A DNA stretch of 64,000 nt from Antedon mediterranea (lineage: Eukaryota; Echinodermata; Crinoidea; Comatulida; Antedonidae): the NCBI RefSeq assembly GCF_964355755.1, contig NC_092677.1:26754101-26818100 (forward strand), given 5' to 3'. The translations under genes and the position numbers were made by a program. The notes below the pieces were generated by a model that worked only from the letters and a program-made list of their open reading frames with translations, was not told the DNA's origin and made no database searches. Of this stretch, positions 1 through 64,000 are shown one piece after another; the stretch's first letter is position 1, and each line of letters opens with the position of its first letter.

Positions 1-375
1 CGCAGAACCCATTATTCGTCTCTGCGCACATTTATTATGCTATAGTAACCATTTATGTCAAAAAATAAAAGGGTCGAAAATTGACAATTTTTCGAAAATT
101 TCCTTTACTATAGTACAGGGATTTTTCAAAAAATGGCAAATTTTCGACTTTTTTATTTTTCGATAAAACTGGTTACTATAGCACAATTGACATGCGTAGA
201 ATCCATTATTCTCCTCTGCGCATGTTTATTATGCTATAGTAACCATTTATGTCAAAAAATAAAAGGGTCGAAAATCGGCCATTTTTCGAAAATTTCCCTG
301 TACTATAGTACAGGGATTTTTTTTTTAAATGGCCAATTTTCGACCTTTTTTTTCCATCCTCAATACATTCTATAG
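1..375. repeat. Tandem repeat of about 193 bp with internal palindromes
   Basis: Two copies of one unit are visible. The segment starting ctctgcgcacatttattatg near position 20 recurs as a close match near 213. Inside each unit a fold-back arm (gggtcgaaaat / attttcgacc) surrounds a short perfect palindrome, ctatagtacaggg and its complement. This looks like a palindromic MITE or satellite unit cut by the window edge. The 80-codon open frame across it has no protein character. Confidence 0.7.
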
Positions 376-611
376 GATGCTAGATAGGCAATAAATATTG
401 ATACATTATTTCACAGTAATTGAATTTTCAACAGTTCGGGCTGTCTATATTTGACTGTAATACAATACAATTTAATATTCAAAATTACTATTAAAAATAT
501 TGGTCCTGCATAAACTTAAACAAAACAGAATCTACTTTTTGCATGGGCTAGCTAGCATTGGAAGTGTAAATAAACACCATCTTATTCACCTGATTTTGTG
601 TGATGATGTGT

Positions 612-790
612 GACCAGCATTCTAACACTATTCTGCGGCGGCCATGATGGTATTATGTGTCAAATACTATTGCGTTTTATCCACCAGCATTCTAACACTA
701 TCCTGCGACGGCCATGATGGTATTATGTGTCAAATACTATTGCGTTTCATCCACCAGCATTCTAACACTATCCTGCGCCGGCCATGATGG
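612..790. repeat. 71-bp tandem repeat, about 2.5 copies
   Basis: The block beginning accagcattctaacactat recurs at about 612, 683 and 754. Each copy continues with a CpG-containing gcggcggccatgatgg variant. No coding sense is visible. Confidence 0.75.
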
Positions 791-1477
791 AACTTCATTT
801 ACAGTTTGGTCAGTGTTCTGAGATGATGAAGTGTTTGATTGGACCGTCACTATTGTTTGGCTTGCTGATTGGTGGACAGACTGTCGAATGTTCCTTTCCA
901 TTATAAGCTGTTCTGTTAGCTCTACGCTCTCATAGCGAACTGTTTGTAAGCGATATAATCCATCGTCATATAATTTGTATCTATAGAAACATAATCAGAT
1001 ATTACAAGACCGTTTTATTCGACAACTTTACATTCTACAAATCACTATTTGAGTAGACAAGCTTCATAACTTTGTAAAAACAAATATTTATTATTTCACA
1101 ACTGATTAAAATTATGGTAAAAAAATATATATTATTATAATACAATCATATTAGTAAAATATACTTTAGTAATTATTTTCTGTTTATTTTTTTGTCTTCC
1201 AAAATGGCGTCCAAGTTATTTTTGGGCTGAGGAAGTGTTTGCACAGTGCCACCGAGCCATATCTACACTCTTTGAGGTTTATAGACACAACTTTGCACTG
1301 ATTACTAGCTGCATTATTATGGGAGTATGTTTCCATACGTGTTTGATCCAAAAAATGACCATGGTAATAATGTGCAGCTAGTTGAGCGCTTGCTTATATG
1401 CGATATATAAGAATCAACTATTATTATATTATATATAATTATTATATCTGCAGCTGTTAAAATCATGACTGACCTAC
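791..1477. other. Stretch without recognisable gene, downstream of HINFP exon 8
   Basis: AT-rich sequence. It should hold HINFP intron 8 or the 3' part of the gene, because exon 8 ends at a donor at 1478. I searched the minus strand for the family's conserved segment after the last finger (YKEHEDGYMRL-like) and did not find it, so the final exon probably lies beyond the left edge. Confidence 0.5.
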
Positions 1478-4400
1478 CTAAATCTACTATGTCCTGCTGG
1501 CCATTTCAGCTTGTGCACTCCTTTTAGATGCTTTGTTAGTCCAAACCCTCTTGTGTAAATCTTATCACATAGATGACAACTATAACATGCTTTGCCGTTT
1601 AACTGAAAATAACAAAGAAAGATTTCAGATGACATAACAACAAATTAAAAGAAAACAAATCGGATTGGAGAAATGTCATAGAAAGCTGGAAAGCAATTTA
1701 CAATATATATAACTTTATTCACAATCTCAGATAATACAAAGTACATGCAAAATTAATTGAGGTTGTGGACGGGGTTAAGCTGTAAGCTAATGCTTTAGAC
1801 GCAAAGCCCCTTAAAACGAGAGAGAAAAAAAAAAAAAAAAATTTAGATTTATTATAGAATTGAGTAAGGGTTTTTAGAATATTGTTAAAGAATTGTCCAG
1901 TGAATAAGTCATCTAAGGTTTGCAGTACAAGTTAGGAATGTCTAAACGTTTCGGTTTTTTATGCTACAGCGCCATCTTCTTCTAGGCAGGTAAAGAAGAT
2001 AGTTGTTACAGACAATCTAAGCTTGACTTTATTTTGGAAACGCCCGGTGTAGAGCGCCGATGCGTACCTTATGGACGCTTGTAATATGACTTTGTAGCGT
2101 CGATAGCGTGGTGCTTCGGAATTTGCAAACTTCAAAGCAACACTCATAGATTGGTTGTTGGTTGTGACAGTCCAGATGATACCGTAGGGCTGACATAGTC
2201 TTAAAACTAAAACATTAAAATAAACAATTTGTAAATGGTTTCAAATTTATATCGCAATTGTAATCCAGCCCCAACAGCATTGTTATTTTTTTCAGTGCTT
2301 ATTTTATTTGTATCTCCATTGAGATCCAGCCACTGATACCCACAGCATTGTCATTTTTCAGTGCTTATTTCATTTGTATCTCCATTGAGATCCAGCCACT
2401 GATACCCACAGCATTGTCATTTTTCAGTGCTTATTTTATTTGTATCTCCATTGAGATCCAGCCACCGATACCCACAGCATTGTCATTTTTCAGTCCTACA
2501 ATTTGACCAATCATATTTTCATGTTATGTTCAAGTACAACCACAATTGTCAAACTTACGATAGATCGCAGTATTGGCAAGGAAAAGGTTTTTCATTCGAA
2601 TGTCTCCATCGTATATGTTTGAGAACTCCAGATGGGGCAGGACACGTCATTTCACAATGAGGACATTTGTAATTGTTAACTGTAAGAAAAAAAAATTAAT
2701 TAGAGAAAATGTTATTATTTTCATTTATATCACCTTGATCCTTGTCATTTGTTTGGAGGATTGAGGGTCACATATAGTCAATAATTCATTAATACTAGCT
2801 TGAACTTATGCGACATGAAGAGTGCATTTTGTTTTACTTACTATGTGATCTGATATGGTCTCTAAGAAGCCTCTCGGTGGCATACACCTTGGAACAATGT
2901 GAACATTGGTACTGTTGAACTGTAAATGAAAAATATGCAGAAACCGTTACCAAGAATCTATGTTACAATAAGTACCTACATTACATTAATTTCCTACGAC
3001 ATTATATTAAAAACATGCACTACATTAATTTAAATTTATAAATAAACATACATTAAATTACCAGTCTTCTCAGATAAGGACATAAAGCTGGAGGTCCAGT
3101 GTACACATCTGGCTTGTGTGCACTTTAAAGAACATAGTACCCCGGTGTATTGGTCCATTCAGTCGTTGTGGACAGACGAACGGGCACTGATTGGTGGCAG
3201 CTCTCGACAGTAGGCTGCAAGTCGCAGGTTATTGCCCCCCCCCCCCATTTACGTTTAATTGACCTACGTTCGATGGCTACTTGACGATGTAAATGATCAA
3301 AGAACTTGCTGCGATTTGAGAACAGTGATCCGCACACAACACATGCATACTGCTTGGCTTGTGTATGGCTTCGTATGTGATCTTGTAATTTAAACTTGGT
3401 CTTAGTAACAGATAGACAATCTAAAGACAGTTAAAAAAGTTATAGATTAATTCTTTGAAAATCCAAATTGTAAAAGTAAATCTTTTTAAAGATTTATTAA
3501 CAACAAGTTGTATCATGTAAATCTCATAATATGGTTACCCGACAATCTAAGGGAAAGGATTGGGCAGGAGCCAGCGGATATAGGGATTGTTAAAAGGAAA
3601 TGGACACACACTGAGAAAACTACCATTATCAGGAAGCACGCCCAATAAGCACATTGATGAGACAACTTGGAACAGTGTGAAACAAAACAAAAAAGTGGAA
3701 TTGCAACAGCTATAGCCAGTGGAGCAGTAGCCTTCAACTATGTTTGCTCATAAATAGAAGAAGAACTTGATAAGGAAGTCAAGAATGTTAGGAAGAGGTG
3801 GAACTTCCCCAATATGGGACACCTTTGGGCTGTAACTGTAAACATAAAGGAATAGATATTTTGTTTACATACCTTGCCATTTGCAGTAATGTGTTTCTTT
3901 CTTTTTGTCATCAATCACTGGTGAACTATCAAGACAATGGTACTCAACATGCACATGAAACGATTCTGGGTTGTCGGTTACAAACTAAACAAAACACAAT
4001 TTATCAATAAATTTATTAATAACGTTGTGATCACACGATCAAAACGGTACTGGGTATGATCAAAGAATATATATCACAAGAATGAGTATTCCGCGATTTT
4101 TGCATGAGAAATTTGTAACAGAGAGTTCCAGTGAGTGATGCCCGCCCTCATAAGGGCGGATGTATACATACTAAATAAGACTTGATTTAATAGACATGAT
4201 ACGTGCCACATTAAATAGAATTATGATGATAGTTTTTGCAATTGTAAACTATTTTATAATACATATTTATTAACAAACTAGTGTTTATTCACTTTTACAA
4301 ACAATTATTTACTAACATGCTAAGTTAGTTCACAAAAAAGGCCTAACACAGCAACACCAAAAATCAACGAATATTACTCAGCACGGCCTATTCTTTACCA

Positions 4401-5710
4401 TTGCCGTGTACTACTCTACGCCCGGTAAATTAAGTATTGTTTTTATGATATAAATTAGTATAAAACACATGAGAAAATGTTAAATGTCATTAACATTTAT
4501 TTGTTTTACCAGAAACAAGTTAAATATAGGAATATTATTAAACTATCCTTCGTGAAAACGCGTAAACACCAACACGCCCGGTCACGCTATCGTAGCGCCC
4601 GGTTGATAAAGCAAACTGTTTATACGGCAGTTTTTACTAAATAAATTGCATAAAACGAACAATTAAATATCCAAATAGTATTTAACATGATGTTGGCATG
4701 TAGTTGATAACATTTTTATCATCGGAAAATACTCCGGTGGTCCAGCCTTTGATTAGTGAAACCTTCACCAAAAGTTGTATACATCCCAGATACATCCACA
4801 CTTATGGCGGCGCCCTACCACATGGACAATATTACTGTTACAGGGAAAATCGCGGATTACTCATTCTTGTGATATATATTCTTTGGTATGATCAACTAGC
4901 GTTCATGTTCCCACCTCGTCATGTATTCATAGAAGTACAATCTGTAGCGACTATAGAATGAACCTGGGACTTGACTTTCTTCGACTTTTAAATAATCAAT
5001 ATGATATTGAAAAGAGAAACAATTAATCTTGTTTTATTGCAGTATTTTGTTTCCCAAATTGGAATACTTTGCAAAGAAGCATCAAAATAAAAAAGTATAA
5101 ATTCCTATTGCAATGTTTTAAAATACTAACGTCACAATTCTGCCAACCACATTTAAAACTTTGCGGTAGATCTGGAATTAAGTTAGCGCCGTGTGAATCC
5201 AACTTGCACAATGCCTTGCCCATCTTCTCTCGCTCCTGATGGCCCCACCATTTTAATTTGGTATGGTACGCATGAAAATAAAGATGTCGAAGAAGAGGTA
5301 TTGGTCCATTTGTGACAAACCCACAGCTTCTCCACAAACAGTGGTACTCAACAGTCCCTAAATAACAAGAATAAATCAGTTATTTATAATTTCCAACGTT
5401 TTCAGACTTTAAAAGTTGTTGGGACTTATAAATATATTGATTCAACCAATATATTAACAATAAATAACATTTTACAATGATACTACTGAGGAAGGGTTAG
5501 AGTTACACAATTTTTTTTAGTTTGTTTTAATATACCTTCAATAACAATGTCAAAGTTCATATAGTTGTCAGGCGTTATTCCTTTTGGAAGGAATTCTAAC
5601 ATATGTATCTGAATGTGTTTGATGTAAGATGCAACATTGTCAAATACTTGTTCGATGTTGCACCATTCACAGTGCAATTGCATTGGCCCTTTCTTTAGCG
5701 TCCGTGGCAT
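1478..5710 (-). CDS. HINFP: Histone H4 transcription factor (HINFP/MIZF), 3'-incomplete
   Basis: C2H2 zinc-finger factor; in vertebrates HINFP binds histone H4 promoters and drives S-phase transcription. Coding exons, in transcript order: 5710-5536, 5357-5131, 3984-3873, 3420-3268, 2919-2842, 2679-2559, 2206-2068, 1602-1478. All boundaries are AG/GT and phases join without a stop for 376 codons. Family-specific segments include [85 protein letters not shown] and [20 protein letters not shown]. Finger 1 uses C14, C17, H32 and H36. The start follows MPRTLKKGP and matches the human N-terminus in register. An AG acceptor (tttatacag) lies 3 bases before the ATG, so a non-coding first exon probably exists upstream. 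The final exon after FRF is missing from the window. Introns hold repeats, a SINE piece and a DNA transposon. Confidence 0.93.
2262..2495. repeat. 66-bp minisatellite in HINFP intron 6, about 3.5 copies
   Basis: Units begin ttcagtgcttattttatttg at 2291, 2357 and 2423 and contain tctccattgagatccagcca and gatacccacagcattgtca. The same family recurs as single copies at 49230-49450 and as an inverted array at 54585-54835. Confidence 0.85.
3085..3150 (+). mobile_element. SINE 3' fragment in HINFP intron 4
   Basis: The segment ggtccagtgtacacatct followed by gtgcactttaaagaac matches, in opposite orientation, the body of the tRNA-headed element at 60044-60265. No tRNA-like head is seen here, so this is a remnant. 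Confidence 0.55.
4050..4897. mobile_element. Non-autonomous DNA transposon in HINFP intron 2
   Basis: A terminal segment, caaagaatatatatcacaag then aatgag, starts near 4060. Its reverse complement ends near 4890, with about 37 of 39 bases agreeing. Weaker inverted similarity continues inward (gcggatgtatac). The roughly 850-bp interior has no transposase frame, so this is probably a MITE-like deletion derivative. Confidence 0.65.
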
Positions 5711-6671
5711 GATCTGTATAAATAAAAATTATGAAAAAATGTAACAAATATTTACTGTCCCACTTTTAGAAGGCCTATAATAGATATGAATATTGGGTAT
5801 AATAAATAAGTTAGTTAGTGCATATTATTAGTTTACTACCTAGGCCTACCTACCTAGGCTAACTAGAGAGTAGTAAAGCCTTAGTAAAGGACTAGGCATA
5901 GGATCAGATGCCTACTACTAGACAGCCTAGCTAGTAGCTAGGGAGGCCTACATTAGCTAGGCACAGGTCGAGTAACCACAAACAAGGCTACACTTTATTA
6001 TCCTCAGTGGCACACTGGTTGAAAAGCCCTATCTCGGCTACTCTACTTTTTCTTTTGACCGTTGCTAGCTAGGCCTAGCTACTATACTAGTAGGGCCCTA
6101 CTAGCTAGGCCTAGGCTAGGCTAGGCCTACTCTAGACTAGCCTAGGCTAGTTAGGCCTAACTAAAACTTAAAAGGCCTACACAGTACAGAACATAAAATA
6201 GCTAATTAAACTAATTGACTTGTTAAATTATAATGTAATTTTATTAACAAATGAAGTTCTACTAAGTACAATTCACGGAATGATTTTTCAAAATCACCTT
6301 TTTTAAATCGAAGGCCTAAACTTTACTAAACTCTCGCACTCCGCAGCTAATGTGTCGCGGGAAATGTTCTTTCCCGATTATATTTTTGTTTTTGAAAAGA
6401 CGAGCGCCTCCTAATTTTGCCAGAGTGCACAATTTAAGATACAATAACTAAAACAATTACACTTTATGTTTTTGCATTATATTATTAATCATATAATAAT
6501 TTAATAAACAATATATATATTTATTTGTATTTAACATGTAAAAATTAAAAAAAATAACACCGATTGTTTTATTCCTGAATTGGACAACAGACAAACCGTG
6601 GCAATTTTTTATTCACGTGTGACCTACTACGCATGTGCATAACCCTCTTAATCGTCGCGATCAAAAGCACG
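5711..6671. promoter_or_regulatory. Head-to-head HINFP/RPS25 spacer
   Basis: About 960 bp separate the two start codons, which point outward, so this region probably contains both promoters. 5818-6180 is saturated with CTAG, CCTAGG and AGGCCT words, many overlapping and self-complementary. An oligopyrimidine tract, CCCTCTT at 6643-6649, lies about 25 bp before the RPS25 ATG and resembles a 5' TOP start site, as expected for a ribosomal protein gene. No TATA box is obvious for either gene. Confidence 0.6.
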
Positions 6672-7653
6672 ATGGTTAGTTTTAATTTTGCTCTAATAAT
6701 TTACACAATTATCGACATTTTACAAGCTATTTAAGAATAAAAATATCAGTATATGATTTATATAAATATTAATCTTATTGTAATTCTAAGTTAAATTAGT
6801 AAAGAAGGCGTTTTATCTGGAAATATGTAGTGTTTCGCTGTGTGGCTGTGTCGGCCGTTTGTGCCTTTTTGGTCTATTCCTCACTAGCCTTTTAGGCCTA
6901 CACTACACAGTGTGTCGCGGAGAGAGCGTTGGTTGTGTGGTAGCATAGCCGGCCATGATGTAGGCCTAGAGAAGACACACATAAAGTGTGATCATTCTTA
7001 ATATTCCATAATGATAGTGATACCATAACATATAATACATTAACAAAAAGTAGTACTAATTTATTAAAAGTAATTGAAGTTATATATAATTACCCTGCAT
7101 TTTTTTTTAGCCACCAAAACAGCAACAGAAGGGAGGAACTTCCAAGAAGTCTGACAAGCCAAAGAGCTCTGGCGGAAAGGCCAAAAAGAAGGCGAGTGAT
7201 TTCCCAACGCAATATGATATTTAATTTTCCCTTTTTATCATATTCATAAATAATAATTATATTTTAATGGTTTCATTCAACAGAAGTGGTCAAAAGGAAA
7301 GGTCAGGGATAAGCTCAACAATCTTGTGCTGTTTGACAAAGCAACTTATGATAAATTCTACAAAGAGGTACCAAGCTATAAGCTCATCACCCCATCTGTC
7401 GTGTCAGAAAGATTGAAGATCAGGGGATCCCTAGCAAGGAAAGCTCTTGAGGAAATGCTCAGAAAAGGTATGCAATAATTCACCCATGTTTCACAACCTA
7501 TTAAATTTTAAATGTCATATTTAATTCTCGTAAAATATGCGTTTACTATATGTCGGTTTGTTTTGTTTTTATTTAGGGCTGATCAAGGAAGTAGTGAGAC
7601 ATCACTCGCAAGTTATTTACACAAGAAACACAAAAGCTGCCGATGAAGCATAA
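6672..7653 (+). CDS. RPS25: 40S ribosomal protein S25 (eS25)
   Basis: Component of the small ribosomal subunit head; also needed for several IRES initiation events in other animals. Exons: 6672-6674 (the ATG alone), 7111-7191, 7284-7467, 7577-7653, giving 114 aa (human 125). The lysine-rich N-tail PPKQQQKGG is followed by [52 protein letters not shown] and QVIYTRNTK, diagnostic of eS25. A start codon alone on exon 1 just after a TOP tract is common in ribosomal protein genes. Intron 2 begins GCGAGT instead of GT; only this GC donor at 7192 restores the conserved KKKKWSK junction in frame. A poly(A) signal follows at 7770. HINFP is divergent upstream. Confidence 0.97.
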
Positions 7654-7769
7654 TGAAATCATCCTGCTATGGCGCCCTCTCCAGATTTAACACAATGCTC
7701 AACGATTATAACTGGCATGCAATGCGATCTAAACTCAATGTCATGTGAAATATGTTTGGAATTGTTGTA

Positions 7770-7775
7770 AATAAA
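7770..7775 (+). terminator. RPS25 polyadenylation signal
   Basis: AATAAA lies about 117 bp after the RPS25 stop codon, within a short AT-rich 3' UTR. Confidence 0.75.
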
Positions 7776-8040
7776 CAAGCACAGTGATACGTAAAAACAT
7801 TGAATGTCTTTATTTTGTTGTGTACTTATTGCTAATACAATTAGTCAACTGTCTGAAATAGTCGAAATAAAACAACATGCTCTACCTTCTTTTAAACATA
7901 TTGTATATAATATTGTACATCTTAAATGCATTCAAGGTGGGACAAAATATAACTTACTCTGGTAAGAGAACCTTTATTTTAACGACCCAAATACAACAGT
8001 GTTGGAAAAATGGAATAAAATGAGGTCTAGTAATAAACGT

Positions 8041-8866
8041 AACATGGTGACCAGGGTGTACATGTTGATGACGTCAAGTAGTACACGTATCTGGTGACCA
8101 GAGTGTACATGTCGATGACGTCAAGTAGTACACGTATCTGGTGACCAGGGTGTACATGTCGATGACGTCAAGTAGTACACGTATCTGGTGACCAGGGTGT
8201 ACATTTCGATGACGTCAAGTAGTACACGTATCTGGTGACAAGGGTGTACATGTCGATGACGTCAAGTAGTACACGCATCTGGTGACCAGGGTGTACATGT
8301 CGATGACGTCAAGTAGTACACGCATCTGGTGACCAGGGTGTACATGTCGATGACGTCAAGTAGTACACGCATCTGGTGACCAGGGTGTACATGTCGATGA
8401 CGTCAAGTAGTACACGCATCTGGTGACCAGAGTGTACATGTCGATGACGTCAACTAGTAAAGGTATCTGGTGACCAGAGTGTACATGTCGATGACGTCAA
8501 CCAGTAAACGTATCTGGTGACCAAGGTGCACGTCGATTACGTCAAGTAGTAAACATATCGGTTCACCAGAGTCTATGTCGATGAAGTCAACCAGTACACG
8601 TATCTGGTGATCAGAGTGCATGTCGATGACGTCAAGTAGGCCTAGTGCACGTATCTGTTGACCAGAGTGTACGTCGATGACGTCAAATAATAAACGTATC
8701 TGAGGACCAGGTTGTACATGTCGATGACGTAAAGTAGTAAACGTATCTGGTGACCAGGTGTACATGTCGATGACGTCAAGTAGTACACATATCTGGTGAC
8801 CAGGGTGAACGTCAATGACGTCAAATAGTAAACGTATCTGGTGACCAGGGTGCACGTGTTGGGAAG
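8041..8866. repeat. 47-bp minisatellite, about 17 copies, with CRE octamer
   Basis: The unit reads tctggtgaccagggtgtaca then tgtcgatgacgtcaagtagt then acacgta. The first ten copies are near-identical and exactly 47 bp apart. Later copies decay in sequence and length. Most units hold the palindrome TGACGTCA. The array begins about 390 bp after the RPS25 stop. Because 47 is not a multiple of 3, the open frames inside cycle through phases and are not genes. Confidence 0.95.
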
Positions 8867-8979
8867 AGTGATGGTGGTGGCGGTTTGATTTCACTCTCCT
8901 CTCCAACTTGCACTACCATTGCCATTCCTCTCTGGATAAAAGAAGAAAATGGTACAACGTATATTTAATCTTCAATTGA

Positions 8980-9704
8980 TATATTTAAATTATTATTATT
9001 TTTTTAATTATTATTTTATTTTCTGTATTTCATAAAACCGTATACATTACTCATCTTGGTTACAATACAAAGTAATACAAAATAATAATAAAGTAACCTT
9101 TTCAAGTTACAAAACAGATTTCATTAAAAAAAAAAAAAGAATGATGCGAAATAAAAGTCTAACTATTTTAAATTTTCAATTTCTTTATATTAAGTTATTA
9201 ATTGCATGATTATTTTTATAATTTTCAATACCAATAAATATCCTTTCTTTATCTAAAATCATTTTTCTTTTAAACTGTTATTTTCCTCCACATGATATCA
9301 ATTACTTTGCATTCCACGAACATGTGTATTAAAGTTTGTTCTTTTTCTAAACAAAATTCACAACTTGGTGATTCAACAATTGATATCTTATGTGGAAAAG
9401 AGTTAGTATAAATGATACGGTGAATAAATTTATTTCTTTTTTTCTTTCTTTCTTTTTTGTTTATACACGTCTTAACACATTGTTTAGTATATATTTTTAA
9501 GTAGTTTTTATCAGCTACTGCTTTTACGCATTTTTTCGAGAGCTTTTCCAACTTTAGTAAGTCCTTGATTGACACCGAAGTGTTTAGGTGGTGTCGTGAA
9601 TAATGTTGCCGGACTTGTATATGTTTGCAAACATGTTTCTTTGTTACGCCGAACAGCTGAATATAAACTACTTTAAAAATTGCAAAACGTTCGGCGTTTT
9701 TCAA
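8980..9704 (-). pseudogene. LINE remnant with RT-associated zinc-binding region
   Basis: The minus-strand open frame 9704-9270 ends with SCEFCLEKEQTLIHMFVEC followed by MWRKI. This C-x2-C-x8-H-x4-C arrangement in a W-rich context is typical of the zinc-binding domain C-terminal to reverse transcriptase in L1/Tx1-like LINEs. Upstream residues include NKFIHRIIYTNSFPHK. No reverse transcriptase core is present, and the flanks are AT-rich and low complexity. It is a decayed 3' fragment. Confidence 0.65.
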
Positions 9705-12700
9705 AAATGTATAACATTTATTTTAGTTAAGATCATGGGACTGCTGGCTCCTGTAATCTTTTTAACTTTAGCTGTTCCTGACCAATTCTTCTCTGTATAT
9801 TTTATGGGTCTTTTTTTGTCAAATACATGCAATGAAAAGAAAGTGACTACTAATCTGATCATGAAACATCCAGTAGCCTAAATTCAAGGTTCGTATAACA
9901 GCCATATGCTGGTACATTCACAGTATCTTTTACGACAGCGAACTCAGCCGAAATGTGGCTCAGATAATCTATGATAAAAATTAAGGCTTAATTTTTAAAC
10001 AAGGCGTACATCATCAACCCTTCGTTCGGAACGCCCCTATTAATTTGTTACAGACAAATACCCATAGAGAGAGAATAGTGTAAAATAGGCCTATATAATA
10101 TTAAAATGTATTAAGGCAACATTTTTCAGAGGAAAAATATATGTTTTAACATTGCAGCTCAGTCAACCCCTATTCAGGGACACCCATAATAGTTAAAAAT
10201 ATTTAGAACTTTGGTACACTATTCGCATAGAGTAAGTGATTGTCTCCCGGTGTCCTGATCTGGTAGGCGCGGCGCCGCACTGCTGGCTGCCGTGGGTCTG
10301 TATAGGGGCTAATCCTAATTTCCTCCTAAGCTAGAGGACAAATATAAATTATACCTTTACCTTTATCAGAATTAAGGTAAAGAATACCACCGGTATAAAA
10401 ACATTAGAGAGTTTTGGAAAACTCACGCATGCGCATACGTATCTGCGTACGGATGTTCTCGCAAAAATGCATATTATTATAGTCATTTACATGCCAGTCA
10501 CATATTGTTTTAAAGTATGTAGAAATTGACTTTTCAACATTAAAATTATTCAGATACTGGTAGGAAATAAAACAAAAACAATCGCAGCTAAAGAAAATTC
10601 AAACATCAGTAACAGTATTTTGCTGACGGAAACATACCATTGAGTCAGATATTGTTTTACAGTAATTTGTAAATTGAATATTCAACATTATTATTATTCA
10701 GATACTGGTATAGGAAACAAGAAACAAAGACCATTAAGTTGATAGCCTGTATATTAATTTCATTCCCGCCAATACCATTAAGGTGATAGTCTGCATATTA
10801 ATCTCATACCCGCCATTACCTAGCTCATCGCCGTTTTCTAGTTTGACATCCTTCACTGCAAGAACTCTTAAATGAATGACCATGTAGGTGCATCGAGTGA
10901 CTCACATTATCATTATTTAGAATAATAAAATCAACCACCTGTCGCAAAGAATTTTAAAAAAACTCTTAAAGTTCGTTAGTGCACAAATTGTATGAACGTC
11001 ACTGCTCTGGTAGTGATTATGCCCAAATATGGTAGTGATGTGACATCATCGTGTCCATATATGGGCACAGCAAGTTTGATTTTTTTTTGTCTTGTGTGAG
11101 TTCATCTCACGTTTATTTAAATTCTCATTGGTGAATAATATTATATACATAAGTACATTTGTGACAATTAAAAGTAAGTGTTTAAAGTAGTTAAAATACA
11201 GGTATATTTACATAATAAGATGCTTGAATTCAGTATTAACCATATTTGTTTTCATTAAAATTTTAGATACAACAAGTTTGATAGTGTAGTTTTAGTCACG
11301 CTTAAAAAAACCCGCAATCAATAACTTAATTTTATCAAAATTCGTTAGCGACGCTAAAAACTAGAGTTGACGCAATTACCTGGTCGATTTTTACTTTCAT
11401 AAAACTATTACTGTTGCATGTTTGCACACGGCGGCCGGGACCATAAAACGGTGCAGTTGGACTAGTGAAACGATGTTATTTATCTGATAACTGTTGATTT
11501 TAGCATCGGGGTATATTCTTCCGTCTTTGGATACGATATCGGTTAAACGAGATGTTAATACGACGATGCATTTGTCGTCGGCTATGTGCATACGGCTATC
11601 CAGAGGATCTGTACATAAAAAGTATAAATACCAAATCATCAAACCCATCAACAACTGCTCTCTTTATTTATTGTTTTAGCATTCTACTGTGTATTTATTG
11701 TCAGTCCGAGTCCGTATCACGTATTTCTAACTCAGCTGAACGCCATAAGACGACATACGCGCCGAGTATATAGCCGAATAGGGGGAAACTGCGGACCTTA
11801 GGGCTCAGCTGTCTGAGCTTATGTACAGGATAAAGTTGCTGTCAATGGTGTTTTTGTCATCCCCAATATGTACTGCTGCCATTAAAAAAAGATTCAACCT
11901 TGTATCGCTTCACATGAATAAACCCATTTGGGCGTGGCCCTAAAATTTTGCTGTTTGGCGCCCCGTACAGGATAAAGTTGCTGTCATTGGTGATGTAATC
12001 ATTAGTAGCCCACTGCGAATGATATCCAAAAAAGTTTATCCTTGTATCGCTTCACATGAAAATAAATGCATTTTTCCACCCCTATGTTATGATCCCCACA
12101 GGCCCCATGTACAGGCTGTGACCCGGCAGCAATGTCGAATATTGCATCTCGCCCTAATACGCACCTAACTACATCATCAAACCTTTTGTATCTTTTCACA
12201 TGAATAAATCTTCCGGCCGCCCGGTCTATAGCTTACCCGTGTAAAACACGATACATGTACGATTAGCACTATTCTATATTTATACATTTTCAACGCTACT
12301 GGTAGAATAAATGTACAGTGTGTGTACTATCTATTTGGAAATGGCTGACTGATCGATTGCCGCCTATTTGTAAACTTTTACCTACTTTAATTTCCATAAC
12401 TTTATTTACTTTAATTAGCCTATGGTTATCAAACAACACAAATTGAATATATAAGACAAATACTGGTAGGCTGCCCATGACGACTGCTGGCAGATGTAAT
12501 CAACTTTGCAAATCTTCTGTAATCTTTTCCATACTTCCTCTTCTTATACAAATGATTTATTCATTTTTCTTTATTTAAGCTCGCCCACCTCAAGATGTTT
12601 GCATCCGCCTTCATTCTCTGACTTATTATCATATTATTTTCATTGTATTTGCCCTTACATTTTTGTCAGAGTTTGTACATATTGTTATGAAAAAAAAATT

Positions 12701-13427
12701 ATACAATGTCTATCATAAACATACATATAACAGCAGTAATGTTGAAGTAGAATTTAACTTTCGGCAAATCAAAATGACAGGATACGGCACAATGCAAACG
12801 TCAATTCACGCATGCTCCCATCGTCCAAATCCCTGTATTTTTCAGGAGCAATCTTGATGTTTTGAGACGACGACGAATGTGTATATAGTTTAGCGCTCAA
12901 ATAAGATATACGCATGTGCAGTCTACAAGTATGTGGGCCTTAGTTCAACTTCAAAGTTTGTATTAATAAATATCATTAAATATAAAAAACTATAGCAGCA
13001 GTAGAGTGCGAATTAGTAAGGAGAGTAATTGCCAAACTAATTCCGTTGCGGTTTTGTTATAGACATGCCAATCCACAGTAATTAATAAGAAAATTATAAA
13101 TACCAGGAGGTAGCATCAAATCACATGAATGTAAGAAAACCATTGGCTTAATAGTGTCACGTGATTATAGAATAGAATGTCAAATATTTTTTCTATGATG
13201 TTAATTTTACGAATGTGTTCCATTAACACATGTTGATCTTATTCCATTAGCAAATGTATTCGTGCCAATTGAGTAAGATAATGCATGTAGTACTCTGTTT
13301 TTACAACATTTGCTAACAACCGCCATTTCAAACCGATTTTATTTACATTTCATTCGAATGTAAAAATAATTACAATGTATAAATTAAAACATTTATATAG
13401 ACTGTAAGCATTTTATTTCGACAGCCT
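9705..13427. other. Intergenic block with small diverged repeats, no gene seen
   Basis: Contents: a direct repeat of about 75 bp at 10495-10575 and 10640-10715 (shared core attattcagatactggta); a two-copy 48-bp repeat at 10731-10825 (accattaag..gatag core); a three-copy, roughly 145-bp diverged tandem repeat at 11818-12210 (gtacaggataaagttgctgt and tatcgcttcacatgaa cores). A CG-rich patch at 10240-10310 looks like part of a dispersed element. The open frames here lack domain character or splice support. Confidence 0.6.
11008..11078. mobile_element. Partial MITE of the CArG family
   Basis: Contains cccaaatatggtagtgatgt, tgacatcatcgtgtccatat and caagtttgat, the interior of the family seen complete at 49960-50096. 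The outer terminal repeats are missing. Confidence 0.7.
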
Positions 13428-15668
13428 GCAAGAAGAATGTTCCAAATGGATCTGACGTCAGTAATACTCAAAGGACAGTCTGCAAGAAGAATGTTCCAAA
13501 TGGATCTGACGTCAGTAATACTCAAAGGACAGTCTGCAAGAAGAATGTTCCAAATGGATCTGACGTCAGTAATACTCAAAGGACAGCCTGCAAGAAGAAT
13601 GTTCCAAATGGATCTGACGTCAGTAATATTCAAAGGACAGCCTGCAAGAAGAATGTTCCAAATGGATCTGACGTCAGTAATACTCAAAGGACAGCCTGCA
13701 AGAAGAATGTTCCAAATGAATCTGACGTCAGTAATACTCAAAGGACAGCCTGCAAGAAGAATGTTCCAAATGGATCTGACGTCAGTAATACTCAAAGGAC
13801 AGTCTGCAAGAAGAATGTTCCAAATGGATCTGACGTCAGTAATACTCAAAGGACAGCCTGCAAGAAGAATGTTCCAAATGGATCTGACGTCAGTAATACT
13901 CAAAGGACAGCCTGCAAGAAAAATGTTCCAAATGGATCTGACGTCAGTAATACTCAAAGGACAGCCTGCAAGAAGAATGTTCTAAATGGATCTGACGTCA
14001 GTAATACTCAAAGGACAGTCTGCAAGAAGAATGTTCCAAATGGATCTGACGTCAGTAATACTCAAAGGACAGTCTGCAAGAAGAATGTTCCAAATGGATC
14101 TGACGTCAGTAATACTCAAAGGACAGCCTGCAAGAAGAATGTTCCAAATGGATCTGACGTCAGTAATACTCAAAGGACAGCCTGCAAGAAGAATGTTCTA
14201 AATGGATATGACGTCAGTAATACTCAAAGGACAGCCTGCAAGAAGAATGTTCAAAATGGACCTGACGTCAGTAATACTCAAAGGACAGTCTGCAAGAAGA
14301 ATGTTCCAAATGGATCTGACGTCAGTAATACTCAAAGGACAGTCTGCAAGAAGAATGTTCCAAATGGATCTGACGTCAGTAATACTCAAAGGACAGCCTG
14401 CAAGAAGAATGTTTCAAATGGATCTGACGTCAGTAATACTCAAAGGACAGCCTGCAAGAAGAATGTTCCAAATGGATCTGACGTCAGTAATACTCAAAGG
14501 ACAGTCTGCAAGAAAAATGTTCCAAATGGATCTGACGTCAGTAATATTCAAAGGACAGCCTGCAAGAAGAATGTTCCAAATGGATCTGACGTCAGTAATA
14601 CTCAAAGGACAGTCTGCAAGAAGAATGTTCCAAATGGATCTGACGTCAGTAATACTCAAAGGAGAGCCTGCAAGAAGAATGTTCCAAATGGATCTGACGT
14701 CAGTAATACTCAAAGGACAGCCTGCAAGAAGAATGTTCCAAATGGATCTGACGTCAGTAATACTCAAAGGACAGTCTGCAAGAAGAATGTTCCAAATGGA
14801 TCTGACGTCAGTAATACTCAAAGGACAGTCTGCAAGAAGAATGTTCCAAATGGATCTGACGTCAGTAATACTCAAAGGACAGCCTGCAAGAAGAATGTTC
14901 CAAATGGATCTGACGTCAGTAATACTCAAAGGACAGTCTGCAAGAAGAATGTTCCAAATGGATCTGACGTCAGTAATACTCAAAGGACAGTCTGCAAGAA
15001 GAATGTTCCAAATGGATCTGACGTCAGTAATACTCAAAGGACAGCCTGCAAGAAGAATGTTCCAAATGGATCTGACGTCAGTAATACTCAAAGGACAGTC
15101 TGCAAGAAGAATGTTCCAAATGGATCTGACGTCAGTAATACTCAAAAGACAGCCTGAAAGAAGAATGTTCCAAATGGATCTGACGTCAGTAATATTCAAA
15201 GGACAGTCTGCAAGAAGAATGTTCCAAATGGATCTGACGTCAGTAATACTCAAAGGACAGTCTGCAAGAAGAATGTTCCAAATGGATCTGACGTCAGTAA
15301 TACTCAAAGGACAGCCTGCAAGAAGAATGTTCCAAATGGATCTGACGTCAGTAATACTCAAAGGACAGTCTGCAAGAAGAATGTTCCAAATGGATCTGAC
15401 GTCAGTAATACTCAAAAGACAGCCTGAAAGAAGAATGTTCCAAATGGATCTGACGTCAGTAATATTCAAAGGACAGTCTGCAAGAAGAATGTTCCAAATG
15501 GATCTGACGTCAGTAATACTCAAAGGACAGCCTGCAAGAAGAATGTTCCAAATGGATCTGACGTCAGTAATACTCAAAGGACAGCCTGCAAGAAGAATGT
15601 TCCAAATGGATCTGACGTCAGTAATATTCAAAGGACAGCCTGCAAGAAGAATGTTCCAAATGGATCTG
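13428..15668. repeat. 54-bp minisatellite, 41 copies, each with a perfect CRE octamer
   Basis: The unit is gttccaaatggatctgacgt then cagtaatactcaaaggacag then (t/c)ctgcaagaagaat. The TGACGTCA octamer is at 13453-13460 in the first full unit and 15613-15620 in the last, exactly 40 periods later. All 41 octamers are intact although other positions vary (agtctg/agcctg, actcaaa/attcaaa). Two units with the rare aaaagacagcctgaaag variant are 270 bp apart, so at least five units were copied together. The period is divisible by 3, so long frames stay open on both strands (plus: 18-residue MFQMDLTSVILKGQSARR; minus: repeats of SITDVRSIWNILL). TAA interrupts the plus frame near 13983 and 14199. I treat it as non-coding. 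Confidence 0.95.
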
Positions 15669-16181
15669 AAAAAGTGGTACGATAATAATTTATAAATACT
15701 GTATAACAAGACATATTAAAGTTTAAACATTTTGAAAATATCCATTTTTTTAAATTTATTTTCATTATAGTATAACTAATATTATACGATAAAAATGTGC
15801 TTATTTAAAGATGTATTGACCCCCAAAAACATGAAAAATTCAAATTAATTTTTAAAAAAAGACTTAAATTGGCGATTTCGTAGTTTCAATAAAGGTATTA
15901 AAAAAACCATAAAAAATAATGTTTATACTTATAAAAAGACAAAATAGGCGGTTAAATTCAACCAAAAAAAACCACTGACTATTTTTTGCTTTAGTTTTTA
16001 GGTCAATAATTTGTTTTTACCCAATTTTTGGTCAAAACACTAGACAACGTTACTTCAATTTTATCGATAAACTTGGACAAAACCGCAATATAAATATTTC
16101 ACTAATTGTTAAAACTCATCGATCGACGACTTTATAGGTTTAATCCAAAGCTTGGGATGCAAAGAAAAGAAAGGATTTGTC
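15669..16181 (+). repeat. Duplicated 5' flank of the multicopper oxidase gene (copy A)
   Basis: Nearly collinear with 18466-19205 (copy B). Shared markers include tttataaatactgtataaca, ttaaagatgta, cgataaacttggacaaaacc and aaaactcatcgatcgac, ending at aaaggatttgt. Copy A lacks about 230 bp between two ggtcaa words, consistent with a microhomology deletion that removed the right half of a small transposon. It starts directly at the end of the 54-bp array and runs into the retrotransposon at 16182. Confidence 0.85.
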
Positions 16182-17230
16182 CTGGGACCATCCTGTTTCT
16201 CATTTTCATAAATGATATTTCGCAGTCTATAGTAAATGGAACTTGCAGCGTTTTTGCTGATGATGTTGTGGTTTACACCTCAGGTGATACTGCTAAGATA
16301 GTAAATGATTCATTAAAAATAATTATTGATAACATTGGTAAATGGTATGATGACAACCACCTCTCTATAAATACTGAAACAACAAAGGTTATGTTACTAA
16401 GAAACAATCATACAGCTGACAGTAATGATTTAAATATACAAATTGGAACCAGTAAATTAGAACAAGTTGATAGTATAAGGTATCTGGGAGTCGTAATCGA
16501 TGTTAACTTGGAAACAAAATACTCAATGTATTAGTAAAAATATTGGATATAAAATAACAATGCTAGGTAAAATGGCTAGTAGTTTAAGTAAACCGTTACT
16601 AGAAACTCTATATATAAGTACAATTCAGCCTTGTAGTGATTATGCTATAACAGTCTGGGGAAATACGACAGAGTTAAACAAAAATATTTTAAAGCGACAT
16701 CAAAAAAGAGCTGCTCGAATTGTAACTAACAACTTCGATTATATTAATGTAAGGGGTGACAACATCATCCAGAACCTATCGTGGCAAACTCTTGAAGAGA
16801 AACGAGATTTCTCCCTAGCATGTCTAATGTATAAATGTGTTTACGGCCTTGCACCAATTAGATTAGTAAATGAAATTGAATTGATTCGCGATATTCACAC
16901 CCACTTAACACGTGGAGTAGAAAATTTGAATGTAACAATACCTAAATACACCCTTAGTAAAATGAATTCGTCCTTTAAAGTTGCAGCCGCAAAAATATGG
17001 AACAGTTTACCGATTAATATTAAATCGGCACCAACAATTACGTCCTTTAAGGCTAGATACAAATCTCATTTCTTTTCATAAAAACTGTATTACATTTAAT
17101 TAAGTTACTCTTTTGTATATTTTGATTAAGACAGGACCACAATGTAAAACAGATACACTGTTATCTGATTGTTTTATCCTGTATAAATATATTATTTATT
17201 ATTATTATTATTATTATTATCACTCTCTTA
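16182..17230 (+). pseudogene. 5'-truncated, frameshifted non-LTR retrotransposon (CR1/L2-like)
   Basis: Reverse transcriptase begins mid-domain at GTILFLIFINDIS, continues through the catalytic FADD motif (VFADDVVVY) and KWYDDNHLSINTETTKVMLL, then LGVVIDVN. The frame shifts near 16500, and the second part carries LTWKQN, the thumb and C-terminal region QKRAARIV and the ending WNSLPINIKSAPTITSFKAR, typical of CR1/L2-type elements. A TTA-type microsatellite at about 17200 follows the stop. It sits where the coding exons of the duplicated oxidase copy should be. A related 3' end lies at 28742-28985. Confidence 0.85.
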
Positions 17231-17371
17231 TACTTTGTTCTTGTTTCTTTATAATATATCGTGTTGAATATTATAACGTATTATTGAATAAACAACTGTG
17301 ATATTCAATCAACCAAACGAGTAGAGTCTTTAATACAGTAAAACCTCCACACATTATTATATTACACTGTA

Positions 17372-17455
17372 GTGGGCTACGTAATCTTCCATGGAAGGAA
17401 GGCGAATAATCCTGGATATTGGTTTTTTAATGATTTAACAAACAGCCATTTAGAA
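17372..17455 (+). pseudogene. Orphan exon of a second multicopper oxidase copy
   Basis: Reads V-GYVIF then NNPGYWFFNDLTNSHLE and ends in a good donor (gaa|gtaagt). It is clearly homologous to the penultimate exon of the intact gene at 22124-22266, where the corresponding residues are NPGYWFFHSLPNSHLE. The exon's 5' part has no recognisable acceptor. Together with copy A of the flank it shows that the locus was duplicated and then gutted. Confidence 0.8.
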
Positions 17456-17585
17456 GTAAGTATCATTTTGCCTATTGTGTGATTCATTTCGTATTCTATA
17501 GCAGTAATCTTTATGTTTTATAAAAGACCTCGCCTGGCCTTATGGATGTGTTTTAAATGCACTGTATTCAAAGTGTAAGCAGGGT

Positions 17586-17672
17586 AAAGCTTGGTTCCTA
17601 TTCGGACGCAACGCAAGGACGTCGAAGTCCACCGTATAATTTGACTAATCAAGTCAGAACCAAGATTTAATG
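17586..17672. mobile_element. Degraded MITE of the CGCAACGCAAGGACGT family
   Basis: Starts aagcttggttcc and gacgcaacgcaaggacgt and ends tcagaaccaag. The central CCAAT-like stem is mostly lost. Confidence 0.6.
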
Positions 17673-18141
17673 AAAAGTGTTTCTGTTATTAATTTCATAT
17701 TATATTGTCTTGTATTGTATGGTCTTTTAATAAGTTTCCACTTTATTTTAGCTTTATTATTCGTCGTGTTTCGTAAAGTCCCTAATAATTATGCTGTTAA
17801 CAATTTACTACAATTCTTTAAAAGGAACCGATAATACAGTAGTTTGTCATTAGAAATAATTTGTTGTACCCCACCCGCAACTAGCTAGACAATATAATGA
17901 ATTGCCGTAGACCTAATTATAAATGCTATTGCTCTGCTGGTATTGCAATCGCTATCAGTAGTTTGTCAATTTATGTTAATTTATTATTATTTGTTATTAT
18001 TTTAGCATAAATAAATGGTAGTGATCTGCTTGTATTATAACTAAATTATATATATATAGGCCTATAATTATAAATTATTGGTTATTAACTGGTTATGTTC
18101 TCGGCAAGTGTAGGTCTACTTCAATTAGAGAACGGTTTAAA

Positions 18142-21100
18142 ATGGATGTTATAATACTCCTCCTGAAAGTACTATACTTTTCATTAAATTACAGTAAGAA
18201 AGTTTAATTTTTTAAAATTAAAATTAAGTTAAAGAATTTAGTTTTACTAAAGATGACTTTCTCTCTATATATATAATAGAGTTTCCACAAGTTATTGTCT
18301 TGTTTATGTTATTCAAAGAGTCGGCGTTTCGATTTTTGTCTTTTTAAGTATTACATTATGAAATGTCATGGGCAAAAATATTTCAATTAATAATTATCTT
18401 TTTTATTTATTTATTTATAAACATATTTGTCCTGGATAACATTGTCATAATATTTAGACATGAAAAGTTGTACGATAATACTTTATAAATACTGTATAAC
18501 AAAACATTTCAAAAATATACATTTTTTAAAATTTATTTTTATTATAGAATGACTAATATTATACGATAAAAATGTGCTTATTTAAAGATGTAATGTCCTC
18601 AAAAAACATGAAAAAATCAAAATTAATTTTAAAAAAAAGACTTGAATTGGTCATTCCGCAGTTTCAATAAGTTAATTAAAAAAAACCATAACATATAATG
18701 TTTTTACTTATAAAAAGACAAAATGGACGGTTAAATTCAACCAAAAACCCATTGACTATTTTTGGCTTTAGTTACAGTTTTGTTAGGTCAATAATTTTTT
18801 TATCCAATTTTTGGTCAACATAAACTATTATGTGACATAAAAATGGCATATTCAACAAAAACATTTAAATTAATATTATTATCATTATTTTTTTCACGGG
18901 GACAATATATCTTTAAATAATTTCAAAATAAAGAAATAGACATCACAATTACCATAAGTATTGTTATCTTGCCTTTTTTTTAAAGATATGTATTCTAGCA
19001 TAAATTTATTAGGTCAAAACACAGCCTAAGCTTGCACCGATTATTATAATAAGTTCTAAATGACAACGTTACTTCGATTTTATCGATAAACTTGGACAAA
19101 ACCTCAATATAAATATTTCACTAATTGTTAAAACTCATCGATCGACTACTTTATATAGGTTTAATCCAAAGTTTGGGATGTCAAGAAAAGAAAGGATTTG
19201 TGGCTACTGAAACTCACGAATGTGCTCGTACGTGTGAATATCCAACAAGGCCAAAAGTGTGTGAATATGTATTAGATGTCCGCTGGTTTTACTCTATGTC
19301 TGTTTACTGCTTTGATTGTCCTATTCTCAGTGATGACTGTTCCTTAGATAGATGTCTGACACTTGACGGTGTCTCTAGACCTTCCGTCACTACTAATTAC
19401 ACTATACCCGGACCAACCATTGAGGTAAAAACAGTTTTCTTTATATTTTATACGAGGTCAGTGTGTTCACATCAAACGCCGCATTGATCACAGGAGCTTT
19501 GCTTTTGGTATGAAAGGGGTATTATAGTCTTAAGCTTGGTTCCCACTAGGACGCAACGCAAGGACGTAAACGCAACGCAAGCGTGTTGACCAATGACAAG
19601 CGACAGTTCAAATAATTCATCGCTTGTGATTGGTCAACTCACTTACGCTGCGTCTACGTCCTGGCGTTGCGTCCTAGTGGGAACCAAGCTAGCGGCGCTG
19701 AAGTACGTGATAGTAGACGTTTCAGAACGCACGTGCGTCAAAGTTGTGACAATGTATGGCTTTTTGTAGAGTATCGGTCACTAACAGTATGCATTATACC
19801 TTAACATAGCGACCTATATTGATTTTTTCAGGTGTGTGAAGGTGATACTGTTCAAGTAAAGTTACTTAACAATCTACAAGATAGAGGAGCAATGACGATA
19901 CATTGGTATGGAATGCACCAAGAAGGAACCAACTGGATGGATGGTGTATCCATGATTACGCAATGTCCAGTCGCATCTTCATCTTCGTTTGTTTATGAAT
20001 TCACAGCAAGTCCAGCAGGAACTCACTGGTATCACGGACACTCTGGTTACATGAGAAATGATGGTATGTATGGAGCGCTGATTGTAAAACAGGCGATGCA
20101 ATACGAATACAATAGTCATTTATATGACTTTGATCTTCCGGAACATGTGATGATGATAGCTGACTGGAAGGAAAGACCAACTCTGAGTACATACTTGATG
20201 GCAGATAGTCCGACGAAATACGTAGATTCTGAATCCCAGAAGTTTTCAATACTCATAAATGGGAGAGCACAAGAAGACGCCTTCTACGATGATCATGGTG
20301 ACGTTTATTATACACCTCTGTCAACATTTGAAGTCAAAGAAGGAATGACGTATCGTTTCCGAATGATCAATGCTGCCTTTGCTCTGTGTAACCTTGTAGT
20401 ATCAATTCAATCACATCCGTTGACGGTAGTCGCAGTAGACGGATCTGAAGTAGTACCTACAGAAGTCGATTCAATTCTTATAGCTCCAGGCGAAAGGTAT
20501 AAGTTGTAATCTATAAACTCTAGTTAACGTTTATTTCAATAAATAATGAGGAAGGCAGCAAGAAATTTATCATTATTCATATCTCATTTCTTGAGTCCAC
20601 AATATATAGGCTTAAACTGTTTTAACTGTGATGCATATGTATAGGTTGTTTTTTAAATTGTTTTTTTCGATTTACTTTAGATACGATTTCTTGTTGAAGG
20701 CTACTGCTAAGCCAGCATCGTACTGTATATACTACGCTGGAAGCGAAGATACTATATGTGTTGATGATGGAGTTGCCATTTTGAAGTACACTGCTGGTTC
20801 CAATGTAGAGCCTTCTTGCTATCCTGTTATCAAAACCCCAGATACTCTTACAGATACACCACGTTTCTCAGTACTTGATGCACTGCCTTTGGGTAAGCAC
20901 GAATTGATTTAATCTGATACCCTGTAACTATCTAAGATCACCTCTTAACAAACATCAACCAACTTTGTTGTGATGATGTAATTCTATGATTTTTCCACTA
21001 TCTGATGACGTAGGTTTACAATCTTGTTCTGAGGATGTAAATATTCATTCCATGTCCACACTTTCTGATACGTAATAATTATACTTTTCACATGGAGATG

Positions 21101-22852
21101 CTGATGACGACCACTCTTTCAATCAATTTCAGAACGTAATTTCGATGAAGCCTTGTACAATGTAGATGCCACACACTATATTGCATTGAATTATTATATT
21201 GAGAAAATCTACGCTCCTGATGGACGAGATAATGGTATTGGCAATGATCTCAGTAATTTTAGAATTGACAATATTGCCTTTTCGTATCCAAGTTCTCCAA
21301 TTGTGTTCAGTCGAGAATCCGCTGAAACCTGCGAACCATTTCACGCCGCTATGTTTAAAGCTTGTAACGAAACGTTGTGCAGATGTACAAGTATTATAAA
21401 AATACCACTTGGAAAGGTAAGAACATTTCATCAACATTCATCAGAAGTAAAAAGTAGTTAGTGTGCCTATTAATACGATCACTGTCGAAGTATGTATAGA
21501 CATATAGTAAGATTGTATTTCTGTTATACATCGAGTATCTCGCCTACATGAATCTTACATTATATACATATCTGGTTTAAGCTTGATTTCCCTTAGGACA
21601 CAAGGATGTAAGCGCAACGCAAGTGACCAATCATAACCTACAGATCGGATGCCCCATCGAGTTGTGATTGGTCACTTGAGTTGCGTCAAAGTTGGAACCA
21701 ATCTAGTAAGGGTTGTAGACTATTGTATTTTCAATTTTTAGGTCATTGAATTTGTTCTTATCAATCAAAATGACGCCTCATACTCGTTCCATATGCACGG
21801 TACCTCATTCAGAGTTCTAGGCTCCGAGACACTAGGAGATATTCAACACGTTGCAAAACCTAGCATCGAAAAACAAGACTCAGAAGGTAATTGTAAAGCT
21901 GGGTTCACACTAGAAGGCATAAAGACACACGCGCAGCGCAAGTCACAATCGAGAGTTTGAATGATGTGACTGATCAAGTTATTTGCGTTGCGCATACGTC
22001 ATTGTCTTGTGTTCTAATAATAGGAATCAAATAATTATAACAAAGAGTGAAATAATGCAAATTAAATTGATTACAACAATCTTCTTACAAAACTAATGAG
22101 AAACATATTTTGTTTCGTTTCAGGATTATTGCCAAGACTATCGCCAGATAGGGCTCTAATTAAAGACACCATTAATGTTCCTGAACTGGGTTATGTCATT
22201 ATAAGATGGAAGGCGGACAATCCAGGCTACTGGTTTTTCCACTCTTTGCCAAATAGTCATTTAGAAGTAAGTATTCTATGGCCTTTTTTTAAACAAAGAA
22301 AAACAAGGCTATATAGATGGTTGCAGTCGCGTGCTTAAGTTAGTGTTTACCGACCGACCGACCAACCGACCGACATACTGAGCTGTAAAGTTGCATTGCA
22401 CGCGACTAAAAACTAAAACGAAAACTAATGCGGTTGACTTTGAACTATAATTTTTGTTTGGTACGTAGAAAGGATCAACATTTACAACTGGGGTCTTAAA
22501 AAAGACGAGATCCTGATCCATAATAAGCTGGCATTTATTTCTGTATCTCATTCCACAATCCAATCTGCATCAACGTTGGTGCAAAATCGATATTTTAGGA
22601 TAGTTTAGGTTGTTTTTGTGGAAGATGCTATTGTAAATTTCCTGGTGATATTGTTTCTCTTTTTGCTTTGTATTTTTTTTATATGGATGTACTAACTGAA
22701 ATAAAGGAAATGAATGAATGAATTTCAGGTTTTTACCTAATATTATAATTTGGTTTCAGACAGGCCAAGCTACGATTCTACAAGTTGGTGAAACTTACGA
22801 AATTGCTCAACCGCCTAGCAACATGCCTTCATGTGGTGCATATCAACCATAA
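18142..22852 (+). CDS. Laccase-like multicopper oxidase with degenerate copper sites
   Basis: Proposed exons: 18142-18193, 19195-19424, 19832-20496, 20681-20892, 21133-21416, 21742-21886, 22124-22266, 22760-22852; all phases close, giving 607 aa. Exon 1 (MDVIILLLKVLYFSLNY) would supply a signal peptide. It is the least certain, because exon 2's acceptor has a purine-rich lead. The N-terminal Cys-rich block HECARTCEYPT and the order of three cupredoxin domains match animal laccases. Copper motifs: L1 HWYGMHQ (second His is Tyr); L2 GTHWYHGHSG (both His kept); L3 YSFHMHGTSF (first His is Tyr); L4 WFFHSLPNSHLETGQ, where H-C-H is H-S-L and the axial Met is Gln. The type-1 Cys is therefore absent and electron transfer from substrate should fail. 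Probably secreted; function unknown. A poly(A) signal is at 22855. Confidence 0.85.
18466..19194 (+). repeat. 5' flank of the multicopper oxidase exon 2 (copy B), with embedded MITE
   Basis: Counterpart of 15669-16181. It contains a small inverted-repeat element at about 18578-18917, with termini ttaaagatgta..tcc and gacaatatatctttaa. Related elements occur at 32838-33083 and 50457-50984. This region is intron 1 of the oxidase gene if the proposed first exon is right. Confidence 0.75.
19532..19690. mobile_element. MITE, CGCAACGCAAGGACGT family, full length
   Basis: Almost perfect inverted repeat: it opens taagcttggttcccactagg, acgcaacgcaaggacgtaaa and closes with the complement ending gtgggaaccaagcta. 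The centre holds ccaatgacaagcg and its complement cgcttgtgattgg. It lies in intron 2 of the oxidase gene. No coding capacity. Confidence 0.9.
21578..21708. mobile_element. MITE, CGCAACGCAAGGACGT family, diverged
   Basis: Opens taagcttgatttcccttagg, has gcgcaacgcaagtgaccaat and its partner attggtcacttgagttgcgt, and closes with ggaaccaatcta. Lies in intron 5 of the oxidase gene. Confidence 0.75.
21896..22032. mobile_element. MITE, CGCAACGCAAGGACGT family, diverged
   Basis: Opens aaagctgggttcacactaga and has gcgcagcgcaagtcac with partner gtgac..atttgcgttgcgcat. Lies in intron 6 of the oxidase gene, about 190 bp after the previous copy. Confidence 0.6.
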
Positions 22853-23035
22853 GAAATAAATGGTTTGCAATAAAATACTCTAAAGTTTACTTTATGAGAC
22901 TTGACTACACGACTATATGGGGTTAGGGTTAGGGGTTAGGGTGCATGTCAACCATAAGAAATAAATGGTTTGCAATAAAATATTAGACTCTAAAGTTTAC
23001 TTTATGAGACTTGACTACACGACTATATGGGGTTC
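22827..23035 (+). repeat. Tandem duplication of the oxidase 3' end with telomere-like junction
   Basis: The segment from the last codons through the poly(A) region (atcaaccataagaaataaat to cgactatatgggg) is followed at 22919-22941 by ggttagggttaggggttagg. Then comes a second, nearly identical copy lacking the coding frame. The second copy provides a second AATAAA signal. Confidence 0.85.
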
Positions 23036-24130
23036 AGAGGGAGCACTGAGGAAAGACAAGAGCTGTCAAAGACAACTATCGCCAAAGGGAGCATTTATTT
23101 TAGTATGCAGTGAAAAGGGACATTTAAATTGACTACATATCCAGACTTCTATAACTCTGCCAATTGAATAAGTATGGAGTTAAGTTCAGTTAAGCTCTGT
23201 CTACTTGCCAATAAAAGTGTGATGTGTCCAAATAGGGTAGTGATACACCAAAATATAGGAATGATATGACATCATCATGTCCATATATGGGAAAATCACA
23301 TAAAGTTTGATGATGTACACAGAGCTAATTAGGCTTACCTAGGCCAGCTGAAATGAGCTGGTTGTTCTCAGGATTTGACATTGGCCGCCCAAGTACGCTA
23401 TTATCAAACTGATGTATTTGTAAAAAAAATTTATTATAATGACATAAATGCCTTTGTGATCATAAACATTTTGTTCATTGTCATGTCATTTCATGGTCAG
23501 GTCATCGCCAAAGGGCGTGTCTTTCCATAACTAACAATAACAAATATGTATTCGTCATGATCGACCTCATTAAAAAGTTGAGTTGTAGCATTAGATTAAA
23601 CAATGAATCCCATACTATGTAAGAATTTCATTCATTGACAATATTGTAATCTTCATTCTGTTTTAATTATTTTGAATTTAAATAAAGTTGAAATGAATTA
23701 CAAAATATTGAGATACTGTATGATACAAAACACAATGTGTACAGAGTATAGGTTTTTTTTTTCTCTTTTGTGGCGCAAACACCACTTTTATTCACATTCA
23801 TATTATCTCATATTACATAAAATCGTATTATTTAACTTGTAAATGTCGTTACAGTTCATAAGTAACATTTTTACATTAATTTTCTTATATTTTGCTATAC
23901 ACTTGACAGGATCATCATTATCATTTTATAATAGTTCACACATTTTCATTTGTTTGTTTTCATTTTACAACCCGGATTATACAATATATTTATATACATG
24001 ATAAAAAGAAAATTAAAAAAAAACAATAATAGCTCAGTACCACCAGTAACCCGTGTACAGAGTATAGGTATTGAAAATCGTGCATCCATTATGTTCGGTG
24101 CACATACGTCATTGCGTATGCACTATTACG
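23036..24130. other. Intergenic region between oxidase and transporter genes
   Basis: Holds one CArG-family MITE at 23189-23328 and AT-rich sequence. The genes converge here, so it should contain both 3' UTRs. No further coding sequence is recognised. Confidence 0.55.
23189..23328. mobile_element. MITE of the CArG family, diverged
   Basis: Terminal repeats ttaagctctgtctac and gtacacagagctaat are present. The interior has gatatgacatcatcatgtcc then atatatggg, and aaagtttgat near the right end. Confidence 0.8.
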
Positions 24131-27100
24131 TCATTGTCTTCCAAAATCACGAGGTTTAAAGATCAACAAGACTGCCGCCATTGACTGTACAACAGCTACA
24201 ACAATAAACGGCTGGCGATAACTGTCGTAGTACGAATGTAGCATGCCTACAAAATAACAAAACATTTGAATAATAAAGACGCTCTCAAGAAAAATTGATT
24301 TTAAAATAGAGAAAAAAATATTTCTACTTAAAGTTACAACGCTTTCACAGACGACGCTTGTCTGTATATAATAAACTCTGTTAAAAGAAATCACTGTGCT
24401 TACATCGATGTTACATCGACCGCGACACAAAAACGCTTTTCACGTTTGTACCAAGGTAACAATTTCTTACAACATGCTACATTTTTTAGGAATCGAGTAT
24501 TATTTATATATACGTTTTTATATAAATCAAAAAGAATCTTCTTACCCATTGAAGTTCCTCCTAAAAGAGCGCCCACACCTCTTGCTAGGTTCAACCATCC
24601 AAACGCAACGTGAATTTTCTCAATTCCAACAAAATCCCGAACTAAAACGGGCGCCAGTGGCATCTTGATACCAGTGGCAACACCGTATATTACAGAAAAT
24701 GTAACAATGCTATACATATTCTGAAACAATGGGTCCATTATTAGAGCCAATGCGGCGAGTACGTTGGCAAACAGCCAAGTATTATATGTTGAGAGTAATT
24801 TCCAATGGAGGATACCAATTTGTGACAGTCTGCCAACAACCGAGCCAATACCAGCAAAGGTAAGAATCAAGGCCGATATCTCATCTGGAATGTCTAATTC
24901 TTCAGCTTGTGGAATTACAAAAATCAGCCATGAGTCATAAGAAAATCCATTCAAAAATATAATTACCATTATAAGATCAAACATTAAGTTATCTCGAAAT
25001 AACTCCAGGCCGCAATACGAGGCAGTATCTTTTAACTTTTTCCAAATGCGGTTTTCTTGGTGGTTTCCATTTGGTTCAATATCTGTATTTGCGCAATGGT
25101 CTGTTTCCAGTAGTTCATACTCATTACTGTTATACTGGTTTACTTCAAGATCTCTTAGAAGGAAAACGGGTTTCATCAAGGTTCCCCCGACGACTAGATT
25201 GAGAACCATTCCACACCACAGCAGTATGGTTCGTCTCCATCCATACGCCTCCATCAAACTCTGAAAAAAAAACAGCGGGAGTTTATTAGTCTGTTTTACG
25301 GTTCATTGATATAACAATTCTATGTTTGATATTTGTATTTTTAACAAAAAAACAATTTTTGTAAAAGAGAATTTTTTTTAACAACTTCCTGCAAATTCTA
25401 CATTTTAGTGACAGAAAGTTGCCGATTACAATTAGTGAGCTTTCGATTTCAGACGACCTTTGAACTCTAACCACGCCAATGTGCATGCGCATGCATGCGC
25501 AGACATCAGGACGCTTTTTTCCAGTAAATCTTTTAGAAGGTTTTGGCGGATTCTAGATCCAGACGCTAATAAAAATCGAAAGCTCATATATTTTGATGTT
25601 TTGTCAACCCAAAATAATTTATACAATTCTCAACCAAGGTAAAGTATTGAAAGGGAAATTTTTTAAATATATTTTTAAAACTTATTAATAAAATTATTAA
25701 GTTCTATCAAAGTAATTTAATTTTCAAATTAAACTGTATTATGTTCTTACCTCACCCATGATTGGACAGATTAGAAAACTGATGGGTCCACCAAGAAAAA
25801 TCAATCCATTTGCAATGATAAACTTTTTTTCAAAATACCGACTGACAATAACGACACTTGCGGTGTAGGCAAGTCCCAGTCCTACGCCTGAAAAAAAAAT
25901 AACAATAAAATAGTGGATTTACAGGATTTCCTACACACAAAGCATTGCTTACATAAGCCATGGATGAATTATTTTTTCTAAATTAAACTACTAAACGTAT
26001 TAAGCTCTATACATTCGAGAGGTTTCGCAATCTTACGAATACGATAACGAAAACGGATACGTCACGCACACGTATTCGTTTTCGTAAGCCATAAAAAAAT
26101 CTGTTTCGCATGGCAACGAAATATTGAGGCGCGTCCAAAATATGACTGCGGTAAATTTGAGCGAAGCGCAGGTACGTGTTGCTTGGTGCTTGGCTGCCTA
26201 GGCCTAGCGTAACATCAAAGCGAGTGAGGACTTTAAAAACTGCTATTTATCAAAATTTACTTGGCATTTTAGTAATTACTTTAGTAAATTACTTTCAATA
26301 AATCTATAATTATATTATAATCATGAATCATTCCTGATTCAAATGCAAAATGTGCAAAATAGATCAAAAACTATACTCGTTTTGTAGTTACGAATATGAC
26401 TGGTGATATTCGTCAACACGAATACCCTTTACGAATATGAAATGGGGATCAGCTCAAAAGTTTCACAAATGTATGACGTATCCGTTTTCGTTATCGTATT
26501 CGTAAGGTTGCGAAACCTCCCTAATCAAACTAGTTTAACAAAAAAAAGTGTAATGTGGCCAAATATGGTAGGGATATTCCCAAATATGGTAGTTATATGA
26601 CATCATCATGTCCATATATGGGCACATCATCAAGTTTGATGTAGAGAGTAGAGAGGTCACTTTAAAACCATGCTAGTAAAACGGTGGAGTTAAATAGTTT
26701 ACATCTAAAAAGGCTTAACAACGTAAGAACAACCGGTACATACAGATTATAGTATTAAAAAGAAAATATTTTATTTCTAAAAAAAACTCGAATGTTTGTG
26801 TGAGTTAAAATAAATGAAAGTTTTTGCTCGACGGGTCTGTTTTTTGGTCGATTCTATAAAGAAAACACATTCAGATTCAGCATAAGAGTTTACGGTGGTC
26901 ATCTGGTGTAGATGGGTGTGTCATGAATGCATACGTACCTGGCAGAAGGCCTAGACCTATACCAAGCCATAGTTCATTCGTCGTGGAAAAAGCAATTCCC
27001 AGTCCCAGGCAAGCGAGTATTCCTCCAAGCATACAGGTCAACCGACTACCAACCTTTTTACATAATATACCCGAAATTGGACCTAAAATGGAAGAAAAGA

Positions 27101-27512
27101 TCAGAATAATTATAAATAAAAGATGATAATAATCACAATCATTAATAATCATTAATGTTACTAATGTAGGCCTACAAAATGTACGTTACTCTAAAACATA
27201 AGATTCACTGTTCGAACACAATATTACAATCTTGTACTATCCCTTCCTTGTTTAGCCTAATGAAGTTAGCAAATAAGAACAGAACTTACCTGTTGTCAGA
27301 AGTAGTGTAATAGGTAGTGATACAATGAGTCCAATTGGTCCAGTAGTGCTTTCAAAGTCGTCGACGATCGGCTCGATGAATAAGCCTAAATTCCTAGGGA
27401 ACCCAAATGCTATAAACATGCAAACAAATGATCCTATAACCACGACCCATCCCCAGTCACCGTCCGGTGGGGCCGTGTACGTAGGACGTCGACGACTTGT
27501 ACCTCCTGCCAT
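24131..27512 (-). CDS. Monocarboxylate-transporter-like protein (SLC16, MFS)
   Basis: Predicted plasma-membrane carrier of the major facilitator superfamily; SLC16 members move lactate, pyruvate or other small acids, often with protons, but some carry thyroid hormone, aromatic amino acids or creatine. Exons in transcript order: 27512-27290, 27082-26939, 25887-25751, 25260-24546, 24246-24131; phases close to 444 aa. The first-helix signature PPDGDWGWVVVIGSFV and the helix 4-5 signature YFEKKFIIANGLIFLGGPIS are both clear. A charged loop of about 60 residues (LEVNQYNSNEYELL through GNHQENRIWKKLK) separates helices 6 and 7. The second half contains SVVGRLSQ and KMPLAPVLVRDFVG. The C-tail is short, ending PRDFGRQ. 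Substrate cannot be told from sequence. The start is the only Met before the signature. Confidence 0.93.
26018..26521. mobile_element. Non-autonomous DNA transposon in the SLC16-like gene intron 2
   Basis: Left end gaggtttcgcaatcttacga then atacgataacgaaaacggat. The right end is its inverse, finishing ttacgaa..tgcgaaacctcc-type sequence at 26470-26521. About 45 bp of terminal inverted repeat flank roughly 410 bp without a frame. Confidence 0.85.
26524..26655. mobile_element. MITE of the CArG family next to the previous element
   Basis: Interior words ggccaaatatggtagggata, tgacatcatcatgtccatat and gggcacatcatcaagtttga are intact. The left terminus abuts the 26018-26521 element, so one probably inserted beside or into the other. 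Confidence 0.75.
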
Positions 27513-28228
27513 TTCATCAACGAGTTACTAACTTTCCATTAGTCACAAATCCTAACTTTTCACTTATAACCAAAGTTAAATCTCCGATTATGGCGCTACG
27601 GATGATTGCGCACAAAGTATAGTATAAATCTACTCGTGCTAAAATACAGTGTTGCTTTGCCAAACAAAAGAATAACAACAAAAAAGGTATTAGCTTAGAG
27701 AGAAGAAAGTCAAATATTACAAAGTCAATTTAGCAGAGAAACTATGTAGGGTTCAATTCTAGAATCCTAATTCACTTTGGATGATAATCCTGTGTCTCGA
27801 CTCAAACGTCATTCATTATTGTGTATGTATGTGATAAATCCAACTAGCATTAATCCAATAATTCAATTCAAAAACTACTCGACATGTGAAGGTTAACAGT
27901 AAAGTAGATACAAAATAAAGTTTATTACTATTATTATTATTGTTATTATTATTATTATTATTACTGGAATTTAAAGCGGAGATAACGAGGTTAATAAATA
28001 AAGTAAATTAAAATTCATCCACCGAAACGTCGTAATTTTTCAGGCAAAATCGACAGACCACCTATCGTTTGTATAATAAAACAATGCATTACCGTATATT
28101 GTTTCTCTTTTTTTTATTGACTCCCAATTTATTCATTCATTTATTCAATACTATGAGGTCACTGGCCCAAGTACAGAGATCAGATACAGATATATATCCA
28201 ATATTTAGTTGTGGACCATACATAAAAG

Positions 28229-28261
<33 letters not shown>

Positions 28262-28741
28262 TATCCTAATCATCGATTAGAGTATAGATATATACTAGTA
28301 CTACATAAGAATTATTATCGATGGTCATACATTTCACTGGACCAATAGATTATACTGCATATTCCACATCATGTTTTCTCATCTGTTATTTCAATGTTTA
28401 TTATGTTATTTGTTTTATGATTTCCATATCTTGATGAATTAAAATAAAGATATAAAATAAATTAAATAGGGAAATAGGCTTTAAAAATAATTGGGTTTAA
28501 AGTCTGTCAAACAGGACCTATTAACAAACCGGATATTCTCTCCATTGCGATATCTTTATAACTCGATTCGCTAAGGTGTTTGTATAAAAGCAGTACAAAA
28601 AGAGACAATTAATCTTCTATTTTAGATTTTGCCATTGTTTTGTCTTGGTTGCATTCAGTTTTTTTTATAATGATGGTTAGCTATCGTTATTGAGGTACAC
28701 GGTGGTCAATACAAAGGAATAGCTTCTATAATAGCTTCTTT

Positions 28742-28985
28742 TGACTATGTCCTTTAAAGCTAGATACAGATCTCATTTCTTTTCATAACATTTAACTTCC
28801 AGTTTATATTTTTTATTGTTATTATTATTTTTAATTGTATAAGTAATTTTAAATTTAAAAATTCAAAAATTTAAAAATTTGTATCCGTTTTTGTCGACAG
28901 GACCACAATGTAAAACAAGTATATTTCTACTTGATTGTGTATAATCCTGTATAAATATGTTGTTAAAATAAATAAATAAATAATC
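28742..28985 (+). mobile_element. 3' end of a CR1/L2-like LINE
   Basis: Begins tgtcctttaaagctagatac, the same C-terminal SFKARY..SHFFS coding end as the element at 16182-17230. It continues with the shared 3' UTR words caggaccacaatgtaaaaca and tcctgtataaatat, then ends in an AAAT repeat. Confidence 0.8.
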
Positions 28986-30045
28986 ATAGTATTGAAACTT
29001 GAAATCAGCAATCTTTTTTTTATATTGAGAATTCCTAACGCCTTTAACAGATAGTTGCCATCATCCATCATTATAAAGACTAAACAAAGACTTTGTTGAA
29101 AAAAAACTTTATAAAAACAGTTAAGATAATGTATATTTAAATTCACTGAAAAATATTAAATGGAGCCGCCTATCAAGTTATGTTTAACTATTGGTGGCGC
29201 AGTCATTGGCTCTGACGTTAGAGTTGTGTTGGAGTCAAATATCTTACAGCCAATGTAAACATTTTGTTTTTAAAATTCTAAATTATATTATAGAAAAGTA
29301 AAATAACTAATGGAATTAATATTACTACTGACGGCAGCAGTCTTTATAAGAACAATTCAGAATGCCAATTGTCGTATTCGATTAGGACGTTTACCGTTGA
29401 GTAGGCCTATAGTTTTTCCCGTTAAGTAGGCCTACTAATTTAACGGAGTATTTTTAGCGTGCGTAAGTAAGTAGTAAGTTTTCTATTCGAATGATTTTCT
29501 TTTGAGCACAATCCGTTTACAATTTACAATTCGAATACAAAAGTACTCAACGAATCTTTATGTTGGCAACGAACCCAAACGAAAAGTAAGATGTGTCAAA
29601 ATTAGCGCCCTCTATTTTGCGACACAGCTCGTAAGTGTACGAATGAAAATTAGTATTGGCATTTGAAAAGCGATTAGGCCCAGTAAGATGAACCCGTCAC
29701 CACAGCATACATACAGAGGGCATGCTAAAGCCTGTGTGGTCGCAGCGGTTTGTGTAGGCTTACAGGACGATTGTCCTAATGTTCTAAGTAAATCTAATCA
29801 GGTCGTCCAGACTTAGCTGCATGCTCGGCCTTGCTCACTAGGCTTGTCGTGCGGCGCAATTAATTAAATATCTCAGCTAGAATAGTTGTGATTTAGGCTC
29901 CTGTTGATAGGTAGATGTTATAATTGTAAAAAGAATAAGGAGAAAAATTATCGTTTGTCTGTGAATTGTTATTACCACAGTTTAATGAAAGAATAGAGAT
30001 GTTGCTTCTAAACAAATTATCATGGCGGGAAGTGAAGAGACTCAA

Positions 30046-30195
30046 TGCGTTTGGTTCTTACTTTGAAACGCAACGCAAGGGCGTACGTGTAACGCAAATG
30101 AGTTGACCAATCACAATCGACGGTTCGGGTGATCCATTGTGTCGTGATTGGTCCGAATTACCTGCGTTGAGCTTGCGTTGGGTCCTAGAACTACC
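30046..30195. mobile_element. MITE, CGCAACGCAAGGACGT family
   Basis: Contains aacgcaacgcaagggcgtac, gttgaccaatcacaatcgac, its partner gtcgtgattggtcc, and gagcttgcgttgggtcctag. Confidence 0.8.
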
Positions 30196-30827
30196 TAAAA
30201 TTAAATTACAATTTTCATAAAATGTTGTTAAAATACGATAAATTTGGTTATTGATAAAATTGATAGAGAATTATATTTTGATTGTTGGTTTTACACAATA
30301 AACTAAACTATAATATGTATAAGAGTAGATTCTAAATCACTTGCTATGCATTTAGGCCTAGGTAAGGAACGTTCCTCGACTGAGATGAAATGTAAAAACC
30401 CCCTTCCCGATTTCTCGTTAACACATTATTATTTTACATTATTTTGCCGAGGAAAGCTAAAATAACTGATATCGGCCCGGTAATTAAACACATTTAAAGT
30501 ACGTGTAACTGCACTTAACATGTTTTTCTACCCGTCTTATACCACCGTGATCTTAAAGACTGTATCTTTGCATACCGCCATGAAGCACTTCAGATACCTC
30601 GGCGATCTTTACAGTATTTGTGTTCAATTTCATGTAGCAATTGACGATTGTTATGACAAGGTAGTGAATGGTTTATCAGCTGTTATGTAGCAGTGGACTC
30701 GGTATCAATATTCATAGTTCTGTTGACATGAATTCTTCGCGTATGTTATATCATGAATATATGTATAATTTAAAAATGAATTTGGTCATTCTATTCTATG
30801 AAAATAGCACGTGACTGGCGGCAATAT

Positions 30828-31015
30828 TTATTTCGTGACGTACACCGTCAATACGCGTGCGTCCGTTTATTTCGTGACGTACAGACACTTCGATACGCGC
30901 ACATCCATTTAATTCGTGACGACGTCGCGTACAGACACTTCGATACGCGCGCGCCCGTTTATTTCGTGACGTACAGACACTTCAATACGCGCGCGTCCGT
31001 TTATTTTGTGACGTT
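30828..31015. repeat. CpG-rich tandem repeat, about 4.5 copies
   Basis: Units of roughly 42-48 bp built from tttatttcgtgacgtacaga and cacttcgatacgcgcgcg. Each has a GTGACGT half CRE. It stands out against the AT-rich surroundings by its CpG density. Confidence 0.8.
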
Positions 31016-32427
31016 TATTTTCCATTGCAAGTTTACAACATGCACTGAAAACTCGAAATAATGACAGAATATTTCTGTAACTACTTATTTATTATTGTAA
31101 TATTGAAATATAGATGTTTGGAATGATGTTACAAGATCTAATTAAGTTTTAAAATATTTGAAAATGTCGAAAACATATTCTTACCATCCGCATGACGTAT
31201 ACACGGACTTCTAACGCATAATTAAGTAGATCTCTTTTCTATTAAAAAAATGTCCAATTAGCGACTATTTCCAATTAAAATCTACATTTTTACTGAGTTT
31301 CAAATGAATACCAGTTGTAAGTACGTACTGGCTCTAATTAAACGAATTATGATTACTGATCAAAAGTGATAAACCAATCAAAACGTTTCGTTCCAAATAC
31401 AAATCACAGCCAATCACTGGAATGTACTGACTATAAGGAGAATATGAATAAAAATAAATGAAATGGATAAAACATGGGCTCTAATTGCTTCCGAGTGCGC
31501 AATTTGACTAAAAGATACAGAATATTTCCCTCGGGCTGGCCAACACAACTCAATGAATCTGGTACATTTATACTCGTGCCGAAATAAACATATTAGTGAA
31601 TGCTCCCGTGGATACAGTACGTGATTTCTGCAAGTTAAACTTGACAATGACCGTTTCAAAGTAGGCCGCTTTGTTATTTTCGCTACTATTTCCTTCAGGC
31701 CAGCCTACGAAATACAGGTGCAGAATAACGTTTCCGATCAAGGAAAACAATACAGGATCTATTATGGTTTAAAGTATAAGATATTTTTATCTTATTTTCC
31801 TTATGGCAGTTCTGATTTCTGCTTAAAGAGTGTTTACAAAAGTAGTGTTAAATGCACTGTAATAATACATTACCGTACTATAATCGTCTGAATGCTCGGG
31901 TTAAATTCGTGTTAACAGTGTTAGAAATCGGAAACATATTACAGAGTAGTATCAGATATTTGATTATAATCAGAGTTAACATTCCAGTTATCTGCTATTG
32001 AAAGTAAACACGACGGTAGTCCTACAATCCAATGAAGGATTGGATAAAGAAATTGCAAATAATGGGTGTAATTGTTTTAAGCCGCTTAATTCTGCCATAA
32101 TTTAAAAAAAAAACAAGTGCGGACATAAAAGAACAAAAACGTATACTGAATTCTTCGATGTGAACAAAACTACTCATTTTAATTACAATTGATGACCATA
32201 CTATGCAATATTTAACCCTATTAAGTATCTCTTTAAGATCTCCGTGATAGATTACTTGGGAAACCACCTCCCCTCGGCATGGGTGAAGTTTAACAAAAGT
32301 CGCCGACCTAACAATAAAATCATTCATCTAGATTATTCTAATACACTTTGCAGTGCAAATCAATATTGTAGCTCATCGTCAAAACTCAAAATCTTCGTCG
32401 TTAACGCAACGCGTCAGCTTTATCACT

Positions 32428-32607
32428 TAAGCTTGGTTCCCACTAGAACATAACGCAAGGACGTAAACGCAACGCAAGCGTTTTAACCAATGACAAGCGA
32501 AGTTATAGACAGCAATCACAAGCGAATAAGCCATCGCTTGTGATTGGTCAATTCACTTGCGTTGCGTTACGTCCTTGTGTTGCGTCGCTAGTGGGAACCA
32601 CGCTTTA
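32428..32607. mobile_element. MITE, CGCAACGCAAGGACGT family, full length
   Basis: Opens taagcttggttcccactaga and closes gctagtgggaaccacgct, with aaccaatgacaagcg and cgcttgtgattggtcaat inside. Confidence 0.88.
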
Positions 32608-32750
32608 GACGCAACGTAAGAACGTACATGCAGAAAATGTGACCAATCACAAGCGATGGATTATCAAGTAATTTGTGATTGGTCAATTCGCTTGCGTTTC
32701 GTGTACGTTCTTGAGTTAAGTTCTAGTAAGAACCAAACTTTAAGCAACAA
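32608..32750. mobile_element. Second MITE of the same family, directly adjoining
   Basis: Starts tagacgcaacgtaagaacgt, has tgaccaatcacaagcgatgg and ttgtgattggtcaattcgct, and ends agtaagaaccaaacttta. It shares its left end with the right end of the 32428-32607 copy. Confidence 0.8.
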
Positions 32751-32837
32751 GAGAAACAGTTTATAAACCCGAGATTTTGTGCGCGTGCGTAAAAAGTGTC
32801 GTCAACTAAAAGCATTTTAAAGGGTAAAGGAATAGTT

Positions 32838-33083
32838 AAAGATGTATTATCTCACAAAAAAAAACATGAAAATGAAGATTAATAAAATAAGCCTTTAAAA
32901 TAAGACAAAAGAAACGTTTAATTTTAACCAAAAACCAATATTTTTGGCTTTAAATTACATTTTTTTTCCAGGTAAATACTTGTTTTTCCGATCCACTTTT
33001 TGGTCAAAGTGAATAACTATTATGTGACATTAAAATAGGATTTCAAAAAATATATATTTTTAGGGGGACAATACATCTTTAAG
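32838..33083. mobile_element. Small inverted-repeat element, AAAGATGTATTGTCC family
   Basis: Opens aaagatgtattatctc and closes gggggacaatacatcttta. The interior has ccaaaaaccaatatttttgg and ttggtcaaagtgaataacta, as in the copies at 18578-18917 and 50457-50984. Confidence 0.75.
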
Positions 33084-34041
33084 GAAAAAAATATGTAACA
33101 CTATTTTAAAGAAATGTGTATAAAAACTGTATGTACCGATTGATTTTTATATTAAACACACAATGCGAAAGACGTTGGGTAAAAGGCTACAAAATTAACA
33201 TATAAAATCTATTTTGGTACTACGTTAAGAAACTAATGTAAGTCAGAAAATTTAACAATGATAAATGTTAAATTAGAAACTATGATTATGTAGGATGAGC
33301 GAATGTTGAGAGTATAATTGAGAGATGAACAAGGAGGTCAGCAGCAAGTCAGTTCCAATTACCTTCTGATCAAGATCTCAACTGCACCAACAAACCAAAC
33401 TCTACCAGAATCTAACTAATTGTTATTTTAAAATTATCTTGAAATTGGACTGAACTTCATTAGAAATTGTAATGATAGCTTGTTTCATATCACACAAAAT
33501 TGTTTCATAGTTTAAGACAAAGACTTGACCCGCATGGCATCTATAATAATTTAAGTTAATGTGAATTTTATTAATGATTGGCTTTAAAAATGGTAGGATA
33601 GTGGATGCCAAAATGTTAGATGTGTAAGGTAGTTATATTAAAATTTGAATTAAGCAATAAATCATTATGAAATTTTAAATATCACTATTTTTAATAAACT
33701 TATGAAACACGCCGAATGTCAATTATGTAAAAAACGCAAAGAAGTTTTCTCTCCAAACAGGACAGTAAATCTATTGAAGCTAAAATGACGTTAATTCACA
33801 AAGAAAATAACATATTAAAAACAAAAGATTTAATAATCAAATCCTCATCAGAATAAGTTTATTTACAGAACGGAGAAAAAAGGTTAATATACTAAATACG
33901 CAAATAATTTATTTGGACTTTGTACAATTAATAGACGTGACGTTATCTATTTTGAAATTGTATAAGCCTATCATGATGAATAAGAAGAATAAAAGAGTCT
34001 TTTTCAAACTAAAACTAAACGCCTCACAATATTAACAAATA

Positions 34042-34200
34042 ATGCGCGACGCATGGTGGGAAGGCTTTGGGAGCAAACGTCACGACGCGTACATACGTGA
34101 TTTGTTGTTTGTCGTGACGTTTGCTAATAAACCCTTCCCATCATGCATTGTGCAATGACGTTCCTCGCGAAATCAAGCTATTTGCGATAAACCTTATTGA
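34042..34200. mobile_element. MITE ending in tttgcgataaacctt, left end lost
   Basis: Matches 60881-61039: shared words gggaaggctttgggagc, cgtgacgtttgct, cattgtgcaatgacgttcct and tatttgcgataaaccttatt. Confidence 0.75.
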
Positions 34201-36934
34201 AACAAAGATTTTTTTTTTTTGCTGCTGAACCATTCTGGAAAGTTTCAAAATTCACCAGACGTGACCTCTGAACTATAATGTTATGACATGTTATGAGCAA
34301 TTATTGGACGTATCTGGTTACCAATCAACGACCAAATTCCAGCAGGCGTTATCTCTCTTATTATATCTTAAATAATCTTACTAGATTGGTTATCAAGAGG
34401 TCGATTTCAGTGAATTATTTTAGATCAACTAAGTTAATAATAAGTACTGCTTTCATAACATCAAAAGCTATTATTTTCACCTTCGTTACTTCAGTTCGAA
34501 AGTAATGTTTAATCATTAGATTTATCTGTAGATAACACATGTGATTTCGTGAACGAGGTTAAAATAATTTGAAATGAAATTAGGAATATGATTATGCCTT
34601 TATTAGATACTATTTGCGCGGCCACGTAAGTTAATCGTGTTTAAGAATGTAAACCCAAGTACATTTGGCCAAGCGATCGATAGTTATTTTTTTTCTCACG
34701 CACGAAATAATGATTTAATCGATACATTCGAGAAAAATAAATGATATTTTGAAGATATAAAATTGTAAATAAATCGTTAATATTACTTTATTTTTATGTG
34801 AGCAGACCTTTCGTGGTTTTCACGACGCGCGACATACGGATAGGCGTCTATCAAGAAAAGATCACTCTACACATGCTCATAAGATTCTGAGCGTCGAGAA
34901 AAAGAAGTTCGCTAAATATGAGAAGCTTGTTGTTGGATTTTGTTTGTTTTGATCCTGTGCTCTTCCATTTGGAAAATTGGCAAAGATGTTATTATGCACA
35001 TTAATATACACATTTTTTTTGTCAAGAAACCTATCTAAATTTTAGAATAATATAATGTTTCTTAAAATGTACAAGGCCAGATCAGAACATGTTTTTCTTA
35101 CAAATGGTACACAAATAACTGCGTGTACTATGCCACAGATATTTGAATGTACTTTTGTTATAAGTATCATAAAGTTGTCATTCATGTAACTGAACACATG
35201 TCATGCAATTACTGGGTTATCAGGCTTACAATGTTAGGGCCATCGTTATGATTACCAATGAAAACCGATATTCTAAAATTGTTGTTTCAAATCGTCTACA
35301 GAATATTCGATACGTCGCGTATAAAATGATGGAAGACATGGATGACATCACTCAATTCCTTTGTGACGTCTGGACAAAAGGTTAAAATCATATTAGCACA
35401 TCGTTTCCGTTCGCTTATAAGGTTAGGCCTTCGGGGTTCGGAACCGAAGCGATTACAACAACCCCCTCGGATTATCGTAGCGATAAGGTCCCAAAGTCCA
35501 CCTGGGTAGCTCACCAATTACAACGTCTCCTACAGGGCTTGTTGTTTGCATTCTATCAGAGAGTAAGAGGACATTGTTGCACACTGTCTTTAAGTCAACA
35601 CAGACCCACTCCGGGGGACAACTGATCGTTAGGAAGTACAGCTACTGATGTCAAGGCCTACCTTTACCTGTCTTTATGCATTGTCACATGATGAGAAAAT
35701 TGAGTAGAAACAAAATAGTTACTAAATTAGAAGAAGAATTTATCCGAGTGGCCTAATTTTACAGATTCAAATTTCCAAGTTGAAATGCGGGTTAATTTAG
35801 ATGTTTTGCTGTTTGGTGTTAAGTTCGACTTGAGAAAAAAACTTTCGTTCAGCAAGATTAATCGTATGCTCTTGAACTTCAAAAGATCCAATTCTATAAT
35901 TATATTCAAGTACTATTTACGAAAATAGATATTATTTTATTTAATATAAACAAAAAGTACTTTTGAAAGAAAACTAACCAATGGTAATAAAAACAATGAC
36001 TGATTTTTCCCATAATCTTACTATCTTTCTTGTTCAACACAAAATCAGTACATATGTGAAGCTATTAAAAAAGCCTTAAACTAAGAAGTTCAGAAAGGTA
36101 ACGAACACAAAAACTTCGTCTTTGTTTACAAAGACAACGTTTAATTGCTGCAAACTTTAAATGTTCAAGTTTAATTTCAATATTTCTTCAATATAAAATA
36201 ATTACGTTTGGACGGTGAAACTTAACATAGGGTTAAAAAAGGATGTCCAGAAAGGTAACGGACACAAAAACTTCCGTCTGTGTTTACAAAAACAATGTTT
36301 AATTGATGCAAACTGGTGTTCTTCTCACGACAAAAATGTCTGTGATGGGGCGTGCCTTGGGCGAGGTAGAAACAAACAGATTTTTAATGAGAAATAAATG
36401 GTTGATACATAGGATTCACTGATAAGATGATATTTCCAAAGGCGTTGGTGATAATCTATCATATTTTAGCTATTTAGCAACGATATTAATGACTATTGGT
36501 GTACCCATGCCACCGGCGTAGAAAGATAACTCATAAGTAACATCCACTCTAATGAGCAAAGACAGGCGACATGTTGAAAAACACCACCTCATAATTGAAA
36601 GTGTTTGGAAGAAACAAAAATAATATATGTTTTGAAATGTGCAACTAACGTTATTATGAAGGCCAGAATTCCAATTACAGAATATGTTTGTCACTTTCTG
36701 ACGAAGATTGACAATGAGAGAAAACATTTTAGAAAAAATGTTTACAATAGTGTTAGAAATAACAGAATTGTCATGATCATAACCATCATACTTGTAAAGT
36801 TTTAACGATTAAAGACAACGGGGGACTTTTACATTCCAACCACAAAACCCCACGATTTCTATACAAAAGTAAATTCATGAACAATTGTTTTCTTCGATTT
36901 CTGTTCATTAATACTAGAAAACCTGTACTCTTTG

Positions 36935-37115
36935 ATGTATAGTGACCGAGCCTTTGCAATTCCTAAACTTTGGAACATTCTTCCTAATTCTATTCGAGAG
37001 TTACCTTCAATTGAAGTTTACACATTTTGTTGACATTTCTTATTTATTTCAATCTTTTTATTTCTAAACGTTTGGCACAATCTGCTAATTGTTAAAAGCG
37101 CTATATAATATAACA
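36935..37115 (+). mobile_element. 3' end of a non-LTR retrotransposon
   Basis: Translates to YSDRAFAIPKLWNILPNSIR followed by ELPSIE, the typical C-terminal end of an L2/Rex-type RT protein. It is followed by aaaagcgctatataata and a gtcaa repeat. Confidence 0.7.
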
Positions 37116-38267
37116 TCAACAATGTAAAGTCAAGTCAAGTCAAGTATCATTTATTGTCATTTGTTTTAAGAAAAAAAAAACATAGAAATTCTGTTTGCTC
37201 TGTTGGCGGACGGAGTCTGTACAATATCCAACGGACACAACATGTACTCAAAACAAAAACATTACAAAAAGTGTCTACATGATGTTTAAGGCTCTAATAG
37301 CTCATGGAAAGGAACTATTGAGCATATTGCGTGCCGGTAAACTTAAAGATTAAAATATCTCAACTTTGACATAAATAATAGTTATGAGTAAACAAATATC
37401 TACTTTGGTGTTCTTTTAGTCGTACCTAACGAACGTGATTCCTAAAATACACCTGTATTTTGCAGGAATTCTCAAGACCATATGTTCACAGTACACTTCC
37501 TAGTCTGTGAACACGTTCAGGCTTCCAGCTAAGAAAAGTGACACCCCACAACACATTGAAATTCTTAATCTATGATATAATTGCTGGTCGTATTGGAATT
37601 TTTTCAGCCTGAGGGCTTTTAGATTTCGTAACAATTATTAGATTTTACTATTTTTAATAATTATTGTATTTCATACAATTTGTAACAATGTAAATAACAC
37701 TCTGCAAGTTAAAATATATCACAAAGAATAAAACAGAAAGATTTTGAAATGGAATTTAAAAATCTAAAAAACCTGAGAAACGTAGATAAGATAAGAAACG
37801 TAGCAGAGAATGAAACGCTTGTTTGAAATGAGTGAATGAAAGAAAGAAGAGAGGGAACATGTGTGATGAATAAGATAGCGGGTAATGGAACATCATCAAC
37901 GTCTTATGGAAAAGACCAGAATTCAAAATAGACTTTCTTATACGCTTTAGAAAACTTCAAAATTCAGCAAGGTACCGAGATTTATACTCTAAAAAGCCCC
38001 TTTAACATCATTATAAGATCATTTTTTCACCACCAAATAGTTTTATTTTTAGCACTACTTAAATTAGTGTCTGTCCGCTTACTAAACGTACCTGGTTGGT
38101 GGCGCTGTGGATGGTAACTAACTTTTTGGTCCTGCTGTGAACACCTGCATAAACAAGTCATGGCAACCGAACGCGCTATCACGTGGTTACTGTGGTGTAT
38201 TGAAAAGACTGCTACACTCTTAATCAGTCAAAACATTACTGCACTACGACAGAGTCTAACACGTGTC

Positions 38268-38281
38268 TATAAATATATATA
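38268..38281 (+). promoter_or_regulatory. Possible BARX TATA box
   Basis: tataaatatatata lies about 235 bp upstream of the chosen BARX start codon, with CACGTG near 38180. The distance allows a 5' UTR of about 210 nt. Sequence-only inference. Confidence 0.4.
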
Positions 38282-38508
38282 TTTGATAAGTATTGCTAGC
38301 CCACCAAGTTAGGGCATGGGATGTTAATTGTCATTTTTAAGTATCATTTCATCAAAGAAGGTACTGTTCTCAAGTTAAGTAAGAAGGATTCAAGTCTACT
38401 TTGAACTTTCAGAAATTTCTTCGGCTGATCTCATCTTTATCTTGGATTCGAATATACCAGAAATATACAGTAAATATTTGCAAGTTGCCAATACTTATGA
38501 TAGACAGG

Positions 38509-41500
38509 ATGTCTCTTGGTGCATTTCAGCTTTCAGGTAATCCCTTAAGACTGGGACCATCAGGACACCACCCACTATTCTTTGGAGGATGCTCGACAAA
38601 CTCTAACTCGTTCATGGCAGCAGCAGCGGCTGCAGCTGCAGCTAATGCGCAGCCTAGAAAAACTAGTTTTCTTATTGATGATATCCTCCACCCAGCAAGT
38701 TCAAAAACACAGTTATCTCAAATACAAGCAGCACAAAACTTGAGTAAAGTTTGCATCGATCCATTTAAAATGGGAATGAACAATTTCTTTGGATCAAGTT
38801 TAGGACATTTCTACAGATTTAATGGTAAGTATACATTATGAACCGGTTATAATATTTACCATTTAAGCTATGATCTGAAAGTTAAGATAATGCTAAACAT
38901 AAATGGAAAAAGTTTTATTCAATTATTCTGGAAGTAGAAATAACATGCTTATGTCAAATTTAGAAAAAATACATTTCTGTCAAACAAAATATACACATAT
39001 TAGGACTTCGACAAAGTCAAAACTAGAGTGAGTGCTGAGTCAAAGATTCAATGACAGTAGTGACAACATCAAGAGATAACATTGTATATTTTGATTTGAT
39101 TTTGATTTGATCACTTTATTTCAGAATAAATATTCCATATACACTGTACAACAAAAAATAATACAAAACCGGAAATCAAACTAAAATAGGAATTTTTTCT
39201 GGCACCAAAACCAGACTCTGCAGCAATGTTTTCGTCAGTCAGAAGTTCTGACTGTATGATTTACTTTACTTTTAATCGCTGCATACAGATACACAATGTG
39301 CTATAGTATTTATTTAATGATACAATAAATCTGACTGGAAGAAAATTTATATATACAAAATATCAACTATAACAAGAATATTCTATATTGCAACCAACCG
39401 TCAGTACATAATTAGTCTAGTGTACCAATACATACAACTCTCTAAACATTGGTGCTAACAAATATAACAAAACACAAACGTTGGATAAATTAACTTACTT
39501 GGGATTTTAAGAACACAATAAAACACCGACAAAAGCTAACAATATGACAAAAAATATATAAGAGAAAATAAACAAATAAGAATTTGAAACTGAGTCTGTC
39601 AACAAACTTTTTAGAAAATTGTATTTTACACAAACTGTAGTTCCATTGCAAACAACACATAGATATACATAATTATTATCGACTTAAGGTCTGTCTACAC
39701 TATCAAACTTCATTTGACAAAATAAAATGTGATGTGCCCATAATGAACATGATGATATCATATCACTACCAAATTTTGGCACATAACCTTTGTTTTGTCA
39801 AACAAGTTTGATAATGTATACATAGGATGAAAAAACAAAATTCTACGCATACTCAGATGGTACGCAGACTTAATAAAAACTCCCGTGAAGAGAATAAAAA
39901 TTGTTGAAGGAAATGTCATTGAATTTGGGTGGCACTTTCAACTAAAGTCAAATAGTTTGGCACATTGAGTGACCCCCGCGTATCACGACAATTGGTTTTG
40001 ACACCAAATCGGTTGGTAGATTTAGCCTCCAAATACCTTTTAAATACATACCATCAGGATTTGTATGTGACAATTATCTTTGACCCATAGTAGGGCTAAT
40101 ATGCCACGCGATTTCATTGAGTTAACTAATCATTTATTTATAATAATGCCGTTCGATCGCAGGGGCACGTCGATTGGGGATACTGCGAGCAGCTTGAGGT
40201 GACGCTTTTTAGATGCTTACTTGACGGCAATCACTACAATTGCCCGTAGAAACCTCAAACGATACCTAATTAATTACTAGAATGATAATTCAAAACGTAT
40301 TTTAAACACCGGTTCTGATGAACTAACTACCGCGACAAACCCACATCAAATTGGTTCTGTCTTCTCCCATAAAATAGCTATTCAAACGTTGACATCAGCG
40401 TAATATTAGAAGTTCAAAATTATTAAACAATTTTTTAATATGGATTGGGTTTCTTAATTGAAAACGGAAGCGTGTCTGCTTAGTATAATAATTTGATTCT
40501 AATAGCAAAAAGTCTTTCAGGAATGTTAAAGTTTAAGTACAATTACCGAATTATAAAAACTACTATTAAAACAATTAGGAAGAAATAAGGATCGACAAAC
40601 TGTCAAACAGAAAGTCTAGATACAACTTATGTGTGGTGGAATACTGTGAATATAGAAACATAGCTGATGAAACAAAGTTGGTTATAATCTGTAAATTACA
40701 CACAAATTCGAATAAAAAACCTCAGGATGGAATCAGCAAATAACAAACACAAACACAAACAACGTGATACCAAGTAAAATAAAGACTTAGTTTAACAACG
40801 TGTATAACATTCTTTTTATCAAACTTATGGTACAAATTACGAAAATAGATAAAGATTTTAAACACATTGTCAATTACAGTATAGACCAGACATTTACAAT
40901 CATTAATTTAACAACTATGTGCTTGTTTAATAAGCACTAAATAAGTACTGACCACCTATAAGTTTTAATTATCAATATTTTATTTTCCTTCTAGAAGCAC
41001 TTGCACACCATCACCCCAATCCATCAGCGTCACACTTATCAGTACCCATTCCAGTACCAGTGTACCTCAGAGGTAAATCACCTAGTACCCCAGACCCATC
41101 GAAAACGAAGAAATGTCGCAGAAGTAGGACGGTCTTCACTGAACTTCAACTACTAGGACTTGAGAAACGATTTGAGAAACAGAAATACCTGTCTACACCG
41201 GATAGGTTAGAATTGGCTGAAACGTTGGGCTTGAGTCAACTACAGGTGAAAACGTGGTATCAAAATAGAAGGATGAAATGGAAGAAACAGGTGAGACTAT
41301 GAACAAATAACACAAGAAATATCTAAACTCGAAATATTATATTGACGACGTCCACTTGACAGACATGACATACTAAAAGTACTGTATGCTCAAGTTCATT
41401 TGACAAACAGTGAATACAACAACACATACAAAACTATTTAACTTATATATTGGCAACAACTCTAAATTGACACCGAGAACTTTTATACGACTAACTAAAA

Positions 41501-41897
41501 ACTAGACTAGATAAAAAAGCTAGACTAGACTAGACAAGAAGCTAGACTAGACAAGACAAGAAGCTAGACTAGACAAGACAAGAGCGCGTTAAAATATGCA
41601 CATCTTTTGTACGTACATAATTCTGTCAAAACCACACATTCTGTCAATAACTAAACGCACAATTTTACAGAACGAATCCTGCTAACCTCAGTGTAATATG
41701 TTTTTTAGGTGATGCAATGCGGAAACCACGAAGCACCAACAAAACCAAAAGGTCGACCACGAAAATCCGAAATGGACGATACCATGTCATCAATAGGGTC
41801 TCCATCAAACGAATCGGTGTCATCCCAACTTCCTCCAGATTCACCCTCTTCAGAGATGTCCGATAATTTGCTTTCAGTAACGACAATTGATACATGA
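38509..41897 (+). CDS. BARX: BarH-like homeobox protein of the BARX family
   Basis: Sequence-specific transcription factor; vertebrate BARX1/2 act in stomach, craniofacial and muscle development. Exons 38509-38824, 40995-41290, 41709-41897; phases close to 266 aa. An eh1-like repressor motif [10 protein letters not shown] lies at about 53-62, after a run of nine alanines (37-45). The homeodomain is at about 146-205: [56 protein letters not shown] with Q50 and N51. A downstream basic stretch TKPKGRPRK is the BARX-specific region that follows the homeodomain. The intron falls at the last homeodomain residues. I chose MSLGAFQL as start; an ATG 12 bases upstream (MIDR) is possible. A single invertebrate gene would be co-orthologous to BARX1 and BARX2. 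The poly(A) signal is near 42626. Confidence 0.95.
39088..39180. mobile_element. Retroelement tail in BARX intron 1
   Basis: ttttgatttgattttgattt simple repeat followed by gatcactttatttcagaata, a form common at retroelement 3' ends. The source family cannot be told from the fragment. Confidence 0.4.
39687..39830. mobile_element. MITE of the CArG family in BARX intron 1
   Basis: Termini aggtctgtctacactatcaa and gtttgataatgtatacat. The interior atgtgatgtgcccataatga is diverged and the CArG core is lost here. Confidence 0.8.
41508..41585. repeat. Short CTAGACTAGA/ACAAG repeat in BARX intron 2
   Basis: agctagactagacaagaagc and variants repeat about four times in 78 bp. Confidence 0.8.
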
Positions 41898-42756
41898 GGA
41901 AGATGTTAACGTGGGCGAAAATATTACCAGTACTAAGCAAGAGGTCGTACGTTCAAATCCCACAAGAGGAAATTTTATCATTTTGATAAAACTTTCCGTG
42001 GAAGATGATCTATGATCAAAAGAGAATTATAGGAGTGAATTCCTAATGTTAATATATAATGAATACAAAGAAATATAATCCAATAAATATGTCAATGTTT
42101 TTAAGAATTATAAAATTCATCCAGGTACAGTTGGTCCCTAAATGGGTGTCCATCATTTAAAAAGCTTTAAAATCTTGTTATATAATGTTTTGAACCAAAG
42201 ATGCATAACTAAAATGAAGTAAAAAAGAAATCTGTTTGTGGCAATTTTTCATTTGTTTTTATTCATCACAATAAATCCGCCAAAAATTATTTTAAAACTT
42301 TTTACATAAATCAAAATGCAACCCCGGGAAAATACTGTACTGTGGATATCAGAGACTGATATAACTAGAAGGTGCTAAGCTTTCTGAAAAGTATTTATTC
42401 TGAGACAATTTCGCTAATTCTTAGAGTCACCAAATTGTATTATTCTTTTATTTTTTAATAATTGTATATGAATATTTCGTTACTTAAATAATAAATGTAC
42501 ATATTTAGATAAGTTATGATGATATTAATATTATGCGTGTTTTGAAGTTCTTAAAAGAACATGAATGTGTTTGTGCTTTTAGATGTAAGATATTAAACAA
42601 TGTTAAATATATGTAAATTTTGCTGAATAAATGACAAAACCAATAAGAAAAGTTGAAGTTTAAAAAGGGTATCATTATTTATATTCAATTTCATTAAGCG
42701 AGGCCTCTTGTTGACGATAGAAACTTGTTTCTAATTATTATAATGTAATAATAGGC

Positions 42757-42897
42757 CTAAAGCTCTGTCTACACTATCAAATTGATGTGCCTATATATGC
42801 TGATGATGATGTCATATCACTACCATATTTGGGCATCTACTATATTTGGGCACACATTTTTTTGTCAAACTAGTTTGATAGTGTAGACAGAGCTTAA
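42757..42897. mobile_element. MITE of the CArG family
   Basis: Termini aaagctctgtctacactatc and gatagtgtagacagagctta are nearly perfect. The interior carries gtgcctatatatgctgatga and ccatatttgggcatc, so the CArG core is altered. Confidence 0.88.
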
Positions 42898-43930
42898 GAA
42901 AGAGTGGAAGCAAGAGAGACTATGGATAGAAGAATTAATTTATGGTTATTCTATTAATAGACAAGTCATACAAAAATTAACAAGACAGAAGTACAAACAG
43001 AACGTGCGTTTTACGCAGACTATACTATCCGACGATCATGTTTTTACCAAAATAGAAAAGAGACACCAAGATGTTGAGAAGCAAAGAATGGCAATATAGT
43101 TTGCCAAAACAGAAGTATCTTGATTTTATCATTATATGTTGTTATCATCGAATTCCATATGGAATTACTGTTTTGTTCTTGTCTAACAGAGGTGATACAA
43201 TAACAAGTAAAAACTACATGTTTTTTAACTAATGAAATAATTTACACCAGTCTATAACAACACCGAGTAATTAGACTAACTTACCCGGGAGAAAAATGCG
43301 TTTCTCCCTGGAGATGGTCGAGGCCAGATCCTACCTCCTACCAAGCCTAGCCTAACAGAGTAGCCTCTCATTAGTAAGATGTTAAATAGAGATACGAAAT
43401 ACTACCTCATTAATACTAATATATGATACAGAACTTTAAGATACAATCTTCCGATCAAGTCCACGTTCATTTGTGATCCAATCGAATATATTTCAATATG
43501 TACGTATAAGTCGGATATGGTTTCTATAAATATGTGAGTTGTGGTTAAAACTCCACTAGATATCGTAATAATTGGCCAAAAACTTGCAAAATGCTCAGTA
43601 GTCGTCCTTCAAGAATTATAAAATGTATAAGAAAGTAGCAGATGTTATTACCGCAGAAACCTCTCAGTTGGTTTATAAATCGTTATCTTAAAAACCTAAA
43701 TATGTGTGTGAAATCACATCAATAATATTCATAGTGTTTAATATTGATTATTGTAAAATATTTCGAGGGAGTCTGCTAAATCAAACAACAAATAAGTACG
43801 GTACATGAAGAGAGCAATTGAGCGATGGACAAAATTCAGCTACAGATGATGACGACGACAGTACAATCGATGGAAGACGATGTTTTTCGTCGACGACGAC
43901 GGCGGAATTGACGACAACGGAGAAAGCAAC

Positions 43931-44345
43931 AAATAACGAAGACGAGGTTGAATATGATTGTAACAAAATAAATGGCATTTTGATAACCAAACGTTCTGTT
44001 GAAGATGATGATATGAAAATGGCACGAGTGATGTAACAAACTGAATAAATGTGTTTACAAAAACACGAAAATGATAACGATGTTAAAAACTAATCTAATT
44101 CCCTGACTAACAAAGAAACCCGATAAAGTAGCAAAATAACGATGCTGAGGTTGAATATGATTGTAACAATGGCATTGATAAATGATAATCAAACGTTCTG
44201 TTGAAGATGATATGAAAAGGGTATAAGTGATGTAACTAACTGAATAAATGTGTTTGAAAAAACACGAAAACGATGATAATTTAACCTATTGTTAAAACAA
44301 ATTTAATTCACTAAGACGGAATTCGAAAACAAATGAAACCGATAA
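43931..44345. repeat. Diverged tandem duplication, about 215-bp unit
   Basis: gaggttgaatatgattgtaa, caaacgttctgttgaagatg, aaactgaataaatgtgttt and aaacgataaagc-type words recur in the same order in the two halves. Confidence 0.75.
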
Positions 44346-45944
44346 AGCAGCAAAATAAAAATAATCTAACTAAAATAATGTTTAAATAATAATAATAACC
44401 GTTGACTTTGAATCAATTAAAAAGTAATTTAAATTGGAATGTCTAACATTTGATTCATTTAATGTAAAAACACGACCAACACGTTGCACTTTGGTAAAGT
44501 TCAATTGTGTCTAATCTGGAACCAATATCATGTATGATTGACATTACTTATTAAAAAATAAATTTCACAAATTAAAACTAAATTAAATGGGTATGGGTTC
44601 AAGTTATTGACGGTAATTAAATAACAATATAAGAAATTAGGAAAAATTACAGATATGAACAGGTTTTAATATTCAATTGAATAGGCCCTACTTTATGTCT
44701 GCTGGTGAAGTACACAAGCGAACGATAATTTAACAGAATACTGTAACATTTAAAAACATCTTTATACGAAAACTAATCCTACATAATTCCTTATTTTACA
44801 AATACGACCGATAGTTGAAACTCTGATGAATACTGAATACATTTAAAAAGAATCTTTATACGAAAACTAGTCCTGCATACCTTCTTATTTTGGAGAACAA
44901 ATTACGATCGAAGTACCGATAGGCCTAGTTGAAACTCTGTTTCTTAGCCTAGAATACATACATCAGTTTTTATCAAATTATTTGAGAATACGCTATGTAT
45001 AGTATTTATGACCGACACGGCCACTGACCGAAACGGCCGCAAACAAATTTTGTTTAAAAAAATGTATTTCTGAATAAAGTACTGTCGTTAACGTATTTCT
45101 GTCAAAACACGTAAGTACTGGTAGGCCTATCTTCTGCTTAGGTTGTAATATTACTACAGCGTAAAGTGGATTATTATTAAAAATACCAAAGAGTATTTAT
45201 AATGCGATTTAATAATATACATAAAATTTCGATTTGAGATAAGTAAAACTACTGAATTGGATTAAGTAGCCTATACTTAGCCTATACCATAGAGATATTA
45301 TATATATATATATATGACTGTACACAGTAGAGTTTGAGTAAATCTAGTAAAATTGTAACACACTAGGCCTATAGGAAGTATCAACTACTATTGCAGTAAT
45401 TTTAGAGTCAAATGTCGTAGTTAGAGCCAATTTAGTCACAAATTACTAACTTTACTACTTGACACTAACACATAGGTTGTCATTCGAGGTGCCTAGGCCT
45501 TAGGTTAGGCCCCTATGGTGCTTTAGATCTGTAATCAGCAAGCCGGACAGAAGCCCACCACGACGGCTAACCCTACTATCGTCACGTAGTCTCCATATGA
45601 AATGATTTACACCATCATTATGAGTTAAATTTGAGACGTTTTTGTATTATTAGCAGTGACAAAGTAAATCCAAGTCGACATCCCTTATTTGAAGGATACG
45701 CGTTAACAGTGTTCTTCACGGTGAGACAAATTAATCGCCACTAATTGCTTTCAGATTTATTAAAATAGATTTCATAAATAATTATTTCTTTGGATTTATT
45801 CATGTTTGTGTTTCGTTCTAAGACAACATGATGGAATGTTCGCACATAAATCTATAATTGGCTACCTACAGATATTATTTCCTACAAAATGTGTAACTTT
45901 GCAGGGGATAATGTTATTTAACATTTCTATAATTGTAATTGAAA

Positions 45945-46125
45945 ACTTGGTTTCCATTAAGACGCAACGCAATGACGGAAACGTCACGCAATGACGTAAA
46001 CGTAACGCAATGACGGAAACGTCACGCAATGACGGAAACGTCACGCAAAGACGGAAGCGTAAGGCACTGACTGAAGCGTAGCGCAATTGATTTGACCAAC
46101 CACGACGCGATGGATCATACCAACA
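45945..46125. mobile_element. MITE of the CGCAACGCAAGGACGT family with internal expansion
   Basis: Left end ttggtttccattaagacgca is family-like. Then an 18-bp subunit, cgcaatgacggaaacgt with small changes, repeats about six times between 45963 and 46080. The tail ttgatttgaccaaccacgac is the family's centre. The right arm is missing. Confidence 0.75.
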
Positions 46126-46597
46126 ACGAATTCTTTGCGCACACATAGTACACACTCAATCTTCGGCGCATTCTTAATTTCCGTTGGGGTTACGTCAACA
46201 CGTATTCTACAAGCTTCTTAAATCTGTATATTAACTTATATATCAACTCATTTTTACGGATTTACCATTGACGAACCAATATAAGAAACAAAAAGAGAAC
46301 TTCTTCGTTCAATAAAACGGCTCAAAGATATAAACTAAAAGTCAACAAAAACATTATCAGAACGGTAGTTAAATATATACAGTAAAAATTACATAATGTC
46401 TAGGAACTTTTTACGACTTTCTTTCAACGAGATTATTATGTTTCTTCAGTGGTTTAAATGTTCAGATTAAACAAACAAATGTGTAATCTGGTCAAACGAC
46501 CTATAATAGTTCAAACGTCTAATGTGTTTAGTTCTTTTGTTACATAATTGTTAAAACTTCCAAGTGGAAAGTAGATTAAAAAGTGCATAAGGCCTTA

Positions 46598-46645
46598 AGC
46601 CCTGTCTACACTATCAAACTAGATTGACAAAAAAAGTGTGATCCT
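46598..46645. mobile_element. Left half-terminus of a CArG-family MITE
   Basis: aagccctgtctacactatca, aactagattgac and aaaaagtgtgat, then unrelated sequence. It ends about 17 bp before the candidate start codon at 46662. Confidence 0.7.
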
Positions 46646-46661
46646 CAACTTCTCCATAGAG

Positions 46662-46825
46662 ATGAACTTAAAACTCCATTTAAATCAATTTACATTAATT
46701 GCATTTCTAATTTGTGTCAATTCAGCCCAGGAATTCAATACACCCTTCCAAAATGGGTTGCTTAATCTCTTTGAAATTTCAAAAACTGGACAGGATCAAA
46801 AATTGAACAGGATGTATTTACAAAG
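46662..46825 (+). CDS. Candidate first exon encoding a signal peptide
   Basis: Open from ATG with MNLKLHLNQFTLIAFLIC as a convincing hydrophobic signal sequence and a plausible cleavage after VNSA. The mature part begins QEFNTPFQNGLLNLFEISKT and contains no cysteine. The exon ends at CAAAG|gtattg, an acceptable donor, in phase 2. I found no partner exon within the next 5 kb and do not recognise the family. It could be the start of a small secreted protein or peptide precursor, or a chance frame. Confidence 0.3.
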
Positions 46826-47982
46826 GTATTGAACATTTATGTTGTCATCCATCTCAACAGAGATATTGATATATTCCTGCTACCAAAGTACACGTAAACT
46901 CTAGGCTCTGAGTCAACATATTGCACTTGGGGAACACCTAGTTCTTACACCGCAACTCGTCCACTTTATGTGTTGTATTTATTCGTGAAAATGATACTAG
47001 AATACGAGTAGGCCTACAACTCCCTTGCTATTGCTTATGGCAATGCAATTTCTTACTAATCGGTAAAGTTCGCTTGTACTCTTTTTTTTTTTACGCATTT
47101 GAAATTAGTTATCATGTTCTTTTATGTCATATATAGTATCATTGTACTTTTTTTTATTCCAATTCAATGTAAAATGTAATTTCATTGTTTAACAAATCCC
47201 TCAAAATATAATTTTCAACATTTTGTTGTTGAATATACCATTTTAATGTCACATAATAGTTATTCACTTTGACAAAAAAATTGGATCGAAAAAATTATTT
47301 ACCTAAAGCAAATTTACTTTAGTTTTTTAGGCTAAATCTAATGTTTTCTATTCTGAAACATAATAATTATATTTTTAATAAAATGGACTACTACTACTAC
47401 TACTACTTTATGCGTTGAAGCCACGGAAGGTAAAGTGGTTTGTGTCATGCATTCAACAAGATTACAAAGTACGTCAAATTCATGTTTTTTAAAAACGATG
47501 AATAATTTACATGGTGGCCAGCAGAAATGGAAAGACACAGCAACAATTCCATGGCGGCGATAATTGAAGCAATCATTGTAATTAAATCAATCGATTCATT
47601 TAGCAGATAATAAGACACTATCAACAAGAATAACAAGTATCTACACAACTACCAACTACTAAATGCTTACTTCCGATTGATTCTTATTGATCACGTGGTC
47701 TATAACTATTCTGATTGGCTGTTAGGCTGTCAAGCTTATCGTCTGCTATCATTGAGTTACAAGCAATTGGAAACTTTAGCCTTTATCGCTGGGTGGTGGT
47801 TAATTAGACGAATGAATTGCTGTAGCATTTGTATTAACAACTACGTTTGGTTACTTAAGAATCTTTTCTTAAGTTAGCATCTAAGAAGGATTTTGACCGA
47901 GAGAATTCGGCGGACACCTGGCATCGCATGAACCATATAAGAGAAAACAAAACACAAACTCAGCATCTTCGCTCCTGTCCGT

Positions 47983-48166
47983 ATGAGACTCGACACTACA
48001 ACCAAATTATGTGCTTATCGAATTATCGGCTGTACTGTAATTATCTCGAAATATGTATTTGGAATAATATTTATCTTGAATGGTTGTAATTGCCGTAGGC
48101 CCACCCGCTACGATCACACAGAGGTCTCTCAAAGATCTACCGCCGTCGTACCGGCTGATATTTCAG
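47983..48166 (+). CDS. Candidate first exon with signal-anchor-like segment
   Basis: Open from ATG. A hydrophobic stretch (IIGCTVIISKYVFGIIFIL) follows a short basic head and is followed by NGCNCRRPTRYDHTEV. The exon ends TTTCAG|gtaacg, a reasonable donor, in phase 1. A type II membrane protein is one reading. No downstream exon is found and no family is recognised. Confidence 0.25.
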
Positions 48167-49229
48167 GTAACGCCTGGGCCTACCACCTAGCTATTGTTTG
48201 GTGAGAAAACTCTACAAAATAGTGCAAATTTAAGAATAGAACCACGCGGAGGTATACGCACTATTTTCTCGTATCTTGGGTCTTAAGAAAACACCTGAGG
48301 CTGTACATGTGTTTTGATTGGTGAAAAGTGCAAAGGCATCGCCGTGAACTAGGAGGCATAACTATTTTTATAAGTTACAATCTTTAATATTTTAATATTT
48401 CAATCGACAAGACTAATTTAAGCGAGTAATTAGCGGGCATGCTACACGTTTTCAACCCGTCCCATATGGATGCCAATTGGACAGCAACACGCACGAATAA
48501 AAATAATAATTTTAATCAAGTTCATCTCGGTAGAAACTATAACTGTATTTTAAAATAAACAAAAGAAAACATTTCTGCAAAGAAATCATGTTTTTTGGAA
48601 ACGAACGAAATTGTACTAATTTTGTGTTTGTTTGTTTATTTATCTACTTATGAATGTAATAGGCTTAAATCCGAAAAACATACGAAATGTGTATTGTACT
48701 TAACTTCAGTAACTTTTCAACATGTTACATTAAGATGATATATCAGATGTAATTGTAGTTATTAGATGATAACATCAGGGGCACAGAATTTACAAAAAAA
48801 TTTAATGAAACGATAAATAAGAGAAATCTGTGAGAATATACAAAATAATAATTGTCCACATTTTATATTTAAAATACATAAAACATTTTATTATATGATA
48901 TATTTTATTGAAAGTCTGCGTATATATATATATAATTTAAGTTTCAATATAAACGACCATTGAAGCTGTTTTTTAGTTTCATTCCAAATTTTTTTATATC
49001 TCTACCAAGCTACCATCTTTGTTTTCTACTTTTATTCAGACTCCATCCCGTGTCCTTTTGTTGTACAGTATTTCTTTTATTCCTGTCCGCCTAGGCAGCA
49101 CTTGCCAGCTCTTATACTATGACGTTATCCAAATTCCTTCACTTGCACTGATGAAGGGCTAGTGTTGCCCGAAAGCTCTGCTAACTTTTCTGGATGTTTT
49201 ACTTATCGTTTTGATTTAGCTTTTCGCTT

Positions 49230-49450
49230 TTTTTGTATCTCCATTGAGATCCAGCCACTGATACCCACACCTTTGTCATTTCAGTAATTTGCCTTTGGAT
49301 TTATATATATATATATTTATAACAATTATATTATAGTAGCTTTTTTATTTCTAATTTTTTCCAAGTACTCTTTAATGTTTTCTTTGAGCTTTTGCTTATT
49401 TTATTTCTATCTCCATTTGATACCAACACCGTTGTTTTTTTTTTCAGTAA
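49230..49450. repeat. Two dispersed copies of the 66-bp minisatellite unit
   Basis: tgtatctccattgagatcca, gccactgatacccacacc at about 49235-49285, and a weaker copy at 49400-49450 (tctatctccatttgatacca, acaccgttg). Same orientation as 2262-2495. Confidence 0.7.
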
Positions 49451-49959
49451 CTTCTCGTTAAATAATTATCAACTATATTTATATAACATTGTTTATATAG
49501 TAGTCCATGATAATGTTAGACATCGAATTCAACTTATTTTCCAAAATTAAAACCATCTTTATCTAAAAAACCGATAGCTTTATTATAATTATTTTATTGT
49601 ACGTTTTTTATATACAATTTTAAATTACGTAATAGCTGTCTCACTTGAAAACGATTTTATGATGAAATCGAAACTTTACTGATAGCGTTATTCTCTACGA
49701 TGCTATAGACCTATTTTTAAACTATTATTGTACTATATTTATACTATATTTTTGTAAAAAAAAAAACATAAACAACACAATCAGTTAATAAAGTAATCAT
49801 TTGATATGGCTATGCTTGCATTTTTCATATTGCATGATTAAGGTACAGTTGCTTATGTTTAAATAAATAAATATATCTTACAAAAAAAGTCAAATTGTTG
49901 TTAATATACTACTACTATATATTTTCAAAATTCATCACAATTAGTCCTTGTGTTTATAA

Positions 49960-50096
49960 CCTCTGTCTACACTATCAAACTTTATGTGAAAAAATGTGAT
50001 GTGCCCAAATATGTTAGTGATATGACATAATCATGTCCATATATGGGCACATCACATTTTCTAGTCACATAAAGTTTGATAGTGTAGACAGAGTTT
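49960..50096. mobile_element. MITE of the CArG family, best full-length copy
   Basis: Opens cctctgtctacactatcaaa and closes tttgatagtgtagacagag. The centre is tgatatgacataatcatgtc followed by CATATATGGGC, giving CCATATATGG. Inverted halves pair over most of the 137 bp. Confidence 0.92.
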
Positions 50097-50456
50097 TGTT
50101 GTAACAAGAGTTGCACAACTGTCGCAGTCTGTTAAATTATTCATTTGTCTAAAAACCAGAAACAAAAGCTAGCTATTATCTCTTTATTGCAACTATTTAG
50201 GTTGTCCCATTGACATTGGTGTTTAGCATAAGACAACTTTACTAACTTATTTTTTAAGTATTAGTATGTTCATTATTATATCAACACCTCATCACAACCC
50301 TCACTTGCAATTATTTCTTGGTTTCAATGGGTTGCCCATTGATAGCTATTGGCATTGGTATTTAGCATAGGACAACTTTACCAACTCTGCTTATTAATTT
50401 TTAAGTATTATTTTTTTCATTATTTATACACCTTCATATTATCATGATATTCATTA

Positions 50457-50984
50457 TTTAAAGATGTATTGTCCCTTGAAACACAAAAAATGAAGCTCAA
50501 AATATTCTAAATTTAAATTGGCCATATCAAAGTAATATTAAAGTTATTCACTTTAAGCCAAAAATTGGAGCCAAAAACAACAAGTTTACGTAATTAACAG
50601 GTAAATTAATTTGATTACATTTCGTCTGGAAAATTGTCGCGAGCGAAAGTAAATAATGATTTCAAACCATGAGTATGCATTGTGTATGATGCTAATTAGG
50701 ATTGTTTACAACTTGTCACGGTTGAGAAGGTGTTTTCACACAGATTGCGAGTAAGTTTCATGATTATGCATACAGAGTGGCCAAACAAGCGCGTTGCATT
50801 ATGAGATATGTTTTGATCGAAAACTTGGACTGGAAGTCAAAGTTATTTTTTTAACAAACACCCGTCTGTATTTCAGTTAAATGATTTTTTTTCGACTAAT
50901 TTTTGGTGAAAGTTAATAACTATTATGATACTTCAAAATGACCCAAATTTTTGGGAATTAGTCAAAGGGACAATACATCTTTAA
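50457..50984. mobile_element. Inverted-repeat element, AAAGATGTATTGTCC family, long form
   Basis: Opens ttaaagatgtattgtccctt and closes aagggacaatacatctttaa, about 20 bp of nearly perfect inverse. The interior of about 490 bp carries ttggtgaaagttaataacta as in the shorter copies but has no transposase frame. Confidence 0.85.
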
Positions 50985-51228
50985 TATGTCAAATCATCAG
51001 ATCTAGAGAGTTAGTTCTATATTGAGGTAATGCTTCCTAATATACAAATATATTATTTTCAAATTTTGGAACCGATTATAATATTTTCTATCTAAATATA
51101 CTCCCCCACTTATCTTCTTCTAAACATGTATTAGACTAATATCAATGAGAAATGTAAAGACAAATTTGTTTTAATAAGAAAATATTTGTTTTGTACAAAA
51201 TACCTGTATTATACAGGTATTTTTTATT

Positions 51229-51472
51229 CCGTGATCAGAAACTCATTAAGCTGAGGAGGCTAATAACATTGTTGTCACAATCACTTCTACGTGATCAGAA
51301 ACTCATTAAGCTGAGGAGGCTAATAACATTGTTGTCACAATCACTTCTACGTGATTATAAACTCATTAAGCTGAGGAGGCTAATAACATTGTTGTCACAA
51401 TCACTTCTACATGATCAGAAACTCATTAAGCTGAGGAGGCTAATAACATTGTTGTCACAATCACTTCTACAT
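51229..51472. repeat. 60-bp tandem repeat, 4 near-identical copies
   Basis: Unit gtgatcagaaactcattaag, ctgaggaggctaataacatt, gttgtcacaatcacttctac. Only isolated substitutions separate copies (gatcaga/gattata, acgtg/acatg), so the array is young. The period is divisible by 3, giving an open frame with a repeated 20-residue LRDQKLIKLRRLITLLSQSL. Confidence 0.95.
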
Positions 51473-51589
51473 AGTATCGGGAAAACAAAATTTTCTATTT
51501 TGGTGTAAGTAACCATGATCAAGTTTTAGCTAGCATTTTCAAAAGATTTTGAAAATCTTAAAAGTACACTAAAGATTAATCAATCAATC

Positions 51590-51845
51590 GTTCGATTTAT
51601 ATAGCGCTATTCCAACAGTCATTGCTCATGGCGCTGCATACAAATATCAGAAAAGGTGAGTTTTGAGTAGTGACTTAAAGGTGCTCAATAATGATGTTTG
51701 TTTATGGTTCCACAGCCTAGGTCCTGCAATACTAAAAGTCCGATCTCCCCAACTATGTTTGCTCCTCAGAATGTACAGTATCACCTGATGACTAGATCTT
51801 ATCAGTAATTTGTTGATAAAATATTGCTTACTTTTCATAAAATGT
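51590..51845 (-). pseudogene. LINE 3' remnant
   Basis: The minus strand encodes HSWGDRTFSIAGPRLWN and ends TFKSLLKTHLF, the standard C-terminus of L2/Rex-like elements. It is followed on the same strand by the tail word agcgctatataaatcgaac. Confidence 0.75.
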
Positions 51846-52034
51846 TTTCTTTAGTTTTCAAATGCGAGGGAGTGAAATTGAGATTGTCATTTTGCCCGCG
51901 TCCATAGGCAATATGATTACTGTTACTGCCTCGTCCTTCGGATGGGATGTGTAGTATCTACACATGGAATGAAGATACTCCCTGATGTATGATTTCCGAC
52001 TTAAAAACACATATACCTAGACCAATCAACAATT

Positions 52035-52165
52035 ACCACCAAGCAGCCAACACACAGTAGTGTGGTCAGGTCTGGTAAAAAGTCAGCCAACACACAGAGG
52101 TGTTGTTAGGTCTGGTAACAAGTCATTCAACACACAGTAGTGTGGTCAGGTCTGGTAACAAGTCA
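52035..52165. repeat. 40-bp tandem repeat, 3 copies
   Basis: Units built on ccaacacacagtagtgtggt and caggtctggtaacaagtca. Confidence 0.85.
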
Positions 52166-52599
52166 TTAAACTTTGGGCTCGAAACAATTGCATTTATTGT
52201 TTTTTCCAAGTAAGTAATCGCAAAATAAACACCATCCTATATAAACAATTAGAATTAAAATTGGTTAAAAAAACTACTGCAAGTTGGACAGTTTGTCTGT
52301 GCATGCTTTCAGACCGATTAAAAATGGCGGACTTGATAATAGTTAATAAAAATATATAAAAAAAACGTTTTCTTGCTTTTTATTAACTGCATTTGAAACC
52401 TGCACTACACAGATTGTTTTATTTTTTTATGCGTTTTATTCAGGAGAAGAATAATTTTCTTCTTGCGTACTGTAGACCCCGATAAAATATTTAAGTGGAT
52501 TTATATATTTCACTTGTTAAAAACTTTTTTTTTCAAGTTCACAATATGTATAATTATGTTTCTATGATGTAGTATGTTTAAGCGGATATTAGCCCTTGA

Positions 52600-52670
52600 T
52601 GGCATTTGCAGCAATAAAGAAATTGAATTGAATTGAATTTGAATTGAATTGAATTTGAATTGAATCTTGT
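52600..52670. repeat. GAATT simple repeat, probable retroelement tail
   Basis: gcaataaagaaattgaattg followed by aattgaatttgaattg repeats. The upstream sequence taagcggatattagccctt suggests a SINE or LINE end. Confidence 0.6.
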
Positions 52671-52927
52671 TGTAATCAATTGTTGTAATCAATCGTGTTG
52701 GAAGCAATTAATTCTTCCAAGTTTACAGTGTTTTGATAATTTCCGCTTTATGGTTAATTCTCCGGTTTACCTTAAACCTAATAAGATTTCTGTTGTCGTG
52801 AAAGTTATAACGGACACTGACTACAACCACACAAATTTGTAACGCTCTTCGGAGCTGTGTTATTCAAGCGTAAAATCTCCCGTATGAAGAAATTTATTGG
52901 CGAAAGAAAAACACCGTTATACCTGAA

Positions 52928-53047
52928 TCATGAGAAGACAATGGTCAGCAAAGTTGACCGTTAAAACTGAATTATGAGAAGACAATGGTCAGCAAAGTTG
53001 ACCGTTAAAACTGAATCATAAGAAGACAATGGTCAGCAAAGTTGACA
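52928..53047. repeat. 44-bp tandem repeat, 3 copies, in the likely UBE4A 3' UTR
   Basis: Unit ctgaatcatgagaagacaat, ggtcagcaaagttgaccgtt, aaaa. It begins 44 bp after the UBE4A stop in transcript direction, so it may be transcribed. Confidence 0.9.
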
Positions 53048-53090
53048 AAGGCAGTATCAACAAATAATTAGAAAACATTTTTTTTTTACC

Positions 53091-56000
53091 TTAACTGTCC
53101 TTAGCATGGTTGCGTTTTTGTTCTTTCCATTCTTCAATTTGTTGTCTTAGATCGTCCTTGGGTATTACCATATCCATTGTTAGAGGTTTGCGATTAAATG
53201 GGTCGTGAGGGTCACTGTGCGGAAGTAATTAAAAAACAATATTAAAATAAATGAATAACAATTAATTATTCTAAAAATCTTTACAATTTTATTGTCTGAT
53301 TGCAAAATGCACATGTTTGTTAATTTGAACTTTTAACCCTTTTAAATGATTATTATTCTGAACATTGTCAGTTAAGTTTAGTAATAATCAAACATTTATA
53401 TTGCAGTAAATCCTGAAATTTACTAATTAATTTGAATCAAAAGTTGATGAATGTTTGAAAAAAAAGTGTTAGTTTAGTTTTAAAGGCATTTATTCAAGCA
53501 AAAAGGGTAACACATACAATGATATGCGGTATCAATAGTAGGTTAAAGATTTTTTTATTTATTTAAAAACTTATTAATACAGGATAAAAAACATATCAGG
53601 TATAGATATTGCACCTGTTTTACATTTATAGTCTTGTTTTTTAAAGGAATCTTTTAAAAAACATGCATAAAAAAACATTAAAAAAACATTAAAAAACTTA
53701 CATTAATAAAACTTTAAAATCACAATACAAAGACAGACAATAATTACAATGCTTTTAAAAAGGAGTGACAAAAGGAGTGACAAAAGGAGTGAAAAAAGGA
53801 GTGAAAAAAAGGAGTGAAAAAAGGAGTGAAAAAGGAGTGAAAAAAGGAGTGAAAAATTTAAGGGAACATAAAATGTAATTGTTTAAAATATGTTTATAAA
53901 TATAGTAGACTTAATAAAATATTCTGAAAAGGAAAAAATCCTAAAAGATAAATGAACATAAATGATTTTGATGAACCAACCTCATAACATGTCTCTGAAT
54001 GGTACTTCTTTCAACTATTTGATTTGAAGTTGGAAGCAGGACTGGGTCAGTCATCAGAATGGTCAACAAGGGGTCAAGGAACTCATCTGGTGCATCTGCA
54101 AACAGTTCTTCCTCTGTCTCTTTCAACAATGACATTTTCTGTATTTAAACAATTTAATAATTTGTATTAAGATCAAATGTTAAGGCCAAAAAACACAGAC
54201 GAGCAGTAAAGGTAATGAAAATATATAAAATGTTATTCCTTATGACTATTCACAAACAACCCGGAGCACACAGGTGGTTACCGCTAAGGATAGATACAGC
54301 TTCTAGCAGGGACAAGATATGGTTTCCGCTTACTGTTAACGCTTGTCTGTGTAAATTAGCCTTAAGAGTCTATTAATTATGGTAAGGCACACTGTGCTAT
54401 TCATGTTTTATTGATACAGTATTTGCCGGTAAATTGCTTAGATTGCAGTTTGATACTGTTAAATGCATTATATAGCACTGCATAATTCATCAAAGGCATT
54501 TTTGCCATTTCATACTTTTCCATTATGGATACTGTCATTTATATACAGAGCAGTACACAAAAATAGAAAGGCAATTACTAAGGAAATGACAATGCTGTGG
54601 GTATCAGTGGCTGGATCGAAATGGAGATACAAATAAAAAAACATTGAAAAATGACAATGCTCCTGTGGGTATCAGTGGCTGGATCACAATGGGGATACAA
54701 ATAAAAAAACATTGAAAAATGACAATGCTCCTGTTGGTATCAGTTGCTGGATCACAATGGAGATACAAATAAAAAAACATTGAAAAATGACAATGCTATG
54801 GGCATTACTAGTGGTTGGATCACAATGGGGAAAGACACCATTTTTTGTTTTAAATAATTGATAAACCCCACAAACCTTCAAGAACGTCAAAGCCGTAGCA
54901 AAAGGTTAAAAACAGACGAGGCAAAGATGCTTTAAATATAATTATTATTATAAAATATGACAATCTCTGCTGGGGAATTGGGGTGGGTAGTGAAATTTGA
55001 AAATGTTTAGGGCTACAGCCTGAACATGTAGCTAACCCAAGAAAACCCAATAAAAGTAATTGAATCATAAACTCACTTGGTAATGTGTCTTATGTTAAAA
55101 AAATTTGTGTTGTGTTAATATATTATTATAATAATATTATTAATATACCTACTAAAACACCAATTTCTGGTTTAAAATAATTAATTTATAAATGCTGCAA
55201 ACCTCCAAAACCACAGAGGAAACAGTATCAAAGTAGTTTGGCAAAAATACGGTAGTGATATTCTCAAATATGGTAGTGATATATACTAAAATATGGTAGT
55301 GATATACCCAAATATAGTAGTGATATGACATCATCATGTCCATATATGGGCATAGTGTAGACAAGGCTTAAGACATCATGTGAACACACCTTAAATTTAG
55401 TTGCCACAACTTTAATTCCCTGGATTGTTGAAGACTCAGCACAAACTTTGATCAAGACTTTTTCTAACTTGATAAACAGACCCGGCGTGTATGACCTTTC
55501 GTCGCCAGCCACTGCCTCACAAAACGCATCCTGATCTCCAAGGTTTACATATATTTTAGAAATGTCTTTCACAAGCTGCTTAGGTTTGAAGTCGTATGCA
55601 TCAAAATCCCTCACTTTCAAAAGACCCATTTTGTTTCCAATCAGTTTGACTAGAAAATCGTTGAACATTGCTGCAACTCTGTCAACCATGGAAGAGTGTG
55701 TGAACACATCTTTAATTTCTGTAAATAAACAATTCAGTTGTTTACTAATCAATGAAGAATGTGTAAACACACCTTTCTTTACCTTCTATAAATAAACATG
55801 TAGTTGTTTGATAAGCTCTGTCTACACAATAATGTGATGTGACATCATCCATATATGGGCACAACACATAAAGTTTGATAGTGTAGACAGAGCTTTAGGC
55901 TGGTGCATAGTGTACTTATCCACAGAGACCTGTAATTTATTGATAAAAACTGTATGGACATTATGGACATTATGGCAGGAGGAAGTAATTTGATTATACA

Positions 56001-59000
56001 TTTCAACTCTTATTTTTACATCAATTATCTCTTTTTTTTCTGTGTAGACAGAGCTTATTAAGGCACAGAAAGATTAATTTAATGTTAAAATGAGAAAATA
56101 AAAGAAATGACAAAAGATAATGACAAAGACAAACCTGATGATACATAGCTGAGAACTTTAATGGATTCGTTAGCCATTATGTTGAAGAACTTAGCAATCT
56201 TTCCTTGCGTTCTAAGGTTAGCATCATGTTGTAGCCGGTCCACTGTAGACATGGCTTCCCATTCTGGACTTTCTTTAGTCAACTCTAACTCTCTGATCTT
56301 CTTCAAGTACTGCATGATAACAGGGTAAAAATTAAGTTAACAATTAACAATAAATTAACAATTTAACATTTTTCAAAAAAATCAGTGAAATTTTCATCAT
56401 CATCTTCCTTTATTGTGCATAAATTCATTGTATAGTCACACATGGAAATGAAAGTGCTTAAAATTACAAGTGATCAAAAAAAGTCCTAGATCTAGCAGAA
56501 TTATTTTAATTATTTATCTCAGTATAGATAAAAAAACATTCAAACAGCAGCACTTTTTAAAAGTCTGAAAACATTTGTTAACCAATTTATACAAGTTTAA
56601 AAGAAAGTTAATATTCATACAAAAATAAATCAAGCCCATAAGGATAAATTTATCCCTAGAATTTTCATAAAGGATTGGTGCCTGGATACAATTGGTGACA
56701 CTAACAAAAGGGATTCCTCTATATAATATAATATTTGGGATAATAAAAAGTATTATATTATATTGTGGGGGGAGAGGGGGGGGGGAGCCCACTCTTCTGG
56801 TGGAATTATAGAAGATAAGCGAGTACTTACATCCATAGCTTCATCAAGAGTAAAGATTGCATCATTAATTAGCAGGTTAATGAACTGCACAAACAATGGT
56901 GGCACTGCATCTTCTATAATCAGCATTGACTCAGCAGACAGGTCCTGTAAGGCAACAATGTTGAATTAATTCAATTTAACATTCAGCATTGACTCAGCAG
57001 ACAGGTCCTGTAAGGTAACAATGTTGAATTAATTCAATTTAACATTCAGCATTGACTCAGCAGACAGGTCCTGTAAGTTAACAATGTTGAATTAATTCAA
57101 TTTAACATTCAGCATTGACTCAGCAGACAGGTCCTGTAAGTTAACAATGTTGAATTAATTCAATTTAACATTCAGCATTGACTCAGCAGACAGGTCCTGT
57201 AAGTTAACAATGGTGAATTAATTCAATTTAACATTCAGCATTGACTCAGCAGACAGGTCCTGTAAGGTAACAATGTTGAATTAATTCAATTTAACATTCA
57301 GCATTGACTCAGCAGACAGGTCCTGTAAGTTAACAATGTTGAATTAATTCAATTTAACATTCAGCATTGACTCAGCAGACAGGTCCTGTAAGGTAAAAAT
57401 GTTGAATTAATTCAATTTAAAATTCAGCATTGACTCAGCAGACAGGTCCTGTAAGTTAACAATGTTGAATTAATTCAATTTAACATTCAGCATTGACTCA
57501 GCAGACAGGTCCTGTAAGTTAACAATGTTGAATTAATTCAATTTAACATTCAGCATCGACTCAGCAGACAGGTCCTGTAAGGTAACAATGTTGAATTAAT
57601 TCAATTTAACATTCAGCATTGACTCAGCAGACAGGTCCTGTAAGGTAACAATGTTGAATTAATTCAATTTAACATTCAGCATTGACCCAGCAGACAGGTC
57701 CTGTAAGTTAACAATGTTGAATTAATTCAATTTAACATTCAGCATTGACTCAGCAGACAGGTCCTGTAAGTTAACAATGTTGAATTAATTCAATTTAACA
57801 TTCAGCATTGACTCAGCAGACAGGTCCTGTAAGTTAACAATGTTGAATTAATTCAATTTAACATTCAGCATTGACTCAGCAGACAGGTCCTGTAAGTTAA
57901 CAATGTTGAATTAATTCAATTTAACATTCAGCATTGACTCAGCAGACAGGTCCTGTAAGTTAACAATGTTGAATTAATTCAATTTAACATTCAGCATTGA
58001 CTCAGCAGACAGGTCCTGTAAGTTAACAATGTTGAATTAATTCAATTTAACATTCAGCATTGACTCAGCAGACAGGTCCTGTAAGTTAACAATGTTGAAT
58101 TAATTCAATTTAACATTCAGCATTGACTCAGCAGACAGGTCCTGTAAGTTAACAATGTTGAATTAATTCAATTTAACATTCAGCATTGACTCAGCAGACA
58201 GGTCCTGTAAGTTAACAATGTTGAATTAATTCAATTTAACATTCATGAATGACTCAGCAGACAGGTCCTGTAAGTTAACAATCTTGAATTAATTCAATTT
58301 AACATTCATGAATGACTCAGCAGACAGGTCCTGTAAGTTAACAATTAATTCAATTTAACATTCATCATTGACTCAGCAGACAGGTCCTGTAAGTTAACAA
58401 TTAATTCAATTTAACATTCACGATTGACCCAGCAGACAGGTCCTGTAAGTTAACAATTAATTCAATTTAACATTCATGATTGACCCAGCAGACAGGTCCT
58501 GTAAGTTAACAATGTTGAATTAATTCAATTTAACATTCATGAATGTTTCATTGAACATTATTGAAGTTAAGTACAGTTATGAGGAAAATGGCAAATTCAA
58601 CACTGCGGTCACGTTACAAGAGTTTTTAGAACAATATAGATTATCTGAAAGTAGGAAGCCTTTTTCCCTTTTCCCCTGACTGAGTATCAAAAGGAATTGT
58701 TTTAAGGTCCAGATAACAAGATTTCCACTGATAATCGATAAAAGTTTACCTGTTTCTGAACACCCTAGTTTTACCTCTGTAGTTTAAAATTTGACCTGGC
58801 CATCACAGAGTCAGGGATAATAATATGCCATAACTACATGGGTATGAGCATAGTCTAAGTATAATATGGTAGTGATGTGCCCAAATATGGTAGTGATGTG
58901 CCAAAATATGGTAGTGATATGACATCATCATGTCCATATATGGCCACATAACATAAAGCTTGATAGTGTAGACAGAGCTTAAGAATAATTAAACAGCTCT

Positions 59001-62000
59001 CACCTTAATCCAGTTGCGGTGTTCTTCCAGAGACCAGAGATAATGTAAGATGCCGTACATCGGCATTCTGTAGTTAAACTTCTGTTCAAATGCATGTTCA
59101 TCGCCCGAGAATTCAATATCATTAAAGATCGTCAGGAGAGATCGTGATAGTAACATTCGTAAAGGATGTTCTATGAAAATACGCTGCCTGTGAAATCTAG
59201 AGTAAATATAACAATAACAATTATTATAAGTTAAATTCAGACTTAAATTTGTATTTGTGAGTCAATCAATACTTTGTTCTTCTTTAATAAACAGAAGAAA
59301 ATATAGTGAAATAAATGAAACCATGAAATGATATATATATATATTTTTGTTTGCTTTTGTCTGTTTTGTTTTGGCGTCCCTAATACAAGCATTTGCTTTC
59401 TTGGTGACGCCACCATTATTTGGAAATAAATGTTATTTTGATTGATTGATGAGAGCTTAATAGTCTAGCAAATTATCCAATAAATTTAATACTCACGTAG
59501 ATACCATAGTTGATCGCCCTCTACTGTTAAAGTTTGGCATAAATCCATCTAATATATCCGCAAGCTTTGCTCGTAAATGATAATTGTTTATCCTCTTTTT
59601 ATTTCCCATAAACACGATTATAAAACTTAGCAGGTGATCAAGGTGTTCTCCAAACTCTTCAAATTCTTCTTCTTTAAATCTTCGTACAAACAGCAGAAAA
59701 TCAACGATATTTTCAACGACAAATGCTGGGATACATGCCAACGTTGACGGTATTTCTTCCGATATAGGCAAAGATGGTTTAAATACACTTGTAAGATCAT
59801 CAGTGAGAGCACACTGTACAAGTAACTGTGCGGTGGCCGTGTAAAAGTTCATACATAGGTTGGTCAGTCTGGTTTCAGACAGAGCTGCTTTCATTGATAA
59901 GAATAAACTTGTTGCTAAAAAAGAGAATTTATTTATTTATTATTTGTTCTTTATACTGGGTAGCCTCTTAAGTCTAAGACTGTTCTCCCAGAGAGCCCAG
60001 TGTATAGTACTATGATGAGTTTGTGACAGTGGCTGTGTGTGAACTAGTAAACTGAGGTAACCCCCTATTTGTTTCGAAAGATGCACTGGGTTCTTTGAAG
60101 TGCACATGAACTAGATGTGTACACTGGACCTACGGTTTATAGTGCTTGTCTGAGAAGACTCGTTCTACCACCAGAACCATGGAGCAAGTGATCCTCAAAC
60201 CCTTGCCGATGTTATGGCTACGTATTGCGGTTCCACTCTCTTAACCGCTCGGCCACTCACTTGCTTTGTATTTCTTTGACACATAATCTGGCAATCAGTT
60301 TGAAGTCATGTTTACTACATGTCATCATAACTACCTTTCTCCATATTGTCCTTTAAGTCTTCTAACAGACCCTGTCTCGTCGCAGGCCGTAGCCGTTGGT
60401 GCTCTTGGTAGGCTTGTTGGTATTGATGCAACTCTCTGTACACCTTCATGAAGCGATTGTGTAAGACATTAAACCCTAGCTGCAAGCAGCGATGGGTTAA
60501 GAAGAAGCAATCTGTTGAAAAGTTAAAGGGTTCTTGTCGAGTTGCTATTGGTTCCTCGTCATCATCAAGTTTTCTAAGGAAATCTGACTTTGGCAAGTCT
60601 AAGAAAAAAATTGAAATACAATCAATTAATCAAAAAACTTTCTTTTCAACTACAAAAGCATTTTTTTAACAATAATTAAAAATTGTATACAGTAATTGAT
60701 TGTACCAATTGAATACAAAATCACAATTTTTATTACAAATTTTGAGAAAGAATTTGCAATAAATGGAAAACATGCTGAGAATTTTATTTTTTCAACATGC
60801 TGTATTTGAATAAGCTTAGATTGTGTAAATGGCTGAAAATTCATGTGTATTTTTAGAGAATAGCCTATTTCAACTATTTTCAATAAGGTTTATCGCAAAT
60901 ATAGTGCGCAAAGCAGGATGGGAAGGGTTTGGGAGCATTTGATTTGTTGCTTGTACGTATGCGTTGTGACGTTTGCTCCCAGCATGTATTGTGCAATCAT
61001 GTTCCTCCTGATATCAAGCTATTTGCGATAAACCTTATTAAATGTATCAGAGTCAACATACAAGTCTATATCCCTATACATATATCTAATAGAAAGCAAA
61101 AGATAGAACATTAAATTAAGTTAAGCAATTACTTTACTATTATTTTAAAATCCTGGTTCTGCCTGCAGCCACTGCTGAACAACAATTCACATAACAAGGT
61201 GGCAGCCATTATAATGCTTGGCATCAAATCAGAATATTTGTACAAAAATATTATAAAATTTACCTTTTAAATGAACGCCTTTATTCCTCATGTCGTCACT
61301 GGTTTGTACATCTTCTAAACAATACCTGAAATCAACAGCCAACATCCGAGCAGAGTTTGGTTTGGCAAACTTGTTACACATGTGAAGCAACACAGCACAA
61401 AGATTGACAAAGAATCCATCAGATGCATTCTGGTTACCCAGTGAAAACATTTTGCCTCGACCTACCATCCACAAATAATAATTAAAAATGAATAATGAAG
61501 CATGAGTTTGCCTCAATATACCATCCACAAATAATAATAATTACATATGAATAATGAATTTTGCTTTGTAAAGGGCAATTTACACAGACGAGCGGAAAAA
61601 CGTGTAGCGTGTCCCACGCAAAATCTGTATCTAACTGCTTGTCTATTCCACGTTGTGTGTAAATGGTCATAAGGAATAACATAGATCCTATATTTTTCGC
61701 TCTGTTCTCCGCTCTTTGAACTTCTAAATGACAGCTTTTCAGACCCATACAACCTTGCCGTAAAAACCTACAATAACAATGACATTTCAATTATCTTACC
61801 AGCATTAGCTTTCATACAGTTTCCAAGCCATTCCAGTAATCTATGTTTGTTTTCTGGTGAGGATTTACAAATGTTGATAAATATCTCATATACTTTGGTG
61901 TTCAGTAAGGATGTAAGCTGTCAAAAGAAAAAACAAGCTATTGTATTATAAAAAACAATTTGAAAAGAAAAATATATTTTATTATACAATTATTATTTCT

Positions 62001-63215
62001 CAATTCCTTCTGAAACACACAAGACTGTTGTTATTATTGTCCTTTTTGGCTAACATACAACAATATTTAATTGGAGTGGAGATCTAGCTTGGTGGATAAC
62101 AGGTTTGCCTTCCAATCTGTCGTTCAATCCTGACTGAGTGCCAGGGTTGTAACTCGCAACTCTTTCAACTCCACTTCCTAAGCCTCAAATGAGACTTAGT
62201 TTATAAGCATGATAAATTATTAAATAGTTTATCCTATAATTGGCGAGTTACTTGCTGTTGGATGAGTATGAAATAAAAAAAAGATTATGCATTTTAAGAT
62301 TACATCATATAAACAGACACCAATGATACCAGATTCTCACGTCTGACTTAAGTCTGGTGTTTGGAATATATTTCTTATGGTAGAAAGGAATTTTAGTTTT
62401 TAACAAAATAAAACCAAGGAGATCCTCACCTGCCATATTTGGCTCTGGGTAGCAGAATGCTCAATTTGCGTGTTCCTTGATGGCTGATCAAAGAACTGAA
62501 AAGTACCGCCGTCGTTGTTTTTATTGTAGAGACATGTTAAACAAAGAATTTTACCGACAACAGAGTCTTCGTACGCCTTCCCAATTTTTTGATCCGCAGG
62601 AGTCATGTGATGTAACAAAACCTGTAACAGTTAAATGAAAGCGCTCAGAAAATATATATTCAGAGAGAGAGAGAGCACTCACTATTTTATAACTCAACCC
62701 ATCTTAACAGAATACAGAATTTTCTTTTTTTTATTTTTGAAGTTATTAATGAACTAATTTTCTTGAAATTCGATATGCATGTTCTGTAAGTATATACTCT
62801 TTTTATTCTTGTTTCTTGTGGATTTTGTTTACATCTTATGAATGTCTAATTAATATGGCAATCTGACGCTTTTCCCTATGTGGAATTTTATTGAATTAAA
62901 TTCATTATAGGAAAACCAGACATTCTTGTGCAGAGTGGAAGAGTTGACTGTATTATTCCAAATATGAAGGTAGGACTTATTTATGCAAGTTGAAAAGAAA
63001 ACTATGATACAATACCTCTGCCAGACAAGAAGAATTGCTAAATAACCAAATAATGGCACAATATCCATAATTGACAGACTTTTCTAGGCCAGGTTGCTTG
63101 CTCATCTCCTGATAAAGGGTTGTGAGAACAGGGCCAAATGCGTCTGTGCAAGACATCTCATCTGCATTCACTTGTTCAGCTATGAGTTTGAAAAACTGAG
63201 CACTTGTATCAAAAT
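53091..63215 (-). CDS. UBE4A: Ubiquitin conjugation factor E4 A (U-box E3/E4), N-terminus off-window
   Basis: Ufd2-type E4 that extends ubiquitin chains. Exons in transcript order: 63215-63016, 62621-62430, 61917-61800, 61461-61264, 60598-60335, 59914-59497, 59196-59004, 56944-56831, 56309-56135, 55718-55390, 54138-53981, 53214-53091. Phases join without a stop over 826 codons (human protein about 1066, so about 240 residues lie to the right). Ufd2 core segments: [89 protein letters not shown] and [17 protein letters not shown]. These favour UBE4A over UBE4B. The C-terminal U-box runs from [20 protein letters not shown] through VERSTIQRH to [13 protein letters not shown]. Intron 7 contains a large array of copied splice acceptors (56945-58545), and introns hold SINEs and MITEs. 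Confidence 0.95.
53757..53855. repeat. AAAAGGAGTGA microsatellite in the last UBE4A intron
   Basis: About eight copies of an 11-13 bp unit aaaaggagtga(c/a). Confidence 0.9.
54585..54835. repeat. 66-bp family minisatellite, inverted, about 3.5 copies
   Basis: Units gacaatgctcctgtgggtat, cagtggctggatcacaatgg, agatacaaataaaaaaacat are the reverse complement of the unit in HINFP intron 6 (2262-2495). Lies in UBE4A intron 10. Confidence 0.88.
55228..55372. mobile_element. CArG-family MITE with internal repeat growth
   Basis: The word aaatatggtagtgatat occurs four times in a row with spacing near 24 bp, then tgacatcatcatgtccatat, ATGGGC and a shortened right terminus gtgtagacaaggctta. Confidence 0.8.
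55680..55800. repeat. Partial duplication of a UBE4A exon/intron junction
   Basis: gaagagtgtgtgaacacatc through ctgtaaataaacaattcagt (5' end of the 55718-55390 exon plus upstream intron) is repeated just upstream as gaagaatgtgtaaacacacc through ctataaataaacatgtagtt. The unit is about 57 bp. Confidence 0.75.
55812..55896. mobile_element. Short CArG-family MITE
   Basis: Termini ataagctctgtctacac and agtgtagacagagcttta. The interior is deleted to gatgtgacatcatccatata and tgggcac. Confidence 0.85.
56937..58545. repeat. 63-bp minisatellite made of the UBE4A exon-8 splice acceptor, about 26 copies
   Basis: On the plus strand the unit is cagcattgactcagcagaca, ggtcctgtaagttaacaatg, ttgaattaattcaatttaac plus att. 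Reading the transcript (minus) strand, each unit is intron end, AACTTACAG, then GACCTGTCTGCTGAGTCAAT, which is the first part of exon 56944-56831. The first junction, at 56945, is the real one. Copies follow every 63 bp up to about 58324, then three shortened units (about 54-60 bp) to 58545. Most copies keep the AG and the exon bases exactly. Confidence 0.95.
58855..58984. mobile_element. CArG-family MITE in UBE4A intron 7
   Basis: Three copies of aatatggtagtgatgtg-type words, then gacatcatcatgtccatata and TGGCCAC, ending gatagtgtagacagagctta. Confidence 0.88.
60044..60265 (-). mobile_element. tRNA-derived SINE in UBE4A intron 5
   Basis: The minus strand begins gtgagtggccgagcggttaa, a Leu/Ser-tRNA-like A box, and then has gggtttgaggatca in the B-box position. 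The body includes ggtccagtgtacacatct and gtgcacttcaaagaaccca. A body fragment is also at 3085-3150. Confidence 0.75.
60881..61039. mobile_element. MITE with TIR AATAAGGTTTATCGCAAAT
   Basis: Left caataaggtttatcgcaaat and right atttgcgataaaccttatt are a perfect inverse of about 19 bp. The interior gggaagggtttgggagc / gctcccagc forms a second stem. Lies in UBE4A intron 4. Confidence 0.88.
62073..62224 (+). mobile_element. tRNA-derived SINE, copy 1
   Basis: tggagtggagatctagcttg gives an A-box-like tagcttggtgg, and gttcaatcctgactg a B-box-like core. The 3' body aactctttcaactccact then cctcaaatgagacttagttt matches 63426-63594. Lies in UBE4A intron 2. Confidence 0.8.
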
Positions 63216-64000
63216 CTAAAAAATATTTGTTTACTGTTAAATTATATCTTGATTGAATAGTAGACAGTAGCCATATTTACCACCAGTCAAGCTAAAACAA
63301 TATTTAAAATTATGTTATCAAAGTGATTACAACTGAGTGAAATACTAAAATATTTATTAAATCAAGATTAATGCTACCCAATCTCAACTTGTTTTGTGGG
63401 CTGTTTATTATTACAATCTTTAGTTTTGTGGAGTGGAGCTATAGCTTGGTGATTAACGTGCTTGCCTTCTAATCCCAAGGTCCCGGGTTCAATCCTGACC
63501 TAGTGCAGGCCTGTAACTCATGACTCTTTCAACTCCACTCCCCAAGCCTCAAATGAGACTTAGTTTATAAGCACGATAAATTATTAAAGTTTCAATCAAG
63601 TCTATTCATTCAAAATCTAGGTTTAGTATAAAGTACATCTATTTGCCTAGGGAGTATGAGAATAATTGTAAAATTCCAAAAAATTCACAACTGAATACAT
63701 CACAATTAGTCCAGTCCCTAAGGGGAAATGATGTTACCATAGTGGATACAAGTGTGCCCTTTGGCATGTTGATAGAACATGATATGGAGATACCAAAACA
63801 AAGTTACTGGAAATCTGATTTGACCTCTGTGACCTCTGACCTCAATTTTTATATTTCTATCTTAAACAGCCATATCTCCGCAACGGGTTTGACAATTGAA
63901 ATGATATTGGTGTCAAATAGATCAGAGGGTACATATTTATATTCGCTCTAATAGAACTTTTTTCCAAAAAACGACCGGAAATGTAATTTCTCAATGTTTT
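63216..64000. other. Right edge, UBE4A intron sequence with a SINE
   Basis: Upstream of the 63215 acceptor in transcript direction. Apart from the SINE at 63426-63594 no exon is recognised. The 102-codon plus frame at 63643-63951 has no signal or domain that I can name and is read as chance or repeat sequence. Confidence 0.5.
63426..63594 (+). mobile_element. tRNA-derived SINE, copy 2
   Basis: A box tagcttggtgattaacgtg and B box gggttcaatcctgacc are well preserved, better than in copy 1. The shared 3' part ends cacgataaattattaaagtt. Confidence 0.85.

Follow-up and report, generated by a model that had tools for sequence, protein, structure and literature searches.

Tandem repeats of a splice-site region occur in intron 7 of the factor VII gene, where they lie on the donor side. 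Tandem repeats that extend across exon-intron boundaries were named mirages when they were described in the amphioxus gene Adh3, and they are also carried by the amphioxus globin genes BflGb6 and BflGb9, two haplotypes of BflGb6 carrying 6 and 3 units, respectively (PMC3087553). According to the passages of that report that deal with splicing, the Adh3 data together with RT-PCR of the globin transcripts suggest that mirages leave regular splicing alone, and the authors allow that the copies could serve as cryptic sites (PMC3087553). Later work names PGBD5 and troponin C as further mirages and describes those of Adh and troponin C as giving no aberrant mRNAs (PMC3902484). The nearest case that we found in which the repeated sites are used is IFI6 (G1P3, 6-16), where a minisatellite supplies multiple splice donors (Turri 1995, as cited in PMC4526556); in the account given by the citing paper, two downstream repeat units act as donors, which leads to three mRNA species (PMC4526556).

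We analysed a window of 64,000 nt from the crinoid Antedon mediterranea (contig NC_092677.1), the minus strand of which carries a tandem array within UBE4A. We consider it likely that this array is a mirage minisatellite, that its last acceptor leads to functional mRNA, probably via exon definition, and that it has no dedicated function. Tandem Repeats Finder returned a period of 63, 26.0 copies, and 97% matches at 56920-58539. Acceptors reading ACAG|GACCTGTCTGCTG occur 26 times on the minus strand, corresponding to 25 decoys plus the true exon start, and exact copies of TTACAGGACCTGTCTGCTG were present 26 times on that strand, again at the 25 decoys and the true site. These results bear out the original prediction for this DNA, which was that of a minisatellite of about 25 decoy 3' splice sites with a repeat unit made of the intron end with its AG and the first 25 or so bases of the exon: each full unit of 63 nt combines the last 38 nt of the intron with the first 25 nt of the exon, and the boundary is kept in 26 of 26 copies. 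The first exon-like base of the decoys runs from 58498 to 57007, and that of the true acceptor is at 56944 (Table 1).

Table 1. Features of the UBE4A region in window coordinates, with exons and introns numbered as in this report.
Feature	Position	Strand	Details
Tandem array	56920..58539	minus	63-nt unit, 26 copies including the true boundary
Decoy acceptors	57007..58498	minus	25 sites
True exon (exon 12)	56831..56944	minus	114 nt, phase 0/0, donor GTAAGT
Host intron (intron 11)	56945..59003	minus	2059 nt, 464 nt ahead of the array
Upstream exon	59004..59196	minus	end ATTAAG|GTGAGA, phase 0; last base 59004
UBE4A exons 5-16	53091..63215	minus	Ufd2P core and U-box

When the units were numbered from the upstream donor, units 1 to 3 were found to be 56 nt long and units 4 to 25 to be 63 nt long, with unit 26 being the true exon. 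Units 6 to 13 are all identical, each of the first five units is different, and the consensus is matched by 12 of the 25 decoy units. Across the array 11 of the 63 columns vary, in addition to the 7-nt length class; for the intron part, this count covers the 23 copies in which all 38 nt of intron are present and leaves out the remaining three. The exon-side edge of the array has one private base, at -9, and GCC at -9 to -7 is unique to the true site, with the decoys carrying either AAC or ACC there. Identical inner units and differing first units are the usual pattern of a minisatellite with a homogenised interior and an older edge. When 301 array bases were searched against the genome itself (a DNA search in which very common words were skipped), 8 matches were obtained, all of them inside the array. 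A U1-type donor had also been predicted on the antisense strand of every repeat; this holds for 20 of the 26 units, which have CCTGTAAGT, and fails for the remaining 6, which have CCTGTAAGG.

The UBE4A array and the amphioxus mirages, as the latter are described in the sections of the published account cited here, are alike in having repeats that span a boundary and many AG- or GT-bearing copies within an otherwise normal gene, and in BflGb6, as in UBE4A, it is the 3' end of the intron and the start of the exon that are duplicated (PMC3087553). Three features of mirages were found at UBE4A: the unit crosses the intron/exon boundary; the authentic boundary closes the array and, judging from the DNA, gives a coding mRNA; and the interior is homogenised while the edge of the cluster is divergent, units 1 to 5 being divergent and partly shorter. 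The UBE4A array is larger, with 26 copies compared to the 6 and 3 units of the BflGb6 haplotypes. Its structure would make it a large example of this known kind. IFI6, as summarised in the citing paper, is like UBE4A in that the minisatellite units bear a splice signal at the edge of an exon, but the repeated sites are donors in IFI6 and acceptors in UBE4A (PMC4526556). Repeat units that could act as donor sites, as in IFI6, were not found in the UBE4A array: of the four GT dinucleotides in its consensus sense unit, none has a GTRAG context.

Joining exons 5 to 16 of the host gene at the DNA level through the last acceptor produced a single open frame with its sole stop at the end. Exons 11 to 16, when translated, matched Pfam Ufd2P_core with an E value of 3e-76 and U-box with an E value of 7.6e-26, and the U-box scored 96 bits against the solved UBE4A U-box (1wgm) versus 77 bits against that of UBE4B (2kre). 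The earlier naming of the gene as UBE4A is thus backed both by its domains and by the closer match of its U-box to UBE4A than to UBE4B. Genome-wide there were 14 Ufd2P_core matches, 6 of which are on C8 and belong to the host gene, and 8 of which are at a single C3 locus that is taken to be UBE4B. Four more UBE4A exons apparently lie upstream of the window, as judged by eye from open frames and by reference to the human protein, so the intron that holds the array, previously called intron 7, is intron 11 by our count. The other UBE4A introns in the window are 300 to 1251 nt long. Past the 3' end of UBE4A, the plus strand holds a homeobox exon at 40952-41302 and then an open frame at 41709-41897, both of which look similar to BARX.

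We investigated what each decoy would encode and how strong it is as an acceptor. With the phase taken from the upstream donor, ATTAAG|GTGAGA, all 25 decoys lead to DLSA..., followed by NVKLN or NFKLN and then by a stop after 13 codons, so that the premature in-frame stop foreseen 13 codons past any decoy was found for 25 of 25, and the UBE4A frame is preserved by the last acceptor only. Acceptors were scored with a matrix made from the small sample of 11 other acceptors of UBE4A in the window. The true site scored 10.0 and the decoys from 7.6 to 13.3, compared to -2.6 to 8.8 for the genuine UBE4A acceptors when each was left out in turn and to a mean of -4.1 for 455 other AGs, only 1 of which reached the level of the true site. 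Because the scores of the decoys bracket that of the true site, local sequence does not single out the true acceptor. The array, with 26 near-identical acceptors only one of which is right, offers a natural test of how a site is chosen without local sequence information.

On the evidence of the sequence, the mirage is a tandem duplication reaching from 38 nt before to 25 nt after the UBE4A acceptor, which was then expanded and homogenised to 26 copies. Functional mRNA would come from the last acceptor, as is suggested indirectly by the conserved frame that is kept there only. This acceptor probably prevails through exon definition: no other is followed by the complete exon, and it is nearest to the downstream donor, delimiting an exon of 114 nt, whereas use of a decoy would lengthen that exon by 63 nt or more, to at least 177 nt. 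Any use of decoys would be expected to yield early-stop transcripts that are probably degraded. Even the first decoy implies an intron of 505 nt, and this minimum, together with the lengths of the neighbouring introns, makes exon definition plausible, which would favour the last acceptor; intron definition would instead favour the first decoy. Published analysis of competing sites indicates that closeness across the intron decides when introns are short and closeness across the exon when they are long (PMC9225289). In the sections of that paper on alternative acceptors, sites separated by 20 nt or more show an overall lean to the upstream one. With long flanking introns this lean is described as 'significantly reduced', a reversal being absent from the text; the minigene tests reported there concern donors (PMC9225289). 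Given this weak published exon-proximal pull for acceptors, the exon-definition step is less certain than it would be for donors, and given the upstream lean, the 25 upstream decoys might see more use than is assumed when the array is read as a mirage.

Such use is central to the suggestion, made in the original prediction, that the array works as a tunable brake on a ubiquitin ligase. The decoys would capture a share of splicing that rises with copy number, the stop-bearing products would be degraded, and the length of the array would set UBE4A output. Consistent with a brake, 25 of 25 decoys retain their AG, with scores similar to that of the true site, every decoy leads to an in-frame stop, the eight identical adjacent units suggest a recent change in copy number, and alternative acceptors of similar strength lean upstream in the human-type data sets described (PMC9225289). 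We determined whether this conservation exceeds what chance would leave. The 63-nt units contain 19 changes among 1386 cells, and at this divergence 0.69 AG-breaking changes are expected in the 25 decoys, with a probability of 0.50 that there are none. An in-frame stop within one unit arose in 59% of random intron parts. The intact AGs and the in-frame stops are therefore expected by chance and provide no support for a brake. An invariant run of 20 columns around the decoy acceptor, from -7 to +13, was rejected as a sign of selection, since runs of at least 20 invariant columns were given by 15% of random placements. The decoys are not detectably maintained, a result that neither supports nor excludes function. 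The mirages published so far are, in the accounts cited, reported without aberrant mRNAs (PMC3087553, PMC3902484), which also speaks against a brake, and we regard this role as distinctly unlikely and unsupported.

Boundary duplications elsewhere bear on the same question. The genome searched comprises 354.4 Mb in 18 contigs, with 99.7% of it in 11, and the scan covered up to 1.5 kb around exon matches, where further copies of the exon sequence were sought, with duplications of exon edges judged by eye. The intervals scanned were 59 UBE4A, UBE4B, and myosin matches, 82 dynein matches, and 30 kinase matches, which make 171 in all. This sample was not random, and most of the interval edges are the edges of profile matches; within it, an exon-edge duplication was seen in 5 of 171 intervals including the index array, or 4 of 170 without it. 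At UBE4A exon 3 (C8:26821440-26821610, outside the window) the first ~21 nt are repeated four times upstream in ~37-nt units, and the boundary AG is absent from 4 of 4 of these intron 2 copies, having been either lost or never included. The start of a myosin-head exon (C5:1603655-1603991) is copied upstream in 52-nt units, with an AG before each of the two copies. In dynein, the exon end and donor of a DHC_N2 match (C10:496428-496535) are duplicated once downstream, 138 nt apart, and a second DHC_N2 match (C8:27159273-27159416), which alone is below the family cut-off, likewise has its exon end and donor duplicated once downstream, 76 nt apart. A copy at C2:999137-999394 was left uncounted, as the match contains stops, and so was 1 of the 30 kinase matches, in which the nearby copy extended over the match end; kinase matches reveal splice edges poorly, as the majority of them run through a large part of the domain in a single open frame.

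Intron controls, which may include unmatched exons, had a nearby copy in 120 of 590 pseudo-exons in the UBE4A/UBE4B/myosin scan, where controls could fall within the index array, and in 45 of 410 in the dynein scan, where controls were no longer than 120 nt and were divided into short pieces for the search. Tandem copies are thus frequent away from the matched exons and less so across exon edges, which is what the removal of most boundary duplications would produce. Taken together, these results suggest that boundary duplications are not rare in this genome, and the UBE4A structure seems to be a side effect of a genome rich in minisatellites. The presence of similar duplications at unrelated genes, and of a small array of similar kind in UBE4A intron 2 without the boundary AG, argues against a brake. 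These duplications may widen the range of mirages beyond amphioxus, and they bear on the origin of new introns and isoforms. It is conceivable, if unlikely, that boundaries are captured genome-wide by duplication with the spliceosome coping by context, and that leakage into the 25 equally good acceptors at UBE4A grows with the length of the array, so that expression is tied to a fast-mutating copy number.

Two further explanations of the array fare worse than a brake. The birth of an intron may be in progress, with an array copy able to turn into a new internal exon once a donor arises; such a model was put forward for the amphioxus globins (PMC3087553), but it is very improbable here, since an in-frame stop interrupts every one of the 25 decoy units and none of the four GTs of the consensus sense unit is in the GTRAG context. 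Internal exons made from the array were rejected on the same lack of a GTRAG donor in the consensus unit, and recursive splicing was rejected because the AG of the decoys is followed by GA, not GT. Inflation of the copy number by misassembly, for which there is a precedent in one amphioxus globin mirage whose assembly in the draft genome seemed aberrant (PMC3087553), can hardly be credited for an array of units that differ mutually at 11 columns and in a 7-nt length class, that lies inside a 28.6-Mb contig, and that has similar structures at other loci, even if its exact unit count may be wrong.

Other repeats were noted during this work. At 13420-15669 a 54-nt unit is present 41.7 times; by eye, its plus-strand consensus is open as an 18-residue repeat, TACKKNVPNGSDVSNTQR, and its minus strand has CTTCTTGCAG in many units. 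This could be a coding repeat. A short tandem of 17 to 22 nt around CACTACCATATTTGGGCACAT occurs at 42820, 55245, and 58863 and at several other loci and is probably a dispersed element. Approximately 20 places within C3:19.6-25.1 Mb hold similar-scoring myosin-head fragments that cover profile positions 342-408 and 564-641, which suggests that a single myosin gene or fragment has undergone a large expansion.
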